Shown one piece after another: positions 1-64,000 of a DNA stretch of 64,000 nucleotides (positions are counted from its first letter, which is position 1; every line of letters starts with the position of its first letter). The translations under genes and the position numbers were made by a program. The DNA comes from Halomontanus rarus (GTDB lineage: Archaea > Halobacteriota > Halobacteria > Halobacteriales > Natrialbaceae): NCBI RefSeq assembly GCF_017357405.1, contig NZ_CP071597.1:558001-622000 (forward strand). The letters run 5' to 3'. The notes below the pieces were generated by a model. That model had not been told where the DNA came from. It was given only the letters and a program-made list of their open reading frames with translations, and ran no database searches.

Positions 1-325
1 CGTTGTTGATCGCGGTCATGCCCGGACAGAAAAAGTTCGAGAACCCGCCGCCGGTCCCCGTTTGACTGATCGAGACGGTCACGTCGGTTCGGCGCTGTGT
101 GAACGCCGACCCGACCGCCTCGGTTACGGGGAAGACCGTCGAACTCCCCGCGATCGTCACCTGTCTGGCCTCCTGTGCAAAGACGCCGGTACAACCGGAC
201 AGCCCCGCGGCGGCCCCAACGCCCGCCGCGGCGAGAAAACTCCGCCGCCCGAACCCGGATCCGGATCCACCGTCGGATCCGTCCCCGACTCCGGTCGACG
301 GGGGTCCAGTGGTGTCTTTCGACAT
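1..325 (-). CDS. pstS: Phosphate ABC transporter substrate-binding protein PstS, N-terminal part
   Basis: Read leftward from an ATG at 323-325, open to the window edge, so only the first 108 or so residues are visible. The N-terminus has a Gly/Ser/Asp-rich lead, twin arginines at 27-28 (GRRSFLAAAGVG), a short hydrophobic stretch and a lipobox ending LSGC45. This is a Tat-exported, lipid-anchored protein. The mature part begins QVTIAGSSTVFPVTEAVG, the typical PstS opening in which the SSTVFPV loop contacts phosphate, followed by a GTGGG stretch. It would bind phosphate outside the cell for the PstCAB importer, whose genes should lie beyond the edge. It is divergent from phoU, which supports the phosphate role. 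Confidence 0.93.
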   Translation of the reverse strand, partial: MSKDTTGPPSTGVGDGSDGGSGSGFGRRSFLAAAGVGAAAGLSGCTGVFAQEARQVTIAGSSTVFPVTEAVGSAFTQRRTDVTVSISQTGTGGGFSNFFCPGMTAINN

Positions 326-346
326 CACCGGTAACTCGCCACAGAT

Positions 347-390
347 GAGATAAGTACCCTACTATGATAGATATATAGAGATATATAGTC
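347..390 (-). promoter_or_regulatory. pstS promoter with AT-rich direct repeat
   Basis: On the minus strand TACTTATC (349-356) is centred 27 bp before the pstS ATG, so the transcript is probably leaderless. Immediately upstream lie two exact copies of GATATATAG on the plus strand (370-378 and 380-388), separated by one base. In this GC-rich genome that looks like an activator or regulator site, plausibly for phosphate control. The role is inferred. Confidence 0.5.
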
Positions 391-395
391 ATACG

Positions 396-965
396 GCCCC
401 AGTGAACGTTCCCGTTCTCGAGGAGCGTTATCGGCAGCAGGAACGGGTATATGTGTCAATCGGTACCATCCGTAGTCGTGGTCGACGACTCACTGGTTGG
501 GACTCGTCGCTAAATTGGGCGGATCCGTCTCGAGGTATATAGAATCGGACGCGAAGATCGTCTCCCCTGCCCAGGACCGTTGCGCCGAACTACCGCCCGC
601 TATCCGGTTCTCGTGGGACGACACGGACAGGTCGGTGTCTGAATCGTTTCGACGTGTAGTCCGTCTGCCGGTGAACGAGACTCGGACCGCCGATTTTCGT
701 TCGTGATCGACAGACTCGTGTATTCGTTCGACTGCGTTCGTCGGTCGAAGCACTGACCCGAAAACCGCGATTCGACCGAACGACCGAGAAAGGAGACGAC
801 GAGTGGGCCGTCGGTTACACGTCGACTACCTACTTCTCACTATTCCTCACTAGGGCTATATAGATATACGTGAGGCAATTATTAACGAGGGTAGGGATAC
901 GTATCTAACCGCGAAACTCACACCTCAAAATCGAGGGACACAAGCCGTATTCTCGATTCGAATTC
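396..965. other. Intergenic region between pstS and phoU, no gene seen
   Basis: No convincing gene. Open frames on both strands near 490-750 have no recognisable domain or start signal and look like chance. An AT-rich motif (CTATATAGATATAC, 856-869) resembles the repeats in front of pstS and phoU. It could be a third regulatory site or the promoter of an unseen small RNA. Confidence 0.4.
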
Positions 966-970
966 TATCG

Positions 971-997
971 ATCTATAGATTTGGGTGGATTTATATT
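971..997 (+). promoter_or_regulatory. phoU promoter: palindrome plus TATA box
   Basis: TTTATATT (990-997) is centred about 26 bp before the phoU ATG at 1020, the spacing of a leaderless haloarchaeal promoter. Ten bases upstream is a perfect 10-bp palindrome, ATCTATAGAT (971-980). A similar arrangement of AT-rich repeats just upstream of the TATA element is seen at pstS, so one regulator may act on both genes. Confidence 0.55.
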
Positions 998-1019
998 CCC
1001 ACGGTTGGAAGCGCGTCAC

Positions 1020-2015
1020 ATGGAGACGCGCAAGGTCCAGGTGACCGGCGGCTCGACGTACACGGTTTCGCTCCCCAAATCCTGGGCGACGGACAACGAC
1101 GTCAGCGCCGGCACCACGGTCGAATTCTATCCGGAAGACGACGCGCTCTTACTCACGCCACAGAGCGAAACCCACCGCCAGAAGGGGACGCTCGACATCT
1201 CGAACCTCGAGGGCGAGCGACTCACGCGCGCGGTCATGACCATGTACGTCAGCGGTTTCGACATCATCTCGCTCGAGGCCGGGCGGATCACGACCGACCA
1301 GCGACGGGCGATCCGCAGCGCAACGCAGGGGCTCGTCGGCGTCGAAGTCTTGGAGGAGACGACCGACAGCGTCGTCATTCAGGACCTGCTGGATTCCTCG
1401 GAACTGTCGATCGTCAACGCCGTCACGCGCATGCGTCTGATCGCCCAGTCGATGCTCGAGGACGCGGTTCGCGCACTCGTCGAGAACGACGACGACATCG
1501 CCCGCGACGTCATCGAACGCGACGACGACGTCGATCGGCTCTGGCTCGTCGTCTCGCGGATCTTCCGGGCGACCCTCCGATCACCCCGCGCGGCCGAGGA
1601 ACTGGGCGTCCCCCGCGAGGACTGTTTCGACTTCCACTCGAGCGCCCGACAACTCGAGCGCGTCGCCGACCACGCCGTCAAGATCAGCACGCTCGCGCTC
1701 AAACACGACGACATTCCCGAGGGCGTCGCCGACGCGCTCGCGGAACTACAGAACGACGCCTTCGACATCCTCGAGAAATCGATGGACGCCCTGTTCGCCG
1801 ACGATAGTGCGGAGGCCAACGAGCTCGGACACGCCGCCCGCGAAGCGGTACTCGAGATCGACGAACACACCCGTACCATCGACGAGATGCTTCGCGACCT
1901 CGATCCGGTTCAGGCCCAGTCGCTCGGGTTGATCATCGACTCGCTCTCCCGCAGTGCCGACTACGGCGGGAATATCGCCGAAACCGCGCTGCAGAAGGCC
2001 GCCCCGCGCCCGTAG
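1020..2015 (+). CDS. phoU: PhoU-family phosphate uptake regulator with N-terminal AbrB domain
   Basis: 331 residues. The ATG at 1020 is preferred over an in-frame upstream start because METRKVQVTGGSTYTVSLPK is the usual start of the family and the TATA box is spaced for this ATG. Residues 1-50 form a SpoVT/AbrB-type swapped-hairpin DNA-binding domain. The rest is helical with two PhoU repeats (about 115-215 and 225-325), including acidic segments such as ERDDDVDRLW. Haloarchaeal proteins of this fusion type are linked to control of the pst genes, in keeping with the divergent pstS. Whether it represses, activates or acts on the transporter cannot be told from sequence. Confidence 0.9.
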   Translation: METRKVQVTGGSTYTVSLPKSWATDNDVSAGTTVEFYPEDDALLLTPQSETHRQKGTLDISNLEGERLTRAVMTMYVSGFDIISLEAGRITTDQRRAIRSATQGLVGVEVLEETTDSVVIQDLLDSSELSIVNAVTRMRLIAQSMLEDAVRALVENDDDIARDVIERDDDVDRLWLVVSRIFRATLRSPRAAEELGVPREDCFDFHSSARQLERVADHAVKISTLALKHDDIPEGVADALAELQNDAFDILEKSMDALFADDSAEANELGHAAREAVLEIDEHTRTIDEMLRDLDPVQAQSLGLIIDSLSRSADYGGNIAETALQKAAPRP

Positions 2016-2073
2016 TTGGCGCCTCGAGGACAGCCGTTTGGGCGAACGCTTTGAGCGATGTGATCTTCTTTAT

Positions 2074-2100
2074 ATTCTCCACGCCCTCAAGGGCGAGAAT
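2074..2100 (+). repeat. Free-standing hairpin like the right end of IS1341-type elements
   Basis: A 27-base stem-loop: ATTCTC, spacer CAC, GCCCT, loop CA, AGGGC, GAGAAT. It matches the hairpin beside the TnpB gene at 42601-42627 (ATCCTC-CCC-GCCCT-GA-AGGGC-GAGGAT) in length, layout and most bases, and the two differing stem bases change together so pairing is kept. No transposase remains nearby. It sits 58 bp after the phoU stop and may act as its terminator, or be a leftover or miniature transposable end. Confidence 0.6.
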
Positions 2101-2307
2101 TCCCCGAAGAGGATATACAGGTCGCGCGTTCCCTCGGTTCTCACGTACGCTTTCTCGTAGACCGTTAACGATCGCCGTCCAGTTGTGACCGAAGCAATAA
2201 CGCGTTTGGCGGTCGCCGAGCAAACCAACGCGTAACCAGTGCCCGACCTCTCGAATGTCGCTGAGAGTCTTTCGAGCCGGGTTTCCGGACGTGTTTATCA
2301 CCGAATA

Positions 2308-2314
2308 GTTATAG
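2308..2314 (+). promoter_or_regulatory. TATA box for the small lipoprotein gene
   Basis: GTTATAG is centred about 26 bp before the ATG at 2337, fitting a leaderless promoter. The rest of the 2016-2336 gap holds the hairpin at 2074-2100 and nothing else recognisable. Confidence 0.45.
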
Positions 2315-2336
2315 GGTGACGCGAAAGATCGTTCGC

Positions 2337-2777
2337 ATGCAAATCTCTCGACGACGTCTTTTCGTGGGTGCGACCAGCGGGGTTCTTTTCGGAAGCGGCT
2401 GTCTGTCTCGTATTCCGTTCGGTGGCGAATCCGGGTTCCGACTCGGCGAGATCTGGATAGTGAACGGTCGTGATACTGATCAGTCGATATCTATCCGATT
2501 GAAACACGGTAGTGACTCCTCTCTCGATCGGGACGTGGAAATCCCAGCGGGGGAGACGATCGAACTCGATCGAACGTGGCCCACGGCACCAGTCGAGTAC
2601 ACGCTCGCGTACGAGCTATCCGGGCAAGAGGAACAATCGTTCGAACTCACGGCAGACGATGATGAATCCGCGGACGAAGACTGTATGTTTCTTCAGATAT
2701 TCATTTCACAACACGTAGACGTTCCGGGAGTATCCCTCTCGCCGGCGGCGGACCATCCGTGGGACCCGGGATGTTGA
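2337..2777 (+). CDS. Small Tat-exported lipoprotein of unknown function
   Basis: 146 residues. The ATG at 2337 was chosen because it puts the signal at the very start: MQISRRRLFVGATSG has the twin arginines and the hydrophobic stretch ends GSGC22. The mature part is a beta-rich domain of about 120 residues, beginning GFRLGEIWIVNGRDTDQSI, where Asn and Asp flank short strands. A similar opening is common in haloarchaeal surface lipoproteins. An acidic patch (TADDDESADEDC) precedes a hydrophobic strand, and the protein ends in Cys. It is monocistronic and I do not recognise a functional family. Confidence 0.7.
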   Translation: MQISRRRLFVGATSGVLFGSGCLSRIPFGGESGFRLGEIWIVNGRDTDQSISIRLKHGSDSSLDRDVEIPAGETIELDRTWPTAPVEYTLAYELSGQEEQSFELTADDDESADEDCMFLQIFISQHVDVPGVSLSPAADHPWDPGC

Positions 2778-3016
2778 TAACGGTGGTGTTCAGAGATCGA
2801 GGATCGAGGCCTGTGATTTCTCACAGTTAGCCACTGCGTGATCGCAGATCTATTCTGGGGTTCTACCGTGCTCGATTACGCATTAGTTCCCGGACCGTTT
2901 CGAGAATGCGCGAGGAGAGTCGATCTCCCGTCGACTCGAGAAGATGGGATCCCAGTCTCGACTCCGAGAGCGACGGCGACCGGTTCGAACACACCGAAAA
3001 ATAAAAATTCGGGTTC

Positions 3017-3388
3017 TTACTCGAGCAGGACGGCGTTGACCTGACCGGTCTGGCCGGGTCGGGAGGTGACGCGGGCCTGACCCTCGTCGGTGTCGATGAC
3101 GGCGCCCTTCGTGATGATGTTCCGTCGGACGTAGTTGGGGTTGGCGTCGTTCTCGACGACGTCGGTGATCGTCGTGGCGACGGTCTCGCCGTCGCTCGTG
3201 ACGTTCGCGACGTTCGTCGCGAGTGCGCGGGTCTTGTTGCCGTTGCCGCGGACGTCGACGGTCCGGAAGCGGCCCTCGCCGACCTGCGTCTCCGTCGGCA
3301 GGCGACCGAGCTGGTGTTTCTTGCGGTTGCGCGTGTCTTTCAGTCGACCGCCGGTTCGCTTGCGGGTAGAGCGTCCCTGATCTTGCAT
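3017..3388 (-). CDS. rps8e: 30S ribosomal protein S8e
   Basis: 123 residues, read leftward from the ATG at 3386-3388. This start gives MQDQGRSTRKRTGGRL, the conserved N-terminus of archaeal S8e, and excludes a longer low-complexity upstream extension. The Gly/Arg/Lys-rich start binds rRNA. The C-terminal half (TITDVVENDANPNYVRRNII) is the S8e core beta barrel. It is a single-gene unit away from the main ribosomal cluster at 47-60 kb. It lies between the lipoprotein gene and an ABC importer to which it has no functional link. Confidence 0.95.
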   Translation of the reverse strand: MQDQGRSTRKRTGGRLKDTRNRKKHQLGRLPTETQVGEGRFRTVDVRGNGNKTRALATNVANVTSDGETVATTITDVVENDANPNYVRRNIITKGAVIDTDEGQARVTSRPGQTGQVNAVLLE

Positions 3389-3591
3389 ACCCCCACCAAG
3401 TCCCGGCGCGTACTTGAATGCAGCCTTTTGTCCCGTTGGATTCCGTTCTGGAAGTACTGGCCGAGAAGTTCCTCCAGATCGGGCGGTTCCCGGCCGGGAT
3501 GGCGGCGAGTGAGAGCGGGGGCGGGGGCACTCGAGTCGACCGGCCAATGGTCGTCACGCGGTCAGCTCATCGATACCTCGCCGTGGGGCGA

Positions 3592-4383
3592 TCAGACGGA
3601 AACCGCCGGATCGCCGTCGTCTCCACCTTCACTTTCGAGCGTCCCCGAGACCATGAGGTCGACGATGTTTTCGCGTGTGGCCTCCTCGACGTCGAGGACG
3701 CCGACGTCTCGACCCGTGTGCAGAATTTGGATTCGGTCGGCGACCGCGCGCATGTGTTCGAAGTTGTGACTGATGAGGATGATCGATGCACCCTCCCGGC
3801 GCATCCGTTCGATGAGTTCGAGGATGCGTTCGGCGGCTTCGACCGAGAGCGCGCTGGTCGGCTCGTCCATAATGATGATCTCGGGATCGGTCAGCATCGT
3901 CCGTGAGATCGCGACGAGCTGGCGTTGCCCGCCAGAGAGGTCGTCCACCCGCTTGTCGGGGTCGACGTCGATCTCGAGATCGGATAGTAACTCGCGAGTG
4001 CGCGTTTCCATCGTTCCCTTGTTCATCACCGAGACGAGGGGGAGAACTCGCTGGGTCTCCTCGCGACCCAAGAAGACGTTTTGCGTGATGCTCAGGTTGG
4101 GTGCGAGCGCGAGTTCCTGAAAGGTCGTTTCGATCCCGAGTGCCTTCGCCTCGCGGGGATTCTCGATCGTTACCTCCTCCCCATCGAAGACGATCCGCCC
4201 AGAATCGGGTTCGTACGCACCCGACAGACACTTGATCAGCGTCGACTTCCCGGCGCCGTTGTCGCCGGCGAGCCCGAGGATCTCTCCGCGGTGCAGTGTG
4301 AGATCCACATCGTCCAGAGCGACGATCTCACCGAACGTCTTGGTGATCCCCTCCATCTCGAGAACGGTATCTCGGTCGGCCAT
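3592..4383 (-). CDS. Sugar-type ABC transporter ATP-binding protein
   Basis: 263 residues from the ATG at 4381-4383. A single nucleotide-binding domain of the ribose/xylose class: Walker A GDNGAGKST (40-48), Q-loop Q89, signature LSGGQRQ (149-155), Walker B IIIMDE (169-174) and switch His206. Unlike bacterial RbsA, which has two fused domains, this has one and would act as a homodimer, as in FrcA/XylG-like systems. It is the last gene of the permease/binding-protein/ATPase operon and follows the binding-protein gene by about 105 bp. The substrate cannot be read from this subunit; sugar is the usual one for the family. Confidence 0.9.
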   Translation of the reverse strand: MADRDTVLEMEGITKTFGEIVALDDVDLTLHRGEILGLAGDNGAGKSTLIKCLSGAYEPDSGRIVFDGEEVTIENPREAKALGIETTFQELALAPNLSITQNVFLGREETQRVLPLVSVMNKGTMETRTRELLSDLEIDVDPDKRVDDLSGGQRQLVAISRTMLTDPEIIIMDEPTSALSVEAAERILELIERMRREGASIILISHNFEHMRAVADRIQILHTGRDVGVLDVEEATRENIVDLMVSGTLESEGGDDGDPAVSV

Positions 4384-4488
4384 CTGTCGTATGTGGTACG
4401 GTGGCAATGCACAAGAGGCCTTCCCTCACGGGAGACGGTCGTCGATCCCCTCTCGGCTCGAAATTCGGTCCGTTACCGGAGCGGTAGT

Positions 4489-5526
4489 CTATTCGCCTCC
4501 TTCTTCTTCGTCCTCCACCTCGACCTCTCCGAGATACTCTTCGGCGTTCTCCTGGGTCACCTCGAGTCCCTCGATCGGGTAGAATTCCTCGAGATCTTCC
4601 CCCTCGACGGCCCGTCGTCCCATCTCTACTGCCGTGAACACCATCTCCTCGGGCAACTGGGCGATCGTTCCATAGTAGTCTCGTTCAAGTATCTGCTCGA
4701 CCCACTCGGTGGTCCCGTCGATACCCGTGATCGGAACGTCGTCCATTCCCCCGGCCTCGAGTGCGCGCTGTGCACCCAGAGCCATCAGGTCGTTCTGTGC
4801 GAAGACGCCGTCGATGTCGTCGCCGTGAGCGGTGATGAAGTCCTCCGTCACGACGAGGGCGTCTTCGGTCGTGAACTCGCCGGTTTGGCTGTCGAGTTCC
4901 TCTAGTTCGTCGTGTTCGTCGACGGCCTCCTGGAACCCCTCGTTTCGCTCGAGGGCGACGCTCGCGCCCGGGGTGCCCTGTAACTCGACGATCTGGTAGG
5001 TGTCCTGTTCTCCCTGTTCTTGCATGAACTCGAGGCAAAGCGACGTCGATCGGTAGCCGAGGTCGACGTTGTCGGAAGCCACGTAGGTCGCGGTCTCGCC
5101 GTCTTCCGCGTCGCGGTCGATCGTCACCACGGGGATGTTCTCGTCGTTGGCCAGTTCGATCGAGGGGACGATACCCTCGCTGGTGATCGGCGAGATCATG
5201 ATGAAGTCTGGTTCGCCTAACACGGCGTCTTCGAAGTTCGACGCCTGCGTCGACTCGTCGTTGCGATTGTCGTAGAACGTTCCCTCGACGTTCAACTCTT
5301 CCTGAGCGTCCTCGAATGCCTCCTCCATTCGGGCGAAGAAGGTGAACTCGAGAGACGGCACCAGCAGGGCAGTCTCGAGGGTCTCCTCTGGCACGTCGTC
5401 CGTGTCGTTCTCGTCGTCTCCCTGACTGAGGTATCCCGTGAGCAACACCGATCCGCCGATTGCCCCGCCGGAATACGTCAGGAACGATCGTCGATCTACA
5501 TCTGAACCGTGCTGTTTGTTCCCCAT
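4489..5526 (-). CDS. Sugar-type ABC transporter periplasmic-binding-like protein, Tat signal
   Basis: 345 residues. N-terminal DRRSFLTYSGG with Arg12-Arg13 and a hydrophobic stretch to LLTGY32 is a Tat signal. At the position where related haloarchaeal binding proteins have the lipobox Cys there is Tyr32, so lipid anchoring looks lost. The body fits the type I (ribose/galactose-binding, Peripla_BP_4) fold: ETALLVPSLEFTFFARMEEA at the start, DFIMISPITSEGIVP and VDGVFAQNDLMALG-like (DIDGVFAQNDLMALGA) ligand-cleft segments, and a DGTTEWVEQI hinge. The C-terminus is a poly-acidic tail. It captures the substrate for the permease encoded 98 bp upstream. Confidence 0.88.
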   Translation of the reverse strand: MGNKQHGSDVDRRSFLTYSGGAIGGSVLLTGYLSQGDDENDTDDVPEETLETALLVPSLEFTFFARMEEAFEDAQEELNVEGTFYDNRNDESTQASNFEDAVLGEPDFIMISPITSEGIVPSIELANDENIPVVTIDRDAEDGETATYVASDNVDLGYRSTSLCLEFMQEQGEQDTYQIVELQGTPGASVALERNEGFQEAVDEHDELEELDSQTGEFTTEDALVVTEDFITAHGDDIDGVFAQNDLMALGAQRALEAGGMDDVPITGIDGTTEWVEQILERDYYGTIAQLPEEMVFTAVEMGRRAVEGEDLEEFYPIEGLEVTQENAEEYLGEVEVEDEEEGGE

Positions 5527-5624
5527 AGACAGAAAACGCGAACCTAGAACTTAATACATTCATTTGTCATTTATATCGAGATCCCGTATATCGATCATAT
5601 ACTGTCAATGATCGAAGAACGCCT

Positions 5625-6611
5625 TCAGCCTCGAGCTAACACGTTCATGAGCACCGCGATCATCAGGATGATGCCCTGAGCGACGAGCTGACCGGAGGGG
5701 CCGACACCCATGAGATTGAGGCCGTTGGCGAGAGCGCCGAGAATGAGCACGCCAACGAGCGTTCCGATCATGTTCCCTTCGCCGCCGAAGAGGTTCGTTC
5801 CGCCGAGGATGACGGCTGCGATCGGCGGCAGCAGTAGTCCCGAACCCATGTTCGGGTTCGCGCTCCCGATCCGGCCGATGAGCGCGATGGCAGCGAAGAC
5901 CGTGAACGCAGCCGAGATCACCAGTACAGCGAACCGAATGCGCATGACGTTGATTCCCATCAACCTCGCCGCCTGCCGGTCACCGCCGACGGCGTAGATG
6001 TAGAGTCCGAAACGCGTGTACGACAGAATCAGTTGCGAGACGAGCAACAGCGACAGGAAGAAGAGAACGATCAGCGGAATGCTGGCCACGGATTCCCTCC
6101 CGATGATCTGTAATGAATCCGGAATCCCGCCGATCGGTCGCCCGTCGGAGACGATGAGACCCAACCCATCAGCAAGGAAGAGTACCGCGAGAGTCGACAT
6201 GAACGACGGAACGTCGAACCGACTCGTGATGTAACCGGCGATCGCTCCGAGCGAAACGCCGGCACCGAGCCCGATCAGTACCGCGATCGGAACCGGAACG
6301 GTCGTCGAGAAGTACATTCCCGTGACGAGTGCGGCGATCAACACCCCGGTGAACTCGGTCATCTGCGCGATACTCAGATCGATCTCCGCACACAGGATGG
6401 CGAACGTCACGCCGATCGCGAGAATGCCGATAATCGACACCTGTCGCAGGATGTTGAGCTGGTTGCGATAGGTGAGAAACCGGTCGGTCATGATCGAAAA
6501 CACGACGTAGATGCCGATCAGGGCGATGACCGGCCCATACACGGCTGATTTTCGGAGGAGGTTCTGGATCAGATCGGACGAGGTCGACACAGCCCCCCAG
6601 TCGTATGCCAT
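5625..6611 (-). CDS. Sugar-type ABC transporter permease (RbsC family)
   Basis: 328 residues of mostly hydrophobic sequence with about eight to ten membrane segments, in the BPD_transp_2 family (RbsC/XylH/FrcC). The family loop is visible: YTRFGLYIYAVGGDRQAARL followed by MGINVMRIRF, where the EAA-like motif contacts the ATPase. An N-terminal cytoplasmic stretch precedes the first helix (VIALIGIYVVFSIM). First gene of the leftward importer operon, so its upstream region, shared with the divergent gene at 6750, should carry the promoter. Only one permease gene is present, so the channel is probably a homodimer. Confidence 0.9.
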   Translation of the reverse strand: MAYDWGAVSTSSDLIQNLLRKSAVYGPVIALIGIYVVFSIMTDRFLTYRNQLNILRQVSIIGILAIGVTFAILCAEIDLSIAQMTEFTGVLIAALVTGMYFSTTVPVPIAVLIGLGAGVSLGAIAGYITSRFDVPSFMSTLAVLFLADGLGLIVSDGRPIGGIPDSLQIIGRESVASIPLIVLFFLSLLLVSQLILSYTRFGLYIYAVGGDRQAARLMGINVMRIRFAVLVISAAFTVFAAIALIGRIGSANPNMGSGLLLPPIAAVILGGTNLFGGEGNMIGTLVGVLILGALANGLNLMGVGPSGQLVAQGIILMIAVLMNVLARG

Positions 6612-6749
6612 TCGGTATCACTTCTCTCTCTGGACGAGTGGTACTGTATAAGTTCGGGGTGAGAATAGGGCGTTTCCGTCCGCTCGGCCTCTCACCCACC
6701 TACTGCGAACCGCCACGATTATCTCCCACCTCGAGAGACTCCTCGCTCG

Positions 6750-7229
6750 ATGAGTCTCCGCGTCGCCGTCGCCGCGCCGTTCGCCCAGAACGGCACGCGC
6801 CAGTTACGGGAAAACGAGTTCGTCGTCGCCCTCTCACTGGATCGCGACTGGTTCTCGCCCGACCAGTCCAAACGACTGGTCGACGTCGCGACCGAACAGG
6901 GGTTGATCGAGCGCGACGGCGACGACCTCGCGATCGCGTTCGACCCCGCGACGGTGACGATCCCCGAGGAGTTCGTCCCCGACGAGGACCTCCTGCGCGA
7001 GCGGTCGGCGTTCGAACGAGTTCTCGACGCGCTGGTCGCCGAGGGCCTCGAGAAGCACGAGGCGGTCGGCGGGATCAATTCGTTACAACAGGAGCTGGCG
7101 ATCACGATCGAGGCCGCGGCGGTCGTCTACGCTCGTCGACAGGGCCTCGACATGTCGGACCTCGCGCCGGTGGCTCGAGGGGCGATTCTCGAGTCCGCAC
7201 CGGCGTCCGGGGCCGACGGCGGCGACTGA
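6750..7229 (+). CDS. DUF2240-family protein
   Basis: 159 residues. The opening MSLRVAVAAPFAQNGTRQL, the middle FSPDQSKRLVDVATEQGLIE and the later EAVGGINSLQQELAITIEAA match what I recall of DUF2240, a family found in many Euryarchaeota. The first 60 residues look like a winged-helix fold, and the C-terminal half is helical. Function unknown. An AT-rich element (CGATTATCT) lies about 29 bp before the ATG. It is divergent from the ABC importer and followed 73 bp later by another conserved gene. Confidence 0.75.
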   Translation: MSLRVAVAAPFAQNGTRQLRENEFVVALSLDRDWFSPDQSKRLVDVATEQGLIERDGDDLAIAFDPATVTIPEEFVPDEDLLRERSAFERVLDALVAEGLEKHEAVGGINSLQQELAITIEAAAVVYARRQGLDMSDLAPVARGAILESAPASGADGGD

Positions 7230-7302
7230 GTCGAAGACGGATCGCGAGCGATCGGCGAAGACAGGTAGCGACGTTTTTGTCCCCGACGCCGAATTTCGAG
7301 AC

Positions 7303-7731
7303 ATGGTCGAGGAACGGATCACCGACGGTCGGCGGATCGCCCAGCTACTCGCCTCCGAGATCGACGGCCGCGAGGACGGCGCGCTCGAGCGACTCGAGAT
7401 CACCGACGCCGACCGCGACGTCGAACCGACCGCGGACGGCGCTCGCGCCTACGACGTCACCGCGATGGGGCCGAGCCAGTCGCGAGCGGACGAGCGGATC
7501 GCCCGCGTGTTCGTCCACGAGTCGTTCGCGCGACTCGCGTTCGAAACCGGATCTGACGCGGCCAGTACGGCGGCCGAAGCACTCGACCTCCGCGTCGAGG
7601 AGGACGAGACGGCGGTCCAGCCGCCCGCGGTCGCGTTCGTGTTCGTCGAGAGCGGCGCTGCGGTCAAACGGGCGACGACGGTCGTCGAGCGCGTCGTTCA
7701 GTCGGTAGCTGCGGATAGCACACACGGGTAG
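7303..7731 (+). CDS. Conserved haloarchaeal protein of unknown function
   Basis: 142 residues with no membrane segment or signal. Acidic N-terminal helix (MVEERITDGRRIAQLLASEI), then alternating strands and helices. VFVHESFARLAFETG and a C-terminal hydrophobic strand (AVAFVFVESGAAVKRAT) suggest a small globular alpha/beta protein. GTTTTTGTCC about 26 bp before the ATG is a plausible TATA element, so it may be transcribed separately from the DUF2240 gene. I do not recognise a functional family. Confidence 0.65.
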   Translation: MVEERITDGRRIAQLLASEIDGREDGALERLEITDADRDVEPTADGARAYDVTAMGPSQSRADERIARVFVHESFARLAFETGSDAASTAAEALDLRVEEDETAVQPPAVAFVFVESGAAVKRATTVVERVVQSVAADSTHG

Positions 7732-8051
7732 CGTTGACGACGGCCAACTCGGCCGAACCATCGGGTTTGGAGAGGCGACGTTGCGCAGTCAGCGGGGCGT
7801 CAGTCGAGGACGAGTGACGGAGGCTACTGGGTCACTACAGCACCCGTCACCGAGGACGACATGATCGTTGTCGAGTGCCGGATGCCCGAGTGGAACCGGA
7901 TGATGAATGGGAGCGGGCTGCACGTTTCGAGAGGCACTCGACGTTCAATGGCGCTGTCTGAAACTCTCTGTTCGCCGAATTGATTATCAGCTGCTTAGGG
8001 ACTCGAGGACCGGCCAGAGACGCGACGACGGAAACGAACACGTTCGAGCAA
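7732..8051. other. Intergenic gap between convergent genes, nothing recognised
   Basis: The 320 bases between the ends of two convergent genes carry several open frames in conflicting phases but no domain, RNA or clear promoter. Composition is slightly less GC-rich than the flanks and this is where the accessory-looking cassette begins, so it could be a junction. Confidence 0.3.
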
Positions 8052-8294
8052 CTACGATCGGTCGTCAGTATCTGTCCGTGGATCGTCGACGAGTTCGTAC
8101 ACACCCCGACCGATGTTTTCCACATAGTCCGCGGCCTCGAGCAGCTGCAGCCGTTGTTGAATGTACTGCCGAGAGACCTCTAGTTCGTCGGCGATATTTG
8201 ACGGAACGTTTCGTCCGTCTGATAACACGTCGAGGATCTTGTTGTCGATTGCTTTTCGGTCGAACCCCATTAACTGGCGAATATGCACCGGCAT
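8052..8294 (-). CDS. Small winged-helix transcriptional regulator
   Basis: 80 residues. Helix-turn-helix core: KILDVLSDGRNVPSNIADEL followed by the recognition helix VSRQYIQQRLQLLEAADYV, then a short wing (ENIGRGVYELVDD). This is the minimal ArsR/MarR-like fold common in haloarchaeal mobile elements. The ATG at 8292-8294 is used, and an internal ATG (residue 9) is an alternative. Its start abuts an inverted repeat whose other arm lies toward the divergent operon, so it probably represses itself and the genes from 8468 onward. Confidence 0.75.
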   Translation of the reverse strand: MPVHIRQLMGFDRKAIDNKILDVLSDGRNVPSNIADELEVSRQYIQQRLQLLEAADYVENIGRGVYELVDDPRTDTDDRS

Positions 8295-8295
8295 G

Positions 8296-8365
8296 GTTTA
8301 CTATTGTCTGTGCTACTGTACGTAGTTCACTGACGGATGCTACGTTGTAATTTACAATAGTAAAC
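8296..8365. promoter_or_regulatory. Operator-like inverted repeats between the regulator and the three-gene operon
   Basis: GTTTACTATTG (8296-8306) recurs as its exact reverse complement CAATAGTAAAC (8355-8365), 48 bp apart. Overlapping the second arm is a near-perfect palindrome, TTGTAA-T-TTACAA (8345-8357). These AT-rich elements stand out from the GC-rich surroundings and cover the region where both divergent promoters must lie. The small winged-helix protein is the obvious candidate to bind them (inference). Confidence 0.6.
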
Positions 8366-8406
8366 TAAAAGGTCGTAGCTGTGAAACTATTGGAGAGAGG
8401 CCAGGG

Positions 8407-8466
8407 AGGTCACAGAAACTCTGTGGCCCGGTGTTCCAGCACCGGACCTGTGCCTTAGCGCAAGGC
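8407..8466 (+). promoter_or_regulatory. Strongly structured leader (multi-helix) before the unknown operon
   Basis: Sixty bases fold into nested perfect stems. An outer AGGT/ACCT (8407-8410 with 8446-8449) encloses two hairpins, CACAGA-aac-TCTGTG (8411-8425) and CCGGTG-ttccag-CACCGG (8428-8445). A third hairpin follows, GCCTT-agcgc-AAGGC (8452-8466), ending one base before the ATG at 8468. All stems pair without mismatch. It is either a regulatory mRNA leader or a small RNA. It matches no riboswitch or tRNA I know. Confidence 0.5.
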
Positions 8467-8467
8467 G

Positions 8468-8935
8468 ATGACGACTACGACACACGCACACGAAACGATT
8501 TCGGACGAATCGATCAAGGGGAAGATCACCCTCGAGCGACCGAGACCCGCCTACGGATACCTCGGACGTGACGGCAACGACAATCACCACCACGTCGATA
8601 GAGCGACGAACACGGTGTACGTGACCGAGCACGAGTACGAACGGTTCCTCCCAGCGAACGCACACACGTACTGGGTCCGTGTCCGCGGTCGGACGCACAC
8701 TGTCGTCGATCTCGAGTTTCCGCCATCCAATCTCGGAACGTGGATCGACCACGTCGACTCGAGCGTCGGATGGGCAGATCAGCCGGTCGACCTCCAAGCA
8801 CTCCGTCGGCTACGAGTTGAGTCTGTACGAGTCCCCGATAAGACGATTGCGGCCACATTCGAACTCAAGCAGCCCGTACCACTGGGTGACTTCGAGCGAG
8901 CCTGCTGTGCGCTTCTCGAGGAGGTGAACCAATGA
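8468..8935 (+). CDS. Unknown protein, first gene of accessory operon
   Basis: 155 residues. Thr/His-rich start, then a compact domain with segments YGYLGRDGNDNHHHVDRATN and TVYVTEHEYERFLPANAHTY, and an aromatic-rich region ending TWIDHVDSSVGW. Several His residues near residue 40 might bind metal, but no known motif results. Its ATG lies directly behind the structured leader. Its stop overlaps the next start (ATGA at 8932-8935), so the genes are translationally coupled. No family recognised; proteins like this occur on haloarchaeal plasmids and integrated elements. Confidence 0.6.
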   Translation: MTTTTHAHETISDESIKGKITLERPRPAYGYLGRDGNDNHHHVDRATNTVYVTEHEYERFLPANAHTYWVRVRGRTHTVVDLEFPPSNLGTWIDHVDSSVGWADQPVDLQALRRLRVESVRVPDKTIAATFELKQPVPLGDFERACCALLEEVNQ

Positions 8936-9174
8936 CTGATGCGGGCTTCGAAGTCCGGTGGACACCCGCATGCGGCCCCCCACGGGCGGTCGTCTTCGAA
9001 CCGTCCGAAACGGACTGGAGACGCACAGAATTCGAGTGGACCGATGAGGAGTGGCGTGAAGTCGGGTGCGAGCGCGTGACCGAGGTCGCTTGTTTCGGGG
9101 GCGACGGCGAGTGCGTCGCACCCGATGGCCCGCGACCGCTTCCCGCGGGAAGTGACGGTGAGAGCGATGCGTGA
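8932..9174 (+). CDS. Small unknown protein, second gene of accessory operon
   Basis: 80 residues, very acidic. Contains Trp-rich repeats (FEVRWTPACG, ETDWRRTEFEWTDEEWREV) and three Cys residues without a clear zinc pattern. Overlaps the upstream gene by 4 bp and the downstream gene by 8 bp (ATGCGTGA at 9167-9174), so it sits in a tight transcriptional unit. The overlaps and codon use favour a real gene; function unknown. Confidence 0.55.
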   Translation: MTDAGFEVRWTPACGPPRAVVFEPSETDWRRTEFEWTDEEWREVGCERVTEVACFGGDGECVAPDGPRPLPAGSDGESDA

Positions 9175-10069
9175 CGCACCCGATCGAACGCGTGACGCCA
9201 GTCTCGAGTCCCTCGCCGAAGAACTCGAGGTCCTCCACGAACAGAACGAGCGTCTCACCGAGCGTGTCGAGACGCTCGAGAACGATCTGGATCGTGCTAC
9301 CGACCGGATCGAAACGCTCGAGGATGAGACCGATACGCTCCGAATCGAAAACGACCGACTCCAGAGCCGCGTCGACGAACTCGGGGCCGAAACTGAGGCG
9401 ACCAGTGCGGCCGTCGACGCTGCACACAGACGGTCGGGTGCGAATAAAGAGAGACTCGAGGAACTCCAGGCGAGGGAACTCGAGAAGGGTGCCCATCTCC
9501 TCGAAACCAATGTCGATTCCCACGGAATCGACGTCGACGGAAACATGCTCGAGAAGATTCGGAAAGATGACGACCGGTTGTATTACCGCCTCCCCGACTC
9601 CGAGGATCCACTGCACCGCAGTTCCGTCTCGCTCGCTCACGGCGACCTCCTCCCCATCCAGCAACTCGCCCGGATGGACGAAGAGATGCTCAGATCCACC
9701 ACCAACGCGCTCCCTTCGAGACTCGCGGCCAAACTCTGGAAGGTCCGTACAGACCCGACAGCCGGGGACGACCCCTGGCAATCGGGCTGCAAAGACGTCC
9801 GAGAGTACGTCAAGGCGTCCGACCTAAAACACTGGATCCGCAGACAGGAACCCGGCACGAGTGATTCCTACGCGAAGAAACTCGTCTCGCGGACGATCGA
9901 CGCCTTGCTGGATCTCTCCAAGAATCGCTTAGCCATCCGCAGAAAACGCGAGCGAAAGAACGGCCTCGAGTATACTGAGCGACGTGTCCTCCTCACCACG
10001 GACGCAGAGATACCCGGCGAGACGGGACTGTTCGATAGAACCCCCGAGACAGCTGACGTCCACGGATAG
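9167..10069 (+). CDS. Coiled-coil protein with C-terminal helix-turn-helix-like domain, third gene of accessory operon
   Basis: 300 residues from the ATG at 9167. An upstream in-frame start exists but would overlap the previous gene by 50 bp. Residues about 15-110 form a long heptad coiled coil (ERVETLENDLDRATDRIETL and onward). The C-terminal half is basic and helical: KASDLKHWIRRQEPGTSDSY and ALLDLSKNRLAIRRKRERKN look like a DNA-binding winged helix. Similar coiled-coil/wHTH proteins recur in haloarchaeal integrative elements, from memory. It may organise or partition DNA, but that is inference. Confidence 0.65.
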   Translation: MRDAPDRTRDASLESLAEELEVLHEQNERLTERVETLENDLDRATDRIETLEDETDTLRIENDRLQSRVDELGAETEATSAAVDAAHRRSGANKERLEELQARELEKGAHLLETNVDSHGIDVDGNMLEKIRKDDDRLYYRLPDSEDPLHRSSVSLAHGDLLPIQQLARMDEEMLRSTTNALPSRLAAKLWKVRTDPTAGDDPWQSGCKDVREYVKASDLKHWIRRQEPGTSDSYAKKLVSRTIDALLDLSKNRLAIRRKRERKNGLEYTERRVLLTTDAEIPGETGLFDRTPETADVHG

Positions 10070-10282
10070 GACTGGCTACGGATTCGAACCACCCCTCGAG
10101 AGAGGTTCACCTCTCCCACCACCATTACCACCACCCTGCCACCGACATTCCATACGGGTTCGGTACCGGTGGGTCCGTCTCTCGAGCGGTCCTCAGCGGT
10201 TGCACGGAGGGACGTCGACGATCGGTGTGTCCGAAGACGACGAGTGTCCACAGACGAGAGGGCCTCGAGTACCGGTCAAAAA

Positions 10283-10396
10283 ATGGAACAGGAGAACGAA
10301 CGCTTCTCGAGAGAGTTCCTCGACGATCGGTACATGAGTCGTTTTTGGGATCGTCAGTACAGTGAGAGTGCCCGTTCGAGCGAGATGCAGACCTGA
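10283..10396 (+). CDS. Possible very small protein at the end of the cassette
   Basis: 37 residues starting MEQENERFSREFLDDRYMSR and rich in charged and aromatic residues. There is no clear promoter, and the gap from the previous stop is about 210 bp, but composition and amino-acid balance look more protein-like than the competing frames. The rest of 10070-10399 shows only low-complexity CCACCA-type sequence. Weak call. Confidence 0.25.
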   Translation: MEQENERFSREFLDDRYMSRFWDRQYSESARSSEMQT

Positions 10397-10399
10397 ACG

Positions 10400-11092
10400 C
10401 TACCGGGACTCCGCCTCGAAATCGGAATCTGAATTGGAACCGAGACCCTCGAGAATCGCCGGCAACTCGACCGCGATCGCCGACTGCTCGACGTGGGCGA
10501 CCGCTCGCGGGTCCGGCTCCGTATCCTCGAGGAGGACCTGAATCGCGGTCATTCCGGCGTTGGTCGCGCCGGCGATGTCGGCTTCGACCTCGTCTCCGAC
10601 GTAGACCGCCTCGGCGGGATCGACGTCGAGTTCGTGCAAGATCGCCTCGAAGGCTCGCGGGTCCGGCTTGCCCGCGGCGAGTTCGCCGGTGACGAGCGCG
10701 GCGTCGAAGGCTCGCTTCCAGCCGAGCGTGGTGATTTTGTCCCGCTGGGCGCGGACGGGACCGTTCGTCAAAAGTCCCACCCGGTACCGGCTTCGGAGGT
10801 CGTCGAGAAGTCCCTCGACCCCGGGAAGGGGTTCGAGGGCGTCGGCGATCGTCTCGCGGTAGGCCGTCGCCACCGCCGCCGGCTCGGCGTCGGTGTCCCG
10901 ACCCGCGAGGAGGTCCTCGAAGATCGGTTCGCGGCTCTCGCGAGTGAGGTTCCGCCGGTGGGCCTCGAGGTATTCTTCGCGGGTGAGTGACGGCGCGCCG
11001 GCCGTTCGCGTCGCTTCGGCGAGAATCGTCGCCCGGTCACGTTCGGGTACCGCCAGGGTATAGTCAAGGTCGAAGACGACCGCCCGTGGCAT
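10400..11092 (-). CDS. HAD-superfamily hydrolase
   Basis: 230 residues from the ATG at 11090-11092. Motif I FDLDYTL (residues 7-13, nucleophile Asp8 and Asp10), motif II VGLLTNGPV, motif III Lys in GKPDPRAF and motif IV YVGDEVEADIAGA are all present. The cap is the small helical type of phosphoglycolate-phosphatase and haloacid-dehalogenase-like enzymes. Substrate unknown. It starts 64 bp downstream of the antiporter gene's stop on the same strand and may be cotranscribed. A related enzyme is encoded at 38922-39605. Confidence 0.88.
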   Translation of the reverse strand: MPRAVVFDLDYTLAVPERDRATILAEATRTAGAPSLTREEYLEAHRRNLTRESREPIFEDLLAGRDTDAEPAAVATAYRETIADALEPLPGVEGLLDDLRSRYRVGLLTNGPVRAQRDKITTLGWKRAFDAALVTGELAAGKPDPRAFEAILHELDVDPAEAVYVGDEVEADIAGATNAGMTAIQVLLEDTEPDPRAVAHVEQSAIAVELPAILEGLGSNSDSDFEAESR

Positions 11093-11156
11093 GGGTGTGG
11101 AAGGGGGCCCAGGGGGTTTGAAACTACCTGTTCGTTTCGTCACTGTGTTGATGGTT

Positions 11157-12518
11157 TCAATCGTCGCTCGGCTGTGCACTCGATGACCGCGACTCGAGTC
11201 GCGGGACGACGATCGACTCGATCCGACTCGAGTACTGCATGAGCGTGGTCCCGAGGATGCTCATGACGAGGACGTAGCCGACGGCGAAGGCGTTGATGTC
11301 GTTGGCGACGCCCTCGGCGATGCCGAACCCGGCGCCGGTGATGGCGACGCTCGCGATGATCAGCGAGAACTCGCCGCGGGTGACCATCCCGAGACCGACG
11401 CGAACCGATCGTCGCTCGTCGAGGTCGTAGATGCGTCCGCCGAGGTAGCCGCTGACGAGTTTCGTCGGCGTCGTCAGGACGACCGCGGCACCGATCGCCG
11501 CGAGGATGAACGCGTCGACGAACAGCGCGGGGTTCGTCACCAGTCCGATCCAGAAGAAGAAAATCGCGGCGAAGGTGTCCCGGACGGGCTCGAGCAGGCG
11601 CTCGAGGTCGTGGACGTGGTCAGTCGAGGAGAACGCCATCCCGACGAAGAAGGCCGCCACCGCCTCGCTGACGCCGATCGCGAGGGCGGCGCCGGCGACG
11701 AGGACGACGATCCCGATCGCTCGCAGGACGAGGAACTCGTTGGAGTCGGTTTCGAGCGCCCGCTGGAAGAACGCGGTGCCGAAGTGGACGAACAGGAGCA
11801 ACAGGAGGATGAAGCCGACCGCGATCCCGACGTCGCCGAGCGCCTCACCGATGTCGCCGCTTCCGAGGACGAGTACCGACGCGACGACGAGGTAGATCGC
11901 GATGAACAGGTCCTCGTAGACGAGCGTGCCGAGCATCGAACTCGCCTCGTCGTTGGCGATCCAGCCGAGATCGATCAGGGACTTCGTGATGATCGCCGAA
12001 GAGGAGATGTAGACGATGCCAGCGACGAGGAAGGCCGCAAGGAACTCGCCGAAGAGGATCCATCCCAGAATCAGACCGACCCCGAAGTTGATCACGAGGT
12101 CGACGGTGCCGGCTTTTCCGATCCGCTCTCTGGCCGCCATGAGTCGCTGGAGGTTGAACTCGAGGCCGAGAAAGAACAGCAGGAAGACGATCCCGAGTTC
12201 GGCACCGACGTAGATGAAGTCGGTTTCGGCGAGCGCGACCTGACTGGCGCTCGCGAAGAGTTCGTAGCCGAGGATCTCTATCCCTATCCCGCGTCCCAGC
12301 TCGAGCTCGAGGCCGACGACGGCTGCGCCGTCCTCGAGCAGCGAGGCGGCATCCGCGACGAGCGAGGGGAGGTCACCGAGGACGGACGGCCCCAGGAGCA
12401 TGCCGATGACGATGTAGAAGGGGATCACCGACTGCTCGATCCGGTTGGCCAGGAGGCCGCCGAACGCGACGGCCCCGAAGAGGATTCCGACGTCGACGAG
12501 TGCGGTTTCACCGGCCAC
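11157..12518 (-). CDS. CPA2-type cation:proton antiporter (KhtU/KefB-like)
   Basis: 453 residues with about twelve membrane segments filling the whole length. The CPA2 signature region is visible: LFFLGLEFNLQRL, then VYISSSAIITKSLIDLGW (discontinuous helix) and SEAVAAFFVGMAFSSTDHVH. It lacks the C-terminal TrkA-N/RCK domain of KefB. Instead the regulatory subunit is encoded separately just upstream, exactly as in khtTU. Probably a K+/H+ (or Na+/H+) antiporter. Together with the TrkH channels nearby it would balance K+, the main osmolyte of these cells. Confidence 0.87.
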   Translation of the reverse strand: MAGETALVDVGILFGAVAFGGLLANRIEQSVIPFYIVIGMLLGPSVLGDLPSLVADAASLLEDGAAVVGLELELGRGIGIEILGYELFASASQVALAETDFIYVGAELGIVFLLFFLGLEFNLQRLMAARERIGKAGTVDLVINFGVGLILGWILFGEFLAAFLVAGIVYISSSAIITKSLIDLGWIANDEASSMLGTLVYEDLFIAIYLVVASVLVLGSGDIGEALGDVGIAVGFILLLLLFVHFGTAFFQRALETDSNEFLVLRAIGIVVLVAGAALAIGVSEAVAAFFVGMAFSSTDHVHDLERLLEPVRDTFAAIFFFWIGLVTNPALFVDAFILAAIGAAVVLTTPTKLVSGYLGGRIYDLDERRSVRVGLGMVTRGEFSLIIASVAITGAGFGIAEGVANDINAFAVGYVLVMSILGTTLMQYSSRIESIVVPRLESRSSSAQPSDD

Positions 12519-12554
12519 GGCTGCTCACCCCGGGTTGACGCGGCGCGGACCCGA

Positions 12555-13049
12555 TCACTGTCGGTCGTCGGATCCGAGAAGCGCTTCGAACTCGGTGCAG
12601 TCCTCCTGATCGCCGACGACGACGAGCGTGTCGCCGGCTTCGATGGCCGTTTCCGGGCCCGGCGGGGCGATCACGTCCCCGTCGCGCTGGATCGCGACGA
12701 TCGAGACGCCGATCTCCTCGCGAATGTTCGCCTCCCCGAGGGTCTGGCCGACGAGTTCGCTATCGTCCGCGACGTTGAACCACTCGATGAACGTCTCGTC
12801 GGAGAGCATCGTCTCCACCTGATCGCTCTTGACCGGCTGAAAGTACGCCCCCTCGAGGATCGTGCCGACCGTTCGGGCGAGTCGGTCCGGCAGTTCGAAC
12901 AGCTTGTCGCTGTCGGCGTCCTCGTTCGCCTTGAAGTACACCTCACGTTTGCCCGTGTTGTGCGTGACGATGACGAGCCGCTCGTCGCCCTCGAGTTCGA
13001 CCTCGAATTTTTTCCCGACTCCGGGGAGGTCGCTCTCGTAAATAGTCAT
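12555..13049 (-). CDS. Antiporter regulatory subunit with TrkA-C (RCK_C) domain, KhtT-like
   Basis: 164 residues from the ATG at 13047-13049, which gives MTIYESDLPGVGKKFEVEL, the typical KhtT start. Upstream frames are antisense to trkH. Residues 1-75 form the KhtT N-terminal domain. Residues about 78-160 are the RCK_C domain (ELVGQTLGEANIREEIGVSI; GDTLVVVGDQEDCTEFEAL), which in relatives binds cyclic di-AMP or another small ligand and gates the membrane partner. The stop is 36 bp before the antiporter ATG, so the two genes form an operon. Confidence 0.87.
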   Translation of the reverse strand: MTIYESDLPGVGKKFEVELEGDERLVIVTHNTGKREVYFKANEDADSDKLFELPDRLARTVGTILEGAYFQPVKSDQVETMLSDETFIEWFNVADDSELVGQTLGEANIREEIGVSIVAIQRDGDVIAPPGPETAIEAGDTLVVVGDQEDCTEFEALLGSDDRQ

Positions 13050-13189
13050 ACGAGAACGAGGGGGTGGGGAGCTAATAAAACACGTGACAATCGACGTGAG
13101 GCCGACTGTCGCTGCCAGCGCCGGGAAGGGGACGCTCGATGCCCGATCCGTCGATCGCATCCCTCGAGACGAAGTCGCTGCCGACGGTC

Positions 13190-14818
13190 TCACGACCGCC
13201 AGTAGGCCCTCGTCAGTAGCACGAGGACGGGGAAGATTTCCAGCCGGCCGATCCACATGTAGAAGATCATCAGGAGCTTCGACGTCGTAGGGAAATCGAG
13301 GTAGCCGCCCATCGGCCCGACAATTCCGAATCCGGGGCCGATGTTCCCGATCGTCGCAATCGACGCGGTCACGAGGGCGATCGTGTCGGGATCGAAATCG
13401 GAGACGCGCGTGGCGTCGGCGGCGAGCAACAGGAAGCCGACGAAAAACAGCGCGAGAAACAGCAGCGTGAACGCGTAGATGCCGCGGATCGCGTCCTCTT
13501 CGAGCGGCTTGCCGTTCATTCGGACGGGGCGAACCGCCTCCGGGTGGATCGTCGTGAACATCTCGCGGCGCAGCGACTTGATGATCACCAGCCAGCGGAG
13601 GACCTTGATCCCGCCGCCGGTCGACCCGGTCGATCCGCCGATGAACATCGCGAACAGCAAGAGCGCCTGCGAGGACCCGTTCCACGCGTTGAAGTCCATG
13701 TTCGCGTAGCCGGTCGAGTTGGTCAGCGAGACGATCTGGAACGCCGCGTACCGCGCCGCCCGCTCCAAGTTACCGCCGACCACCCCGGTTTCTGGCGTCT
13801 CGATGCTCGAGACGAAGAGCAGGACCGTTCCGACCACGGTGAGGACGGTGACGGCGCCGAGGTACGATCGGAACTCGGTGTCCCGAGGTATCGCGAGACG
13901 GTCTCCGGAGATGACGTGCCACCACAGCACGAAGTTGACCCCGGCGACGAATATGAACGGGATCGCGAGCCACTGAACGACGGGCGAGAACACCTCCATA
14001 CTCCGGGCTTCCGGCGAGAAACCGCCGGTCGGGAGCGTCGTGAACCCGTGGGCGAGGGCGTTGTAGAAGTTCATGTTGTCGGCGAAGCCGGCGGCGTGGA
14101 GGCCGTACATCAGTACGATGTAGAGCGCGGTGAATCCGATGTACGCGAGCCACAGCACGCGAGCGGTTTCGGCGATGTGCGGCGTCAGTTTCGAGACGCC
14201 GGGACCCGGCGTTTCGGCTTCCATCAACTGGGCGCCACCGACCGACATCTGCGAGAGAATCGCGACCGCGAGGACGATGATCCCCATGCCGCCGAGCCAC
14301 TGGGTGAGCTGGCGCCACATCATCATCGCCCGCGAGTGGGTGTCGAAGGAGATGTCGTCCATCACCGTCGCCCCCGTCGTCGTGAAGCCGCTCATGCTCT
14401 CGAACAGCGCGTTGACCGGGTGTGCGACGGACCCGTTCGCCGCGAGAACGTACGGGAGTGCACCGAACACCGCCGCGAGCAGCCACGTCAGTGCGACGAC
14501 GAGGAACGCCTCTCGAGCGCCGGGATCTGGATCCCGGTCGAGCTGTCGGAGGCCGAATCCGAAGCCGGCGGTGACGGCCATCGACGCGACGAAGACCCAG
14601 AGGTCCTCGCCGCCGTAGGCCAGCGCGACGCCGATCGGAACGACGAACGAGAGCGAGAGGAACGCGAGGATCGCTCCGACGAGACTCAGTCCGGCCCGCC
14701 AGTCGACGCGAAGGTGTCTTTGCACGTTTTTCACCACGAACAGGCCCGTATTACGAGAGCGTCCGCCACGATCGATCCGACGAGAGGGAACCGATCGGCC
14801 GTCTTCGACCGTTTTCAC
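13190..14818 (-). CDS. trkH: TrkH-type potassium uptake membrane subunit
   Basis: Up to 542 residues; the start at 14818 is uncertain because GTG codons closer to the conserved RVDWRAGLSLVG could also serve. Four membrane-pore-membrane repeats of the Trk/Ktr/HKT fold are seen, with filter loops SGFTTTGATV, LPTGGFSP, TNSTGYANMD and ATIGNIGPGF. The C-terminal FYMWIGRLEIFPVLVLLTRA is the family end signature. It would conduct K+ inward with a TrkA-type cytosolic partner, not encoded here. A palindrome lies upstream at 14868-14880. A close relative is at 20918-22447 and a fragment at 24317-24613. Confidence 0.92.
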   Translation of the reverse strand: MKTVEDGRSVPSRRIDRGGRSRNTGLFVVKNVQRHLRVDWRAGLSLVGAILAFLSLSFVVPIGVALAYGGEDLWVFVASMAVTAGFGFGLRQLDRDPDPGAREAFLVVALTWLLAAVFGALPYVLAANGSVAHPVNALFESMSGFTTTGATVMDDISFDTHSRAMMMWRQLTQWLGGMGIIVLAVAILSQMSVGGAQLMEAETPGPGVSKLTPHIAETARVLWLAYIGFTALYIVLMYGLHAAGFADNMNFYNALAHGFTTLPTGGFSPEARSMEVFSPVVQWLAIPFIFVAGVNFVLWWHVISGDRLAIPRDTEFRSYLGAVTVLTVVGTVLLFVSSIETPETGVVGGNLERAARYAAFQIVSLTNSTGYANMDFNAWNGSSQALLLFAMFIGGSTGSTGGGIKVLRWLVIIKSLRREMFTTIHPEAVRPVRMNGKPLEEDAIRGIYAFTLLFLALFFVGFLLLAADATRVSDFDPDTIALVTASIATIGNIGPGFGIVGPMGGYLDFPTTSKLLMIFYMWIGRLEIFPVLVLLTRAYWRS

Positions 14819-15302
14819 GGAGACGCGAGGGCGGACCCTATCTGCGAGCTATTCGTACCCCACGTATTTCGGTTACCGAAAAATGAGTTGCGATTCGCTA
14901 CGGAATCGACAACGTCGCGTTCTCGACGGGTGAAAGTAAGTGGTCGTCACGACGCGAGGTGCTCGTCCGGACGCAATTCGAACGCTCGAGCGGGACGGCA
15001 CCGACCGGGGCCTCTCTGACTGTTTTCACCGGCGAACGAGGCGGGCAACCGAACCAGTTAAGAAACGAGTCACGCATTCCTGCGGTATGAACGATACACT
15101 TCTCGCACAGTCGCGACCATCTCTGAGAACCACACCACCGGTCAGTTCCGACGGATGAGAGGGGAATCCCGACTGAAACGCCCCGGGCGCGAAATCGGCG
15201 GGTCGCTCGAGAACCGCGCGTCCACCCGCAACGACCGTCGAATGGGGATCGGTCGCGCGCTCTCGACTCGGCCGACCCGCGAGCGACCGATGGGGGAGCG
15301 CC
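14819..15302. promoter_or_regulatory. Divergent intergenic region with palindrome upstream of trkH
   Basis: The 484 bases between divergent trkH and the permease-Usp gene hold no gene. TTCGGT-T-ACCGAA (14868-14880) is a perfect 6+6 palindrome about 50-62 bp before the trkH start, placed where an operator would lie. No clear TATA box is visible in front of the gene at 15303. Confidence 0.4.
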
Positions 15303-17639
15303 ATGTCCTCTGACGAAGAACTCGCCAAGGACCTAGGACCGCTCGCCGCCCTGACGATCGGAATCGGGACGATGGTTGGGGCGGGGATCTTCGTCCTCCC
15401 CGGAACGGCTGTCGCCCGCGCCGGCCCACTCGCTGCCGCAACGTTCGTTATCGGCGGTGTGATCGCCCTGTTCACCGCGCTCTCGGCGTCCGAACTCGGG
15501 ACGGCGATGCCGAAATCCGGCGGCGCGTACTTCTACGTCAATCGCGCGCTCGGGCCGCTGTTCGGCTCGATTACTGGCTGGGCAAACTGGATTGGCCTCG
15601 CGTTCGCCTCCTCGTTCTACATGTACGGCTTCGGAGAATATGTGAATACTCTGGTTGGTCTCGAGGGAATCGGGCTCGGTCCGGTTACGCTCTCGGCGGC
15701 ACAGCTCATCGGATTCGGCGGTGCCCTGTTGTTCATCGCGATCAATTACTTCGGCGCGAAAGAGACCGGGACGCTCCAGATCATCATCGTGATGCTGTTG
15801 CTCGGAATTTTGACGTTGTTCACCGTCGTCGGTCTTCTGGACGCCGACCTCGACTCGCTGCGGCCGATCGCCCCGCCGGGAACGACCGCCGAAGTACTCC
15901 CGGTAACGGCGATCGTCTTCGTCTCCTATCTCGGCTTCGTCCAGATCACCTCGGTCGCCGAGGAGATCAAAGACCCCGGTAGGAACCTTCCGCGAGCAGT
16001 TATCGGTTCCGTCCTCATCGTCACCGTGATCTACGCGCTGTTCCTTCTCGTTCTTCTGGCGGCGGTTCCGACCGAACTCGTCGCCGACAACGATACGGCG
16101 GTCGTCGACGCGGCCGAACTGCTCTTCGGGCAGTACAGCGTGTTCGGCTACGGACTCGGCACGGTCGGTGTCGGCCTGTTACTGTTCGGCGGGCTGCTGG
16201 CGACCGCCTCCTCCGCGAACGCCTCGATCCTGTCCTCGTCCCGGATCAACTTCGCGATGGGTCGCGAAAAAATCGTGACGCCGAAACTCAACGAGATTCA
16301 CCCGCGGTTCGGAACGCCGTACAAATCGATCGCGATCACCGGCGGGCTGATCCTCGTCTTCCTGCTCGTCGGGAACCTCGAGTTGCTGGCGACGGCCGGC
16401 TCGGTCCTCCACCTCATCGTGTATGGCCTGCTCAACCTCGCACTGATCGTGATGCGAGAAGCCGAACCCGAGGGGTACGATCCGGACTTCGAGGTACCGC
16501 TGTATCCGATCGTTCCGATCGTCGGCGCGGTTTCGTCGTTCGCGCTAATCGTGTACATCGAACCGTTCGTCGTCGTGCTCTCGGCGCTGTTCGTGCTCTT
16601 CTCGGCACTCTGGTATCTCCTCTACGCCCGTCAGAAGGTCGAAACACCCGGCGTACTCGCCGATTGGATCCTCGATCGGTCCGAGGAGCTTCCCGACGCC
16701 GCGGTCTCGGCTGCAACGTCGGTCCAGCCGGACAAAAGCGACTACCGAGTGATGGTGCCGCTGGCGAATCCCGCCCACGAGAAACACCTCATCACGCTCG
16801 CGTCCGCGATCGCGGACGAACGCGACGGAACGGTCGTCGCGGTCAACATTGTGCAGGTTCCCGATCAGACGTCCCTCGAGGGTGCTCGCGAGCAGAGAGA
16901 CCACGAAGATGCCGATCGACTGCTCGAGCAGGCTCGAGCGGACGCGGAGACGTACGGAGCGGACGTGGAGACGCACGTCGTCCTCTCACACCGGGCGTTC
17001 GAGGAAGTGTTCGACGCCGCCAAACGCTTCAGCGCCGACATCTGTGTGATGGGGTGGGGTCCGGACGCTCACGGTGCGCCGGGGCGTACCGAGACGACCA
17101 TGGACGAACTCGCCCACTCGCTTCCGTGTGACTTCCTCGCGTTCCGCGACCGGGGCTTCGACGCGTCTCGGATCCTCCTCCCGACCGCTGGCGGACCGGA
17201 CTCCGAACTCGCGGCGGCAGTCGCACGCGTTCTGAAGGATCAGTACGATTCCGCGGTGACGCTGTTACACGTCGCGGAGGATCGCGACCGGGGCGAAACG
17301 TTCCTGCGATCGTGGGCCGCCGAACACGACCTCGAGGACGCGGAACTCCGAGTGGAAACCGGCGACATCCAGACTCGAATCACCGACGCGGCGGTGAACA
17401 AGACGCTGTTGATCATCGGCGCGACCGAACAGGGGGTGCTGTCGCGACTCGTCCGGGGCTCGCTCGTTCCCGACGTCCTCAGCGAGGTCGACTGTTCGGT
17501 CCTGCTCGCGGAGAAGCGCCACGAGCGCAGTTTGCGCGAACGGGTCTTCGGTACGTCCGATCGCGATCGCCTCTCCGAAGAGACGATCGAGTCCGATTCC
17601 CCGATGCGCACCGACGACTCCCGAAAAGAAGCGCAGTGA
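15303..17639 (+). CDS. Amino acid permease fused to tandem universal stress (Usp) domains
   Basis: 778 residues. Residues about 10-445 form an APC-superfamily transporter of twelve helices, starting DEELAKDLGPLAALTIGIGT and containing the substrate-loop signature GTMVGAGIFVLPG. Residues about 480-615 and 620-745 are two Usp domains; the second keeps a nucleotide-loop like GATEQGVLSRLVRGS. The tail is acidic. Such fusions are typical of haloarchaea and may couple amino-acid or cation uptake to nucleotide sensing (inference). A paralogue with the same architecture lies at 18394, separated by a single Usp gene, so the pair arose by duplication. Confidence 0.88.
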   Translation: MSSDEELAKDLGPLAALTIGIGTMVGAGIFVLPGTAVARAGPLAAATFVIGGVIALFTALSASELGTAMPKSGGAYFYVNRALGPLFGSITGWANWIGLAFASSFYMYGFGEYVNTLVGLEGIGLGPVTLSAAQLIGFGGALLFIAINYFGAKETGTLQIIIVMLLLGILTLFTVVGLLDADLDSLRPIAPPGTTAEVLPVTAIVFVSYLGFVQITSVAEEIKDPGRNLPRAVIGSVLIVTVIYALFLLVLLAAVPTELVADNDTAVVDAAELLFGQYSVFGYGLGTVGVGLLLFGGLLATASSANASILSSSRINFAMGREKIVTPKLNEIHPRFGTPYKSIAITGGLILVFLLVGNLELLATAGSVLHLIVYGLLNLALIVMREAEPEGYDPDFEVPLYPIVPIVGAVSSFALIVYIEPFVVVLSALFVLFSALWYLLYARQKVETPGVLADWILDRSEELPDAAVSAATSVQPDKSDYRVMVPLANPAHEKHLITLASAIADERDGTVVAVNIVQVPDQTSLEGAREQRDHEDADRLLEQARADAETYGADVETHVVLSHRAFEEVFDAAKRFSADICVMGWGPDAHGAPGRTETTMDELAHSLPCDFLAFRDRGFDASRILLPTAGGPDSELAAAVARVLKDQYDSAVTLLHVAEDRDRGETFLRSWAAEHDLEDAELRVETGDIQTRITDAAVNKTLLIIGATEQGVLSRLVRGSLVPDVLSEVDCSVLLAEKRHERSLRERVFGTSDRDRLSEETIESDSPMRTDDSRKEAQ

Positions 17640-17969
17640 CGTCCTTCCCACGGCTCGAACCGTGGGCGATCGCATCGATACCGACGTGATAGTTCGGCCG
17701 ATGCTGCTGCCATCGCCCGATTCTACCCGTCTTCGATCGATAATATTGTTTCGACTACATTTTGAACTCCGGCCTCGTCGCCGATGTATTCATACCTCAT
17801 TGTAACACGAATCTACTATCGACTCGAAAATATTCTCCCACTATATTGCTCATTCGCAAATCTCAGCCGGCCCATTTATATACCATTAGGCGGTAGTGCT
17901 CGATATGTACCGTTCAGTTGCCCGAAATGGGCTATCGTTCGTCACGACCGACTCGAGGTGGGAAGTCGG
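17640..17969 (+). promoter_or_regulatory. AT-rich promoter region before the Usp/permease operon
   Basis: TTTATATA (17875-17882) is a clear TATA box, giving a leader of some 60 bases before the ATG at 17970. Upstream, GATAATATT (17742-17750) and GAAAATATTCTC (17826-17837) are AT-rich motifs. The latter is repeated exactly at 22464-22475 in front of the FNT gene. Confidence 0.5.
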
Positions 17970-18401
17970 ATGACCGACTCCACGTACCGAACAGTTCTCG
18001 TTCCGATTGCGAGCGACGAGGACGCAGCCGTCACCGGTGATGCCGTGAGCAGTAGATTCGACGAAGCGACGATTATCGCCGTCTACGTCGTCGAGAAAGC
18101 GGGCGGTGCGCCCGATACGGCGGGCGTCGAACAACGGGAAGAGTTCGCTCGAGGGCTATTCGAGACGTTCGAACGCCACTTTCGGGACGGTAACGCAACC
18201 ATTCGTAACCGCATCGCCTACGGTACGAACGTCGCCAAAACGCTTCTGGAGGTCGCGGCCGACGAGGATGCCGAAGCGATCGTGTTCGTTCCGAGAGGGG
18301 AAAGCCGCTGGCGGCAACTGCTGACGGGTGACGTCGCTCGGAAGTTGCTGAATCAAACGGATAGACCGGTCCTCATTCTCCCGAGGGAGACCGATGAGTG
18401 A
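17970..18401 (+). CDS. Universal stress protein (UspA family)
   Basis: 143 residues from the ATG at 17970. The reading frame is open farther upstream, but MTDSTYRTVLVPIASDEDAA is the normal Usp start and follows the TATA box. The fold is the alpha/beta Usp type. The usual G-x2-G-x9-G-S/T nucleotide loop is degenerate here (VPRGESRWRQLLTGD), so ATP binding is doubtful. The stop overlaps the start of the permease gene at 18394 by 8 bp, indicating translational coupling and a role with that transporter. Confidence 0.85.
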   Translation: MTDSTYRTVLVPIASDEDAAVTGDAVSSRFDEATIIAVYVVEKAGGAPDTAGVEQREEFARGLFETFERHFRDGNATIRNRIAYGTNVAKTLLEVAADEDAEAIVFVPRGESRWRQLLTGDVARKLLNQTDRPVLILPRETDE

Positions 18402-20709
18402 CGAAGAACTCGCAAAGGACCTGGGTCTGATCTCCGCACTCGCGGTTGGGATCGGAACGATGGTCGGTGCCGGAATCTTCGTGTTGCCCGGCGTCGCCGC
18501 GGCCGAAGCGGGCCCGGCCGTCGTCCTGTCGTTTCTCATCGGCGGCTGTATCGCGATGGTCAACGCGTTCTCGGTGAGCGAACTCGGAACCGCGATGCCC
18601 AAAGCGGGCGGTGCGTACTACTACATCAACCGCGGCCTCGGCCCGCTGTTCGGCTCGATCTCCGGCATGGGTGACTGGATGGGCCTCGCCTTTGCCAGCG
18701 CCTTCTACTGCATCGGCTTCGGCGGCTACCTCACGACGTTGCTCTCCGGCGTGGTCGTTCCCCTTCCCGTGGTGGGAACCGTCGACCTCCTCCCGTCGAT
18801 CGTTCTCGGTCCGCTGGTCCTCTCCGACATCCAGATGGGTGCGTTACTCGCTGGCATCGTCTTCGTCGGCGTCAACTACATCGGCGCGAAGGAGACCGGA
18901 GGCGTCCAGACGGCCATCGTGACGCTCCTGTTGGGCATCCTCACCATCTTCGCGATCGTCGGATTCTTCTCGTTCGACTGGGGGACCGTCACGGCCGACG
19001 GACTCACGCCGGAGGGAACGACGGCGATCCTTCCGGGCACCGCCCTCGTGTTCGTCTCGTACCTCGGGTACGCGAAGATCGCGACCATCGGCGAGGAACT
19101 CAAGAACCCGGGCCGCAACCTGCCCATCGCCATTATCGGCAGCGTCGCCATCGTGATGGTCATCTACTCGATCCTCGTCGGACTGATGGTCGGGATCATC
19201 CCGTACGATTCCATCAGCGAGAGCACGCCCATGTCCGACGTCGCGGAAATCATCTTCGAGGGGAACCTCGGCGTGATCGGCGTGACGTCGATCACGCTCG
19301 CTGCGCTCCTGGCGACCGCCTCGAGCGCGAACGCGTCGATCCTCGCCTCCGCGCGAATTAACTTCGCGATGGGCCGAGACAAGATCGTCACCGACTGGTT
19401 GAACGAGATCCACCCGACCTTCGCGACGCCGTACCGCTCGATCGCGTTGACCGGTCTGATGATCCTCTTCTTTATCGCCGCCCTCGGGAGCGACCTCGAG
19501 GTGCTGGCGAAGGCCGCCAGCGTCTTGCACCTCGTCGTGTACGCGCTCATCAACGTGGCGCTGGTCGTCTTCCGGGAAGCCGACGTGCCGGAGTACGATC
19601 CCGACTTCACGGTCCCCTTCTATCCGATCACGCCGATTCTCGGTTTCGGCCTCTCGCTCGGACTCATCTACTTCATGGACACCATCGAAATCGCGCTGGG
19701 TCTGTCGTTCGTCGTGGGTGCGATCGTCTGGTACGGCGTGTACGCCCGCGACAAAACCGATCGTGAGGGGGCGTTGAGCAACTATATCCTCTCGCGATCC
19801 GACGAGCTACCGGACGCGGCGGTCTCCGCGGCAAACGTCGCGAGTCCGTCGGGAGAGAGCCAGTACAAGGTCGTGGTCCCGGTGTCGAACCCCCGAACCG
19901 AATCCGACCTGCTCTCGCTCGCGAGCGTGTTCGCCAAGGCGAACGACGGGATCGTCCAGGCCGTCCACATCGTCGAAGTCCCCGACCAGACACCGCTCTC
20001 GGAGGGCTCCGAACACATGCGACAGATCGACACCGAATCGCAGCAGTTGATGGAGCGCGTTCGCGAGAGCACCGACACGATGGACGTTCCGGTCGACGTG
20101 CGAACCATCGTCTCACACCGTGCGTTCGAGGAAGTGTTCGACGTCGCTCGCCGCGAAAAGGCCGACAAAGTGGTTATGGGTTGGGGTCCCGGTCGCCCGT
20201 GGTCGGCCGGCCGGGCCGAACGACCGCTCGACGAACTCGCACACGACCTCCCGTGTGACTTCCTCGTCTTCCACGACCGCGGTCTCGAGACCGATCGCGT
20301 GCTCGTCCCGACCGCGGGCGGTCCGGACTCCGATCTGAGCGCGGAAGTCGCCCGGTATCTCCGCGACCAGCTCGGCTCCGAAATCACGCTCCTGTACGCC
20401 GTCGACGGCGACGACGAAGCCGCGGCGGGCGAGCGGTTCTTGACCGAGTGGGGGGCCGAACACGGCCTCGAGGACGCGGCGATTCGAATCGACACCTCCG
20501 GGGACGTGGAGGGTGCGATCGAGGGTGCCGCTCGCGAGCACTCGCTGATCATCATGGGTGCAACCGAACGCGGGCTCCTCTCGCGACTCGTCCGCGGGTC
20601 GATCGCCTACGACGTCGTTCACGACGTCGAGTGTTCGGTGCTCATGGCCGAACGACCGACCAGCCGGTCGGTTCGAGAACGACTGTTCGGATTGCGAAGG
20701 GACGAATAG
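18394..20709 (+). CDS. Amino acid permease fused to tandem Usp domains, second copy
   Basis: 771 residues, same design as the protein at 15303: APC transporter (about residues 5-440; GTMVGAGIFVLPG near the start) followed by two Usp domains (about 470-605 and 620-760; loop GATERGLLSRLVRGS). Starts MSDEELAKDLGLISALAVGI, directly overlapping the upstream Usp gene. Some loops differ from the first copy, notably an insertion near residues 120-140 (VVPLPVVGTVDLLPS), so substrate range may differ. Followed 208 bp later by trkH on the same strand. Confidence 0.88.
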   Translation: MSDEELAKDLGLISALAVGIGTMVGAGIFVLPGVAAAEAGPAVVLSFLIGGCIAMVNAFSVSELGTAMPKAGGAYYYINRGLGPLFGSISGMGDWMGLAFASAFYCIGFGGYLTTLLSGVVVPLPVVGTVDLLPSIVLGPLVLSDIQMGALLAGIVFVGVNYIGAKETGGVQTAIVTLLLGILTIFAIVGFFSFDWGTVTADGLTPEGTTAILPGTALVFVSYLGYAKIATIGEELKNPGRNLPIAIIGSVAIVMVIYSILVGLMVGIIPYDSISESTPMSDVAEIIFEGNLGVIGVTSITLAALLATASSANASILASARINFAMGRDKIVTDWLNEIHPTFATPYRSIALTGLMILFFIAALGSDLEVLAKAASVLHLVVYALINVALVVFREADVPEYDPDFTVPFYPITPILGFGLSLGLIYFMDTIEIALGLSFVVGAIVWYGVYARDKTDREGALSNYILSRSDELPDAAVSAANVASPSGESQYKVVVPVSNPRTESDLLSLASVFAKANDGIVQAVHIVEVPDQTPLSEGSEHMRQIDTESQQLMERVRESTDTMDVPVDVRTIVSHRAFEEVFDVARREKADKVVMGWGPGRPWSAGRAERPLDELAHDLPCDFLVFHDRGLETDRVLVPTAGGPDSDLSAEVARYLRDQLGSEITLLYAVDGDDEAAAGERFLTEWGAEHGLEDAAIRIDTSGDVEGAIEGAAREHSLIIMGATERGLLSRLVRGSIAYDVVHDVECSVLMAERPTSRSVRERLFGLRRDE

Positions 20710-20917
20710 TCGATCCCCGGTGGTTCGTCGGTGCTTCGCTGTCACGGTACCGCACCGTTCTGTACTCGGATTCGCTCCCTCGCCCTTCACAAATCTTCCC
20801 GGGCCGACCGACGGGTGTGAACCGACGAACGCGCTCGAGGAAGATAGGACGGTTCGACGAGTTCGGTCCGGCTTCCGAACCCATTATCACCTCCGAAACC
20901 GCACGTCGGAACACTCG

Positions 20918-22447
20918 ATGAGGATTCGTGTCGACTGGCGCTCGAGTTGCAGCCTCACGGGCACCGTATTGAAGTGGCTCGCGGTGCCGCTGGCCGCCCC
21001 GCTCGTGTTGGCGGTTTTCGATGGCGACGACGCCGTTCCGTTCGTCGTCGCGATCGCCGTCACTATCGTCGTCGGGGCGGCGTTCGAACGGCTCAGCGAG
21101 ACTCGGGAACTCGGGCAGCGAGAGGCGTTCCTGATGGTCGCGCTGACCTGGCTCGGCGTCGCGGTCGTCGGCGCGATTCCGTTCTTGCTCGTCGGCCTCG
21201 CCGCCGGAGATAGTTCCTCGTTCTCCGGCCCCGTCGACGGGCCCGTCAATGCGCTGTTCGAGAGCACGAGCGGGCTGACGACGACGGGGGCGACGATAAT
21301 GTCCGTGTGGGACTTCGACAACCAGTCACGAGGCATCTTGCTCTGGCGACAGCTCCTCCAGTGGCTCGGCGGCCTCGGGATCCTGATCGTCGCGATCGGT
21401 CTCCTGTCGAATCTGATGGTCGGTGGCGCCCAGCTGATGGAGACCGAATCCCAGACCCGAAACGTGACCAAGCTGACGCCGCAGATCGAGAGCACCGCGC
21501 GGCTCATCTGGGGACTGTACGTCGGTCTCACCGTGCTCGCGGCGGCGACGTTCTACGGGCTAAATCAGCTCGGCCTCGCGCCCGAAATGGACCTCTTCAA
21601 CGCCGTCTCCCACGCGCTCACGAGCGTCTCTACGGCCGGCTTCTCTCCGAAGGGTGGGAGCGTCGGTGCGTTCGAGCCGATCGTCCAGTGGGCGGTCATC
21701 CCCTTCATGATCGTCGGCGCGACCAACTTCGTCCTTCTGTATCATCTCACGCAGGGGGACTTCCAGCGGCCGTTCGAATCCGAGGAGCTTCGATTCTACC
21801 TCGGAATCGTCGTCTTCTTCAGCGCGATCGTCTCGCTCATCATCGGCTTCGACAGCGAACTGGGGATGGGACTCGAGCCGACGATCAGACACGGCATCTT
21901 CAACGTCGTCTCGATGGTAACCACGACCGGCTACGCTTCGATCGACTTCAACACCTGGACGCCGGGTGCCAAGCACCTGCTTTTCCTGTGTATGTTCATC
22001 GGCGGAATGGCCGGGAGTACGACCTGTTCGATCAAAACGCTCCGGTGGCTCGTCATCTTTAAGGGACTGTACCGAAATCTCTTTACGTCGATCCACCCGC
22101 AGGCGGTTCGCCCTGTTCGACTCGGAAACAGCGTCATCGACGAGGACACGATCAGCGACATCTTCTCGTACGTCCTGCTCGCGATCATCATCTTCTTCCT
22201 GCTGACGATCTTCGTCGTCGTCGACTCCGCTCGAGCGGACACCGGCGTCGGCGAGTTCGAGGCCCTGAGTGCGGCCGCGTCGATCTTTCTCAATATCGGC
22301 CCGGCGTTCGGAATGGCCGGGCCGATGGAGAACTACGCCGGGTTTTCTGCATTCAGTAGATTCGTCATGGTGCTCATGATGTGGATCGGGCGGATCGAGA
22401 TCATCCCCGTGCTCGTGTTGTTCCTTCCTGCGTACTGGCGATCGTGA
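20918..22447 (+). CDS. trkH: TrkH-type potassium uptake membrane subunit, second copy
   Basis: 509 residues from the ATG at 20918, giving MRIRVDWRSSCSLTGTVLKW, the conserved haloarchaeal TrkH start. An upstream extension would run into the permease gene. CATTATCAC about 30 bp ahead may be its TATA element. Filter loops: SGLTTTGATIM, VSTAGFSP, VTTTGYASID and LNIGPAFGMAG. It ends with MMWIGRIEIIPVLVLFLPAY. The second filter has STAG where the first copy has PTGG, a possible difference in selectivity. It is probably part of K+ homeostasis with the antiporter and Usp genes nearby. Confidence 0.9.
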   Translation: MRIRVDWRSSCSLTGTVLKWLAVPLAAPLVLAVFDGDDAVPFVVAIAVTIVVGAAFERLSETRELGQREAFLMVALTWLGVAVVGAIPFLLVGLAAGDSSSFSGPVDGPVNALFESTSGLTTTGATIMSVWDFDNQSRGILLWRQLLQWLGGLGILIVAIGLLSNLMVGGAQLMETESQTRNVTKLTPQIESTARLIWGLYVGLTVLAAATFYGLNQLGLAPEMDLFNAVSHALTSVSTAGFSPKGGSVGAFEPIVQWAVIPFMIVGATNFVLLYHLTQGDFQRPFESEELRFYLGIVVFFSAIVSLIIGFDSELGMGLEPTIRHGIFNVVSMVTTTGYASIDFNTWTPGAKHLLFLCMFIGGMAGSTTCSIKTLRWLVIFKGLYRNLFTSIHPQAVRPVRLGNSVIDEDTISDIFSYVLLAIIIFFLLTIFVVVDSARADTGVGEFEALSAAASIFLNIGPAFGMAGPMENYAGFSAFSRFVMVLMMWIGRIEIIPVLVLFLPAYWRS

Positions 22448-22454
22448 TTGGGAT

Positions 22455-22475
22455 AATATTTGTGAAAATATTCTC
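22455..22475. repeat. AT-rich inverted repeat after trkH and before the FNT gene
   Basis: AATATTT-gtga-AAATATT (22455-22472) is a perfect 7-bp inverted repeat beginning 7 bases after the trkH stop. Its right arm runs into GAAAATATTCTC (22464-22475), a 12-mer also found at 17826-17837. It could be a terminator or an operator; the repeated 12-mer favours a protein site. Confidence 0.45.
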
Positions 22476-22596
22476 AATCGACGAATAGAACCCTACCTAG
22501 AACACTATACGTACATTTCGTGGACATATATCTGAAATTGCCGGGGACAAAACCAAATGCAAGGTGTTTTGTCCGAGGGATTCCGAGTCCGATCTA

Positions 22597-23685
22597 ATGG
22601 ACGACTCCGATGGAGACGATTCACTCCGAAAAAGTGTCGAACAGTCGCGACACGGTGCGCCAGCCGTTGGGAAGGTCGTCCGTGACCGTTTCGAGAGTAA
22701 CGAGGTGTTTCAGCGGATCATCGCCGCTGCCGACGACGAGATCGATACCGGGTTTCGCGAACTGTTCTTCAGCGGTCTCGCCGCCGGCTTCGCGATCACG
22801 ATCACGTTCCTGATGTACGCCTCGCTGTACGAAGCGACCGACGGCCACCCGATTCTGAGCGGGCTCCTCTATCCGATCGGCTTCATCTACATCATTCTCG
22901 GCGGGTACCAGCTCTACACGGAGAACACGCTTCCCCCCGTCGCGCTCGTCTTGGAGCGTCTCGCGAGCTTTCCGGCGCTGTTCCGTATCTGGACGGTCGT
23001 CCTCGTCGGAAACTTCGTCGGCGGCGCGTTCGGCGCACTCATACTCGCCCGAACCGGCGTGTTCGACGCCGCAACGACCGACGTCGCGATCAATAGCATC
23101 TCCATGACCGGAATGGAGACACCGTTCTGGGATCTGTTCTACAAGGGGGCGTTCGCCGGGTTGATCGTCGCCGGCGTCGTCTGGCTCGACTTCGCCTCCC
23201 GCGACACGATCACGCGATTCTTCCTCGTCTACATCGCGTTCCTCTGTATCCCGTTCGCCGACCTGTTTCACGTCGTCGTCTCCTTCACCGAAGTCATGTT
23301 TCTGGTCTTCCACGGCGAGATATTCCTCTTCGAGGGACTGACGGCGTTCGTCCTGCCGGTGCTCCTCGGCAACACCCTCGGCGGCGTCCTGCTGGTCACG
23401 GTCGTCAACTACTTCCAGACGACCGAACGACGCCTCGAGGACGCCCGCGAGGACGGAATCGAGCGGCAGTTGACGATCCGGGAGTGGCTCATCGGCGGCC
23501 CGGCCGGCCGCGCCTACGTCCCGGCGAGACCGGGGGTCGAATCGCAGTTGCCGGAGGATCAACTGGGAATCGAAAGACGAGCGGACGCTCGAGCAGAGTC
23601 CAATCGAGACGAATCCGATCGAGACGAGACCGACCGATCGACCGACGACCTGAAGTATCCAGAAGAGGAGCCGCGTAACGACTGA
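22597..23685 (+). CDS. Formate/nitrite transporter (FNT) family channel
   Basis: 362 residues from the ATG at 22597 (MDDSDGDDSLRK). A hydrophilic N-terminus of about 55 residues, then six membrane helices. FNT-type half-helix loops are visible in VGNFVGGAFGALIL and VLLGNTLGGVLLVTVVNYFQ. Compared with FocA the protein carries longer acidic tails at both ends, and the C-terminal 70 residues are Arg/Asp/Glu-rich and disordered. It would form a pentameric channel for formate, nitrite or another small monovalent anion. Context suggests stress or ion balance; substrate unknown. Confidence 0.82.
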   Translation: MDDSDGDDSLRKSVEQSRHGAPAVGKVVRDRFESNEVFQRIIAAADDEIDTGFRELFFSGLAAGFAITITFLMYASLYEATDGHPILSGLLYPIGFIYIILGGYQLYTENTLPPVALVLERLASFPALFRIWTVVLVGNFVGGAFGALILARTGVFDAATTDVAINSISMTGMETPFWDLFYKGAFAGLIVAGVVWLDFASRDTITRFFLVYIAFLCIPFADLFHVVVSFTEVMFLVFHGEIFLFEGLTAFVLPVLLGNTLGGVLLVTVVNYFQTTERRLEDAREDGIERQLTIREWLIGGPAGRAYVPARPGVESQLPEDQLGIERRADARAESNRDESDRDETDRSTDDLKYPEEEPRND

Positions 23686-23769
23686 AACTATCTCGACTCG
23701 ATTGCACAACTGCCGTGCGATCAGGCGCGTGCAGTGACTTTCGATGGCTCCGATAGCGAACCGAGACTC

Positions 23770-24174
23770 CTATCTGACGACCGTGACCGGACACGCCGCT
23801 CGACGGACGATCGTCTCGGCGACGCTTCCGAGCAGGAGCCGTTCGGCTCCGCTCGCACCGCGGCTTCCGACGACGATCTGATCGATATCGTTGTCGTCGG
23901 CGTAGGAGACGACCGCCTTGGCCGCGTGACCGAAAATCACCCTCGTCTCGACTGTGCGACCGGACTCGTTCGCGGTCGTCTCCGCCCCCTCGAGAATGGT
24001 CTCCGCTTCTTCGCGGGCTTCTTCGGTCACCGTCGAATCGAGATCGAACGTAACGGTCGACGTCTCGAGGGCGTGGACGACGTGAATCGTCGCATCGGGG
24101 AATTGCTCGAGCGCGTGTGCTAACGCCGCTTTCGCTTCCTGAGAGTCGTCTATCGCGACGAGTACGCGTTTCAT
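23770..24174 (-). CDS. Universal stress protein, ATP-binding type
   Basis: 134 residues, ATG at 24172-24174. Classic single-domain Usp: MKRVLVAIDDSQEAKAAL at the start, and the nucleotide motif GSRGASGAERLLLGSVAE fits G-x2-G-x9-G-S exactly, so ATP binding is expected. C-terminal strand CPVTVV. Convergent with the FNT gene and upstream, on the same strand, of a broken trkH, which suggests the three once formed another transport/Usp module. Confidence 0.9.
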   Translation of the reverse strand: MKRVLVAIDDSQEAKAALAHALEQFPDATIHVVHALETSTVTFDLDSTVTEEAREEAETILEGAETTANESGRTVETRVIFGHAAKAVVSYADDNDIDQIVVGSRGASGAERLLLGSVAETIVRRAACPVTVVR

Positions 24175-24316
24175 AGCGGGGAGTGGTGGCGAGGAAGGAA
24201 AAACGTTCGATGGAGCGGCTCGGTCGTCGCCGGACGGCCGAGTCGACTCGCTCGAATATCACCGTCACTAGTACGGAGAGTGCAGGAGAACGCTCACGAC
24301 TGATCGCGGGTGGCTG

Positions 24317-24613
24317 TCAGCGATACAGTCCGGTCCGTACCATCGCTCCCCGGAGGAGTACGAGAACGGGGATGATTTCGAGACGGCCAACCCACATGTT
24401 GAAAAGGAACACCACCTTCGCGGCGGTCGGCATCTCCGGGCCGGTGATTCCCGCGGAGAGTCCGACGGTACTCTGAGCGCTCATGACCTCGAAGAGCGCG
24501 TACTCGGTCGGAATGTCCGTCGGCAAGGTCGCCAGAAGAACGGCGAGACCGACCGCGAGGAAGATGAACCAGAGAATGAGGACGATCGACGCCTCCTCGA
24601 GTTCTTTGCTCGC
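24317..24613 (-). pseudogene. Remnant of a TrkH gene (C-terminal fifth)
   Basis: Only the last 98 codons of a TrkH-like protein are recognisable. A helix (SIVLILWFIFLAVGLAVLLA) is followed by the fourth pore loop region (QSTVGLSAGITGPEM) and the family end signature NMWVGRLEIIPVLVLLRGA. The preceding 34 codons of the open frame resemble nothing in TrkH and the upstream 400 residues are absent. The filter reads VGLSAG, closer to KtrB-like proteins than to the two intact TrkH copies, so it is not a recent duplicate of either. Confidence 0.75.
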
Positions 24614-24754
24614 CTGCTCGAGACAGTAGATTCTGTTTGCGAGACATTTCTCATCTGGCGGTAAGAGCCGTGGACTGATTGTGACGACCGTATCCGGGGG
24701 TTTCGGAAACGCCAACAGAAACGAAAACTGACACGGGGGCGAGCGCTGATGCGG

Positions 24755-24979
24755 TCAGTTACCGTCGTCGATCGGAGGATCTGGTGGATCAAGGATGTTG
24801 TTGACGGCCCAGGCGCCCCAGAGAAAGACGATTCCGATAAACACGACCATCTCGAGGCGAGCGAACATCCCGTGCCAGATCGAGAGGACGACCGCCATGA
24901 CGACGATCGAAGCGGTGATCGTGGCGAAGACGTCGTAGAACGTCCGCGGATCGCGAACGTCGGGAAGTCGCACGTCCAT
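24755..24979 (-). CDS. Small membrane protein of unknown function
   Basis: 74 residues from the ATG at 24977-24979; a longer start nine codons upstream is possible. Short cytoplasmic start (MDVRLPDVRDPRTFYDVFAT), then two hydrophobic helices (ITASIVVMAVVLSIWHG and VVFIGIVFLWGAWAVNNI) and a Pro/Asp tail. It sits directly upstream of the trkH remnant on the same strand. It may have been an accessory subunit of that transporter, but this is conjecture. No family recognised. Confidence 0.55.
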   Translation of the reverse strand: MDVRLPDVRDPRTFYDVFATITASIVVMAVVLSIWHGMFARLEMVVFIGIVFLWGAWAVNNILDPPDPPIDDGN

Positions 24980-25114
24980 ACAATCGATTACGCGATGACC
25001 ACACATATGTTCGATGGTCGATCAGTAACGGAGTCACGCGGACGCATCGATCGCGAACGCGACCTGGAACTCGAGCTCGAACTCGACCCGAACGCGAAAC
25101 GGCCCACTGACCGT

Positions 25115-26605
25115 TCAGAACGGATACTCGCGCCGATCGTGCTGGAGCGAGATCCACTTCTTCTCGGTGACCTCGTCCATGATGTCGGTGCTGTTGTACC
25201 CGCCGATGCCGGAGGCTTTCGTCCCACCGAAGGGAACGTGAGCCTCGTCGTTGACCGGCTGATCGTTGACGTGGACGTGGCCGGTGTCCAGACGCTCGGC
25301 GATCTGCAAGCCGGTTCCGACGTCACCGGCGTGAACCGACCCGGAGAGGCCGTACTCGGTGTCGTCGTGGAGTTCGACCGCCTCGTCGACGTCCGAAAAC
25401 GGAACGACCGGCGCGATCGGACCGAAGTGCTCGTTACACGCGGCGGCCATGTCGTTTTCCACGTCCGAGAGCACCGTCGGCGCGACGAGCAGCGAGTCGT
25501 CGACGCCGTCCATCTCGAGGGTTTCACCGCCGGTCTCGAGGGTCGCGCCGGCGTCGACGGTCTCCGCGACGTACTCGAGCATCTCGTCGCGCTGGGATTC
25601 GTCGATGATCGGTGCGACGACCGTGTCCGGGTCGTGGGCGCTGCCGGTCGGGAGCGAGGCGGCGCGGTCGGTGAGCATTCCGACGTAGTCGTCGTAGACG
25701 TCCTCGTGGACGAGGTGGCGATTGATGGAGATGCAGACCTGTCCCTGGTGGACGAACGAGCCGAACACGGCGGAGTCGACCGCCGCCTCCACGTCGGCGT
25801 CGGCGGTGACGATGTGGGCGTTGTTGCCGCCGAGTTCCATCGCGGCGACCGAGAGGTTCTCGCCGGCCTTCGCGGCGACCCCGCGGCCCACGGGCGTCGA
25901 ACCGGTGAACGCGACGACGTCGCTCTCGGGGTGTTCGACGACCGGGTCGCCGATGTCGGACCCGCTACCGGTGACGACGTTGAGCAGCCCGTCGGGGAGA
26001 CCCGCCTCCTCGTACAGTTTCGCCATGAGGAGTCCACCCGTGATCGGCGTGTTCGAGGCGGGTTTGACCACGACCGCGTTGCCGGTGGCGAGCGCGGGTG
26101 CGATCGCCCGTCCCGACAGGTTCAGCGGGAAGTTCCACGGCGAGATGACGGTGACGACGCCCTGGGGTTCGCGCCGGACGATGTTCTCCTTCCCGGGAAC
26201 GTTGGAGTCCATCTGCTCGCCGCTCATCTGGCGCGGCAGCGTCGCCGCCTGGGTCGCCTGATCGGTCGCGATCGTGACCGACGTCTCGCCCATGATCCGC
26301 GAGCCGCCTGCCTCGTGGGCCAGCAACTCGACGATCTCCTCTTCGTACTCCTGAAGCGTCTGCGCGAACTGCTGGGCGACCCGCTCTCGTTCGGCGGGCG
26401 GCGCTTTCTCCCACTCCGCCTGTGCCTCGGCGGCGGCCTCGTAGGCGGCGTCGACGTCCGCCTCGACGGCCGCGGGAACGCGAGCGACCTCCTCGCGCGT
26501 CGAGGGGTCTTCGACGGCGATCTCCTCGTCGCTCTCCGAGTCGACCCACTCGCCGCCGATGTAGAGACCGTTCCAGTCGTCCTCGATCGATAGTTTCGGT
26601 GCCAT
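25115..26605 (-). CDS. NAD(P)-dependent aldehyde dehydrogenase
   Basis: 496 residues from the ATG at 26603-26605; the frame is open farther upstream but that part is basic and unlike the family. Landmarks: cofactor-site SPWNFPLNLSGRAIAPALA, KPASNTP, glycine turn FTGSTPVGRGV, general-base Glu257 in MELGGNN and catalytic Cys291 in HQGQVCISINRHLV. C-terminal FGGTKASGIGGYNS completes the fold. Relatives oxidise small or aromatic aldehydes (benzaldehyde/vanillin-type). It lies beside methylglyoxal synthase and an ArsR-type regulator, which may point to aldehyde detoxification, but substrate is not shown. Confidence 0.92.
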   Translation of the reverse strand: MAPKLSIEDDWNGLYIGGEWVDSESDEEIAVEDPSTREEVARVPAAVEADVDAAYEAAAEAQAEWEKAPPAERERVAQQFAQTLQEYEEEIVELLAHEAGGSRIMGETSVTIATDQATQAATLPRQMSGEQMDSNVPGKENIVRREPQGVVTVISPWNFPLNLSGRAIAPALATGNAVVVKPASNTPITGGLLMAKLYEEAGLPDGLLNVVTGSGSDIGDPVVEHPESDVVAFTGSTPVGRGVAAKAGENLSVAAMELGGNNAHIVTADADVEAAVDSAVFGSFVHQGQVCISINRHLVHEDVYDDYVGMLTDRAASLPTGSAHDPDTVVAPIIDESQRDEMLEYVAETVDAGATLETGGETLEMDGVDDSLLVAPTVLSDVENDMAAACNEHFGPIAPVVPFSDVDEAVELHDDTEYGLSGSVHAGDVGTGLQIAERLDTGHVHVNDQPVNDEAHVPFGGTKASGIGGYNSTDIMDEVTEKKWISLQHDRREYPF

Positions 26606-26743
26606 CGGTCGGGCTACGAAACGACCGCGGAAAAGTCGACGGCGGGCACTCGCACGGGGACTCGAGAATTCGCGTCTAAAACTCCTGAGCGTCGCGTTTC
26701 GGTCGTTCGAAGAAATCGAAAGACGAGTCGATCGTCCCACTAG

Positions 26744-27196
26744 TCAGTCCGCGGCGAGCTCTTCGCCGCGATCGTCCGACGTGTCTCGGTCGGGTTCGGG
26801 ACGCGGCATCTGCTCGAGTTCGCGCATCTCGGCGTCCTTGGCGAGCCGGTCGTACTGTCGTTTCCACACCGTCTCCGGGAAGAGTCCGTTCTCGTCGAAG
26901 AGGTCCCGCGCCCGTCGGGTGAGTCGGTAGAACTTGTAGGGGTAGCCTCGCGTCCGCTCTCCCGGCGGGATGGTGAGTTCCTCGACGACGCCGACCTCCT
27001 TCAGGACCGAGAGGTGTCCCCTGATGGTATCCTTCTCGAGGCTGGGATTGGTCTTCGAGAGTTCGTCGACGCTCGGCGCACCCTCCGGATGGCCGACGAT
27101 ATCGGCGATAACGTTGGCCCTGCTCGTCGTAGTGACCGCCTGCAGGACGTGCCACGTATCGGGTTCGTCGTCGGTCTGGTGGCCTGGCGGGTTCAT
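26744..27196 (-). CDS. Winged-helix transcriptional regulator, ArsR-like
   Basis: 150 residues. Helix-turn-helix core SVDELSKTNPSLEKDTIRGH followed by LSVLKEVGVVEELTIPPGER (wing) within residues 25-85, and a basic/aromatic YPYKFYRLTRRARDLFDENG. The acidic C-terminus is disordered. Located 138 bp upstream of the aldehyde dehydrogenase start on the same strand and downstream of mgsA, so it could control either. Operon structure is not certain because of the spacing. Confidence 0.8.
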   Translation of the reverse strand: MNPPGHQTDDEPDTWHVLQAVTTTSRANVIADIVGHPEGAPSVDELSKTNPSLEKDTIRGHLSVLKEVGVVEELTIPPGERTRGYPYKFYRLTRRARDLFDENGLFPETVWKRQYDRLAKDAEMRELEQMPRPEPDRDTSDDRGEELAAD

Positions 27197-27263
27197 GCGA
27201 GCAGGTACAGTCGCCGTTCACAAAAATGTATGTCTGTAGATATGACGCCGCCCACTCGCGTTC

Positions 27264-27635
27264 TTACCGCTCGGCCAATCCCTCGATCAGGAACTCCGCC
27301 GACGCGAGGTTCGTCGCCAGCGCGGTGTCGTGGACGTCACAGATCCGCAGTAGCGCGGAGATATCCGGCTCGTGAGGCTGGGCTCGCAGCGGATCGCGCA
27401 GGAAGACGATCCCGTCGAGAAGGTCCTGAGCGACTTCGGAGCCGATCATTAGGTCGCCGCCGAGCGGACCGGACTCCTTGCGTTCGATCTCGAGGTCGGT
27501 CGCCTCCATCAGTCGCTTTCCCGTGGTCCCCGTGGCGATCAGGTCGTACTCGCGGAGTTGCGGTTCGTGGTTCTGTGCGAACTCGATGAGGTCCGCTTTC
27601 TTCTCGTCGTGTGCGATGAGCGCGACGCGAGTCAT
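27264..27635 (-). CDS. mgsA: Methylglyoxal synthase
   Basis: 123 residues from the ATG at 27633-27635 (MTRVALIAHDEKKADLIEFA), normal length for the family. Phosphate-binding motif ATGTTGKRLME and the active-site segment SGPLGGDLMIG, with the catalytic Asp pair region, are intact; ISALLRICDVHDTALATNLA closes the fold. The enzyme turns dihydroxyacetone phosphate into methylglyoxal and phosphate, an overflow route when phosphate is short or triose phosphates build up. The aldehyde dehydrogenase nearby may help remove toxic aldehydes (inference). Confidence 0.93.
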   Translation of the reverse strand: MTRVALIAHDEKKADLIEFAQNHEPQLREYDLIATGTTGKRLMEATDLEIERKESGPLGGDLMIGSEVAQDLLDGIVFLRDPLRAQPHEPDISALLRICDVHDTALATNLASAEFLIEGLAER

Positions 27636-27687
27636 GGTTGACGGTCCCTCCGGCGGACGGAGAAACCTTCGATTGTGCGCCTGAATA

Positions 27688-27709
27688 TAGTGGCAACTAA
27701 ACGTCACTA
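27688..27709 (-). repeat. Possible solo left end of an IS200/IS605 element upstream of mgsA
   Basis: The plus-strand segment reads GTGGCA-ACTAAACGTC and resembles GTGGCA...ACTTAAACGTC beside the TnpB start at about 30740-30761, apart from a small gap. TAGTG/CACTA arms flank it. It is too short to be sure. Confidence 0.25.
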
Positions 27710-27798
27710 CATGCCTGATCGCACGAGGGACACCCGGCCAGTGTGTCCACAGTTTTGTTTGTTACTACAGTTCGCTCGGAATCGCGATCACGATCGGG

Positions 27799-28290
27799 TC
27801 ACCCGCGTAGTAGTTCGAGAAATCTGTATTCGTCGCTCCGGTCTCCCGCGTACATCCCGAACCACGACGGGTACTCCACCGGAACCAGTGTGACGAACGC
27901 CACCCACACCTGATTGTAGAAGAGTCCGACCACTACGAATCTGATCGATTCGTGTTGAACCGCGGAAAGAGCGACTCCCGTCGTCACCACCACGAGGAGC
28001 GTCGTCCCGGGACCGGCGAGAATCCCGATCGCTCGGACGGTTCGGGAACGAATGCCGTCCGAGCGACATCGCCCGAAGTACAGGAGACTCCAGATCCCGT
28101 TCGAACCGACCGTCACCCGAACCGGCCCGGTCTCCACCGTCCGCCCCTCGGTGTTCCCAATCATGATGTGGGCGCGACCACCCGTCGCCACGACCGGTAC
28201 CGCGTGACCGAGTTCGTGAAGAAATAGCGCTACCGGGATCGCGAGACAGATCGCGAGGACCGGAAACGCGTCGGAGACGACACTGAACAC
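27799..28290 (-). CDS. Membrane protein with HExxH motif, M50 site-2-protease-like
   Basis: 163 residues. The first helix (VLAICLAIPVALFLHELGHA) contains HELGH with His25, Glu26 and His29, the zinc-binding and catalytic residues of gluzincin-type membrane peptidases. Further hydrophobic segments follow (AIGILAGPGTTLLVVVTTGV, then FVVVGLFYNQVWVAFVTLVP). The second, AGPGTT, resembles the NPAGPL-like region of M50 proteases. The third zinc ligand, normally an Asp in NxxPxxxLDG, is replaced by VPVEYPSWFGM, so activity is uncertain. No partner gene is evident. Confidence 0.65.
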   Translation of the reverse strand: MFSVVSDAFPVLAICLAIPVALFLHELGHAVPVVATGGRAHIMIGNTEGRTVETGPVRVTVGSNGIWSLLYFGRCRSDGIRSRTVRAIGILAGPGTTLLVVVTTGVALSAVQHESIRFVVVGLFYNQVWVAFVTLVPVEYPSWFGMYAGDRSDEYRFLELLRG

Positions 28291-28583
28291 ACATTATTCC
28301 CCTCTGCATCGGGCAAAAAATTTCCGATGGGATTTCGCTCGTCGTTCCCCCGACGGAGAGACGGCGTCGATCGGACTGATCCCCGCGGACCAGCAGTAAG
28401 GGGCGCATTCCCGTCGAATACACCCACCACCCGTCGCTCGAGTCGGTCTCCGACCGATCGACGATCGCACGCCACCCCTCGAGAACCGTCACGACCGCTC
28501 CGCACGCGCTCTGTCGACGGTCGGTCACTCCGGGGCCGAACGTGATAGAAACGCTTTCGCCCGTCGAGTGGCCACTCGAGTGC

Positions 28584-29384
28584 ATGAACTTCTTCGATCG
28601 GTTGCACGACCGGATCGTCTCGGTCGACAGCGTCGTCTCCGTCGGACTGGACCCGGACCCGAAACGGATTCCCGACCACTTACAGGACTACGACCTGCCA
28701 CGGTGGGCGTTCAACCGCCGGATCATCGACGCGACCCACGAACACGCCGCCGTCTACAAACCCAACGCAGCCTTCTACGAGGACGCCGACGGCTGGCGTG
28801 CTCTCGAGGAGACCATCGCGTACGCCCACGGGAAGGGCGTTCCCGTCCTGCTGGACGCGAAACGGGCGGATATCGGAAACACGACCCGTCAGTACGCGCA
28901 GTTACTGGATCGCGCGGACGCCATCACGGTCAACCCCTACATGGGCCGGGACTCGCTCCAGCCGTTCCTCGCCGACGAGGAGGCCGGTGTCTTCGTGCTC
29001 TGTCGGACCTCCAACCCCGGCGGCGCCGATTTGCAGGATCTGGAACTCGAGACCGGCGAGCGGGTGTACGAACGCGTCGCCGCGCTCGCGGATCTCTGGA
29101 ACACGAACGACAACGTCGGACTCGTCGTGGGCGCGACCAAACCGGACGAACTCGAGGAGCTACGCGAACAGGTGCCCGACCTGCCGTTTCTCGTTCCCGG
29201 CATCGGCGCACAGGGCGGGGACGCCGAGGCGGCCGTCGAGTTCGGGCTGGCCAAGGGGGTCGGGCTCGTCAACTCCTCGCGGGGGATCATCTTCGCCGGC
29301 GAAGACGCGGGTGAAGACTTCGCGGCGGTCGCCGGGCAGGCGGCCAAACGGCTCAAGGGACGGTTGAATCAGTATCGGGAGTAA
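28584..29384 (+). CDS. pyrF: Orotidine-5'-phosphate decarboxylase
   Basis: 266 residues from the ATG at 28584 (MNFFDRLHDRIVSVDS). Catalytic array DAKRADIGNT (Asp91, Lys93, Asp96) and phosphate-site segments VVGATKPDEL and VPGIGAQGGDAEA are intact. The length and the DAKRADIG motif place it in the longer PyrF subfamily (OMP decarboxylase type 2). It forms UMP from OMP, the last step of pyrimidine synthesis. It is followed by an IS element 85 bp or more downstream. Confidence 0.94.
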   Translation: MNFFDRLHDRIVSVDSVVSVGLDPDPKRIPDHLQDYDLPRWAFNRRIIDATHEHAAVYKPNAAFYEDADGWRALEETIAYAHGKGVPVLLDAKRADIGNTTRQYAQLLDRADAITVNPYMGRDSLQPFLADEEAGVFVLCRTSNPGGADLQDLELETGERVYERVAALADLWNTNDNVGLVVGATKPDELEELREQVPDLPFLVPGIGAQGGDAEAAVEFGLAKGVGLVNSSRGIIFAGEDAGEDFAAVAGQAAKRLKGRLNQYRE

Positions 29385-29429
29385 ACTACCCTACCCTACT
29401 TCGCTCGGTCTGACGACCTCGCTCGTCGA

Positions 29430-30765
29430 GGGGAGGGCTTTCGCGTGGACTCCCGTTCAATGCCATCCCCAGATCCTTCGGATCTGGTGGAGTGCGCAAG
29501 ACTACGCCTTGCGAACACCGTTCGTGATAGCAGGGGGGACGTACTCCCCACTCACGTTCAACGTCCCGCGATTCAAGCGCACGTCTACAGGTGCGCCTCC
29601 GTCGGCTGCGTTTTGCCGCCGCCGGAGATACCGAAAGCCGATGTTCTTCGCCGCGTTGTAATCCGCGTGGTTCTGATACCCGCACTTCAAGCACTCGAAG
29701 TGCTCGCCCTCACGGTTGTCCTCATGAGTACACCCGCACGTCGAACAGCGTTGGGACGTGTGGTTCGGCGGGACTTGCACGGCTTCGACGCCATGCTCTG
29801 CCGCCTTATATTCGACATACTCGTACAGGCGTCGGAACGCCCAGACGTGTTGCCACGTCGCCTGCGGGATATTCTCGCGGATATACGTTAGGTCCTCGAA
29901 GACGATGTGTGAACAGCCGTATTCGACGGCCTCCTCGATGAGTTCGTTCGCCACGCCGTGGAGGTATATCTCGAAGCGTCCGTACTCCTTTCGCCCGACG
30001 CCTTCGATGGCTTCATGAGCGGCTCGCGTTCCTCGCTGTTGAAGCGAGCCACGGCGCTTCTCATACTCTCGACGCCAGTGGTTGAACTCATCTGCCGACC
30101 AGAACGTGCCGGTTGACGTAACCGCGATGTTGTTCACCCCGAAGTCCACACCGAGGACTGTTCTGTGCTCGGTGTCGAGTTCAGGGTCGTCGGCTTCGAC
30201 CTTCCGCATGGACGCATGAAGGAACCACTCGCAATCCGACGCTGTAGGGTCGCCATGCGGAACTCGTAGTCCTCGTCATCGAGGTATGTCCGTGGGTGGC
30301 GGTCGGGGTCGTTGGGAAGGATGTAGTCACACTCAACGCGCCCATTGACGGTCGAAAGGGAGACGTGGTCGCGGTGGAACGTCGCACTACGCTTGTCGTA
30401 GACCGCACTGTCGGCGGAGAAGTAGGGTTGCGAGGTTCGTTCACCACGCTTCAACCGTGCGACACCGCTTTTGACGGCTTCAACCGCCCTCCGAACCCCC
30501 TTCTGCACGAGGTTTGCGGTAAGGTCGGTTTCGTCCCGTAGTTGGTCGTACAAGGCACGTTCTGCTTTGGCCTTCGAGGTAACGTGGTACCCGTCGTCAC
30601 CGTGCCAACACCATTCGCTCGCGGTGTTCGCACAGTGTTTGAATTGCTCGACGGTCTCACGGAGGGACGCATCAGCGTCCTGAGGCACGTCGAGCTTGAT
30701 TACGGTAGTACGGCGGTATTCCACGACGTTTCACATAACGTGGCAGTGTTACTTAAACGTCCGGG
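29430..30765 (-). mobile_element. IS1341-type (IS200/IS605 family) insertion sequence, TnpB only
   Basis: Approximate bounds. The tnpB reading frame (minus strand) is flanked at its 5' side by an end-like hairpin, CCACG/CGTGG (30721-30743), next to ACTTAAACGTCC. At its 3' side there are two hairpins: CCAGATCC-ttc-GGATCTGG (29469-29487) and GGGAG/CTCCC (29431-29454). No TnpA is present, so mobility would need help from elsewhere. In related haloarchaeal elements the 3' end of tnpB and the right end are transcribed as a small RNA, which corresponds to the omega RNA guide. A frameshift in tnpB suggests decay. Confidence 0.7.
29502..30724 (-). pseudogene. tnpB: RNA-guided nuclease TnpB, interrupted by one frameshift
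   Basis: The N-terminal part (30724 down to about 30240, GTG start) and the C-terminal part (to 29502) are in different frames. Near 30235-30245 the frame must shift by one base to give [11 protein letters not shown] before MRKVEADD. A single base deletion explains it. All RuvC residues persist: Asp in [10 protein letters not shown], Glu in IVFEDLTYI, Asp in [10 protein letters not shown]. The zinc knuckle CSTC...CLKC is also intact. This has the canonical catalytic layout, unlike the second TnpB at 42650. Sequencing error cannot be excluded. Confidence 0.8.
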
Positions 30766-30924
30766 AGTAGGGCTGTCTGAGAACGTAGTTCGTTGCGGAA
30801 TTGTCGGCTCCTCCCCTCCCTACTCCGTTCGCTTCGCTCACTCCGTTGAGGAAGGGGCCTCCGCCTCGCAATTTAGGTGAGCGCCAGCACAGGCGTTCGC
30901 CAGCGGATACTCGAGAGGACGGGC

Positions 30925-31278
30925 TCAGTCGCGATTTTCCGCCCGCTCACACTCGAGGCCGACGATCCGTCCCGCGATCCGGTTTCCGACGAATCGGCCG
31001 ACGATCTCGATTTCGACCGGCTCTGACGGCGGCAGCTCGCGTCCCTCGAGGTGCTCGAGCCCCTCGACGACCGCGATGTCCGACGGACTCTCCGGGTTCG
31101 GGTGCGTAGCGACCAGCCGGGGGGTCGTGGCTTCGTCGTCCGCTCCTTCGTTTTCGTCGTCTTCGATGCCATCACCATCACCATCACTATCGTCATCGCC
31201 GTCTTCGACCTCGAGTGTGAGACAGAACGTCTCGCCGACGGCCAGCGATTCGCCGAACAGATCGCGGATCGAAGTCAT
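30925..31278 (-). CDS. Small acidic protein of unknown function
   Basis: 117 residues. Conserved-looking ends (MTSIRDLFGESLAVGETFCL and VEIEIVGRFVGNRIAGRIVG) surround a low-complexity acidic insert (DGDDDSDGDGDGIEDDENEG). The C-terminal part has the alternating pattern of a small beta-barrel, similar to TRAM/OB-like RNA-binding domains, but no motif proves this. It starts 16 bp downstream of the stop of the zinc-finger gene at 31294 and is likely cotranscribed with it. Confidence 0.6.
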   Translation of the reverse strand: MTSIRDLFGESLAVGETFCLTLEVEDGDDDSDGDGDGIEDDENEGADDEATTPRLVATHPNPESPSDIAVVEGLEHLEGRELPPSEPVEIEIVGRFVGNRIAGRIVGLECERAENRD

Positions 31279-31293
31279 TGGTGCGGTCTCTCG

Positions 31294-31473
31294 TTAGAAC
31301 TGGTACGTGTCGGTCTCGTCGGATTCGCGACTCGGCTGGGCTTGTGCGGCGCAGTCCGCACACAGCCCGAGGTCTCCCTCGTAGTGTTGCTCGCAGGCGA
31401 GCGTCCCGCAGTTGGGACAGCGCTCCTGGGCGGGTCGGGATTCACAGATCTGGCAGAGGCCACTGACGCTCAT
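31294..31473 (-). CDS. Small zinc-finger protein
   Basis: 59 residues from the ATG at 31471-31473. Eight regularly spaced ligands: Cys7-x2-Cys10, Cys19-x2-Cys22, Cys27-x2-His30, Cys38-x2-Cys41, in the sequence CQIC...CPNCGTLACEQH...CADC. The arrangement would bind two zinc ions in a cross-brace or HIT-like finger. Many such micro-zinc proteins exist in haloarchaea and some affect motility or biofilm formation, but I cannot assign this one. It overlaps no other gene and is followed 16 bp later by the acidic protein gene. Confidence 0.75.
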   Translation of the reverse strand: MSVSGLCQICESRPAQERCPNCGTLACEQHYEGDLGLCADCAAQAQPSRESDETDTYQF

Positions 31474-31587
31474 ACGACGCCTACGGTCTCGAGCGCTTTC
31501 AAACCGTGGCCGGAACGTGCCGCGAGCGGGAGAGCCGACGACCACGATACCGCGTGCCGTGGCCTTTAGGAGACTGGACTCCCTAAG

Positions 31588-32181
31588 ATGGGTGTGGGCC
31601 TGTATCGTTCACCGCTGGTCCTCGGGCTGGCCGCCGTCTTCGCCGGGCTGACGGCGCTCTTAGTGCTCGGGACCGTCGTCAGCGGACAGCTGATCGCCCT
31701 CTTCGTCGCCGTTCCGCTCGGCCTGACGAGTTACGTCATGTACTATCACGGAAGCGGGCAACTCGCTCGAGCCGTCCACCGGAAGCGCGAGACCGCCCGT
31801 CGCCGGACGTCTCGAGGCGGCTTCGGCGCGGGACCGCGTTCTCGAGGCGGTCCTCGAACCCGTGCCGAGCGGCAGGCGCGTGCCGGGGCTGGGGCCGGAA
31901 CCGGCGCAGGCGACCCGCGCTCGTCCCGAACCACCGGCCAGCGCGGTCCTCGAGGCCGGCGCTACGATCGAACTCGAGACCCGCGCGACCGTTCACCCCG
32001 ATCCTCGAGCGGCCCGACGCGTGCGGAAGCCAGAGCCGTCCTCGGGGTCGACGTCGGTGCCGACGAAGCGGAGATCAAACGCGCATATCGCGAGAAGGTA
32101 AAGGAGACCCATCCGGACCGCGGCGGTGACGAAGCGACGTTCAAGCGGGTGACGGCGGCGTACGATCGGTTGCACGAGTAG
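31588..32181 (+). CDS. Membrane-anchored J-domain protein
   Basis: 197 residues. Two N-terminal membrane helices (VLGLAAVFAGLTALLVLGTV and LIALFVAVPLGLTSYVMYYH), then an Arg/Gly/Ala-rich flexible linker (about 65-140). A C-terminal J domain follows (about 143-197: AEARAVLGVDVGADEAEIKR, HPD motif at 175-177, TFKRVTAAYDRL). The HPD loop that stimulates DnaK ATPase is intact. It would recruit Hsp70 to the membrane, facing the cytosol. The divergent gene is the zinc finger at 31294; the CHAT gene follows on the same strand after 480 bp. Confidence 0.85.
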   Translation: MGVGLYRSPLVLGLAAVFAGLTALLVLGTVVSGQLIALFVAVPLGLTSYVMYYHGSGQLARAVHRKRETARRRTSRGGFGAGPRSRGGPRTRAERQARAGAGAGTGAGDPRSSRTTGQRGPRGRRYDRTRDPRDRSPRSSSGPTRAEARAVLGVDVGADEAEIKRAYREKVKETHPDRGGDEATFKRVTAAYDRLHE

Positions 32182-32662
32182 CGCGTTCGCTCGACGTCTC
32201 AGTCCGGTCGCTCGTCCGTACGGCCCCCGAACCGGCTCGCCGATCTTCGCATCCCGTTTCCGCCTTGCTTCCCTGACGGTTCGTCAGGATAGTATCCACG
32301 AGATATTCGTACGCGTCGCGCGTACCAAGTGCAGATGATCGACGACAGGTCTTCGGCGTGCCTCTCACCCTTCTCGTCACGCGACGCCGAATCGCGGCTC
32401 GTACCTGGACCGAATCGGATTCGATTCGGCGTCACGGTTCCCGCGTCGCTCGCAGACGCCGGCGACGTCTCTCCGCTCGAGGTGGCACCGGTGAGCGAGG
32501 TCGAGCGTCGTCGGACAAGACACTACGGTATCGCACCGAACGGCGCGTAGACCGCCATCCGTATCTGCCCCCGACCCCGCATCCAGGGTCTCACTCCACA
32601 GACATCCAGATCCACACCCGCTCTACGCTCACATCCAGACCGACACTCGAACCCTCGCAATC
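32182..32662. other. Intergenic gap with perfect inverted repeat upstream of the CHAT gene
   Basis: No gene recognised in 481 bases. CCGAATCG-gatt-CGATTCGG (32410-32417 and 32422-32429) is a perfect 8-bp inverted repeat, possibly a terminator of the J-domain gene or a regulator site. The last 80 bases before the CHAT start are purine-poor on the plus strand, and no obvious TATA box is visible. Confidence 0.45.
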
Positions 32663-35029
32663 GTGAATCCAACGTACCACCCGGACGACGACCGCCCAGG
32701 GTTGACCGTCGTCGATCCCGTCCAGAACGCGCGCTACCCGATCAATACGACCGCTCCGGTCGAACCGGAGTCGACCGACCCGGACTGCTTTTACTTTCCG
32801 GTCGACTCGGCGATCGCGTTCACGACGGAGAAGGTCGTCCTCCCCTACGTCGTCCCGGCGGTCGTCCGCGATCGGGAGGGGACCATGCTCCTCGAGACCG
32901 AACACCACGCCTACGAGACCCTTCCGGAGGGCGAGTACATCCTCGAGTTGATGGCCCCGATCAGACTGTCCGTCCGGGTCCGCGGAGCGGTTACGATCGC
33001 CTCTTCGGACGAGCGGTTAGCGATCGCATTCGGTGAACCGACTCGAGTGCGACTCGGTGCTCGATCCCTGCACGAACGGCCCGCCGGGACCGTCACGACG
33101 ACCGCGGAGCCGGACGATCTGGCGCGAGCCGTGTCGACGTTCGGCTCCGCACTGAAGACGCTCAGCTGCGAGCGGTCGTTACCGACGCTTCGAGGACACC
33201 CCCCGCGACTGGAACTCGGCGACGAACTTCGGATTCCGGCGGGTCTCGAGCCGCCCGAAAGCGGCGTGACGATCGTCGTCCCACCGGAGCGAACGGCCAT
33301 TTACGCGGTCAGTTCGCTCGCGTACTACCTCGGCGCGACAGTCGTCACGGGATCGAATCCGCGTCTCGAGACCGATCGCGGCTTCGAGCATTCGCTGGGC
33401 GAGACGGGTGCGGCGTTCGAACGATCGGTCGAACGCGTGCTCAGGCACGTGTTCTTCCTCGATTGTCTCACCCGGACGGAGGGGTTCTATCGGATCGACC
33501 TCTACGAACGTCGGCGAGTCGAGGAGCGACTGGACGTGTCGTTCGACGAGTTGTACGAGCAGTCGCTCGCGGAGCAACTCGCCGTCTACCTCTCGATCCC
33601 GTTCGAGACGGTCGCCGACCTCCAACCGGCCTGGCAACTCGCGACTCACGTCACACCCGCCCTCGAGAACGCGACCGTCCTCCCGTTTCTCGCCGCCGAT
33701 CTCTCGGTTATTTCGACGGTACCGGGGTCGACCGACGAGCTCGCGGACGGTTCCACCGAACCGGAGTTAGAGGGAGAGTTGGATCTGAATCTCGAGTTAG
33801 AAGCGAAAGCGGAACCCGAGTTGGAATCGGAAGCGAAACCCGAATCAGAATCGAAATCGACGTCGGAGCCGGAACCGTCGACCGATGGCGACGTCGATCC
33901 CACGATCGACGAACTCACACGGTCGACTACGCGTCCGAATCGGGACCGAAACCGGCCGTCGCTCGAATCCGAGTCGTTCGTCTCACCACCCGACGTGGAG
34001 GCGCTCGAGCAGGCGTGGCTCGGAGACGGAATTCCGATCGGTGCGAACAAACTCGTCCCCCGCGCGTTCGACAACGGCCTCGAGCGATCGCCGTCGGACG
34101 GCGACGTCGAGATCACGATCGTCTGTAACGATTCGCGGATGCTCGCCGAACTCGACGGCGAACTCTACGGAGACCGCGAGGAACTCCCCTTCGACGTCAC
34201 CGTCCACCGGGACTGTTCGGTCGCGGAGCTTCGCGCGCTGATCGCCGCGGAGACCGACTTCTTTCACTACGTCGGCCACGTCGAGGGCGGCGGGTTCGTC
34301 TGCCGCGACGGAATCCTCGAGCCGGAGTCGTTGGTCGACGTCGGCGTCGAGACGTTCCTGCTCAACGGCTGTCGATCCTACGGGACCGGTCTCGCCTTGC
34401 TCGAGGCGGGCAGCGTCGGCGGAATCGTCACGGTGAGCGACGTCGGGAATCCGGACGCGGTCGCCGTCGGCCGGTTGATCGCCCGCCTGTTAAACACCGG
34501 GTTCACGCTCCGATCTGCGGTCGACGTCGCGCGGTCCTACCGACTGGTCGGAACCCAGTACGTCGTCGTCGGTGACGGTGGACGTTCGGTCACGCAGTCG
34601 GGCGGTGGCGTCCCAAACGTCTGTCGAATCGAGACGGGACCTGAGCGCGAGTCGGCGCTCGACGGTGATCACGATACGGACGATGACGTGGCGGACGAGG
34701 ATGGAGACGGTGACGAAAACGAAAGCGAAAACGAAGACACGCAACCGAAAACGGACACAGTCACGGACACGACCACCGCACCGCTCGAGGGCCCGGTCGA
34801 TCGCTATCGGATTCGAATCCGGCTCTACCACGGCTCTCAGACCGGCATGGGTGCACTTTACATCCCGTACATCGACGGCATCGACCAGTACTTCCTGGTC
34901 GGCGGTGAACTGCCGTTGCTCGAACTGTCGGGAGGTGCACTGGCGCGATTCTTCCGACTCGAGGAGATTCCGGTCGAGGTGGAGAGCGAACTCTACTGGT
35001 CGAGTGACGGCCGGTTCGAAAATCTGTGA
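32663..35029 (+). CDS. Large protein with CHAT (caspase-like) protease domain
   Basis: 788 residues from a GTG at 32663. N-terminal region (1-355) is a globular domain without recognised motif (FYFPVDSAIAFTTEKVVLPY; VPPERTAIYAVSSLAYYLG). Then comes a disordered Glu/Pro/Lys linker (about 365-440). Residues about 480-640 look like a CHAT domain: His539 in FFHYVGHVEGG and Cys570 in FLLNGCRSYGTG, 31 residues apart, the expected catalytic dyad with the usual hydrophobic strands before each. A second acidic linker (about 673-715) precedes an 80-residue C-terminal beta domain. The gene converges on a tiny peptide gene 27 bp away. A role as an activatable protease is inferred. Confidence 0.7.
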   Translation: MNPTYHPDDDRPGLTVVDPVQNARYPINTTAPVEPESTDPDCFYFPVDSAIAFTTEKVVLPYVVPAVVRDREGTMLLETEHHAYETLPEGEYILELMAPIRLSVRVRGAVTIASSDERLAIAFGEPTRVRLGARSLHERPAGTVTTTAEPDDLARAVSTFGSALKTLSCERSLPTLRGHPPRLELGDELRIPAGLEPPESGVTIVVPPERTAIYAVSSLAYYLGATVVTGSNPRLETDRGFEHSLGETGAAFERSVERVLRHVFFLDCLTRTEGFYRIDLYERRRVEERLDVSFDELYEQSLAEQLAVYLSIPFETVADLQPAWQLATHVTPALENATVLPFLAADLSVISTVPGSTDELADGSTEPELEGELDLNLELEAKAEPELESEAKPESESKSTSEPEPSTDGDVDPTIDELTRSTTRPNRDRNRPSLESESFVSPPDVEALEQAWLGDGIPIGANKLVPRAFDNGLERSPSDGDVEITIVCNDSRMLAELDGELYGDREELPFDVTVHRDCSVAELRALIAAETDFFHYVGHVEGGGFVCRDGILEPESLVDVGVETFLLNGCRSYGTGLALLEAGSVGGIVTVSDVGNPDAVAVGRLIARLLNTGFTLRSAVDVARSYRLVGTQYVVVGDGGRSVTQSGGGVPNVCRIETGPERESALDGDHDTDDDVADEDGDGDENESENEDTQPKTDTVTDTTTAPLEGPVDRYRIRIRLYHGSQTGMGALYIPYIDGIDQYFLVGGELPLLELSGGALARFFRLEEIPVEVESELYWSSDGRFENL

Positions 35030-35056
35030 GTTCGGATCGATTCGGTCGATCCCGAC

Positions 35057-35191
35057 TTAGCTGATGACGCCGCCGTTACCGAACGGCTTGAGCACTACTT
35101 GAGAGAGTAACAGACTGGCGCTGAACAGGGCGCCCATCATTCGAGGATGCTTCGCGAGATACGACCGGAGCGTGGTATTTCTATCGGACAT
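35057..35191 (-). CDS. 44-residue hydrophobic peptide next to the CHAT gene
   Basis: Read leftward from the ATG at 35189-35191 to TAA at 35057-35059. The protein starts MSDRNTTLRSYLAKHPRMMG, then a short hydrophobic helix (ALFSASLLLSQVVL) and a small tail ending GNGGVIS. A TATAA element (35218-35222) is centred about 29 bp before the ATG, right for a leaderless transcript, which argues for a real gene. From memory, haloarchaea carry families of small peptides with the same HPRMxGxLF core; no function is known to me. Its 3' end faces the CHAT gene end 27 bp away. Confidence 0.7.
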   Translation of the reverse strand: MSDRNTTLRSYLAKHPRMMGALFSASLLLSQVVLKPFGNGGVIS

Positions 35192-35213
35192 TGCAATCGG
35201 TTATCGGCCCCGG

Positions 35214-35224
35214 ACAGTTATAGG
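35214..35224 (-). promoter_or_regulatory. TATA box of the small peptide gene
   Basis: Minus-strand CCTATAACTG; centre about 28 bp before the ATG, predicting transcription from at or next to the start codon. Confidence 0.55.
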
Positions 35225-35386
35225 TCTATTTCAGGATTACCGGTCAATCCGGCCGACCGAACGAAACGCGACGGTCGGCGATTTACTCCCGCTCCACTCG
35301 TCTCGTCGCGGATTCAGTTCTGTGCCACTTGCTATCATTCATCGGTGGCGGGAAACCTTTTATTTGTTCACTTGCTATCACTCACC

Positions 35387-36988
35387 ATGACCCGTGACCG
35401 GGCCCTCCTCGAGCGGGCCCTGGAACGTGGCGAACAGGACGGTGGCAGTATCGAGTTCAAGGAACGACTCACTCGAAACGTTCACCTGGCCGACGGTCGC
35501 CGGGAGAGTCTCGCCGCCCAACTGCGACACCGCGTCCTCTCCGGTGACGGTGAGGCGACCTACGTCGTCGGCGTCACCGACGACGGCGGCCTCGCCGGCA
35601 TCGATCCAGATACCTTCTCCGAGTCGATGGACGTCCTCTCCCTGCTCGCCGAGGAGGCCGACGCCCACATCGACGACGTCCAGACGTGGGGTGTGAAAGA
35701 CGGTCTGGTCGGCGTCGCGACGGTCTGTGACGGGGCCGTCCTCGAGACGGACGACGAGCACGTCGTCGTCGGCACCGCGGGCCACGTCGACCACGGAAAG
35801 AGTACGCTCGTCGGGTCGCTCGTCACCGGCCGCGCGGACGATGGTGACGGTGCGACGCGTGCCTTCCTCGACGTCCAGCCACACGAAGTCGAGCGGGGGC
35901 TCTCGGCGGATCTCTCCTACGCAGTCTACGGGTTCGACGACGACGGCCCAGTCCACGTCCGCAATCCCAACCGGAAGGCCGATCGCGCGCAGGTCGTCGA
36001 GGAGGCCGACCGGCTCGTCTCGTTCGTCGACACCGTCGGCCACGAACCCTGGTTGCGAACGACGATCCGGGGACTCGTCGGCCAGAAACTCGACTACGGG
36101 TTGCTCGTCGTCGCCGCCGACGACGGGCCGACGCGAACGACCCGGGAACACCTCGGCGTCCTGCTGGCGACTGACCTGCCGACGATCGTCGCGATCACGA
36201 AGGTCGACGCCGTCAGCGACGACCGCGCGGACGAGGTCGAACGCGAGGTCGAAGCGCTCCTCCGCGAGGTCGGCAAATCGCCGCTCAGCGTCGACCGACA
36301 CGGCGTCGACGCCGCCGTCGAGGAGATCGGCGACACCGTCGTCCCGATCGTTCGGACCAGCGCGGTGACGATGGACGGCCTCGAGACGCTCGACGTGCTG
36401 TTCGACCGCCTCCCGAAGACGGCGGGCGAGGACGGCGAGTTCCGGATGTACATCGACCGCAGCTACTCGGTGACCGGCGTCGGCGCCGTCGCGTCCGGGA
36501 CGGTGATGTCGGGCGACGTCGAGGCCGGCGACGACCTGCTGCTCGGGCCGATGTCCGACGGCCGCTTCCGGGAGGTGGAAGTTCGCTCGATCGAGATGCA
36601 CTACCACCGCGTCGACAGGGCCCAGGCCGGGCGGATCGTCGGCATCGCGCTCAAGGGCGTCAAGGAAGACGTCATCGAACGCGGCATGGTGTTGCTTCCC
36701 GCGGACGCCGATCCGAACCCGGTCCGGGAGTTCGAGGCCGAAGTGATGGTCCTCAACCACCCGACGAGGATCGGCGACGGCTACGAACCCGTCGTCCACC
36801 TCGAGACGATCGGCGAAGCGGCGTCCTTCCATCCCGAAGACGGCCGGCTGTTGCCGGGCGACACCGGCGAGACCACCGTCCGGTTCAAGTTCCGTCCGTA
36901 CCTCGTCGAGGAAGGCCAGAAGTTCGTCTTCCGGGAGGGCCGCAGCAAGGGCGTCGGGACGGTGACAGAGGTCCATCCGATGGAGTGA
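35387..36988 (+). CDS. GTPBP1-like translational GTPase
   Basis: 533 residues from the ATG at 35387; TTTTATTT (35357-35364) lies about 26 bp ahead, so a leaderless mRNA is likely. Residues 1-120 form an N-terminal domain. The GTPase domain has G1 GHVDHGKST (132-140), G3 in FVDTVGHEPW and G4 ITKVD, followed by EF-Tu-like beta-barrel domains II and III (SYSVTGVGAVASGTVMSGDV; GMVLLPADADP). G3 is DTVGH rather than DxPGH. This is the archaeal relative of eukaryotic GTPBP1/2, linked to ribosome rescue and mRNA turnover. The precise archaeal role is unknown. Confidence 0.88.
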   Translation: MTRDRALLERALERGEQDGGSIEFKERLTRNVHLADGRRESLAAQLRHRVLSGDGEATYVVGVTDDGGLAGIDPDTFSESMDVLSLLAEEADAHIDDVQTWGVKDGLVGVATVCDGAVLETDDEHVVVGTAGHVDHGKSTLVGSLVTGRADDGDGATRAFLDVQPHEVERGLSADLSYAVYGFDDDGPVHVRNPNRKADRAQVVEEADRLVSFVDTVGHEPWLRTTIRGLVGQKLDYGLLVVAADDGPTRTTREHLGVLLATDLPTIVAITKVDAVSDDRADEVEREVEALLREVGKSPLSVDRHGVDAAVEEIGDTVVPIVRTSAVTMDGLETLDVLFDRLPKTAGEDGEFRMYIDRSYSVTGVGAVASGTVMSGDVEAGDDLLLGPMSDGRFREVEVRSIEMHYHRVDRAQAGRIVGIALKGVKEDVIERGMVLLPADADPNPVREFEAEVMVLNHPTRIGDGYEPVVHLETIGEAASFHPEDGRLLPGDTGETTVRFKFRPYLVEEGQKFVFREGRSKGVGTVTEVHPME

Positions 36989-37030
36989 CCGCTCTCGAAC
37001 CGCCCTCAGATCTACCTGAACTCGAAATCC

Positions 37031-37765
37031 TCACCGCTCCTCGAACGCCGACCGTACGAGCCTGGACTGCGCTTTCTGGAGGTGTTCGGCCGCCGTACTC
37101 GGCGAGCACTCGAGGACGCGAGCGACGTCTTCGTGGCTCGCCTGTCGGGGAACCTCGAAGTAGCCCAGTTCGACGCCGACGCGGGCGGCCTCGCGCTGGC
37201 GGTCGCTCAACTCGCTCGTCGGATCGACCGCGGGTTGGGCCTCGCCAATGCCTTCGATCGTGACGTCGAACCTGTCGGGGACCGATTCGTGGGCCCGCGA
37301 GAGCACGCGATCCTCGCCGACGACGGTAAACGTCGCACCGGTCTCGTCGTACTCGATCGGCCCCGCCATCAGAATGCCATCCCTCGAGAGCGACTGGAAG
37401 AGGGACCTCGAGTCGTCGGTCCCCTCGTCCCGGAGGTAGACGTAGGCTTCCTCCGTCTTCGTCGTCGCCGCCGGACCGGAGTCGGTTCCGTTTCCGCCTC
37501 CGTCGCTCGGCGGGTTCTCGCCGCCGGCCTCGGTCTCGGTCCCGTCGACGCGAAACACCTCGTACTCCGCCAGCTGGTCGATCCCCTCGAGCGCCGACTC
37601 GATCCCGTCGATCTCACCCAGAACCCGATGGAGCATCGTCAGCGTCCCGTCTTCGGTCACGTTCCAGTGGACGCTGGACGCCCGCTCGACGGACGGCGAC
37701 GTCGTCAACAGTTCGTAGACCGGGTGGACGCCACCGGGTGCGAGGTGGAGTCGAACGCGTTTCAC
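37031..37765 (-). CDS. HTH_10 (bacterio-opsin activator type) transcriptional regulator
   Basis: 244 residues. C-terminal HTH_10 domain (about 185-240): ELSDRQREAARVGVELGYFE, PRQASHEDVARVLECSPSTA and HLQKAQSRLVRSAF, the sigma-70-region-4-like fold typical of the haloarchaeal Bat family. The N-terminal part (1-170) is a probable sensor or dimer domain with a Gly/Asp/Ser-rich low-complexity insert near 80-105. It has no PAS or GAF motif I can recognise. Converges with the GTPBP1-like gene and diverges from the epimerase gene at 37851, a possible target. Confidence 0.87.
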   Translation of the reverse strand: MKRVRLHLAPGGVHPVYELLTTSPSVERASSVHWNVTEDGTLTMLHRVLGEIDGIESALEGIDQLAEYEVFRVDGTETEAGGENPPSDGGGNGTDSGPAATTKTEEAYVYLRDEGTDDSRSLFQSLSRDGILMAGPIEYDETGATFTVVGEDRVLSRAHESVPDRFDVTIEGIGEAQPAVDPTSELSDRQREAARVGVELGYFEVPRQASHEDVARVLECSPSTAAEHLQKAQSRLVRSAFEER

Positions 37766-37850
37766 GTTCCGACCGTTTCGGTACCCGGACTTAAACCCCC
37801 AGCGTGGCTACCGCAGTAGCTACTCGAGAATCGAGTGCCAACAGTCATAC

Positions 37851-38915
37851 ATGAGCGACACCGTCACCGTTTTCGTCGCCGGTTCGACCGGCGTTCTCGG
37901 CCGTCGACTCGTCGCAGGACTCGTCGACCGCGGCCACGACGTGATCGGGCTCGTCCGCGACGACGCGGGCGCCGAACTCGTTCGCCGACTGGACGGCGAA
38001 CCGAGGCGGGGTGACGTCCTCGAGCGCGAGTCGCTGCTCGAGGCCGTCGACGAGACCGTCGACGTCGTGATCCACGCGGCGACGGCGATTCCGACCGGCG
38101 GTAAACCGTCGGCCGACGACTGGGCACGAAACGATCGGGTTCGGCTCGAAGGAACCCGGAATCTGCTGACTGCAGCGGAGGCTGCCGACGCCGGCCGGTT
38201 CCTCCTCCAGAGCATCGTCTGGGTCGCCCGCCAACCCGACGGTCGTCCGTTCGACGAACGGTCGGAACCGCACCCCGATCGAACGACCCGGTCGGCGCTC
38301 GAGGCCGAACGCCTCCTCGAGACCAGCGCCGGTGAACTCGAGACGTGTACGCTTCGCTGTGGCTGGTTCTACTCTCACGACTCGGCACAAACCCGACAGT
38401 TCGGTGAGCAACTGCTCGATCGGAAGCTCCCGGTCCTCGGCGGCGGCCTCCTCGGTCGACGTGACGCGACCCTCTCGGTCCTCCACGCGGACGACGCCGC
38501 GAGCGCGTTCGTCGCCGCGACCGAGGGCGAAGGATCGGTGACCGGAACCTACCACGTCGTCGACGACCGCGTGACGCTCGCCGCGTTCGCGCGAACGCTC
38601 GCCGAGCGACTCTCGGCCCCCGAACCGCGGCGACTCCCGGGGTGGCTCGTTCGTCCCCTCGTCGGTCGCGACACCGTCCGCTTTCTCACCTCGAGTATGC
38701 CGACGACGAACGAGCGGTTTCGCGATGCGTTCGACTGGGAGCCCGCCGTCCCGACGTCTGAGGACGGTATCGAGCGCGTCGTCGATCGGTGGCTCGAGGA
38801 CGGGACGATCCGGGAGTTGCCCGACGGTGGACTCGAGTGGGTCGGCGATCGGAATCCGCGGCAGGCGTGGATCGAGAACCGAGAGTCGGCGCGTTCCCCG
38901 GCCGTCGATCGGTGA
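37851..38915 (+). CDS. NAD-dependent epimerase/dehydratase family protein (extended SDR, atypical)
   Basis: 354 residues. Rossmann start TVTVFVAGSTGVLGRRLVAG with the GxxGxxG motif at residues 11-17, then VDVVIHAATAIP and EGTRNLLTAAEAADAGRFLL. The catalytic Tyr-x3-Lys is absent: the corresponding strand reads LLQSIVWVARQPDGRPF. This places it with atypical SDRs that bind NAD(P) but may not oxidise sugars. CGWFYSHDSAQTRQFG is the later active-site region. Substrate unknown. The stop is 7 bp from the convergent HAD gene's stop. Confidence 0.82.
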   Translation: MSDTVTVFVAGSTGVLGRRLVAGLVDRGHDVIGLVRDDAGAELVRRLDGEPRRGDVLERESLLEAVDETVDVVIHAATAIPTGGKPSADDWARNDRVRLEGTRNLLTAAEAADAGRFLLQSIVWVARQPDGRPFDERSEPHPDRTTRSALEAERLLETSAGELETCTLRCGWFYSHDSAQTRQFGEQLLDRKLPVLGGGLLGRRDATLSVLHADDAASAFVAATEGEGSVTGTYHVVDDRVTLAAFARTLAERLSAPEPRRLPGWLVRPLVGRDTVRFLTSSMPTTNERFRDAFDWEPAVPTSEDGIERVVDRWLEDGTIRELPDGGLEWVGDRNPRQAWIENRESARSPAVDR

Positions 38916-38921
38916 TCGGCG

Positions 38922-39605
38922 TCACGCCCACGGCGGTTCCGTCACCAGCTCCGAGAGCGACTCGAGCGTGTGATCGGGTTCCGGATCGGGAGTCGTCGCC
39001 TCCTCGTCGTCCGGTATCCACACCGACCACAGCCCCGCCGCTCGAGCACCCGCAACGTCCGAGGACAGCGAGTTTCCGACGTGGACGGCACGGTCCGGCG
39101 GCGTCTCGAGCGCCTCGAGCGCGATCTCGAACGGCTCCGGTGCGGGCTTTGCCGGCGCGTCGTAGCCCGCGTAGACGACCGTCTCGAAGTCGTCCTCGAG
39201 TCCGACGGTCTCGAGCTTTCGGCGTTGCATCTCCGGTGAGCCGTTGGTGACGAGCGCGAGGCGGTACTCCTCGGCGAACCGGTCGATCGTCTCCCGCGCG
39301 CCGGCGAGGAGTTCGACGTCGTGAGGGACGCGCTCGGCGGTGTAGGCGCGGGCCACCGCTTCCCCGGTCGCTCGGTCGGCACCCGCTTCGACCGCCAGAT
39401 CACCGAAACAGCGCTCGCGGAGGTCGACCACGTCCGTACTCTCCTCGAGGTACGCTTCGAACCGGTCGTAGTAGTCGGACGCCGGAAACAGCGGCGAGAC
39501 GCCGGCATCCTCGAACGCGAGCTCGAGTACCGACTGTGGGCTTCGCCGATGCGTACAGAGGGTGTCGTCGAGATCGAAACAGATCGCGTCGATCGCAGCC
39601 GTCAT
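38922..39605 (-). CDS. HAD-superfamily hydrolase
   Basis: 227 residues from the ATG at 39603-39605 (MTAAIDAICFDLDDTLCTHR). Motif I CFDLDDTL, motif II LALVTNGSPEMQ, motif III Lys in APAKPAPEPFE and motif IV VHVGNSLSSDVAGARAAG are present, with a helical cap between. Similar in type to the enzyme at 10400 but clearly diverged. The likely reaction is dephosphorylation of a small phospho-metabolite; the substrate is not apparent. It lies between an epimerase gene (convergent) and an unknown gene upstream on the same strand. Confidence 0.87.
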   Translation of the reverse strand: MTAAIDAICFDLDDTLCTHRRSPQSVLELAFEDAGVSPLFPASDYYDRFEAYLEESTDVVDLRERCFGDLAVEAGADRATGEAVARAYTAERVPHDVELLAGARETIDRFAEEYRLALVTNGSPEMQRRKLETVGLEDDFETVVYAGYDAPAKPAPEPFEIALEALETPPDRAVHVGNSLSSDVAGARAAGLWSVWIPDDEEATTPDPEPDHTLESLSELVTEPPWA

Positions 39606-39660
39606 CGTGACTCCGGAGGGACCACCACGCCAAAAACGTTCGCTGCGGAATCGGAATCGA

Positions 39661-40149
39661 CTACGCGGGTCGGTATCCGTCGTCGACTCGCTCGGCGAGG
39701 TCAAGCAACACGGCCCACTCGAGCAACCGGTCGAGGCGCTCGCTCCAGACCGCCTCGAGGCGCTCGCTCCAGCGATACTGTTCGTACGTCGGAACGTCGT
39801 CTTTGAACCGGTCGTAGACCGCCTCGCTCGAGAGCGGGTCGTCGGCCTGGGCGAGGATCTCGAGGATCCGGTCGACGCCGTACAGCCGGTCTCGGAAGGC
39901 GATCCGAAGGTGCTCCGGGTCCGGGTCGCGACGCGTCCGGGTGAAGCCCGACGGCCCCTCCTCGGCGAGCTCGAGCGCCCGCAGGAAGGTCAGCCAGGTG
40001 CGCGCTTCGTCTCGAGGGGCGATCTCGGTCCGGCGCATGATCCGGGCGCAACAGTCGTCCTCGCTGCCGGGGACCAGCGGCACGGCTCGCTGTACGGTCT
40101 CGACGTACTCGAGGTCGTCGGGTGCGGCGGGAACGAGTTTGAATTGCAC
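39661..40149 (-). CDS. Conserved haloarchaeal protein of unknown function
   Basis: 162 residues if the GTG at 40147-40149 is the start (MQFKLVPAAPDDLEYVETVQ). A longer ATG-started version would add 24 low-complexity residues. Mostly helical; contains VPGSEDDCCARIMRRTEIAP with adjacent Cys residues, ARTWLTFLRALELAEEGPSG, and a C-terminal wHTH-like stretch (YDRFKDDVPTYEQYRW; LLEWAVLLDLAERVDDGYRP). A nucleic-acid-binding role is possible but unproved. Lies 88 bp downstream of mch on the same strand. Confidence 0.65.
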   Translation of the reverse strand: MQFKLVPAAPDDLEYVETVQRAVPLVPGSEDDCCARIMRRTEIAPRDEARTWLTFLRALELAEEGPSGFTRTRRDPDPEHLRIAFRDRLYGVDRILEILAQADDPLSSEAVYDRFKDDVPTYEQYRWSERLEAVWSERLDRLLEWAVLLDLAERVDDGYRPA

Positions 40150-40237
40150 GGGTGTGTAGATGTGAGTGCTTGTGCGTGCGTGAGGGTATCGGTACGGGCG
40201 TGGTATCGGACGGTCGCGCACGACCGTCGAACGGGAA

Positions 40238-41170
40238 CTACAGGCCGAACGACTCCGCGACCAGCTCCTCGTCGGTCTCGCCGAACACGTGCGTCGGGCC
40301 GCCGAGCACGTCGACGGTCACCTTCGCGGGTGCGAACAGTTCCGCGGGGGATTCGGCGAAATCCCACTCGAGGTCGTCGAAAATCTCGACGAACGGACGT
40401 CCGTGATCGTCGGCTGCCGTCGAGGGGATCTCGTCGAACCGGTCGAACTCCTCGCTGACGACGAGGTGGGCCGTCCCGCCATAGGCGAGGGCGTCGTTCG
40501 TCCGGGCGATGGCCGTCGCCTCGTCTTCTGCGACCGGTGCGACCGGCGCTCGCCCCGTCGCCGAGACGATGTCGAGCGGATCGTAGCCGAGTTCGGAGAG
40601 CCGGAACGTCGCGAGTTCGGCCGCTCGAGCGGCGTTGGTGACGCTGCCGACGACGCTGGCGGTCGGATACGCGAGCAGGAAGACGCCGCTGGTTTCGACG
40701 TCCGTAAACTCGGCGACCTGATCGGCCGCGGCTTCGGTCGGCAGCTGGTCGCTCTCGACGGCCAGCGCCGTCAGGTCGAAGACGTCAGTGTACCCGATCC
40801 GATGGAACTCCTCTTCCTCGGCGACGAGCGCCCGGGCTGGCCCGCTTCCCAGTCCCTCGAAGTCCTCGGTGGCGAGTTCCCAGCTTGCCTTCTGTGAACA
40901 CAGAAGCGCGAGTGCGGGTTGATCCGTCGAGAGCTCGACGTGTGGGATCGGCGCGCCGGCAACCTCGCCGAGATCCCGACCGGGTGTCGCCAGTCCGGCG
41001 GTCTGGATCTCCGTCGCCAGCAGCCCGGCCTCGATGCCGCCGCTGAATTCGACCCCGAAGTCGAGTACTGTCGCGTCGTTCTCGAGCTCTCGGGCCCCGA
41101 TACCGATCTCCTCGGCGTACTCGAGGGCCTCGTCGACCAACTCGATCGCCATGCGATTGAGACTGTCCAT
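40238..41170 (-). CDS. mch: Methenyltetrahydromethanopterin cyclohydrolase
   Basis: 310 residues, close to the length of methanogen Mch. Starts MDSLNRMAIELVDEALEYAE. Recognisable segments: TVLDFGVEFSGGIEAGLLA, ALALLCSQKASWELATEDF, LGSGPARALVAEEEEFHRIG and GRAPVAPVAEDEATAIARTN. It interconverts methenyl- and formyl-pterin in one-carbon metabolism. In haloarchaea, which are not methanogens and use folate-type pterins, its exact cofactor is less clear. It is monocistronic or followed by the unknown gene at 39661. Confidence 0.92.
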   Translation of the reverse strand: MDSLNRMAIELVDEALEYAEEIGIGARELENDATVLDFGVEFSGGIEAGLLATEIQTAGLATPGRDLGEVAGAPIPHVELSTDQPALALLCSQKASWELATEDFEGLGSGPARALVAEEEEFHRIGYTDVFDLTALAVESDQLPTEAAADQVAEFTDVETSGVFLLAYPTASVVGSVTNAARAAELATFRLSELGYDPLDIVSATGRAPVAPVAEDEATAIARTNDALAYGGTAHLVVSEEFDRFDEIPSTAADDHGRPFVEIFDDLEWDFAESPAELFAPAKVTVDVLGGPTHVFGETDEELVAESFGL

Positions 41171-41240
41171 ACTCGTCCTTCCGCGTCACCACTAAAACAA
41201 GTTGCCAGTTTCTTCGCCCGCCGCTGGAGTCGCGTCCCGC

Positions 41241-41450
41241 TCAGCCGGCGACCTCGTAGCCGGCGTCTTCGACCGTTCCGCTGAGTGTCTGCCTGTCCAC
41301 GACCGTCCCGTCGTGGGTCACCCGGACTTTACCGGCGGTGTGATTCGCCGTCGCCGACGAGACGCCCTCGAGCGCCTCGAGCGCCGTCCGGACGTTCTCC
41401 TCGCAGCCGTCGCAGGCCATTCCGTCGACCTCGAGTGTGGTTTCTTCCAT
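41241..41450 (-). CDS. Heavy-metal-associated (CopZ-like) protein
   Basis: 69 residues from the ATG at 41448-41450. Single HMA domain: metal site GMACDGCEENV with Cys13 and Cys16 in M-x-C-x2-C, followed by the beta-alpha-beta-beta-alpha-beta pattern ending TVEDAGYEVAG. The central Asp-Gly between the cysteines differs from the TCGHC/MTCxxC of many copper chaperones but is common in haloarchaea. It would carry Cu+ or a similar soft metal in the cytosol. No P-type ATPase is seen nearby. Confidence 0.88.
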   Translation of the reverse strand: MEETTLEVDGMACDGCEENVRTALEALEGVSSATANHTAGKVRVTHDGTVVDRQTLSGTVEDAGYEVAG

Positions 41451-41605
41451 ACGGACAGTATTGTCTCTCGCGTGTTGAGCGTGTCGCTGGCCCGTGCAGT
41501 CCCGAGTCGTCATCCCTCGTAGAGCCACTGCAACCACGACCCGTAACCGTGAAACTGGGTCCTCAGTGAACTACGCGGCGAAAACCGATCGCCGAGGAAC
41601 GTCAC

Positions 41606-41920
41606 TCAGTCGTCGCTACTCGAGGCCGCCCGCCCCAGATGCTCCTCGACCGCGTCGACTTTCTCCCGCGCGCTCTGATCGCTCGCGCGCTTGTCGTCGA
41701 TCTTCAGGACGGTGCTCACCCGGTCGGCCTCGACCGCCTCGTGGGCCGCTTGCACCGCAGCGAATAGCTCGTCGGTGTCGTCGGCCTCGATCGTCGTCCC
41801 CATGGGCGTCGTCTCGTATTCGACGTCGAACGCCTCGAGGGCGTCGACCGCTTTCGCGACCTCGCCGGACATGCTGTCTTCGATTACCGGTGCGACCGAC
41901 AGGAAGCCGATGACTGTCAT
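41606..41920 (-). CDS. MTH1187/YkoF-family thiamine-binding-like protein
   Basis: 104 residues from the ATG at 41918-41920. Small alpha/beta fold of the family: MTVIGFLSVAPVIEDSMSGE, then AFDVEYETTPMGTTIEADDT, where TPMGTTIE is the family signature, and KIDDKRASDQSAREKVDAVE. Structurally studied members bind thiamine or related compounds. The role here is unproved. Independent unit between the HMA and HalOD1 genes. Confidence 0.85.
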   Translation of the reverse strand: MTVIGFLSVAPVIEDSMSGEVAKAVDALEAFDVEYETTPMGTTIEADDTDELFAAVQAAHEAVEADRVSTVLKIDDKRASDQSAREKVDAVEEHLGRAASSSDD

Positions 41921-42019
41921 ACGCGAGTCCACGTCGTCGAGGTGAAAATAGCTGTTCGTCGCATCCCGGACGTGCTGGGCCGAAACACCGGGTGGTGAGG
42001 CCGGTCGTTTTCGGTTTCC

Positions 42020-42385
42020 TCAGTGTTCCTGTTCGATCGTCCGGGTCGGGCGAGGGGCGTCAGCGGGTGGGTAGATGAACACGGTCCCGTCGGCGTAGAC
42101 GTAGACCTCGTGCTCGAGGGCGGTGAACGCGACGTGGCCGCCCGAACGTTTGGAGCCGTCGGCCTTGGGGCTGAAGATCCGTTCGAGAGCGTCCGGATCG
42201 ATGCTGTCGTAGAGGGAGAACTCACCCTGCGAGACGTCGATATCTGCGACTGCCGCGAGGGCGTGAACGATCCGCGTCGGTAATGTCGCACTTCCGTCGG
42301 CGTCGTACTGGAAGGTGTAGCGATCATTTGACTGGTCGTACTGGGGGCCGTGCTGCTCGTTGGAGGTGTGTGTTTCAGTTTGCAT
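42020..42385 (-). CDS. HalOD1 output-domain protein
   Basis: 121 residues. After a polar, His/Gln-rich start of about 20 residues comes a HalOD1-like domain: TFQYDADGSATLPTRIVHAL, ADIDVSQGEFSLYDSIDPDA, then LERIFSPKADGSKRSGGHVA and a strand VYVYADGTVFIYPP. HalOD1 is a haloarchaeal output module thought to act in signalling. As a free-standing protein, its partner sensor is not identified here. Directly upstream of the second IS element's right end. Confidence 0.82.
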   Translation of the reverse strand: MQTETHTSNEQHGPQYDQSNDRYTFQYDADGSATLPTRIVHALAAVADIDVSQGEFSLYDSIDPDALERIFSPKADGSKRSGGHVAFTALEHEVYVYADGTVFIYPPADAPRPTRTIEQEH

Positions 42386-42600
42386 TTCGATACTCGGTGT
42401 TCAATCGTCCATTGATCCGTACTTCTCCACGGTACAAAAGTCAATCGCTGCCTACATCGGTTCAGAGACACGACTTTTCTACTGTGGTTACTGTTGCGCC
42501 GCCTATCTATTCGTCCGTCGGTGACTATCTCGATACTGTGTCGGATCGTCACCGGGAGCGTGACGAATCGTGTGGTAATACAATCTTACTCGTCGTTGAC

Positions 42601-42627
42601 ATCCTCCCCGCCCTGAAGGGCGAGGAT
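42601..42627 (-). repeat. Right-end hairpin of the IS1341-type element
   Basis: ATCCTC-CCC-GCCCT-GA-AGGGC-GAGGAT on the plus strand. It is the right-end hairpin next to the TnpB 3' end, the part expected in the omega RNA. A covarying relative stands alone at 2074-2100. Confidence 0.75.
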
Positions 42628-42649
42628 TCCCGCGTTGGGATATTGTGGT

Positions 42650-43930
42650 TTACGACGTCACTTGTTCTTGAGGTGCGAACGCACCAGTTTCCTTGTCAAA
42701 CAAGAACGTCGATGGCTGTGCCAACCAACCGTTACTCCTATCTCTCCCGTCACAGGAGAGACTCAGAGATACTTTCTGTCGAATGTTCTCAGCACCGTTC
42801 ACGTCCGCGTTCGCCACCAGGACGCACTCATCACAGACGTACAACCCGCGTTCAACACGGTTCGCCTTTTGCTCCCGGCCACAGCACGAACACGACTTCG
42901 ACGTATCCTGCTCGGACACCTGCTCGACCGTGATGCCTTCTATCTCGGCTTTGTAGGTGAGCAGATCTGTGAAGCGGTCGAATGCCCACGAATGCAGATC
43001 GAGATTGCCGTGCTTACCCCAGTTCTTCGCCTCACCGTTCTCCTCGTCCTCACGGATACCGGAAAGGTCGCCAACCACAATCGTTCCAACACCTTCATCA
43101 ACACATCGCTGAACGATGTGTTTGGAGAGGGTATGGAAGTAGTGGGTTCGGCGAGCGGACTTTTTCTGATTCAACCGAGTGGCTTGCTCAGAACCAGAGT
43201 CATCACAGCGAGCGATACGCTTACTGAAGTAGTAGTCGTCCTGCTTCAGGCAGTTCAGCGGATACAGTTCGGCGTGACCGTCTTCGTAGGCGAGTGCGGC
43301 GAAGTTGTTGATGCCGAGGTCAACACCCACGGTCTTCTCACCCGGTGCTTCGGACACGTCGACCTCGACTTTGCACACGAAGTGCAGTTCCCATTCATCT
43401 CCTGTCCAAACGGCCCTGACTTGTTGAACGCCCTCTACGGCAGAGAGGTCAACGTCAGGACGAGTTTGGTATTCGCAGAGGATGAAGTCCGACCAGTACT
43501 CCTTGAGGTTCGACCCTTTTGAGAGTCGAACGCGGTTATACTGGGTGTCGAGTTTGAAACCAGCGGCTTTGAACGTGACCGTGCTTCGCGGGTGTTCGTC
43601 GCCGTGTTTGCGATAGCTGGGCGGGTTCGCGCGTGTGTCTCCGTTGCGTCGTTTGCCGTACCAGCCGCTGAACGCTTCAGCGAGTTCTTGAAGGACTCGC
43701 TGACTTGACTGAGAATGGAGGTCATCGTAGCGTTCGTGCGACTTGAGGTAGGCGGTGAGTTCGTCGTGTTTCGGGATGTAGTCGATTTCGTCCCAGACAC
43801 GACTGATTGTCCACCGTCCGACGTTCCAGAGTTTCGACGCGGCGAATCCGAGCGAATCAAGGTCGTCAGACACCTGTTGCTGGTTCCGAATGGAAGCAGT
43901 GTAGGTGCGGGTGACGACCTGTTTCGCCAT
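42650..43930 (-). CDS. tnpB: TnpB RNA-guided nuclease with rearranged RuvC active site
   Basis: 426 residues, intact. Order: N-terminal OrfB helix-turn-helix (1-190), RuvC-I with Asp204 in GVDLGINN, RuvC-II at VVGDLSGI, zinc knuckle Cys347/Cys350/Cys366/Cys369 (CSCC...CDEC) and RuvC-III Asp376 in NADVNGA. The normal RuvC-II glutamate position is Gly287. A glutamate instead lies at 340 (QVSEQDTSKSC), where the canonical TnpB at 29502 has Pro. TnpBs with such a moved glutamate have been described, so activity is likely. It cuts DNA next to a short target motif, guided by RNA from its own right end. Confidence 0.85.
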   Translation of the reverse strand: MAKQVVTRTYTASIRNQQQVSDDLDSLGFAASKLWNVGRWTISRVWDEIDYIPKHDELTAYLKSHERYDDLHSQSSQRVLQELAEAFSGWYGKRRNGDTRANPPSYRKHGDEHPRSTVTFKAAGFKLDTQYNRVRLSKGSNLKEYWSDFILCEYQTRPDVDLSAVEGVQQVRAVWTGDEWELHFVCKVEVDVSEAPGEKTVGVDLGINNFAALAYEDGHAELYPLNCLKQDDYYFSKRIARCDDSGSEQATRLNQKKSARRTHYFHTLSKHIVQRCVDEGVGTIVVGDLSGIREDEENGEAKNWGKHGNLDLHSWAFDRFTDLLTYKAEIEGITVEQVSEQDTSKSCSCCGREQKANRVERGLYVCDECVLVANADVNGAENIRQKVSLSLSCDGRDRSNGWLAQPSTFLFDKETGAFAPQEQVTS

Positions 43931-44040
43931 ACGTAACCTATGTAACTAAACCTACTTGAAGGTGTGGATTACGCAGCGTGGAATATCCAATCGTGCCATC
44001 GAACGGTGGACTGTGAAGGATAGTATCGGATTCATCCCCG

Positions 44041-44125
44041 TCCTCGAAAAGCTCCGCTTTACGGTTGCAGCGAGAGCTTCGCTCTCGCCATGCCCCTAAA
44101 GCACGGGGCTTTCTCCTTGAACCTC
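44041..44125 (-). repeat. Remnant right end of another IS200/IS605-type element
   Basis: Two adjacent stem-loops with no transposase attached: CGAGAGC-ttc-GCTCTCG (44071-44087) and GCCCC-taaagcac-GGGGC (44092-44109), the latter followed by TTTCTCCTTGAAC. The CCCC(TAAAG)GGGG theme and the TTC loop resemble right ends of archaeal IS1341 elements, including the one at 29430-29487. Lies between the second TnpB's left end and the VOC gene stop. Confidence 0.5.
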
Positions 44126-44222
44126 CGTAATTCCTCGAGTACGCGAGAAAGTCTACGACCGATGTCCGGGGTGAACGTCGATCTCGAGTCGCCCTCGACT
44201 CGAGGCGGGACGAATTTCGCAT

Positions 44223-45233
44223 TCAGGAATCCGACTTCCCCGCCGGAACGGACACCGGCGGTAACTGCGACTCGATCATCTCGCGGTCCTCCTCGAGCCA
44301 CGGCGGGAGTTCGAGCCGCTCACCGGCGACAGCGTCGGGCTCGTGGACGATTCCGCTCTGTTCTGTGGCTGGGATCTCACTGTCGCTTTCCCCGTCCGAC
44401 CCGGCGCCGTTCCGGGGACGGGGATCGGTCGCCAGTTCGAACAGGATCCCACCCGGCTCGCGGACGTACAGCGAGTGGAAGTAGTGGCGATCTTTCACCC
44501 GCGAGACGTCGTACTCCCGCTCGCGGAAGAGGTCGTGCCACTCGTAGAGCTGGTCGACGCTCTCCGCTCGGACTGCGACGTGGTGGATTGTCCCGGGACC
44601 CCCGCGTCCGTACGATCCGTCGCGGTCGAGGAGGTCGATCACCGTCGCCCGGTCGCCCGGCGCCCGATATCGGACCCGGTCTCCTTCCTGACCGACGAGC
44701 TCGAGTCCGAGCGTCTCGAGTACGCTCGCCGTCGCGTAGCTGTTCGCAGAGCACACCGTTACGCCGTGGAGGCCGCGGATCGCGGTCTCCTCTGGGACGG
44801 GGCCGTCGGCCCAGGGTTCGACCGGCGACTCGCCGGTGACCAACTCGAGTTGCGTCCCGTCGGGATCCCGGAATCGGACCACTCGCTCGTCGAAGCGCTC
44901 GAGGGGTCCCGTCACGTCCCGGGCTGCATCACTATCGGTGAGACGCTCGAGCCAGTAGTCGACTGCCGTCTCCGGGACGACGAATTCGACGGTCTGGATC
45001 TGGGGGACGCCGACCCGACCGTCGTCCTCGTGAGGGTAGGGAAAGCAGGTCAAGACCGTTCCCGGCGTCCCCGTCTCGTCCCCGTAGTAGAGGTGGTAGG
45101 CGAACGCGTCCTCGTGGTTCACCGTCCGCAGGAGGAGTCGGAGGCCGAGCGTTCCCGCGTAGAAGTCCACGTTTCGCTGGGCGTCGCCCACGACCGCCGT
45201 CACGTGGTGGATCCCGGGTGTGTCCGTGAGCAT
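44223..45233 (-). CDS. Ring-cleaving dioxygenase-like VOC protein (MhqO/MhqA type)
   Basis: 336 residues. Two vicinal-oxygen-chelate domains: the first from MLTDTPGIHHVTAVVGDAQR (metal His near residue 10) to LELVTGE, the second from AIRGLHGVTVCSANSYATAS to YVREPGGILFELATDPR, with a metal-site Glu in LFELA. The long Glu/Asp-rich C-terminus ends WLEEDREMIESQLPPV, characteristic of the MhqO/glyoxalase-like hydroquinone-related dioxygenases. Probably Fe- or Mn-dependent; cleaves or detoxifies an aromatic or quinone-type compound. A second, different VOC enzyme gene lies 96 bp upstream on the same strand. Confidence 0.85.
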   Translation of the reverse strand: MLTDTPGIHHVTAVVGDAQRNVDFYAGTLGLRLLLRTVNHEDAFAYHLYYGDETGTPGTVLTCFPYPHEDDGRVGVPQIQTVEFVVPETAVDYWLERLTDSDAARDVTGPLERFDERVVRFRDPDGTQLELVTGESPVEPWADGPVPEETAIRGLHGVTVCSANSYATASVLETLGLELVGQEGDRVRYRAPGDRATVIDLLDRDGSYGRGGPGTIHHVAVRAESVDQLYEWHDLFREREYDVSRVKDRHYFHSLYVREPGGILFELATDPRPRNGAGSDGESDSEIPATEQSGIVHEPDAVAGERLELPPWLEEDREMIESQLPPVSVPAGKSDS

Positions 45234-45329
45234 CGGTCGTGATACGCCGGCGACAGGGAAGTATTCCGGGGCGATGGAGCGGCTACGGACGAGTGGATCG
45301 AGCTCACGGCCTCGACTCGAGCGACGCGC

Positions 45330-46211
45330 TCAGCTACCGTTCTCGATTCGGATTCGCCAGGTAATTTCGTCGGGATCGCGCGTCGAAAATGCGAATTCGG
45401 TGTCGCCTTCAGGTGTGATCTCACTGTCCCGTTCGAGAAGGCGCTCTCTCACTCCCTCGAGCGTCTCTCGGTCGGGAACGACGAGTTCGACCCACTCGAG
45501 GCCCAGCGTCCGGTTCGGGTCTCCAATTGCGGGCTCGCTTCGCCCCCTCCACGTATTGAGTCCGACGTGATGGTGGTAGTCGGCGGCGGCGACGAACAGG
45601 GCTCCGTCGTACTCGTATTGTACACTCATCCCGACCTGACCTACATAGAACGCGCGCGAGGCCGCCAGCGAGGAGACCTCGAGGTGGACGTGGCCGACCG
45701 TCGTCTCTCGGGGGACCGACGCCCGTCCGCGACCGACCGACTCGACCTCCTCGAGATCGAGCGGAAGCGTGTCCAACCGAACGCCGCCCGACTCCGTTCG
45801 GTTCCACTCCTCTGACGGTCGGTCTCGATAGAGTTCGATCCCGTTTCCCTCCGGGTCCGAGAGATAGAGCGCCTCGCTGGCGAGGTGGTCCGCCGCTCCG
45901 TCGAGTTGCCACTGCGTGCGGACTCGCTCGAGCGCGTCGCCGAGTGCGGCTCTGTTCGGGACCAGAAAGGCGATGTGAAAGAGTCCTGTTTGCGCGGGCG
46001 CGCGCTCTGGCGCGCTGGGATCGGCGATCAATTCGAGTAACGCGCATTCGCCGGCTCCCAGAACGACCCGGTCGTCGGTCGACCGCGACTCGAGGACCGC
46101 TAATCCGACGACGTCTCGGTAGAACTCGGTCTGTCGCTCGAGGTCGGCGACCCGGAGCGCGACTCGTCCGACGTGCGTCTCCCCCCGGAGAACAGGTTCC
46201 TCGTCGCTCAT
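45330..46211 (-). CDS. Catechol-2,3-dioxygenase-like VOC protein (CatE type)
   Basis: 293 residues from the ATG at 46209-46211 (MSDEEPVLRGETHVGRVALR). Two VOC domains: THVGRVALRVADLERQTEFY, where the first metal ligand region is HVGRV, and the second starting VGHVHLEVSSLAASRAFYVG. HHVGLNTWRGRSEP and GIELYRDRPSEEW are typical of the CatE/glyoxalase-like family. A metal-dependent ring-cleaving or related reaction is expected; substrate unknown. It is upstream of the MhqO-like gene in the same orientation and may form an operon for aromatic or quinone stress. Confidence 0.85.
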   Translation of the reverse strand: MSDEEPVLRGETHVGRVALRVADLERQTEFYRDVVGLAVLESRSTDDRVVLGAGECALLELIADPSAPERAPAQTGLFHIAFLVPNRAALGDALERVRTQWQLDGAADHLASEALYLSDPEGNGIELYRDRPSEEWNRTESGGVRLDTLPLDLEEVESVGRGRASVPRETTVGHVHLEVSSLAASRAFYVGQVGMSVQYEYDGALFVAAADYHHHVGLNTWRGRSEPAIGDPNRTLGLEWVELVVPDRETLEGVRERLLERDSEITPEGDTEFAFSTRDPDEITWRIRIENGS

Positions 46212-46391
46212 ACAGCTAGTTGGCGAAGAACGGCCATAAGCGAGGTGGCCGGATCGCAGTCGAACGACCACCACCGAGAACTATTACGCCGACTCGAACT
46301 CGAGGAACGGTCGCGTGGCGGTGGGGTTCTCTACTGGCGGTTCACTCGGATGCGACGCTCTCTACGCTCGTCGTGTTGGTCTCGAGAGAAA

Positions 46392-46462
46392 TGCGCTGGC
46401 TGGGATTTGAACCCAGGTTGTGACCATGGCAAGGTCACGTGATACCACTACACTACCAGCGC
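46392..46462 (-). tRNA. tRNA-Gly (anticodon GCC)
   Basis: 71 nt. Acceptor arms GCGCTGG/CCAGCGC pair perfectly (46456-46462 with 46393-46399), discriminator A. D arm GTG...CAC; anticodon stem TGACC/GGTCA with loop TTGCCAT, giving anticodon GCC. T arm contains GGGTTCAAATCCC. CCA is not encoded. No intron. Decodes GGC/GGU. Confidence 0.95.
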
Positions 46463-46669
46463 CCTGCTGCACTTTCATCTAATCCGGGAAGGGTGTATAA
46501 GGGTTGCGAATCGCAGTCGGGGAGGTACTTCGCCACACACCCGGAGTGACGACGGTCTCGAGTCACAAACGCCGTCGTTCGACCTGAACACCCGTATTCG
46601 GACCCGATCCCACCGTCACGTGACGACCACATGTCACGTCGGACGACTATGCGTCGAATTAGCACGAAT

Positions 46670-46720
46670 CCGGCCCTGTGAGGCGTTCACAGCCGGAAAC
46701 CAATCCGCTATCCTTTTAAG
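46670..46720 (+). promoter_or_regulatory. Palindrome and promoter of the ribosomal operon
   Basis: CCGG-cc-CTGTGA-ggcgt-TCACAG-CCGG (46670-46696) is a nearly perfect inverted repeat, 18 bp ahead of a TATA-like TTTTAAG (46714-46720). Transcription would then start near 46743. The short leader contains GTGACG/CGTCAC arms (46750-46755 and 46767-46772) just before the ATG at 46776. The rest of 46463-46669 shows no gene. Confidence 0.5.
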
Positions 46721-46775
46721 ACCATGCACACAAAGATCGCTACAGTCTAGTGACGAGGCGCCGAAGCGTCACGGT

Positions 46776-47639
46776 ATGACCGTCAGCGTACTCGTGCCGT
46801 CGTCGATCGTCCGTGAAGCCGAGGACAAACGCGAGGCAACTCGCAAACTCGGATACGTCGCCCGTGCGGCGACGATCTTCAGGGCGGATCGTCTGGTCGT
46901 CTTTCCCGATCGGGAGGGCGAGCGGCGATTCGGCGGCGGGTTCGTAAGCACCGTCTTACGGTACGCCGCGACGCCCCCCTACCTCAAAACCGAGGCGTGG
47001 GGCAAGCGGGACGAACTGGAGTACGCGGGCGTCTTGCCGCCGCTCCGCGCCATGTCACAGACCGGCTCCGAATCGGACGGTTCGGGGTCGTCAAGACAAG
47101 GAATCGTGACCGAGGTCGGACCTGAAGGGCGCGTCCGGGTCAATTGCGGCTTGCAACACCCGATCTCCCTCAACGTACCGCCGAAAATGGCGGTCGACGA
47201 GGGGGAGCGCGTAACCGTCAGGATCTCTTCGCGACGACCGGTCCGGGCGAAACTCGTCGACGAGCCCCTCCCGGGGTTCGCCGTCGAGCGGACGGACCTC
47301 TCCGCAGCTCTCGGCCGTGAGGACGCCGGCGTTCGCATCGCGTCGTCCCGGTACGGTGAACGGCTCACCACCGGACGACTCGAGACGCTGGCCGGACGCG
47401 TCGAACGAGACGGGATGACCGTCGCGTTCGGTTCGCCCGAGAGAGGGCTGCCGGATATCCTCGGAATCGAGGTGTCAACTGCCGACGACGATGGCGGCGG
47501 TGACAGAGTCGAACCCACACGGACAGACGATCTGGGGTTCGACCTCTGGTTGAACACGGTTCCGAACCAGGGCAGCGAGGTGGTGCGAACGGAAGAAGCG
47601 ATGTTCGCCACCCTCGCCTGCCTCTCACTCAGAGCGTGA
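46776..47639 (+). CDS. SPOUT-type RNA methyltransferase (DUF171 / RNA-methyltransferase 3 family)
   Basis: 287 residues from the ATG at 46776. Start MTVSVLVPSSIVREAEDKRE, then RADRLVVFPDREGERRFGGG and RYAATPPYLKTEAWGKRDEL, the alpha/beta-knot methyltransferase family that carries an inserted OB-like domain (GIVTEVGPEGRVRVNCGLQH). C-terminal knot region LDLWLNTVPNQGSEVVRTEE-like (NTVPNQGSEVVRTEEAMFAT). Archaeal relatives are thought to methylate rRNA, and heading the ribosomal protein operon supports this. The stop lies 4 bp before the L3 start. Confidence 0.85.
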   Translation: MTVSVLVPSSIVREAEDKREATRKLGYVARAATIFRADRLVVFPDREGERRFGGGFVSTVLRYAATPPYLKTEAWGKRDELEYAGVLPPLRAMSQTGSESDGSGSSRQGIVTEVGPEGRVRVNCGLQHPISLNVPPKMAVDEGERVTVRISSRRPVRAKLVDEPLPGFAVERTDLSAALGREDAGVRIASSRYGERLTTGRLETLAGRVERDGMTVAFGSPERGLPDILGIEVSTADDDGGGDRVEPTRTDDLGFDLWLNTVPNQGSEVVRTEEAMFATLACLSLRA

Positions 47640-47643
47640 TAGA

Positions 47644-48663
47644 ATGCCACAACCAAACGCACCACGCAAAGGCTCACTCGGGTTCGGCCCACGAAAGCGT
47701 GCGACCAGCGAGGTCCCACGCTTCAGTTCGTGGCCGGACGACGAAGGACAGCCGACGCTCCAGGGCTTCGCGGGCTACAAGGCCGGCATGACCCACGTGG
47801 TGATGATCGACGACAAAGCGAACTCGTCGACTGAAGGGATGGAACAGACCGTCCCCGTCACTATCGTGGAGACGCCGCCAATGCGCGCCGTCGCCCTGCG
47901 TGCGTACGAAGATACTCCGTACGGACAGAAGCCGATCACCGAGGTCTGGACCGACGAGCTCGACGACGAGCTCGACCGCGTCCTCGACCTCCCCGGAGAC
48001 GACTACGACGTCGACGCAGCGGAGGACGACCTCCGCGCGGCCCTCGAGGAGGGTCGCGTCGCCGACGTCCGCGTCATCACCCACACGGTGCCCGGCTCCG
48101 TTCCGTCAGTTCCCAAGAAGAAACCCGACGTGATGGAGACACGTGTCGGCGGTGGATCGCTCGACGAGCGCGTCGATTACGCGCTCGACCTCGTTCTCGA
48201 GGGCGGCGAGCACACCATGAACGACGTCTTCCGCGCCGGCGAGTACGTCGACGCGAGCGGCGTCACGAAAGGGAAAGGAACCCAGGGCCCCGTCAAGCGG
48301 TGGGGCGTCCAGAAACGCAAGGGCAAGCACGCCCGGCAGGGCTGGCGCCGCCGCATCGGGAACCTCGGTCCGTGGAACCCATCCCGGGTTCGCTCGACGG
48401 TTCCCCAGCAGGGACAGACTGGCTACCACCAGCGTACGGAACTCAACAAGCGCCTCGTCGACGTCGGTGACGGGGCGGACGCGACGGTCGACGGCGGCTT
48501 CGTCAACTACGGCGAAGTCGACGGCCCGCACGCGTTGATCAAGGGCTCGCTCCCCGGGCCGAACAAGCGCCTCGTGCGCTTGCGCCCGGCGATCCGACCC
48601 GGAGACCAGCCGCGCCTCGATCCCGAGGTTCGGTACGTCTCCACCGCATCCAACCAGGGATAA
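47644..48663 (+). CDS. rpl3: 50S ribosomal protein L3
   Basis: 339 residues, typical of archaeal uL3. MPQPNAPRKGSLGFGPRKRA at the N-terminus; TKGKGTQGPVKRWGVQKRKG is the conserved loop that reaches the peptidyl-transferase centre. Acidic inserts near residues 95-145 are a halophile feature. It opens the S10-type part of the operon directly after the methyltransferase gene; L4 follows after 3 bp. Confidence 0.96.
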   Translation: MPQPNAPRKGSLGFGPRKRATSEVPRFSSWPDDEGQPTLQGFAGYKAGMTHVVMIDDKANSSTEGMEQTVPVTIVETPPMRAVALRAYEDTPYGQKPITEVWTDELDDELDRVLDLPGDDYDVDAAEDDLRAALEEGRVADVRVITHTVPGSVPSVPKKKPDVMETRVGGGSLDERVDYALDLVLEGGEHTMNDVFRAGEYVDASGVTKGKGTQGPVKRWGVQKRKGKHARQGWRRRIGNLGPWNPSRVRSTVPQQGQTGYHQRTELNKRLVDVGDGADATVDGGFVNYGEVDGPHALIKGSLPGPNKRLVRLRPAIRPGDQPRLDPEVRYVSTASNQG

Positions 48664-48666
48664 CGT

Positions 48667-49419
48667 ATGGAAGCAACAGTACGAGATCTGGATGGCGCAG
48701 ACGCGGGGTCGGTGGACCTCCCGGCGGTCTTCGAGACCGAATACCGCCCGGACGTCATCGCCCGCGCCGTACGCGCTGCCCAGGCTAACCGAAAACAGGA
48801 CTACGGCGCCGACGAGTTCGCCGGCATGCGGACGCCGGCCGAATCGTTCGGTAGCGGTCGCGGGATGGCCCACGTTCCCCGTCAGGACGGACGCGGTCGC
48901 CGCGTCCCCCAGACGGTCAAGGGGCGCAAGGCTCACCCGCCGAAAGCCGAGAAGGACTGGACTGAATCGATCAACAAGAAAGAACGACAGCTGGCCACTC
49001 GAAGCGCCATCGCAGCGACGACCGATTCCGAACTCGTCGCAGAGCGAGGGCACCGCTTCGACGGCGACACCGAACTCCCGCTGGTCGTCAGCGACGAGTT
49101 CGAGGACCTCGTGAAGACTCAGGAGGTCGTTTCCTTCCTCGAGGCCGTCGGCGTCGACGCCGACGTCGAGCGTGCCGACGAGGGTCGCAGCGTCCGTGCA
49201 GGTCAGGGGAAAGCCCGTGGCCGGAAGTACAAGACGCCCAAGTCGATCCTCTTCGTCACCTCGAGCGAGACCGGTCCGTCGCGTGCAGCCCGCAACCTCG
49301 CGGGTGCCGACGTCGCGACCGCTCGCGAGGTCAATACGGAGGAACTCGCCCCCGGCGCACAGGCCGGCCGGCTGACGATCTGGACCGAGAGCGCACTCGA
49401 GGAGGTGGCAGACCGATGA
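48667..49419 (+). CDS. rpl4: 50S ribosomal protein L4
   Basis: 250 residues of archaeal L4 (uL4). MEATVRDLDGADAGSVDLPA start; QDGRGRRVPQTVKGRKAHPP is the extended loop lining the exit tunnel; LTIWTESALEEVADR at the C-terminus. Overlaps L23 by 4 bp. Confidence 0.96.
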   Translation: MEATVRDLDGADAGSVDLPAVFETEYRPDVIARAVRAAQANRKQDYGADEFAGMRTPAESFGSGRGMAHVPRQDGRGRRVPQTVKGRKAHPPKAEKDWTESINKKERQLATRSAIAATTDSELVAERGHRFDGDTELPLVVSDEFEDLVKTQEVVSFLEAVGVDADVERADEGRSVRAGQGKARGRKYKTPKSILFVTSSETGPSRAARNLAGADVATAREVNTEELAPGAQAGRLTIWTESALEEVADR

Positions 49420-49670
49420 GCGGAATCATCGACCACCCCCTCGTCACCGAGAAGGCGATGAACGACATGGACTTCGAGAACAAGCTCCAGTTCATCGTCG
49501 ACATCGACGCCAACAAGCCCGAGATTCGGGATGCGGTTGAGTCGCAGTTCGACGTCTCGGTCGACGACGTCAACACACAGATCACGATGCAGGGCAAAAA
49601 GAAAGCAACCGTTAGACTCTCCGAGGACGACGACGCCCAGGAAGTCGCCTCGCGAATCGGGGTGTTCTGA
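49416..49670 (+). CDS. rpl23: 50S ribosomal protein L23
   Basis: 84 residues of archaeal uL23 (MSGIIDHPLVTEKAMNDMDF...ASRIGVF), the exit-tunnel rim protein that docks SRP and chaperones. Starts inside the L4 stop (ATGA) and is followed by L2 after 2 bp. Confidence 0.96.
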   Translation: MSGIIDHPLVTEKAMNDMDFENKLQFIVDIDANKPEIRDAVESQFDVSVDDVNTQITMQGKKKATVRLSEDDDAQEVASRIGVF

Positions 49671-49672
49671 GA

Positions 49673-50395
49673 ATGGGACGACGTATCCTCGGTCAGCGAC
49701 GTGGTCGCGGGACTTCCACGTTCCGTGCCCCGTCGCACCGATACAAGGCGAATCTCGAGCACAAGAAACCCGAAGACAGCGACATCGTGCGCGGCACGGT
49801 CGTCGACGTCGAACACGATCCCGCCCGCTCGGCGCCGGTCGTGGCCATCGAGTTCGAGGACGGCGACCAGCGTCTGGTCCTCGCGCCCGAGGGCGTCTCG
49901 GTCGGCGACGAGATTCAGGTCGGGATCAGCGCGGAGATCAAGCCCGGCAACACGCTGCCGCTGGCGGAGATCCCCGAAGGGGTTCCGGTCTGTAACGTCG
50001 AGGCACAGCCGGGCGACGGCGGCAGATTCGCCCGCGCCTCTGGCGTCAACGCGGATCTGATCACCCACGACCGCAAGGCTGCGGTCGTCCAGCTGCCCAG
50101 CGGCGAGGTCAAGCGCCTCGACCCGCAGTGTCGTGCGACGGTCGGTGTCGTCGCCGGCGGTGGCCGAACGGAGAAGCCGTTCGTCAAGGCAGGGAAGAAG
50201 TATCACAAGATGAAGGCACGCGGCACGAAGTGGCCGCGCGTCCGCGGGGTCGCCATGAACGCCGTCGACCACCCGTTCGGTGGCGGCGGCCGCCAGCACC
50301 CCGGCAAGCCCAAGTCCGTCTCGCGGGACGCCCCGCCGGGACGGAAGGTGGGCGACATTTCCTCGCGCCGTACCGGCCGAGGTGGTAACAAATGA
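49673..50395 (+). CDS. rpl2: 50S ribosomal protein L2
   Basis: 240 residues of archaeal uL2. [20 protein letters not shown] start; [20 protein letters not shown] contains the conserved histidine near the peptidyl-transferase centre. Basic C-terminus [11 protein letters not shown]. Overlaps S19 by 4 bp. Confidence 0.97.
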
Positions 50396-50817
50396 GCACT
50401 CAGGAGTACCGAACCGGCCGTGAAGGTGAGTTCACCTACCGCGGTCACACACTCGACGAGCTACAGGAGATGGAGCTCGAGGAAGTCGCAGAACTGCTCC
50501 CCGCACGGAAGCGGCGAAGTATCGAACGCGGACTCGGTGTCGAGCACCAGAAGCTGCTCGAGAAGGCCCGCGAAAAAGACGAGCAGGAGACTGCCAACTC
50601 GCCGATCCGAACGCACCTGCGGGACATGCCGGTGCTGCCGGAGTTCGTCGACCTGACCTTCGAAGTGTACACCGGTCAGTCCTTCGAGCGCGTGCGAGTA
50701 GAACCCGAGATGATCGGCCACTACCTGGGTGAGTTCCAGCTGACCCGGACGTCCGTCGAACACGGACAGGCAGGTATCGGCGCGACTCGCTCGTCGAAGT
50801 TCGTTCCACTGAAGTGA
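50392..50817 (+). CDS. rps19: 30S ribosomal protein S19
   Basis: 141 residues of archaeal uS19. [20 protein letters not shown] start; [20 protein letters not shown] and the conserved end [20 protein letters not shown]. Head protein near tRNA sites. L22 starts 7 bp after the stop. Confidence 0.96.
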
Positions 50818-50824
50818 TCGCATA

Positions 50825-51328
50825 ATGGGAATCAACTACTCAGTCGACGCCGACCCGGACTCCACCGCGAAAGCGATGCTTCGGGAGCGTCACATGAGCC
50901 ACAAGCACAGCAAGGAAGTCGCCCGCGAGATCAAGGGCAAGACCGTCGGCGACGCGCAGGCGTACCTGCAGGACGTCATCGACGAGAAGCAGTCGGTCCC
51001 CTTCAAATCGCACAACAGCGGTGCCGGTCACCGATCGGATATCGACGGCTGGGACGCCGGCAAGTACCCAGAGAAGGTCAGCGGTGAATTCCTCGACCTC
51101 CTCGAGAACGTCGTCGCCAACGCGGCCCACCAGGGCTTCGACGGCGAATCGATGGTCATCGAGCACGTCGCCGCCCACAAGGTCGGCGAGTCCGTCGGCC
51201 GCAAACCCCGTGCGATGGGGCGAGCCTCGTCGTGGAACACGCCGCAGGTCGACGTCGAAATCGTCGTGGCCGAACCCGACGACGCCGAGACCGACACCAA
51301 CGCCGACACAGCGGAGGCCGATAGCTAA
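50825..51328 (+). CDS. rpl22: 50S ribosomal protein L22
   Basis: 167 residues of archaeal uL22, with MGINYSVDADPDSTAKAMLR at the start, the tunnel loop region around KSHNSGAGHRSDIDGWDAGK, and the conserved MGRASSWNTPQVDVEIVVAE. The last 17 residues are an acidic halophile tail. Stop and S3 start share one base (TAATG). Confidence 0.95.
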   Translation: MGINYSVDADPDSTAKAMLRERHMSHKHSKEVAREIKGKTVGDAQAYLQDVIDEKQSVPFKSHNSGAGHRSDIDGWDAGKYPEKVSGEFLDLLENVVANAAHQGFDGESMVIEHVAAHKVGESVGRKPRAMGRASSWNTPQVDVEIVVAEPDDAETDTNADTAEADS

Positions 51329-52287
51329 TGGCAGACGAACACCAATTCATCGAAAACGGCCTGCAGCGATCCCAGATCGACGAGTTCTTCGCGGAAGAGC
51401 TCGGTCGTGCAGGCTACGGTGGTATGGACGTCGCCAAGACGCCGATGGGAACCCAGATCGTCCTCAAGGCCGAGAAGCCGGGGATGGTCATCGGCAAAGG
51501 CGGTGAGAACATTCGGAAGGTGACGACCGCACTCGAGACCAAGTTCAACCTCGACGACCCCCAGATCGACGTACAGGAGGTCGACGAACCGGATCTCAAC
51601 GCGCGGATCGTCGCCGACCGACTCGCGAACGCACTCGAGCGTGGCTGGTACTTCCGGAAGGCCGGCCACACGACCATCGACCGCATCATGGACGCCGGCG
51701 CCCTCGGCGCCGAGATCGTCCTCGCGGGGAAGGTCACGGGTGCCCGTTCGCGCGTCGAGAAGTTCAACCGCGGCTACATCAAGCACAACGGCGAGCCCGC
51801 AGAGGAGATCGTCGACGAAGGCCAGGGCGTCGCAGTGATGAAACTCGGCACGATCGGCGTGACCGTGAAGATCATCCCGCCGGGAGCCGAGCTCCCCGAC
51901 GACTTCCAGATCTACGACGATATGGATCCCGAGGAGGTCGTCCCCGAGGCCGTCGAGGTCAACGCGGAAGGCGGCGTCGAAGAACTGCTTGAGGAGCCTG
52001 CCGAAGAGGTGGCCGACGAGCGCGCTGACGAAGACGTCGACGAGCCCGCCGAACCCGGCGAGGCCGAGGTCGACGAGGACGTCGTCGAGGAGGTCATCGA
52101 GGAAGAAGTCGCTGCCGACGAGGCAGACGATGACGATGAAGACGAAGGCGCCACCGTCGACCCCGAGAACGTCGAGGAAGACCTCGAGGAACTCGAGGAG
52201 GACGTCGAGGCCGAAGCGGAAGAGCTGATGGCCGAGATGGACGAGGGCGAAGAGGAAGCGGAAGACGAAGAGGGAGGTGACGCCTGA
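51328..52287 (+). CDS. rps3: 30S ribosomal protein S3
   Basis: 319 residues. KH domain near the N-terminus ([20 protein letters not shown], GxxG loop) and the S3 C-terminal domain ([20 protein letters not shown]). From about residue 210 a strikingly long, almost purely acidic tail (over 100 residues, mainly Glu, Asp, Ala, Val) extends the protein well beyond bacterial S3, as in other haloarchaea. It lies at the mRNA entry. Shares one base with the L29 start. Confidence 0.96.
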
Positions 52288-52502
52288 TGGCGATCCTCCA
52301 CACCGCGGAAATCCGCGACATGACTCCCGCAGAGCGGGAGGCGGAACTCGAGGAACTCGAGACGGAGTTGCTGAACTCCAAGGCCGTCCTCGCAGCGGGT
52401 GGTGCGCCGGAGAACCCTGGCGAAATCGGGGAACTCAAGCGGACCGTCGCGCGGATCAAGACGATCCAGCGCGAGGAAGGCGACCTCGAAGAGAGCGAAT
52501 AG
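52287..52502 (+). CDS. rpl29: 50S ribosomal protein L29
   Basis: 71 residues, archaeal uL29 ([18 protein letters not shown]...[17 protein letters not shown]). Two antiparallel helices near the exit tunnel. Followed after 10 bp by the RNase P gene. Confidence 0.95.
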
Positions 52503-52512
52503 CGAATACAAC

Positions 52513-52932
52513 ATGTCACTGACACCCGAGACACTGCCGCGACACGAACTCAACGGACTTCCCGTCCGAGTCGTCGAGAGCGACGACTCAACGCGGGAGG
52601 GTCTCGAGGGGCGAGTCGTCATCGAGACGATGAACACCCTTCGAATAGAACTCCGTGAGAACGGCGAGTCTCGGGTGGTACAGGTGCCGAAATCGGGCTC
52701 GAAATTCGAGTTTGCGCTCACAGATGACGCCGCCGACTTCGAGAAGGAGTCGGGGACCGCGTCCAAACTGGCCGACACTGAACCCGGTGTCGATAGGGAG
52801 GAGAACGATTCTTTTCCCACGACACCGGACCGCGCTGGCGAGGGCACGGCCTACGTTACGGTCGATGGCGCACGATTGCTCTCACGACCCGCCCGACGCA
52901 CCGAAACAACCGGTGATTCACCATGGCAATAG
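52513..52932 (+). CDS. rnp1: Ribonuclease P protein component 1 (Rpp29/Pop4 homologue)
   Basis: 139 residues from the ATG at 52513 ([20 protein letters not shown]). Sm-like barrel signature [18 protein letters not shown] and [14 protein letters not shown]. An unusual acidic, Thr/Pro-rich insert (about 88-118) separates the last strands ([20 protein letters not shown]). It is a protein subunit of the tRNA 5'-processing enzyme. Position between L29 and S17 is conserved in archaea. Overlaps S17 by 10 bp. Confidence 0.93.
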
Positions 52933-53375
52933 GACTGGACGTAACAACCCCTCCGGAACCGGAAAACCCGGAGGAATACGACTACGAGAAGTGTCCGTTC
53001 TACGGCGAGCTCCCCGTTCGAGGTCAGATCCTCGAAGGGATCGTCGTATCGACGGACATGGACAAGACCGTAGTCGTCGAGCGAGAGTACGACGTGACGG
53101 TTCCGAAATACGACCGTCAAATGAAACGTCGTTCGCGCATCCCGGCACACGTGCCGGGCGTGCTCGAGCCCCTCTCGGTCGGTGACACGGTCAAGATCGC
53201 AGAGACCCGACCACTGTCGAAGACGAAATCGCACGTGGTCGTCGAAGTAACCGAAGAAGCGACTGCCGAAGATATCGCCGAGCTGACTCGACAGAGCGAA
53301 CCGGAAGTCGAGTTGTCGACCGACGATATCACGGACGACTCCGAAGCCGAAGCCGAAGAGGAGGCGGGTGAGTGA
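52923..53375 (+). CDS. rps17: 30S ribosomal protein S17
   Basis: 150 residues of archaeal uS17: [20 protein letters not shown], then [20 protein letters not shown] and the [12 protein letters not shown] end of the OB fold. An acidic C-terminal tail ([17 protein letters not shown]) is a halophile extension. The stop overlaps the region just before the L14 start. Confidence 0.95.
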
Positions 53376-53377
53376 CG

Positions 53378-53776
53378 ATGGAGGCGATCAAAGCCGACGT
53401 CACGCAGGGCCTGAAGAAGGGCTCGCTCGTCACCTGTGCCGACAACTCCGGTGCCCGCGAGTTGAAAGTCATCAGCGTCTCGGGCTACCACGGCACCAAG
53501 AACCGCCAGCCGAAGGCGGGACTCGGTGACAAAGTGACCGTTTCGGTCACGAAAGGGACCCCGGAGATGCGTCGTCAGGTCCTCGAGGCCGTCGTCGTTC
53601 GCCAGCGGAAAGCGGTCCGCCGACCGGACGGCACGCGCCTCAAGTTCGAGGACAACGCGGCGGTCATCGTCGACGAGAACGAAGAACCCCGCGGGACCGA
53701 GATCAAGGGACCGATCGCCCGCGAAGTGGCAGAGCGCTTCGGCGCAATCGCCAGCACGGCGACGATGATCGTCTAA
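53378..53776 (+). CDS. rpl14: 50S ribosomal protein L14
   Basis: 132 residues from the ATG at 53378 ([20 protein letters not shown]), matching known haloarchaeal L14 length; a GTG two codons earlier is less likely. [20 protein letters not shown] and [20 protein letters not shown] are conserved uL14 features. It contacts the small subunit. L24 follows after 12 bp. Confidence 0.95.
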
Positions 53777-53788
53777 CTGAGGATAGCT

Positions 53789-54154
53789 ATGAGTAAACAA
53801 CCACGCAAACAGCGAAACCAGACCGAGCGTGCCCCGCTGCACCAGCGACAGAAGCAGCTCCACGCCACCCTCTCCGAGGACCTCCGCGAGGAGTACGGTC
53901 GCCGCCGCGCCCGCGTCAACGCGGGCGACACCGTCGAAGTCATGCGCGGCGACTACGCCGGCGAGGAGGGCGAAGTCCTCAAAGTGGACCTCACGGACGA
54001 GGTCATCCACGTCGAGGAGGTTACGGTCGAGACGGCCGACGGCGAGGGCGTTCCGCGCCCACTCGACGCCTCGAACGTCCGGATCGTCGACCTCGACCTC
54101 GAGGACGAGCGCCGCGAGGCACGTCTCGAAGACGAACAGGGTGATACCGAATGA
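53789..54154 (+). CDS. rpl24: 50S ribosomal protein L24
   Basis: 121 residues of archaeal uL24 with its KOW motif ([20 protein letters not shown]). Start [20 protein letters not shown]. Acidic C-terminus. Overlaps S4e by 4 bp. Confidence 0.95.
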
Positions 54155-54861
54155 GTAACCACCAGAAACGACTCTCAGTACCGAAGTCCTGGCCGGTCGA
54201 GCGCAAGACCGACACCTTCACCGTCAAAGCCGGCGCCGGCCCGCACGGGAAGGACGGTGTCCCGCTCGTCATCCTGCTGCGGGACGTCCTCGGCTACGTC
54301 GACTCGAAGAAGGAAGCGCGCTACGCCTTGAGCGAGGACGCGATCCTCGTCAACGGCGATCCGATCAACGACGAACAGCGTCCCATCGGGATGTTCGACA
54401 TCATCGCGTTCCCGGGTCGCGAGGAGTATTACCGCGTCTTCCCCGACGAAGGCGGGCGCCTCGCACTGACGGCCATCGACGCCGACGCGGCGGATAGCCG
54501 CCTCGGCAAGGTCGACGGCAAGCGTCAGGTCACCGGCGGCGTCACGCAGCTCAGTCTGCACGACGGGACGAACGTCACCGTCGACGAAGACGAGTACAGC
54601 GTGAACGACTCGGTCGTCGTCGACAACGAGTCCAAGGAGATCGTCGCGCACTTCCCCTACGAGGAGGGTGCGCTCGTGACCGCCATCCGCGGTAATCACG
54701 CCGGCAAGATCGGCACGGTCGACGAGATCGACGTGACCTCCGGCAGCGGCTCGAACAACGTCACCGTCAGCGCCGACGAGGGCGAGGACGAAGACGGATT
54801 CAAAACCGTCGAAGAGTACGTCGTCGTCATCGACGAGAACTTCACGGGTGATGATGAATGA
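54151..54861 (+). CDS. rps4e: 30S ribosomal protein S4e
   Basis: 236 residues, an archaeal/eukaryal-specific protein. Start [21 protein letters not shown]4-like RNA-binding section ([20 protein letters not shown]), central domain and a C-terminal KOW-like repeat ([20 protein letters not shown]). Overlaps L5 by 4 bp. Confidence 0.95.
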
Positions 54862-55403
54862 GCGAAGCCACCGATACCGAAACCGGACTTCACGAGATGC
54901 GCGAACCGCGCATCGAAAAGGTCGTCGTCCACATGGGCGTCGGCCGCGGTGGCCGCGACCTCGGTCGCGCCGAGGACATCATCGAAGAGGTCACCGGACA
55001 GCAGAGCGTCCGTACCCTGGCCAAACGAACCGAACCCGAGTTCGGCATTCGTCAGGGTGAACCGATCGGCACGAAGGTCACCCTTCGTGGCGACGACGCT
55101 CACGACTTCCTCGAGACGGCACTTCCGCTGGCCGATCTGTCGGCGACGCAGTTCGACGACACGGGGAACTTCAGCTTCGGCGTCGAGGAGCACACGGACT
55201 TCCCGAGCCAGGAGTACGACCCAAGTATCGGGATCTACGGACTGGACGTCACCGTCAACCTCGTCCGTCCGGGCTACCGCGTCGCAAAGCGCGACAAGGC
55301 CAGCCAGTCGATCCCCTCGAACCACCGACTGACCCCCGAGGACGCAATCGTGTACCTCGAGGCGTCGTTCGACGTCGACGTGGAGGGTTCTAACGATGAG
55401 TGA
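54858..55403 (+). CDS. rpl5: 50S ribosomal protein L5
   Basis: 181 residues of archaeal uL5: [20 protein letters not shown] at the 5S rRNA face, [20 protein letters not shown] and [20 protein letters not shown]. Overlaps S14 by 8 bp. Confidence 0.95.
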
Positions 55404-55578
55404 AAGCGAACGAGAAAACGACCAGACGGGCGAGCACGCCGCAAAGCGCACCGGCCAGATCGAGGCCTGCCAGCGCTGTGGCCGCAAACAGGGGCTTGTC
55501 GGCAAGTACGACATCAACCTGTGCCGCCAGTGCTTCCGCGAGATCGCCCGCGACATGGGATTCAAGAAGTACCGATAA
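55396..55578 (+). CDS. rps14: 30S ribosomal protein S14, zinc type
   Basis: 60 residues. Zinc ribbon with CQRC and CRQC (two Cys pairs, residues about 26-45) followed by [14 protein letters not shown], the conserved archaeal end. The N-terminal 20 residues are acidic and variable. S8 starts 1 bp after the stop. Confidence 0.95.
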
Positions 55579-55579
55579 T

Positions 55580-55972
55580 ATGACCGGGAACGACCCTCTC
55601 AGCAACGCACTCTCCGGCATCGACAACGCCGAGAGTGTGGGGCATCTCACACACGACGTACAACCCGCCTCCAACGAGGTCGGCAGCGTGCTCGAGGTCT
55701 TCTACGACCGCGGGTACATCTCCGGATTCGAGTTCATCGATGACGGGAAAGCCGGCCAGTTCGAGGTCGAACTGAAAGGAGCGATCAACGAGTGCGGCCC
55801 TGTCAAGCCCCGTTACTCGGCCAAAGCCGACGAGTTCGAGAAGTGGGAGAAGCGATTCCTCCCCGCTCGAGACTTCGGCGCGCTCGTCGTCACGACGAGC
55901 AGTGGCATCATGAGCCACTACGAGGCCCGAGAGAAGGGGATTGGGGGCCAGGTGATCGCATACGTCTACTAG
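55580..55972 (+). CDS. rps8: 30S ribosomal protein S8
   Basis: 130 residues from the ATG at 55580 ([20 protein letters not shown]), normal uS8 length. [20 protein letters not shown] is the conserved C-terminal rRNA-binding motif. Separated from L6 by 12 bp. Confidence 0.95.
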
Positions 55973-55984
55973 GTATCAGTATCA

Positions 55985-56524
55985 ATGCGAGTCGAACTCG
56001 AAATCCCCGAGAACGTAACCGCCGAGGTCGACCACCTCGATCTGACCGTTGACGGTCCGGAAGGCAGCGTCACCCGCCGCCTCTGGTACCCCAACGTGTC
56101 CGTCGAGGTCGAAGACGACCGCGTGGTCATCGAAAGCGACGTCGAGAACGCGAAGACGAACTCGACCGTCGGCACCTTCGAGAGCCACATTCGAAACGCC
56201 TTCCACGGCGTGGCCGACGGATGGGAGTATCAGATGGAAGTCTTTTACTCTCACTTCCCGATGCAGGTCCGCGTGGACGGCGACGACGTCGTCATCGAGA
56301 ACTTCCTCGGCGAAAAGGCACCGCGACGAACGACCATCCACGGCGACACCGACGTCAGCGTCGACGGCGAAGAGGTCACCCTCTCCGGCCCGAACAAGGA
56401 GCACGTCGGTCAGACCGCCGCGGACATCGAACAGCTGACGAAGGTGAAAGGCAAGGACACCCGCGTCTTCCAGGACGGGGTCTACATCACCGCCAAGCCC
56501 CAGACCGAGACAGGAGGTGCCTGA
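55985..56524 (+). CDS. rpl6: 50S ribosomal protein L6
   Basis: 179 residues of archaeal uL6: MRVELEIPENVTAEVDHLDL start; EVFYSHFPMQVRVDGDDVVI and TIHGDTDVSVDGEEVTLSGP in the two duplicated domains; KGKDTRVFQDGVYIT end. L32e follows 3 bp later. Confidence 0.95.
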   Translation: MRVELEIPENVTAEVDHLDLTVDGPEGSVTRRLWYPNVSVEVEDDRVVIESDVENAKTNSTVGTFESHIRNAFHGVADGWEYQMEVFYSHFPMQVRVDGDDVVIENFLGEKAPRRTTIHGDTDVSVDGEEVTLSGPNKEHVGQTAADIEQLTKVKGKDTRVFQDGVYITAKPQTETGGA

Positions 56525-56527
56525 TAG

Positions 56528-57244
56528 ATGGCAGACGAACCAGAGACACTCGAAGACATCAGCGGCGTCGGTGAGAGCAAAGCGGACGCACTCCGCGAGG
56601 CCGGCTTCGAGTCCATCGAGGACGTCAAGGAGGCCTCCCAGAACGAACTCGCCGAGGCCGAGGGCGTCGGAAACGCGCTCGCTGCCCGCATCAAAGCCGA
56701 CGTCGGCGACCTCGAGGTCACCGACGAGGACGAGACCGAGGCGGAGATCGAAGACGAGGACGCCGACGAAGACGAAGAGTCGGCCGAAGACGTCGAAACC
56801 GAACTGCAAGCCCGTGGCCTGACCGAGAAGACGCCGACCCTCTCCGACGAGGAACAGCGCCTGCTCGACCAGCGTGCGAGCGAGGGCAAACCGCAGTTCA
56901 ATCGTCAGGATTACCACATGAAAAAGCGCACCCCCGAGTCGTGGCGTCGGCCGCGCGGGGGGCTCTCGAAGCAGCGCCGCGGATACAAGGGCAAGGGCCC
57001 GAAAGTCGCGTCCGGCTACCGGACGCCGACCGCGGTTCGGGGCAAACACCCCAGCGGCTTCGAGGAGGTCCGCGTCGAGAACGTGGACGACCTCGAGGGT
57101 GTCGACGGCGACACTCAGGCGGTTCGCATCGGTTCCTCGGTCGGTGCTCGCAAGCGCGAGCGCATCGAGGAGGAAGCCGAGGACGCGGGCGTTCGCGTCC
57201 TGAATCCGACGTACGTCGAAGTCGAAGTCGAGGTGGACAACTGA
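56528..57244 (+). CDS. rpl32e: 50S ribosomal protein L32e with N-terminal helix-hairpin-helix extension
   Basis: 238 residues, about 100 more than eukaryotic L32. Residues 1-60 form a helix-hairpin-helix domain ([39 protein letters not shown]), joined by an acidic linker to the core from about residue 105 ([40 protein letters not shown]). The extension is known in haloarchaea; its function is unclear. Shares one base with the L19e start. Confidence 0.94.
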
Positions 57245-57693
57245 TGACTGACCTTCGCGCACAGAAGCGACTGGCCGCCGACGTGCTCGACGTCGGGAAG
57301 AACCGCGTTTGGTTCGACCCCGACGCACAGGGCGACATCTCCGAGGCCATCACCCGCGACGAGATCCGCGATCTCGTCGATCAGGGGACGATTCGGGCCA
57401 AAGACGCCCGCGGAAACTCCCGCGGTCGCGCCCGCGAGCGCAACGCCAAGCGTGCCTACGGCCACCAGAATGGCCCGGGCAAGCGAAAGGGCACGAAAGG
57501 CGCCCGTCAGAACGAGAAAGAAGAGTGGCAGAACAAGATCCGCGCACAGCGCCGGAAGCTCCGCGAACTCCGCGACAAGGGCGAGCTGACGCCCACGCAG
57601 TACCGCCGTCTCTACCGCAAGGCGGGCGGCGGTGAGTTCCGTAGCGTCCGGTATCTGTTGAACTACATCGAAAGCGAATACGGTGACGCATAA
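57244..57693 (+). CDS. rpl19e: 50S ribosomal protein L19e
   Basis: 149 residues, archaeal/eukaryal-specific. [20 protein letters not shown] start, RGRARERNAKRAYGHQNGPG basic helical region, GGGEFRSVRYLLNYIES end. Shares one base with the L18 start. Confidence 0.95.
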   Translation: MTDLRAQKRLAADVLDVGKNRVWFDPDAQGDISEAITRDEIRDLVDQGTIRAKDARGNSRGRARERNAKRAYGHQNGPGKRKGTKGARQNEKEEWQNKIRAQRRKLRELRDKGELTPTQYRRLYRKAGGGEFRSVRYLLNYIESEYGDA

Positions 57694-58241
57694 TGGCAAC
57701 AGGACCACGATACAAGGTGCCGATGCGTCGTCGCCGTGAGGTCCGGACAGATTACCACCAGAGGTTGCGCCTGCTGAAATCGGGCAAACCGCGCCTCGTC
57801 GCTCGAAAGAGCAACGCACACACTACGGCGCAGCTGGTCTCCCCCGGATCCCAAGGCGACGAAACGCACGCGAGCGCACACTCGAGCGATCTCGAAGAGT
57901 ACGGCTGGGAAGCTCCCACGAGTAATCTCCCCGCTGCGTACCTCACCGGCCTGCTGGCCGGGAAACGAGCGGTCGATGCGGGCCTCGAGGAAGCGGTGTT
58001 GGACATCGGTCTCAACACGGCGACCCCGGGCAACAAGGTGTTCGCGGTACAGGAAGGAGCGATCGACGCAGGCCTCGAAATCCCGCACAACGACAGTGTG
58101 CTGGCCGACTGGTCGCGTACCCGCGGCGAACACATCGCCGAGTACGCCGAACAGCTCGACGAACCGCTGTACAGCGGTGACTTCGACGCCACCGAGCTCC
58201 CTGAACACTTCGACGAAGTACGAGAGGCGATCTTAGAATGA
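57693..58241 (+). CDS. rpl18: 50S ribosomal protein L18
   Basis: 182 residues of archaeal uL18, the 5S rRNA binder: [40 protein letters not shown] and [20 protein letters not shown]. Acidic C-terminal helix. Overlaps S5 by 4 bp. Confidence 0.95.
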
Positions 58242-58876
58242 GCGGTAACAACTACAACGATGGGTGGGAACCGGTCACCCGTCTCGGAAAGCAAGTCCAG
58301 GAGGGCGAGATCGACACGATGGAAGCCGCCCTCAACTCGGGGCTCCCGCTGAAGGAACCCGAGATCGTCGACCAGCTCCTCCCCGGACTGGACGACGAGG
58401 TACTGGACATCAACATGGTCCAGCGGATGACCGACTCCGGACGCCGGGTGAAGTTCCGCTGTGTCTGTGCCGTCGGCAACCGCGACGGATTCGTCGGCTA
58501 CGCCGAGGGACGAGACGATCAGGTCGGTTCCGCCATCCAGAAGGCTATCGGTATCGCCAAGCTGAACATGATCAAGGTGCCCCGCGGCTCCGGGTCGTGG
58601 GAGGATCGATCGGACCGACCCCACTCGCTGACCCACCGAACGGAGGGCAAGGCGGGATCGGTCACCGTCGAACTGATCCCCGCACCGGAAGGGCTCGGCC
58701 TCGCGGCCAGCGACACGGTCCGCGCGGTCCTCGAGCTCGCCGGTCTCGAGAACGTCTGGACGAAGAGCCACGGCAACACTCGGACCACGGTGAACCTCGC
58801 GAAAGCGACGTTCAACGCACTGCAAAACGCCTCGCAAGCGCGAGCGCCACAGCAGCGTGAGGTGGTCGAACGATGA
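58238..58876 (+). CDS. rps5: 30S ribosomal protein S5
   Basis: 212 residues of archaeal uS5 with the double-stranded RNA-binding-like domain ([40 protein letters not shown]) and the S5 C-terminal domain ([20 protein letters not shown]). Overlaps L30 by 4 bp. Confidence 0.95.
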
Positions 58877-59340
58877 GAGCGATCGTTCAGCTTCGCGGCG
58901 AAGTCAACCAGCAACAGGGTGTCAAGGACACGCTGTCGATGCTCAACGTCCACAGCGTCAACCACTGTACGCTCGTTCCCGAGAACGACGCCTACCGTGG
59001 GATGATCACGAAGGTCAACGACTACGTCGCCTTCGGTGAGCCGAGCGAGGACGTCCTCGAGACGCTCCTGCTCAAGCGCGGCGAACCCCTCGAAGGACGT
59101 CAGTCGGACGTCGACGAGGAGTGGATCGCCGAGCACACCGACTACGACGACGCCGCGGCACTGGCCGAGGCGCTGCTGGCCGAGGAGACGACCCTGCGCG
59201 AGCAGGGGCTATCGCCGACACTGCGGCTGCACCCGCCACGCGGCGGTCACGACGGTGTCAAACATCCCACTATCGAGGGCGGCCAACTCGGAAAGCATAC
59301 AACCGAAGAGATTAACGCCCTGTTAGAATCGATGCGATAA
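58873..59340 (+). CDS. rpl30: 50S ribosomal protein L30
   Basis: 155 residues of archaeal uL30, longer than the bacterial form of about 60. [20 protein letters not shown] start, conserved [20 protein letters not shown] near the end. L15 starts 2 bp after the stop. Confidence 0.95.
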
Positions 59341-59342
59341 CC

Positions 59343-59828
59343 ATGACCAGCAAGAAACGACGCCAGCGCGGCTCGCGAACCCACAGCGGCGGAACCCACA
59401 AGAACCGCCGTGGTGCGGGCCACCGCGGAGGACGCGGCCGTGCAGGGCGCAGCAAACACGAGTTCCACAACTACGAACCGAAAGGCAAACACGGCTTCAA
59501 GCGACCGCAGGACATTCGCGACGAGGTACTGGAGATCGACGTCCAGAAGCTCGACGAGGATGCGATCCTCTACGTCGCCGAAGACCTCGCCGAGGAAACC
59601 GACGACGGCTACCGTCTCGACGCTCGCGATATCGTCGAGGACGGCCACGAGGCCGACGTCGTCAAGGTGCTCGGCGGCGGTCAAGTCCGAAACACGCTCG
59701 AGGTCACCGCGGACGCCTTCTCAGAGGCGGCTCGCGAGAAACTCGAGGAAGCCGGCGGCGAGGCCGTCCGCTCCGAGCGAGCGGAGGAGGCCGACGCCGA
59801 CGACGAATCAGCACAGGACGAGGAATAA
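59343..59828 (+). CDS. rpl15: 50S ribosomal protein L15
   Basis: 161 residues of archaeal uL15. Very basic Gly-rich start (RGSRTHSGGTHKNRRGAGHR), core DVVKVLGGGQVRNTLEVTAD, and an acidic tail. Directly precedes secY (3 bp). Confidence 0.95.
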   Translation: MTSKKRRQRGSRTHSGGTHKNRRGAGHRGGRGRAGRSKHEFHNYEPKGKHGFKRPQDIRDEVLEIDVQKLDEDAILYVAEDLAEETDDGYRLDARDIVEDGHEADVVKVLGGGQVRNTLEVTADAFSEAAREKLEEAGGEAVRSERAEEADADDESAQDEE

Positions 59829-59831
59829 ACG

Positions 59832-61295
59832 ATGGGATGGAAGGAAGCCGCCGAACCGGTGCTGACGCGGATGCCCGCAGTTCGCCGTCCGGAGGGACAC
59901 GTTCCCTTCAAGCGTAAGCTAGCGTGGACGGCAGGCATCCTCATGTTGTACTTCTTCCTGACGAACATCAGCCTGCTCGGTATGCAGCCACAGGGTGGGA
60001 GCGATCTCTTCAGCCAGTTCCGTGCGATTCTGGCTGGCGCACATGGTTCGATCCTGCAGGTCGGTATCGGTCCGATCGTCACGGCGAGCATCGTCCTGCA
60101 GTTACTCGGTGGGGCGAACCTGCTCGGCCTCGATACGGACGATCCGCGCGATCAGGTTCTCTATCAGGGACTGCAGAAACTGCTCGTCGTCGTGATGACG
60201 GCGCTGACCGCGCTGCCGATGGTGTTCGCTGGCGGCTTCCTGCCGGCCCGGTCGATGCTGACGATCGGCGGCATCCAGCTCGGCCAGACCGAAATCCAGA
60301 TGCTGATGTTCGCCCAGATCTTCGTCGGCGGGATCCTCATCCTCTACATGGACGAGGTCGTCAGCAAGTGGGGCGTCGGCAGCGGGATCGGTCTGTTCAT
60401 CATCGCCGGCGTGAGTCAGAGTCTCGTCGCCGGGTTCTTGGCGCTGAACGAAGACGGATTCTTCTTCAGCTGGTACCAGATCATCACCCAGGAGACCAAT
60501 ATCGGTTCACTCGTCGGCGGTGACGGGCTCTATCAGTTGATCATCAGCGAAGGACAGCTCCTCGCGCTGTTCACGACGGTTCTGATCTTCGCGGTCGTCG
60601 TCTACGCGGAGTCGGTTCGCGTCGAGATCCCGTTAAGCCACGCTCGTGTGAAGGGTGCTCGCGGTCGCTTCCCGGTGAAGCTCATCTACGCGAGCGTCCT
60701 GCCAATGATCCTCGTTCGCGCATTACAGGCGAACATCCAGTTCCTGGGACAGATCATCAACAGCCAGTGGCCCGGGTTGATGCCGAGCGTGCTCGGCGTT
60801 TACTCCGCGGAGGGACAACCCGTTAGCGGGTTCTTCTACTATCTGGCCCCGATCTACTCGCCGGACGACTGGATGTGGTGGACCGGTCTCACGCAAGAGC
60901 CGTGGATGATCATGATTCGCATCGCAGTCGACCTGACGTTCATGGTCGTCGGCGGTGCGATCTTCGCTGTGTTCTGGGTCGAAACGACGAACATGGGTCC
61001 GGAATCGACGGCCCAGCAAATCCAGAACTCCGGGATGCAGATCCCCGGCTTCCGACAGAACGTCGGCGTTGTCGAGAAAGTCATGGAGCGGTACATCCCG
61101 CAAGTGACCGTCATCGGCGGTGCACTCGTCGGCTTGCTCGCCGTCATGGCGAACATGCTCGGTACCATCGGGGCCGTCTCCGGGACCGGTCTGCTGCTCG
61201 CCGTCTCCATCACGTACAAACTGTACGAGGAGATCGCCGAAGAGCAGATGATGGAGATGCATCCGATGATGCGCGAGATGTTCGGCAAGGAGTAG
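59832..61295 (+). CDS. secY: Protein translocase subunit SecY
   Basis: 487 residues, ten membrane helices. Plug and pore landmarks: start MGWKEAAEPVLTRMPAVRRP, helix 1 (LAWTAGILMLYFFLTN), GIGPIVTASIVLQLLGGANL, and cytosolic loop residues EIPLSHARVKGARGRFPVKL that dock ribosome or SRP receptor. It forms the Sec channel with SecE and Sec61-beta, encoded elsewhere. Last gene of the ribosomal operon; in many archaea it is followed by adk, which is not the case here. Confidence 0.96.
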   Translation: MGWKEAAEPVLTRMPAVRRPEGHVPFKRKLAWTAGILMLYFFLTNISLLGMQPQGGSDLFSQFRAILAGAHGSILQVGIGPIVTASIVLQLLGGANLLGLDTDDPRDQVLYQGLQKLLVVVMTALTALPMVFAGGFLPARSMLTIGGIQLGQTEIQMLMFAQIFVGGILILYMDEVVSKWGVGSGIGLFIIAGVSQSLVAGFLALNEDGFFFSWYQIITQETNIGSLVGGDGLYQLIISEGQLLALFTTVLIFAVVVYAESVRVEIPLSHARVKGARGRFPVKLIYASVLPMILVRALQANIQFLGQIINSQWPGLMPSVLGVYSAEGQPVSGFFYYLAPIYSPDDWMWWTGLTQEPWMIMIRIAVDLTFMVVGGAIFAVFWVETTNMGPESTAQQIQNSGMQIPGFRQNVGVVEKVMERYIPQVTVIGGALVGLLAVMANMLGTIGAVSGTGLLLAVSITYKLYEEIAEEQMMEMHPMMREMFGKE

Positions 61296-61307
61296 CGACC
61301 CGCATCG

Positions 61308-61330
61308 TTTCGTTTTTATTTTCAATCTTT
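61308..61330 (+). terminator. T-rich terminator after secY
   Basis: TTTCGTTTTTATTTTC followed by AATCTTT on the plus strand just after the secY stop. Runs of T are the usual archaeal intrinsic terminator, and no such run interrupts the operon upstream. Confidence 0.65.
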
Positions 61331-61432
61331 GCGCCGATAGCTCCTCTGAGAGCCGTCGACTCGTCGTTGCTGGCGACAGCTGCCGTCGTACACTGGGAAG
61401 CGCATTAACTCCCTCGAGCAAGTATCGGCAAT

Positions 61433-62506
61433 ATGCCTCGCGAGGATATCGCCCAGTTCACGATCCGGTCGGTCCAAGTGCTCTCCGAGGAGGAGGACGT
61501 CGACGAGGAGTTGGTTCCCTCGTTGACCGACGATCAGTTACTGGCACTGTACGAGCAGATGAAGCGGTCGCGCCGGCTCGATGAGCGCGCCATCGCGCTC
61601 CAGCGTCGCGGCGAACTCGGGACGTACGCGCCTGCGATCGGTCAGGAGGCGGCCCAGGTCGGCAGTGCGTTCGCCATGGCGGACGGCGATTGGATCGTCC
61701 CGTCGTTTCGCGAGCAATCCGCCCTCTTGGCCCGGGGAACGCCTCCTCACAAGATCCTCTGGTACGCGATGGGGATGGAAGAGGGAGCCGAGATTCCGGG
61801 TGGTGAGGGCGCGTTTCCGCCGTCGATTCCCGTCGGGACACAGCCACTTCACGCCGTCGGCATCGGCTGGGGAGAAGCGCTACAGGGCCGATCGAACGTC
61901 GCAGTGACTTACTTCGGCGACGGCGCGACCAGCGAAGGGGACGTGTACGAGGCGCTCAACATCGCCGGAGTCTACGACGCCCAGACGGTCTTCGTCTGTC
62001 AGAACAACCGGTACGCGATCTCCACGCGGCTCCAGAATCAGACCGCCGCAGAGACGCTCGCACAGAAGGCCGTCGCGGCCGGAATCGAGGGCATTCGGGT
62101 CGACGGTAACGACGTTCTGGGCGTCTATCGCGTCGCACGGGACGCCATCGAGAAGGCTCGAAACGGAACGCCGGTTCTGATCGAGGCGATGACCTATCGG
62201 CGCTCGATGCACACGACCTCCGACGATCCCTCCGTCTATCGCGAGGCCGACGAGGAGGTGGAGTGGGAAGCTCGCGATCCCATCGTCCGGTTTCAGGTGT
62301 ACCTCGAGGATCGCGGCATCCTCGACGAGGAGACGAAGTCGGAACTCGACGACCGGATCGAGTCCGAAATCGCCGAGGCGATCGATCGGGCCAGAGAGGG
62401 GGGCGAAGATATCGATCCGGCGGACATGTTCAGATACACGTACGACGAAATGACGCCCGAACTGGAGCGACAGTTCGAAGCCTTCGAAGGTGATGTCGAT
62501 GGCTGA
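61433..62506 (+). CDS. 2-oxoacid dehydrogenase E1 component, alpha subunit
   Basis: 357 residues. Thiamine-diphosphate motif GDGATSEGDVYEALNIAGVY, closed by QNNRYAISTRL (GDG...NN), plus PSFREQSALLARGTPPHKIL and YRRSMHTTSDDPSVYR phosphorylation-loop-type segments. CATTAACT (61403-61410) is centred about 26 bp ahead of the ATG. This is the heterotetrameric E1 type (pyruvate or branched-chain 2-oxoacid). The E1 beta gene overlaps the end. No E2/E3 gene follows in the window, so the complex partner is encoded elsewhere or uses another acceptor. Substrate unproved. Confidence 0.9.
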   Translation: MPREDIAQFTIRSVQVLSEEEDVDEELVPSLTDDQLLALYEQMKRSRRLDERAIALQRRGELGTYAPAIGQEAAQVGSAFAMADGDWIVPSFREQSALLARGTPPHKILWYAMGMEEGAEIPGGEGAFPPSIPVGTQPLHAVGIGWGEALQGRSNVAVTYFGDGATSEGDVYEALNIAGVYDAQTVFVCQNNRYAISTRLQNQTAAETLAQKAVAAGIEGIRVDGNDVLGVYRVARDAIEKARNGTPVLIEAMTYRRSMHTTSDDPSVYREADEEVEWEARDPIVRFQVYLEDRGILDEETKSELDDRIESEIAEAIDRAREGGEDIDPADMFRYTYDEMTPELERQFEAFEGDVDG

Positions 62507-63467
62507 GCAGCTCCGGATGGTCGAGGCCGTCCGCGAGACGCTGCGAACGGAGTTAGGACGCGACGACGACGTCGTCGTTTACGGTGAGGACGTCGCCCGC
62601 GCCGGCGGGGTGTTCCGCGCGACCGAGGGCCTGGTCGACGACTATCCAGAGCGGGTGTTCGACGCACCGGTCGCCGAGTCGGGCATCGTCGGAATCGGTG
62701 TCGGCCTCGCCGCGACGGGGCTCCGGCCGGTCCCGGAAATTCAGTTTCAGAGTTTTCTCTATCAGGGGTTCCACCAGCTTGCCCAGCACGTCGCTCGCAT
62801 TCGCAGTCGCACCCGCGGCACGATCACGTGTCCGATGACGATCCGGACGCCGTACGGCGGCGGCATCCACGCCCTGGAGCTCCACTCGGAGAGCTTCGAG
62901 GCCGGATTCTCCCACGTTCCCGGCCTGAAGGTCGTCATCCCGTCCTCGCCGGCAGAGACGAAGGGGCTGCTTACCGCCGCTGTTCGAGACCCCGATCCGG
63001 TCGTGTTCATGGAACCGACGCGGCTGTATCGTTCGTTCCGCGAGGAGGTTCCCGAACACCACGAGATTCCCCTCGGCGAGGCCCGAGTCGTCGATTCTGG
63101 AGACGACGTTACGGTGATCGCGTGGGGATCGATGCTGCGCGAGGCGCTCGAGGCCGTCGAGGACGTCGGCGCGAGCGCCGAGGTGATCGATCCCCGGACG
63201 CTCTCCCCGCTCGACACGGCGACGATCGTCGATTCCGTGAAGAAGACCGGTCGGTGCGTCGTCGTTCACGAGGCGCCCCGCACTGCCGGACTGGCCGGTG
63301 AGATCACCGCCCGTATCAACGAGGAGGCGTTCTTCTACCTCGAGGCTCCGCTCGAGCGGGTAACCGGCTACGATGTGCCCGTTCCGATGTTCGCCCGCGA
63401 GGACGACTATTTGCCTGATTCGGAGCGCATCGCGGCGGGTGTTCACCGCGCGCTCGACGACGGGTGA
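62493..63467 (+). CDS. 2-oxoacid dehydrogenase E1 component, beta subunit
   Basis: 324 residues from the ATG at 62493; a second ATG at 62499 (MAEQLRMVEAVRETLRTELG) is equally plausible. Typical E1 beta: VVVYGEDVARAGGVFRATEG, EIQFQSFLYQGFHQLAQHVA, the RTPYGGGIHALELHSES loop and the C-terminal transketolase-like domain (VVHEAPRTAGLAGEITARIN). Overlaps the alpha subunit by 14 bp and is translationally coupled to it. Together they form the alpha2beta2 decarboxylase that transfers acyl groups to a lipoyl E2. Confidence 0.9.
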   Translation: MSMAEQLRMVEAVRETLRTELGRDDDVVVYGEDVARAGGVFRATEGLVDDYPERVFDAPVAESGIVGIGVGLAATGLRPVPEIQFQSFLYQGFHQLAQHVARIRSRTRGTITCPMTIRTPYGGGIHALELHSESFEAGFSHVPGLKVVIPSSPAETKGLLTAAVRDPDPVVFMEPTRLYRSFREEVPEHHEIPLGEARVVDSGDDVTVIAWGSMLREALEAVEDVGASAEVIDPRTLSPLDTATIVDSVKKTGRCVVVHEAPRTAGLAGEITARINEEAFFYLEAPLERVTGYDVPVPMFAREDDYLPDSERIAAGVHRALDDG

Positions 63468-63635
63468 GATACCCGGTCGAAGTGAGAGTGAACCGGGTGC
63501 TTCCGATCGTTTGTATACAGTCGGTGACTACTCGATTGCGTGCAGACGAACGACGGCGAACCGTCGAGATGAAGGGTCATCGACTCCGTGACCGATGGGC
63601 GAGTCCTTTTCCACGACGCCCTCGAGTGTCCACCT

Positions 63636-64000
63636 ATGACGCCCGAAGAGCAAGCCATCCTCGAGCACGCTCGCGTGGGGAGACTCGCGACTGCCGACGC
63701 CGATGGACATCCCCACGTGATCCCGATCTGTTACGCCATCGTCGAGGAGACGGGTGCGGTTCGGATCGTCTCGCCGATCGACGAAAAGCCGAAATCCACT
63801 CGAGACCTCCAGCGCGCACGCGATATCCGGTCGAACCCGTCGGTCGCACTGCTCGTCGATTTCTACGACGAGGACTGGTCGCGTCTCGCGTGGGTTCAGG
63901 TTCGCGGTCGAGGTCGCGTTGTCTCGCCCGAGACCAACGGACACGCGAGCGCCGCGACCGCGCTTGAGTCGAAGTACAAGCAGTACCGAAGTCAGTCACA
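63636..64000 (+). CDS. PPOX-class F420/flavin-dependent oxidoreductase, N-terminal part
   Basis: Starts at the ATG at 63636 and runs off the window edge after 121 residues. TPEEQAILEHARVGRLATAD, then GHPHVIPICYAIVEETGAVR and KSTRDLQRARDIRSNPSVAL, is the split-barrel pyridoxamine-phosphate-oxidase-like fold; the ARVGRLATAD start resembles the TIGR03668 group (F420-dependent). TCCTTTTCCA (63604-63613) about 27 bp before the ATG is a likely TATA element. It would reduce or oxidise a small molecule with F420 or FMN. Confidence 0.85.
   Translation, partial: MTPEEQAILEHARVGRLATADADGHPHVIPICYAIVEETGAVRIVSPIDEKPKSTRDLQRARDIRSNPSVALLVDFYDEDWSRLAWVQVRGRGRVVSPETNGHASAATALESKYKQYRSQS

Follow-up and report, generated by a model that had tools for sequence, protein, structure and literature searches.

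A putative CHAT-like cysteine protease and its small convergent partner in haloarchaea

INTRODUCTION

In Halomontanus rarus, a gene for a protein of 788 residues runs head-on toward a gene for a peptide of only 44 residues, which raises the question of whether the two belong together and, if so, what the large protein would do with the small one. A preliminary description of the window (the whole stretch of 64,000 nucleotides that was analyzed) had read them as a CHAT-type protease with a small membrane-active peptide whose 3′ end lies 27 bp away. Both open reading frames (ORFs) are present, and the spacing is as described. The features considered below are as follows (window positions, strand, feature, and evidence).

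32663..35029, +, predicted CHAT-like (clan CD) cysteine protease gene, 788 aa, GTG start (ORF; predicted fold; homologues)
32663..33262, +, N-terminal beta-rich domain, about residues 1-200, a sandwich with weak mutarotase/YidC-like matches only (structure model)
33290..33727, +, alpha/beta region before the catalytic region, about residues 210-355 (several separase and TPR-CHAT alignments start here; model range 210-645)
33731..33961, +, first acidic disordered linker, residues 357-433 (pLDDT below 50; mostly missing from homologues)
34001..34582, +, predicted catalytic CHAT-like region, residues 447-640 (structure model and structural matches)
34277..34279, +, His539, putative catalytic His, directly after strand 531-537 (model; alignment)
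34292..34294, +, Gly544 (residue counts by partner tail type)
34370..34372, +, Cys570, putative catalytic Cys, directly after strand 562-568 (model; alignment)
34676..34792, +, second acidic linker, residues 672-710 (pLDDT below 50)
34796..35026, +, conserved small C-terminal domain, residues 712-788 (pLDDT mostly 83-91; G730, P735, P770, and W779 conserved)
35030..35056, no strand, gap of 27 bp between the convergent genes (ORF ends)
35057..35191, -, DUF7503 (PF24335) peptide gene, 44 aa, ATG start: polar head with H-P-R, one hydrophobic helix, and a 7-residue tail, GNGGVIS, without Gly-Pro (Pfam match and alignment)
35218..35232, -, BRE/TATA-like element of the peptide gene, GAAAT ... CTATAA, -41 to -27 (upstream comparison of partners)

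The protease gene is neighbored in the window by genes for a DnaJ-domain protein and an EF-Tu-like GTPase (Pfam), neither of which is a conserved partner in the comparison of 80 loci described below. Elsewhere in the window, an overlapping pair of ORFs in different frames (29502-30724, -) resembles, judging from the translations, a transposon TnpB-like gene broken in two, and a haloarchaeal HTH_10 regulator with an HVO_0513-type N terminus (37031-37765, -; Pfam) showed no relation to the protease-peptide pair.

RESULTS

Predicted fold of the protease

The 788-residue protein matches nothing above the cut-off in Pfam, nothing in NCBIfam or PADLOC, and no PDB entry by sequence, and a search of the PDB sequences with the profile of its family returned only two glycerol-1-phosphate dehydrogenases (E = 0.27). 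The CHAT model PF12770 found no match in the window's own genome, the 788-residue protein included, and it matches 1 of 67 aligned relatives (E = 1e-4). Homologues were nevertheless plentiful in protein searches (1318 of 7999 scored candidates at E ≤ 1e-3), and some of the best 120, which were listed, carry UniRef or NCBI names such as “CHAT domain-containing” or “caspase family.”

A structure model of the protein matches SAVED-CHAT, separase, TPR-CHAT, and gingipain (model range 210-645). On the strength of this model, the protein is predicted to have a caspase-like alpha/beta (CHAT/clan CD) fold and is a putative protease. The preliminary description had singled out His539 and Cys570 as a CHAT-like pair between two disordered acidic linkers. 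Both residues are present, are placed in the model as in clan CD proteases, within a predicted peptidase rather than a nonpeptidase fold, and do not vary among the 67 rows of the family alignment (His and Cys are each found in 192 of 195 tree rows); the linkers coincide with the low-confidence stretches of the model at residues 357-433 and 672-710. The alpha/beta region at about residues 210-355 is possibly a pseudo-caspase subdomain, going by the model. No SAVED domain was matched by Pfam in the window protein or in 67 family members, nor were TPR repeats matched in the window protein or among the families matched by those 67 members, the N-terminal model being beta.

Pairing of the two genes

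We compared 80 DUF7503 loci, which were hand-picked for genus spread from the best-scoring listed matches with some neighboring positions already known, which means that the sample was not drawn blind; the DUF model that located the central gene was built from these same 80 loci. A protease-family gene is convergent to DUF7503 in all 80 and lies within 260 bp of it in 79, the only locus beyond that distance being L136 (4471 bp). Likewise, among 81 full-length proteases in 80 loci chosen by the protease, 71 have a convergent DUF7503 within 600 bp. As for the remaining 10, four (L189, L194, L202, and L205) face another convergent ORF that ends in Gly-Pro, L206 is partly masked with a visible tail that ends in Gly-Pro, L171 has a DUF7503 about 0.8 kb away, and for L179, L192, L218, and L231 no convergent partner was seen. 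L192 genuinely departs from the convergent arrangement: its DUF7503 (L192:6470-6628) lies on the strand of the protease, 1366 bp downstream, and there is no second protease near it at that locus.

In a genome survey of the class, the protease was present in 365 and DUF7503 in 335 of 391 genomes. Of the 26 genomes without protease, 20 are listed, and none of these 20 is in the DUF7503-positive list (hypergeometric P = 4e-19, an optimistic value because the rows are related). DUF7503 without the protease was found neither in the 80 sampled loci nor in the genome lists, although the small gene might have turned up in unrelated places had the pairing been spurious. Chance is thus rejected as its cause by the 80/80 convergence, the 71/81 of the reverse sample, and the hypergeometric value. 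The protease-peptide pairing, which had been suspected from a single locus, is genuine and far beyond chance. It recurs within the window's own genome, which holds five protease-family genes and three DUF7503 genes, each of the latter convergent with one protease; the fourth protease faces, a few bases away, a 42-aa ORF that ends in VSIYGGP, and the fifth (G000 C1:1144705-1146693) has lost the catalytic pair and has no partner that we could see.

Beyond the class, distant relatives of the protease occur in only 4 of 392 phylum genomes searched (one other family), none with DUF7503, and 11 stretches of viral contigs matched a pattern without any of them encoding a protease relative. In 25 of the 80 loci (L068:4039-4773 and 24 more of L061-L140), the gene immediately 5′ of the protease, in the same orientation, is DUF7504 (PF24336), a possible third component; in the window there is no DUF7504 at this place. 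In 6 of the 80 loci (L103, L107, L122, L131, L132, and L092), a second protease-family gene lies behind the peptide gene and is divergent from it, and L154 and L092 carry two protease-DUF7503 pairs apiece.

The gene arrangement would also suit a role at the RNA level, in which transcription of the peptide gene would run on into the protease gene and give RNA antisense to its mRNA, the peptide itself being secondary: all 80 loci are convergent, the median gap between the genes is 12 bp (157 unique pairs, stop codons left out of the measure), and the promoter is conserved (see below). However, this explanation accounts neither for the conservation of the peptide at the protein level nor for the unrelated tails ending in Gly-Pro, and both genes are kept in L171 and L136 although they are far apart there (about 0.8 kb and 4.5 kb, respectively). 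We regard an antisense role as highly improbable.

The DUF7503 peptide, its promoter, and its tail

The 44-aa ORF matches the Pfam family DUF7503 over residues 6-32 (E = 6.9e-13; 48.4 bits versus a cut-off of 27). Across 157 unique pairs, in which the partner is 39 to 84 aa long, the general DUF7503 layout is a polar head, an H/N-P-R/K motif, a hydrophobic helix (mean hydropathy of 1.41 in this form), a Gln (154/157), and a C-terminal tail. The Pro of the motif is kept in all 157 aligned partners, and the Gly, Phe, and Gln positions are near-invariant. Upstream regions were compared for the 151 of the 157 partners that have a usable start and 60 upstream bases; all 151 have an ATG start codon, preceded by a shared AT-rich, BRE/TATA-like tract whose end lies about 27 bases upstream. 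CTATAA at -32 to -27 of the window peptide gene fits this tract, in agreement with the putative leaderless promoter of its own that had been proposed for it.

Partners end in Gly-Pro in 121 of 157 cases, versus 9 of 3086 long ORFs of the same loci. In 113 of these 121, the tail consists of 8 or 9 residues after a conserved Ala, and 20 of 816 residues in the Gly-Pro tails are charged. The 36 other partners, that of the window included, mostly have a 7-residue tail (29/36), i.e., the same tail minus its last two residues. In the tree, the window belongs to a supported clade of 12 non-Gly-Pro rows, which is enclosed in a set of 35 rows (29 non-Gly-Pro, 3 partnerless, 2 Gly-Pro, and 1 displaced); the non-Gly-Pro state involves about nine changes overall. 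The preliminary description had considered Arg, Lys, and Pro-rich cut sites; the conserved element is instead the uncharged C-terminal tail, of which the window has a shortened copy without Gly-Pro. Candidate cut positions (between A and G, between D and G, and between KR and V) are not conserved across partner types.

Partners lacking DUF7503

A small convergent ORF ending in Gly-Pro lies within 100 bp of 18 of 38 proteases without DUF7503, versus 7 of 768 other gene ends of the same loci; the 38 include seven Haloplanus and two near-copy Halococcus rows, leave out L202 (the same locus as L235) and the partly masked L206, and score L171 (DUF7503 about 0.8 kb off) and L192 (same-strand DUF7503) as partnerless. 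The non-DUF7503 partners are of several kinds, namely, Halococcus (TYSGP), AKRVSTYGGP-type, SSSPYTGP-type, long-tailed helix types, and Haloplanus repeats. No membrane helix is obvious in the partners found in Haloplanus, in Halococcus, and beside several divergent paralogues (those of the AKRVSTYGGP type too), which have only the tail ending in Gly-Pro in common. This C-terminal tail, usually ending in Gly-Pro, is the sole feature common to otherwise unlike partners. TbsP-type transcription regulators are encoded near two proteases with non-DUF7503 partners (L149:4467-5357, -; L189:8413-9267, +).

In seven Haloplanus loci, the membrane helix is gone and the tail is present 2 to 13 times: six genomes have 4 to 13 tail units, three bases off the end of the protease ORF, and a Haloplanus MAG has two (tandem-repeat loci L233-L238, L194, and L202). 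The unit consists of 13 residues, [YFMSTVL][TNV]ADGN[GS][GS]GISGP, with copies that are nearly identical in protein sequence. These partners keep the DUF7503 start (MSE-DSGTV), and their N terminus and upstream region match an ordinary DUF7503 of a congener (MSETDSGTVATYLKENPRM..., L239); the helix was thus lost, and the tail amplified, at the original locus. Two Haloplanus members of the sample (L069 and L239) retain the ordinary DUF7503. The clearest indication that selection acts on the tail comes from this loss of the helix together with repetition of the tail, and it is the tail, rather than the helix, that looks functional from these comparisons. Both the Haloplanus repeats and the SSSPYTGP-tailed partners contain an Asp-Gly bond, located nine residues ahead of their Pro end. 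When the Haloplanus repeat protein was used as the query of a protein search, 8000 candidates were scored and no match was returned, for which low complexity is possibly to blame.

The helix-less partners bear directly on the proposal that the protease releases a pore former or toxin. In known systems, CHAT and caspase proteases target partner proteins, and a hydrophobic helix beside a CHAT protease would fit a caspase/gasdermin-like pair that frees a membrane-active peptide. However, the 44 residues include no pro-domain or inhibitory domain, the helix is missing in several lineages that keep the module, PADLOC has no match for either protein, and no relative of the protease was found in viral contigs. 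Because partners without a helix exist, a pore-forming toxin is rejected as the general role, and we consider a released pore former very unlikely. Of the toxin system that had been put forward, the predicted protease fold and the pairing stand, whereas the released toxin as a general role falls with the helix-less partners of Haloplanus, Halococcus, and the paralogues.

Partner presence and the active site

The His/Cys pair is kept in all 177 partner-bearing proteases examined (175 tree rows plus L292 and L293) and is lost in 8 of 29 partnerless ones (L150, L279, L280, L283, and L287-L290, which are pseudoenzymes). Because losses are confined to partnerless proteases, the partner goes with a working (predicted) active site (Fisher P = 6e-8, again optimistic because the rows are related).

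This association weighs against a role of the peptide in recruiting the protease to the membrane, as an anchor or adaptor that has the tail for a docking motif. One hydrophobic helix in the DUF7503 form, with its invariant Pro and near-invariant Gly, Phe, and Gln positions, would be in keeping with an anchor; however, Haloplanus, Halococcus, and AKRVSTYGGP-type partners lack an obvious helix, and loss of the partner along with the catalytic pair points to catalysis. We therefore think an anchoring role improbable.

More serious is the possibility that the partner is a pseudosubstrate inhibitor or regulator whose tail is docked near the active site and keeps the protease inactive, with the Haloplanus repeats raising the valency. 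Securin holds separase inactive in this manner of pairing, and the predicted fold is near that of separase; moreover, the partner is seen only alongside an intact dyad, it has a conserved separate promoter, and the repeats suit multivalent binding. It is awkward for a vital inhibitor that 21 of the 29 partnerless proteases keep the dyad, although a partner elsewhere in those genomes is possible. Since intact partnerless proteases exist and DUF7503 without a protease was not found, a substrate suits the data better than a vital inhibitor, with the limit that a distant or unrecognized partner would be missed in this asymmetry. We consider inhibition rather unlikely, though the next most likely role after that of a substrate.

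Position 544, five residues C-terminal to His539, is occupied by Gly in every protease that has a Gly-Pro partner (139/139), versus 13 of 36 that have other tails; the window protein keeps it. All losses fall in the larger clade of the window, and elsewhere in the tree the non-Gly-Pro rows retain Gly. Tested for covariation with tail type, the protease residues yield 5 supported independent pairs (8 on all branches), fewer than the 6 needed for 0.05, and none is significant among the rows listed. The association of Gly544 with tail type is thus a lead only, not significant once relatedness is counted.

DISCUSSION

The best explanation of these results is a conserved haloarchaeal module in which a putative CHAT-like cysteine protease, predicted to be soluble, is combined with a small partner dedicated to it, arranged head-on and with its own predicted promoter. 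Our leading interpretation of how the two would work together, to which we give somewhat less than an even chance, is that of a dedicated protease with its substrate, recognized by the tail. The protease would bind the C-terminal tail of the partner, which in most lineages would be held at the membrane by its single helix, and would cut it at or near the tail once switched on, thereby releasing a tail peptide or altering the anchored remnant. Tails in the clade of the window are shorter by two residues and stop where Gly-Pro would follow, as if they were pre-trimmed or recognized differently.

Several points speak against this substrate interpretation. (i) The shared tail would fit an inhibitor or a docking ligand too. 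(ii) By the positive-inside rule, the membrane form would expose its tail on the outer side of the cell and not on that of the protease, which has no evident signal peptide; helix-less partners are free of this problem. (iii) The candidate cut positions vary from one partner type to another. (iv) Covariation of protease residues with tail type is not significant among the rows listed. (v) The DUF7503 of L192 is neither adjacent nor convergent.

A broader proposal, which we regard as speculative and on balance doubtful, is a near-universal haloarchaeal peptide pathway of caspase type. The protease would free or trim a short uncharged signal tail from a pro-peptide, intracellular or at the membrane, each protease lineage having its cognate tail; the Haloplanus partners would then be polyprotein-style precursors with up to 13 copies, and the pathway would be a candidate source of caspase-like activity. 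A 2012 paper describes strong caspase-like activity in extracts of Haloferax volcanii, with LEVD, VEID, and IETD substrates being cut, and it reports no clear homologues of the eukaryotic enzymes in archaeal genomes (PMC3615174). H. volcanii has DUF7503 (it served as a control of our DUF7503 search), and we infer that the protease family is a candidate source of this activity.

Most of the haloarchaeal genomes sampled carry the protease and DUF7503, yet neither part has a name and the pair is apparently undescribed: our literature search found no publication that names DUF7503, DUF7504, PF24335, or PF24336 and none that treats the CHAT domain together with haloarchaea. For a caspase-like activity with no gene known to underlie it (PMC3615174), the family offers a concrete, deletable gene candidate in a tractable archaeon. 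The Haloplanus repeats are a natural experiment that parts the tail from the helix, and the recognition element would be addressable with short synthetic peptides.

The haloarchaeal pair resembles several known systems and differs from each. The predicted fold matches the SAVED-CHAT protease (PDB 8tl0), but the haloarchaeal protein has no SAVED match, begins with a beta domain, and has a tail peptide as its neighbor. It also matches TPR-CHAT/Csx29 of Craspase (PDB 8d9f and others), from which it differs in having no TPR match and an N-terminal domain that is beta. In comparison with separase-securin, the fold matches separase, whereas the haloarchaeal partner has only 39 to 84 aa and a short C-terminal tail motif, with no sequence relation seen. 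Unlike the partner in a caspase-gasdermin pair, that of the window is a DUF7503 peptide of 44 aa without a gasdermin fold, and unlike a classical co-directional toxin-antitoxin operon, the two genes are convergent in 80 of 80 loci. In Pfam, DUF7503 (PF24335), to which the peptide belongs, and DUF7504 (PF24336) are both entered as families of “unknown function.”
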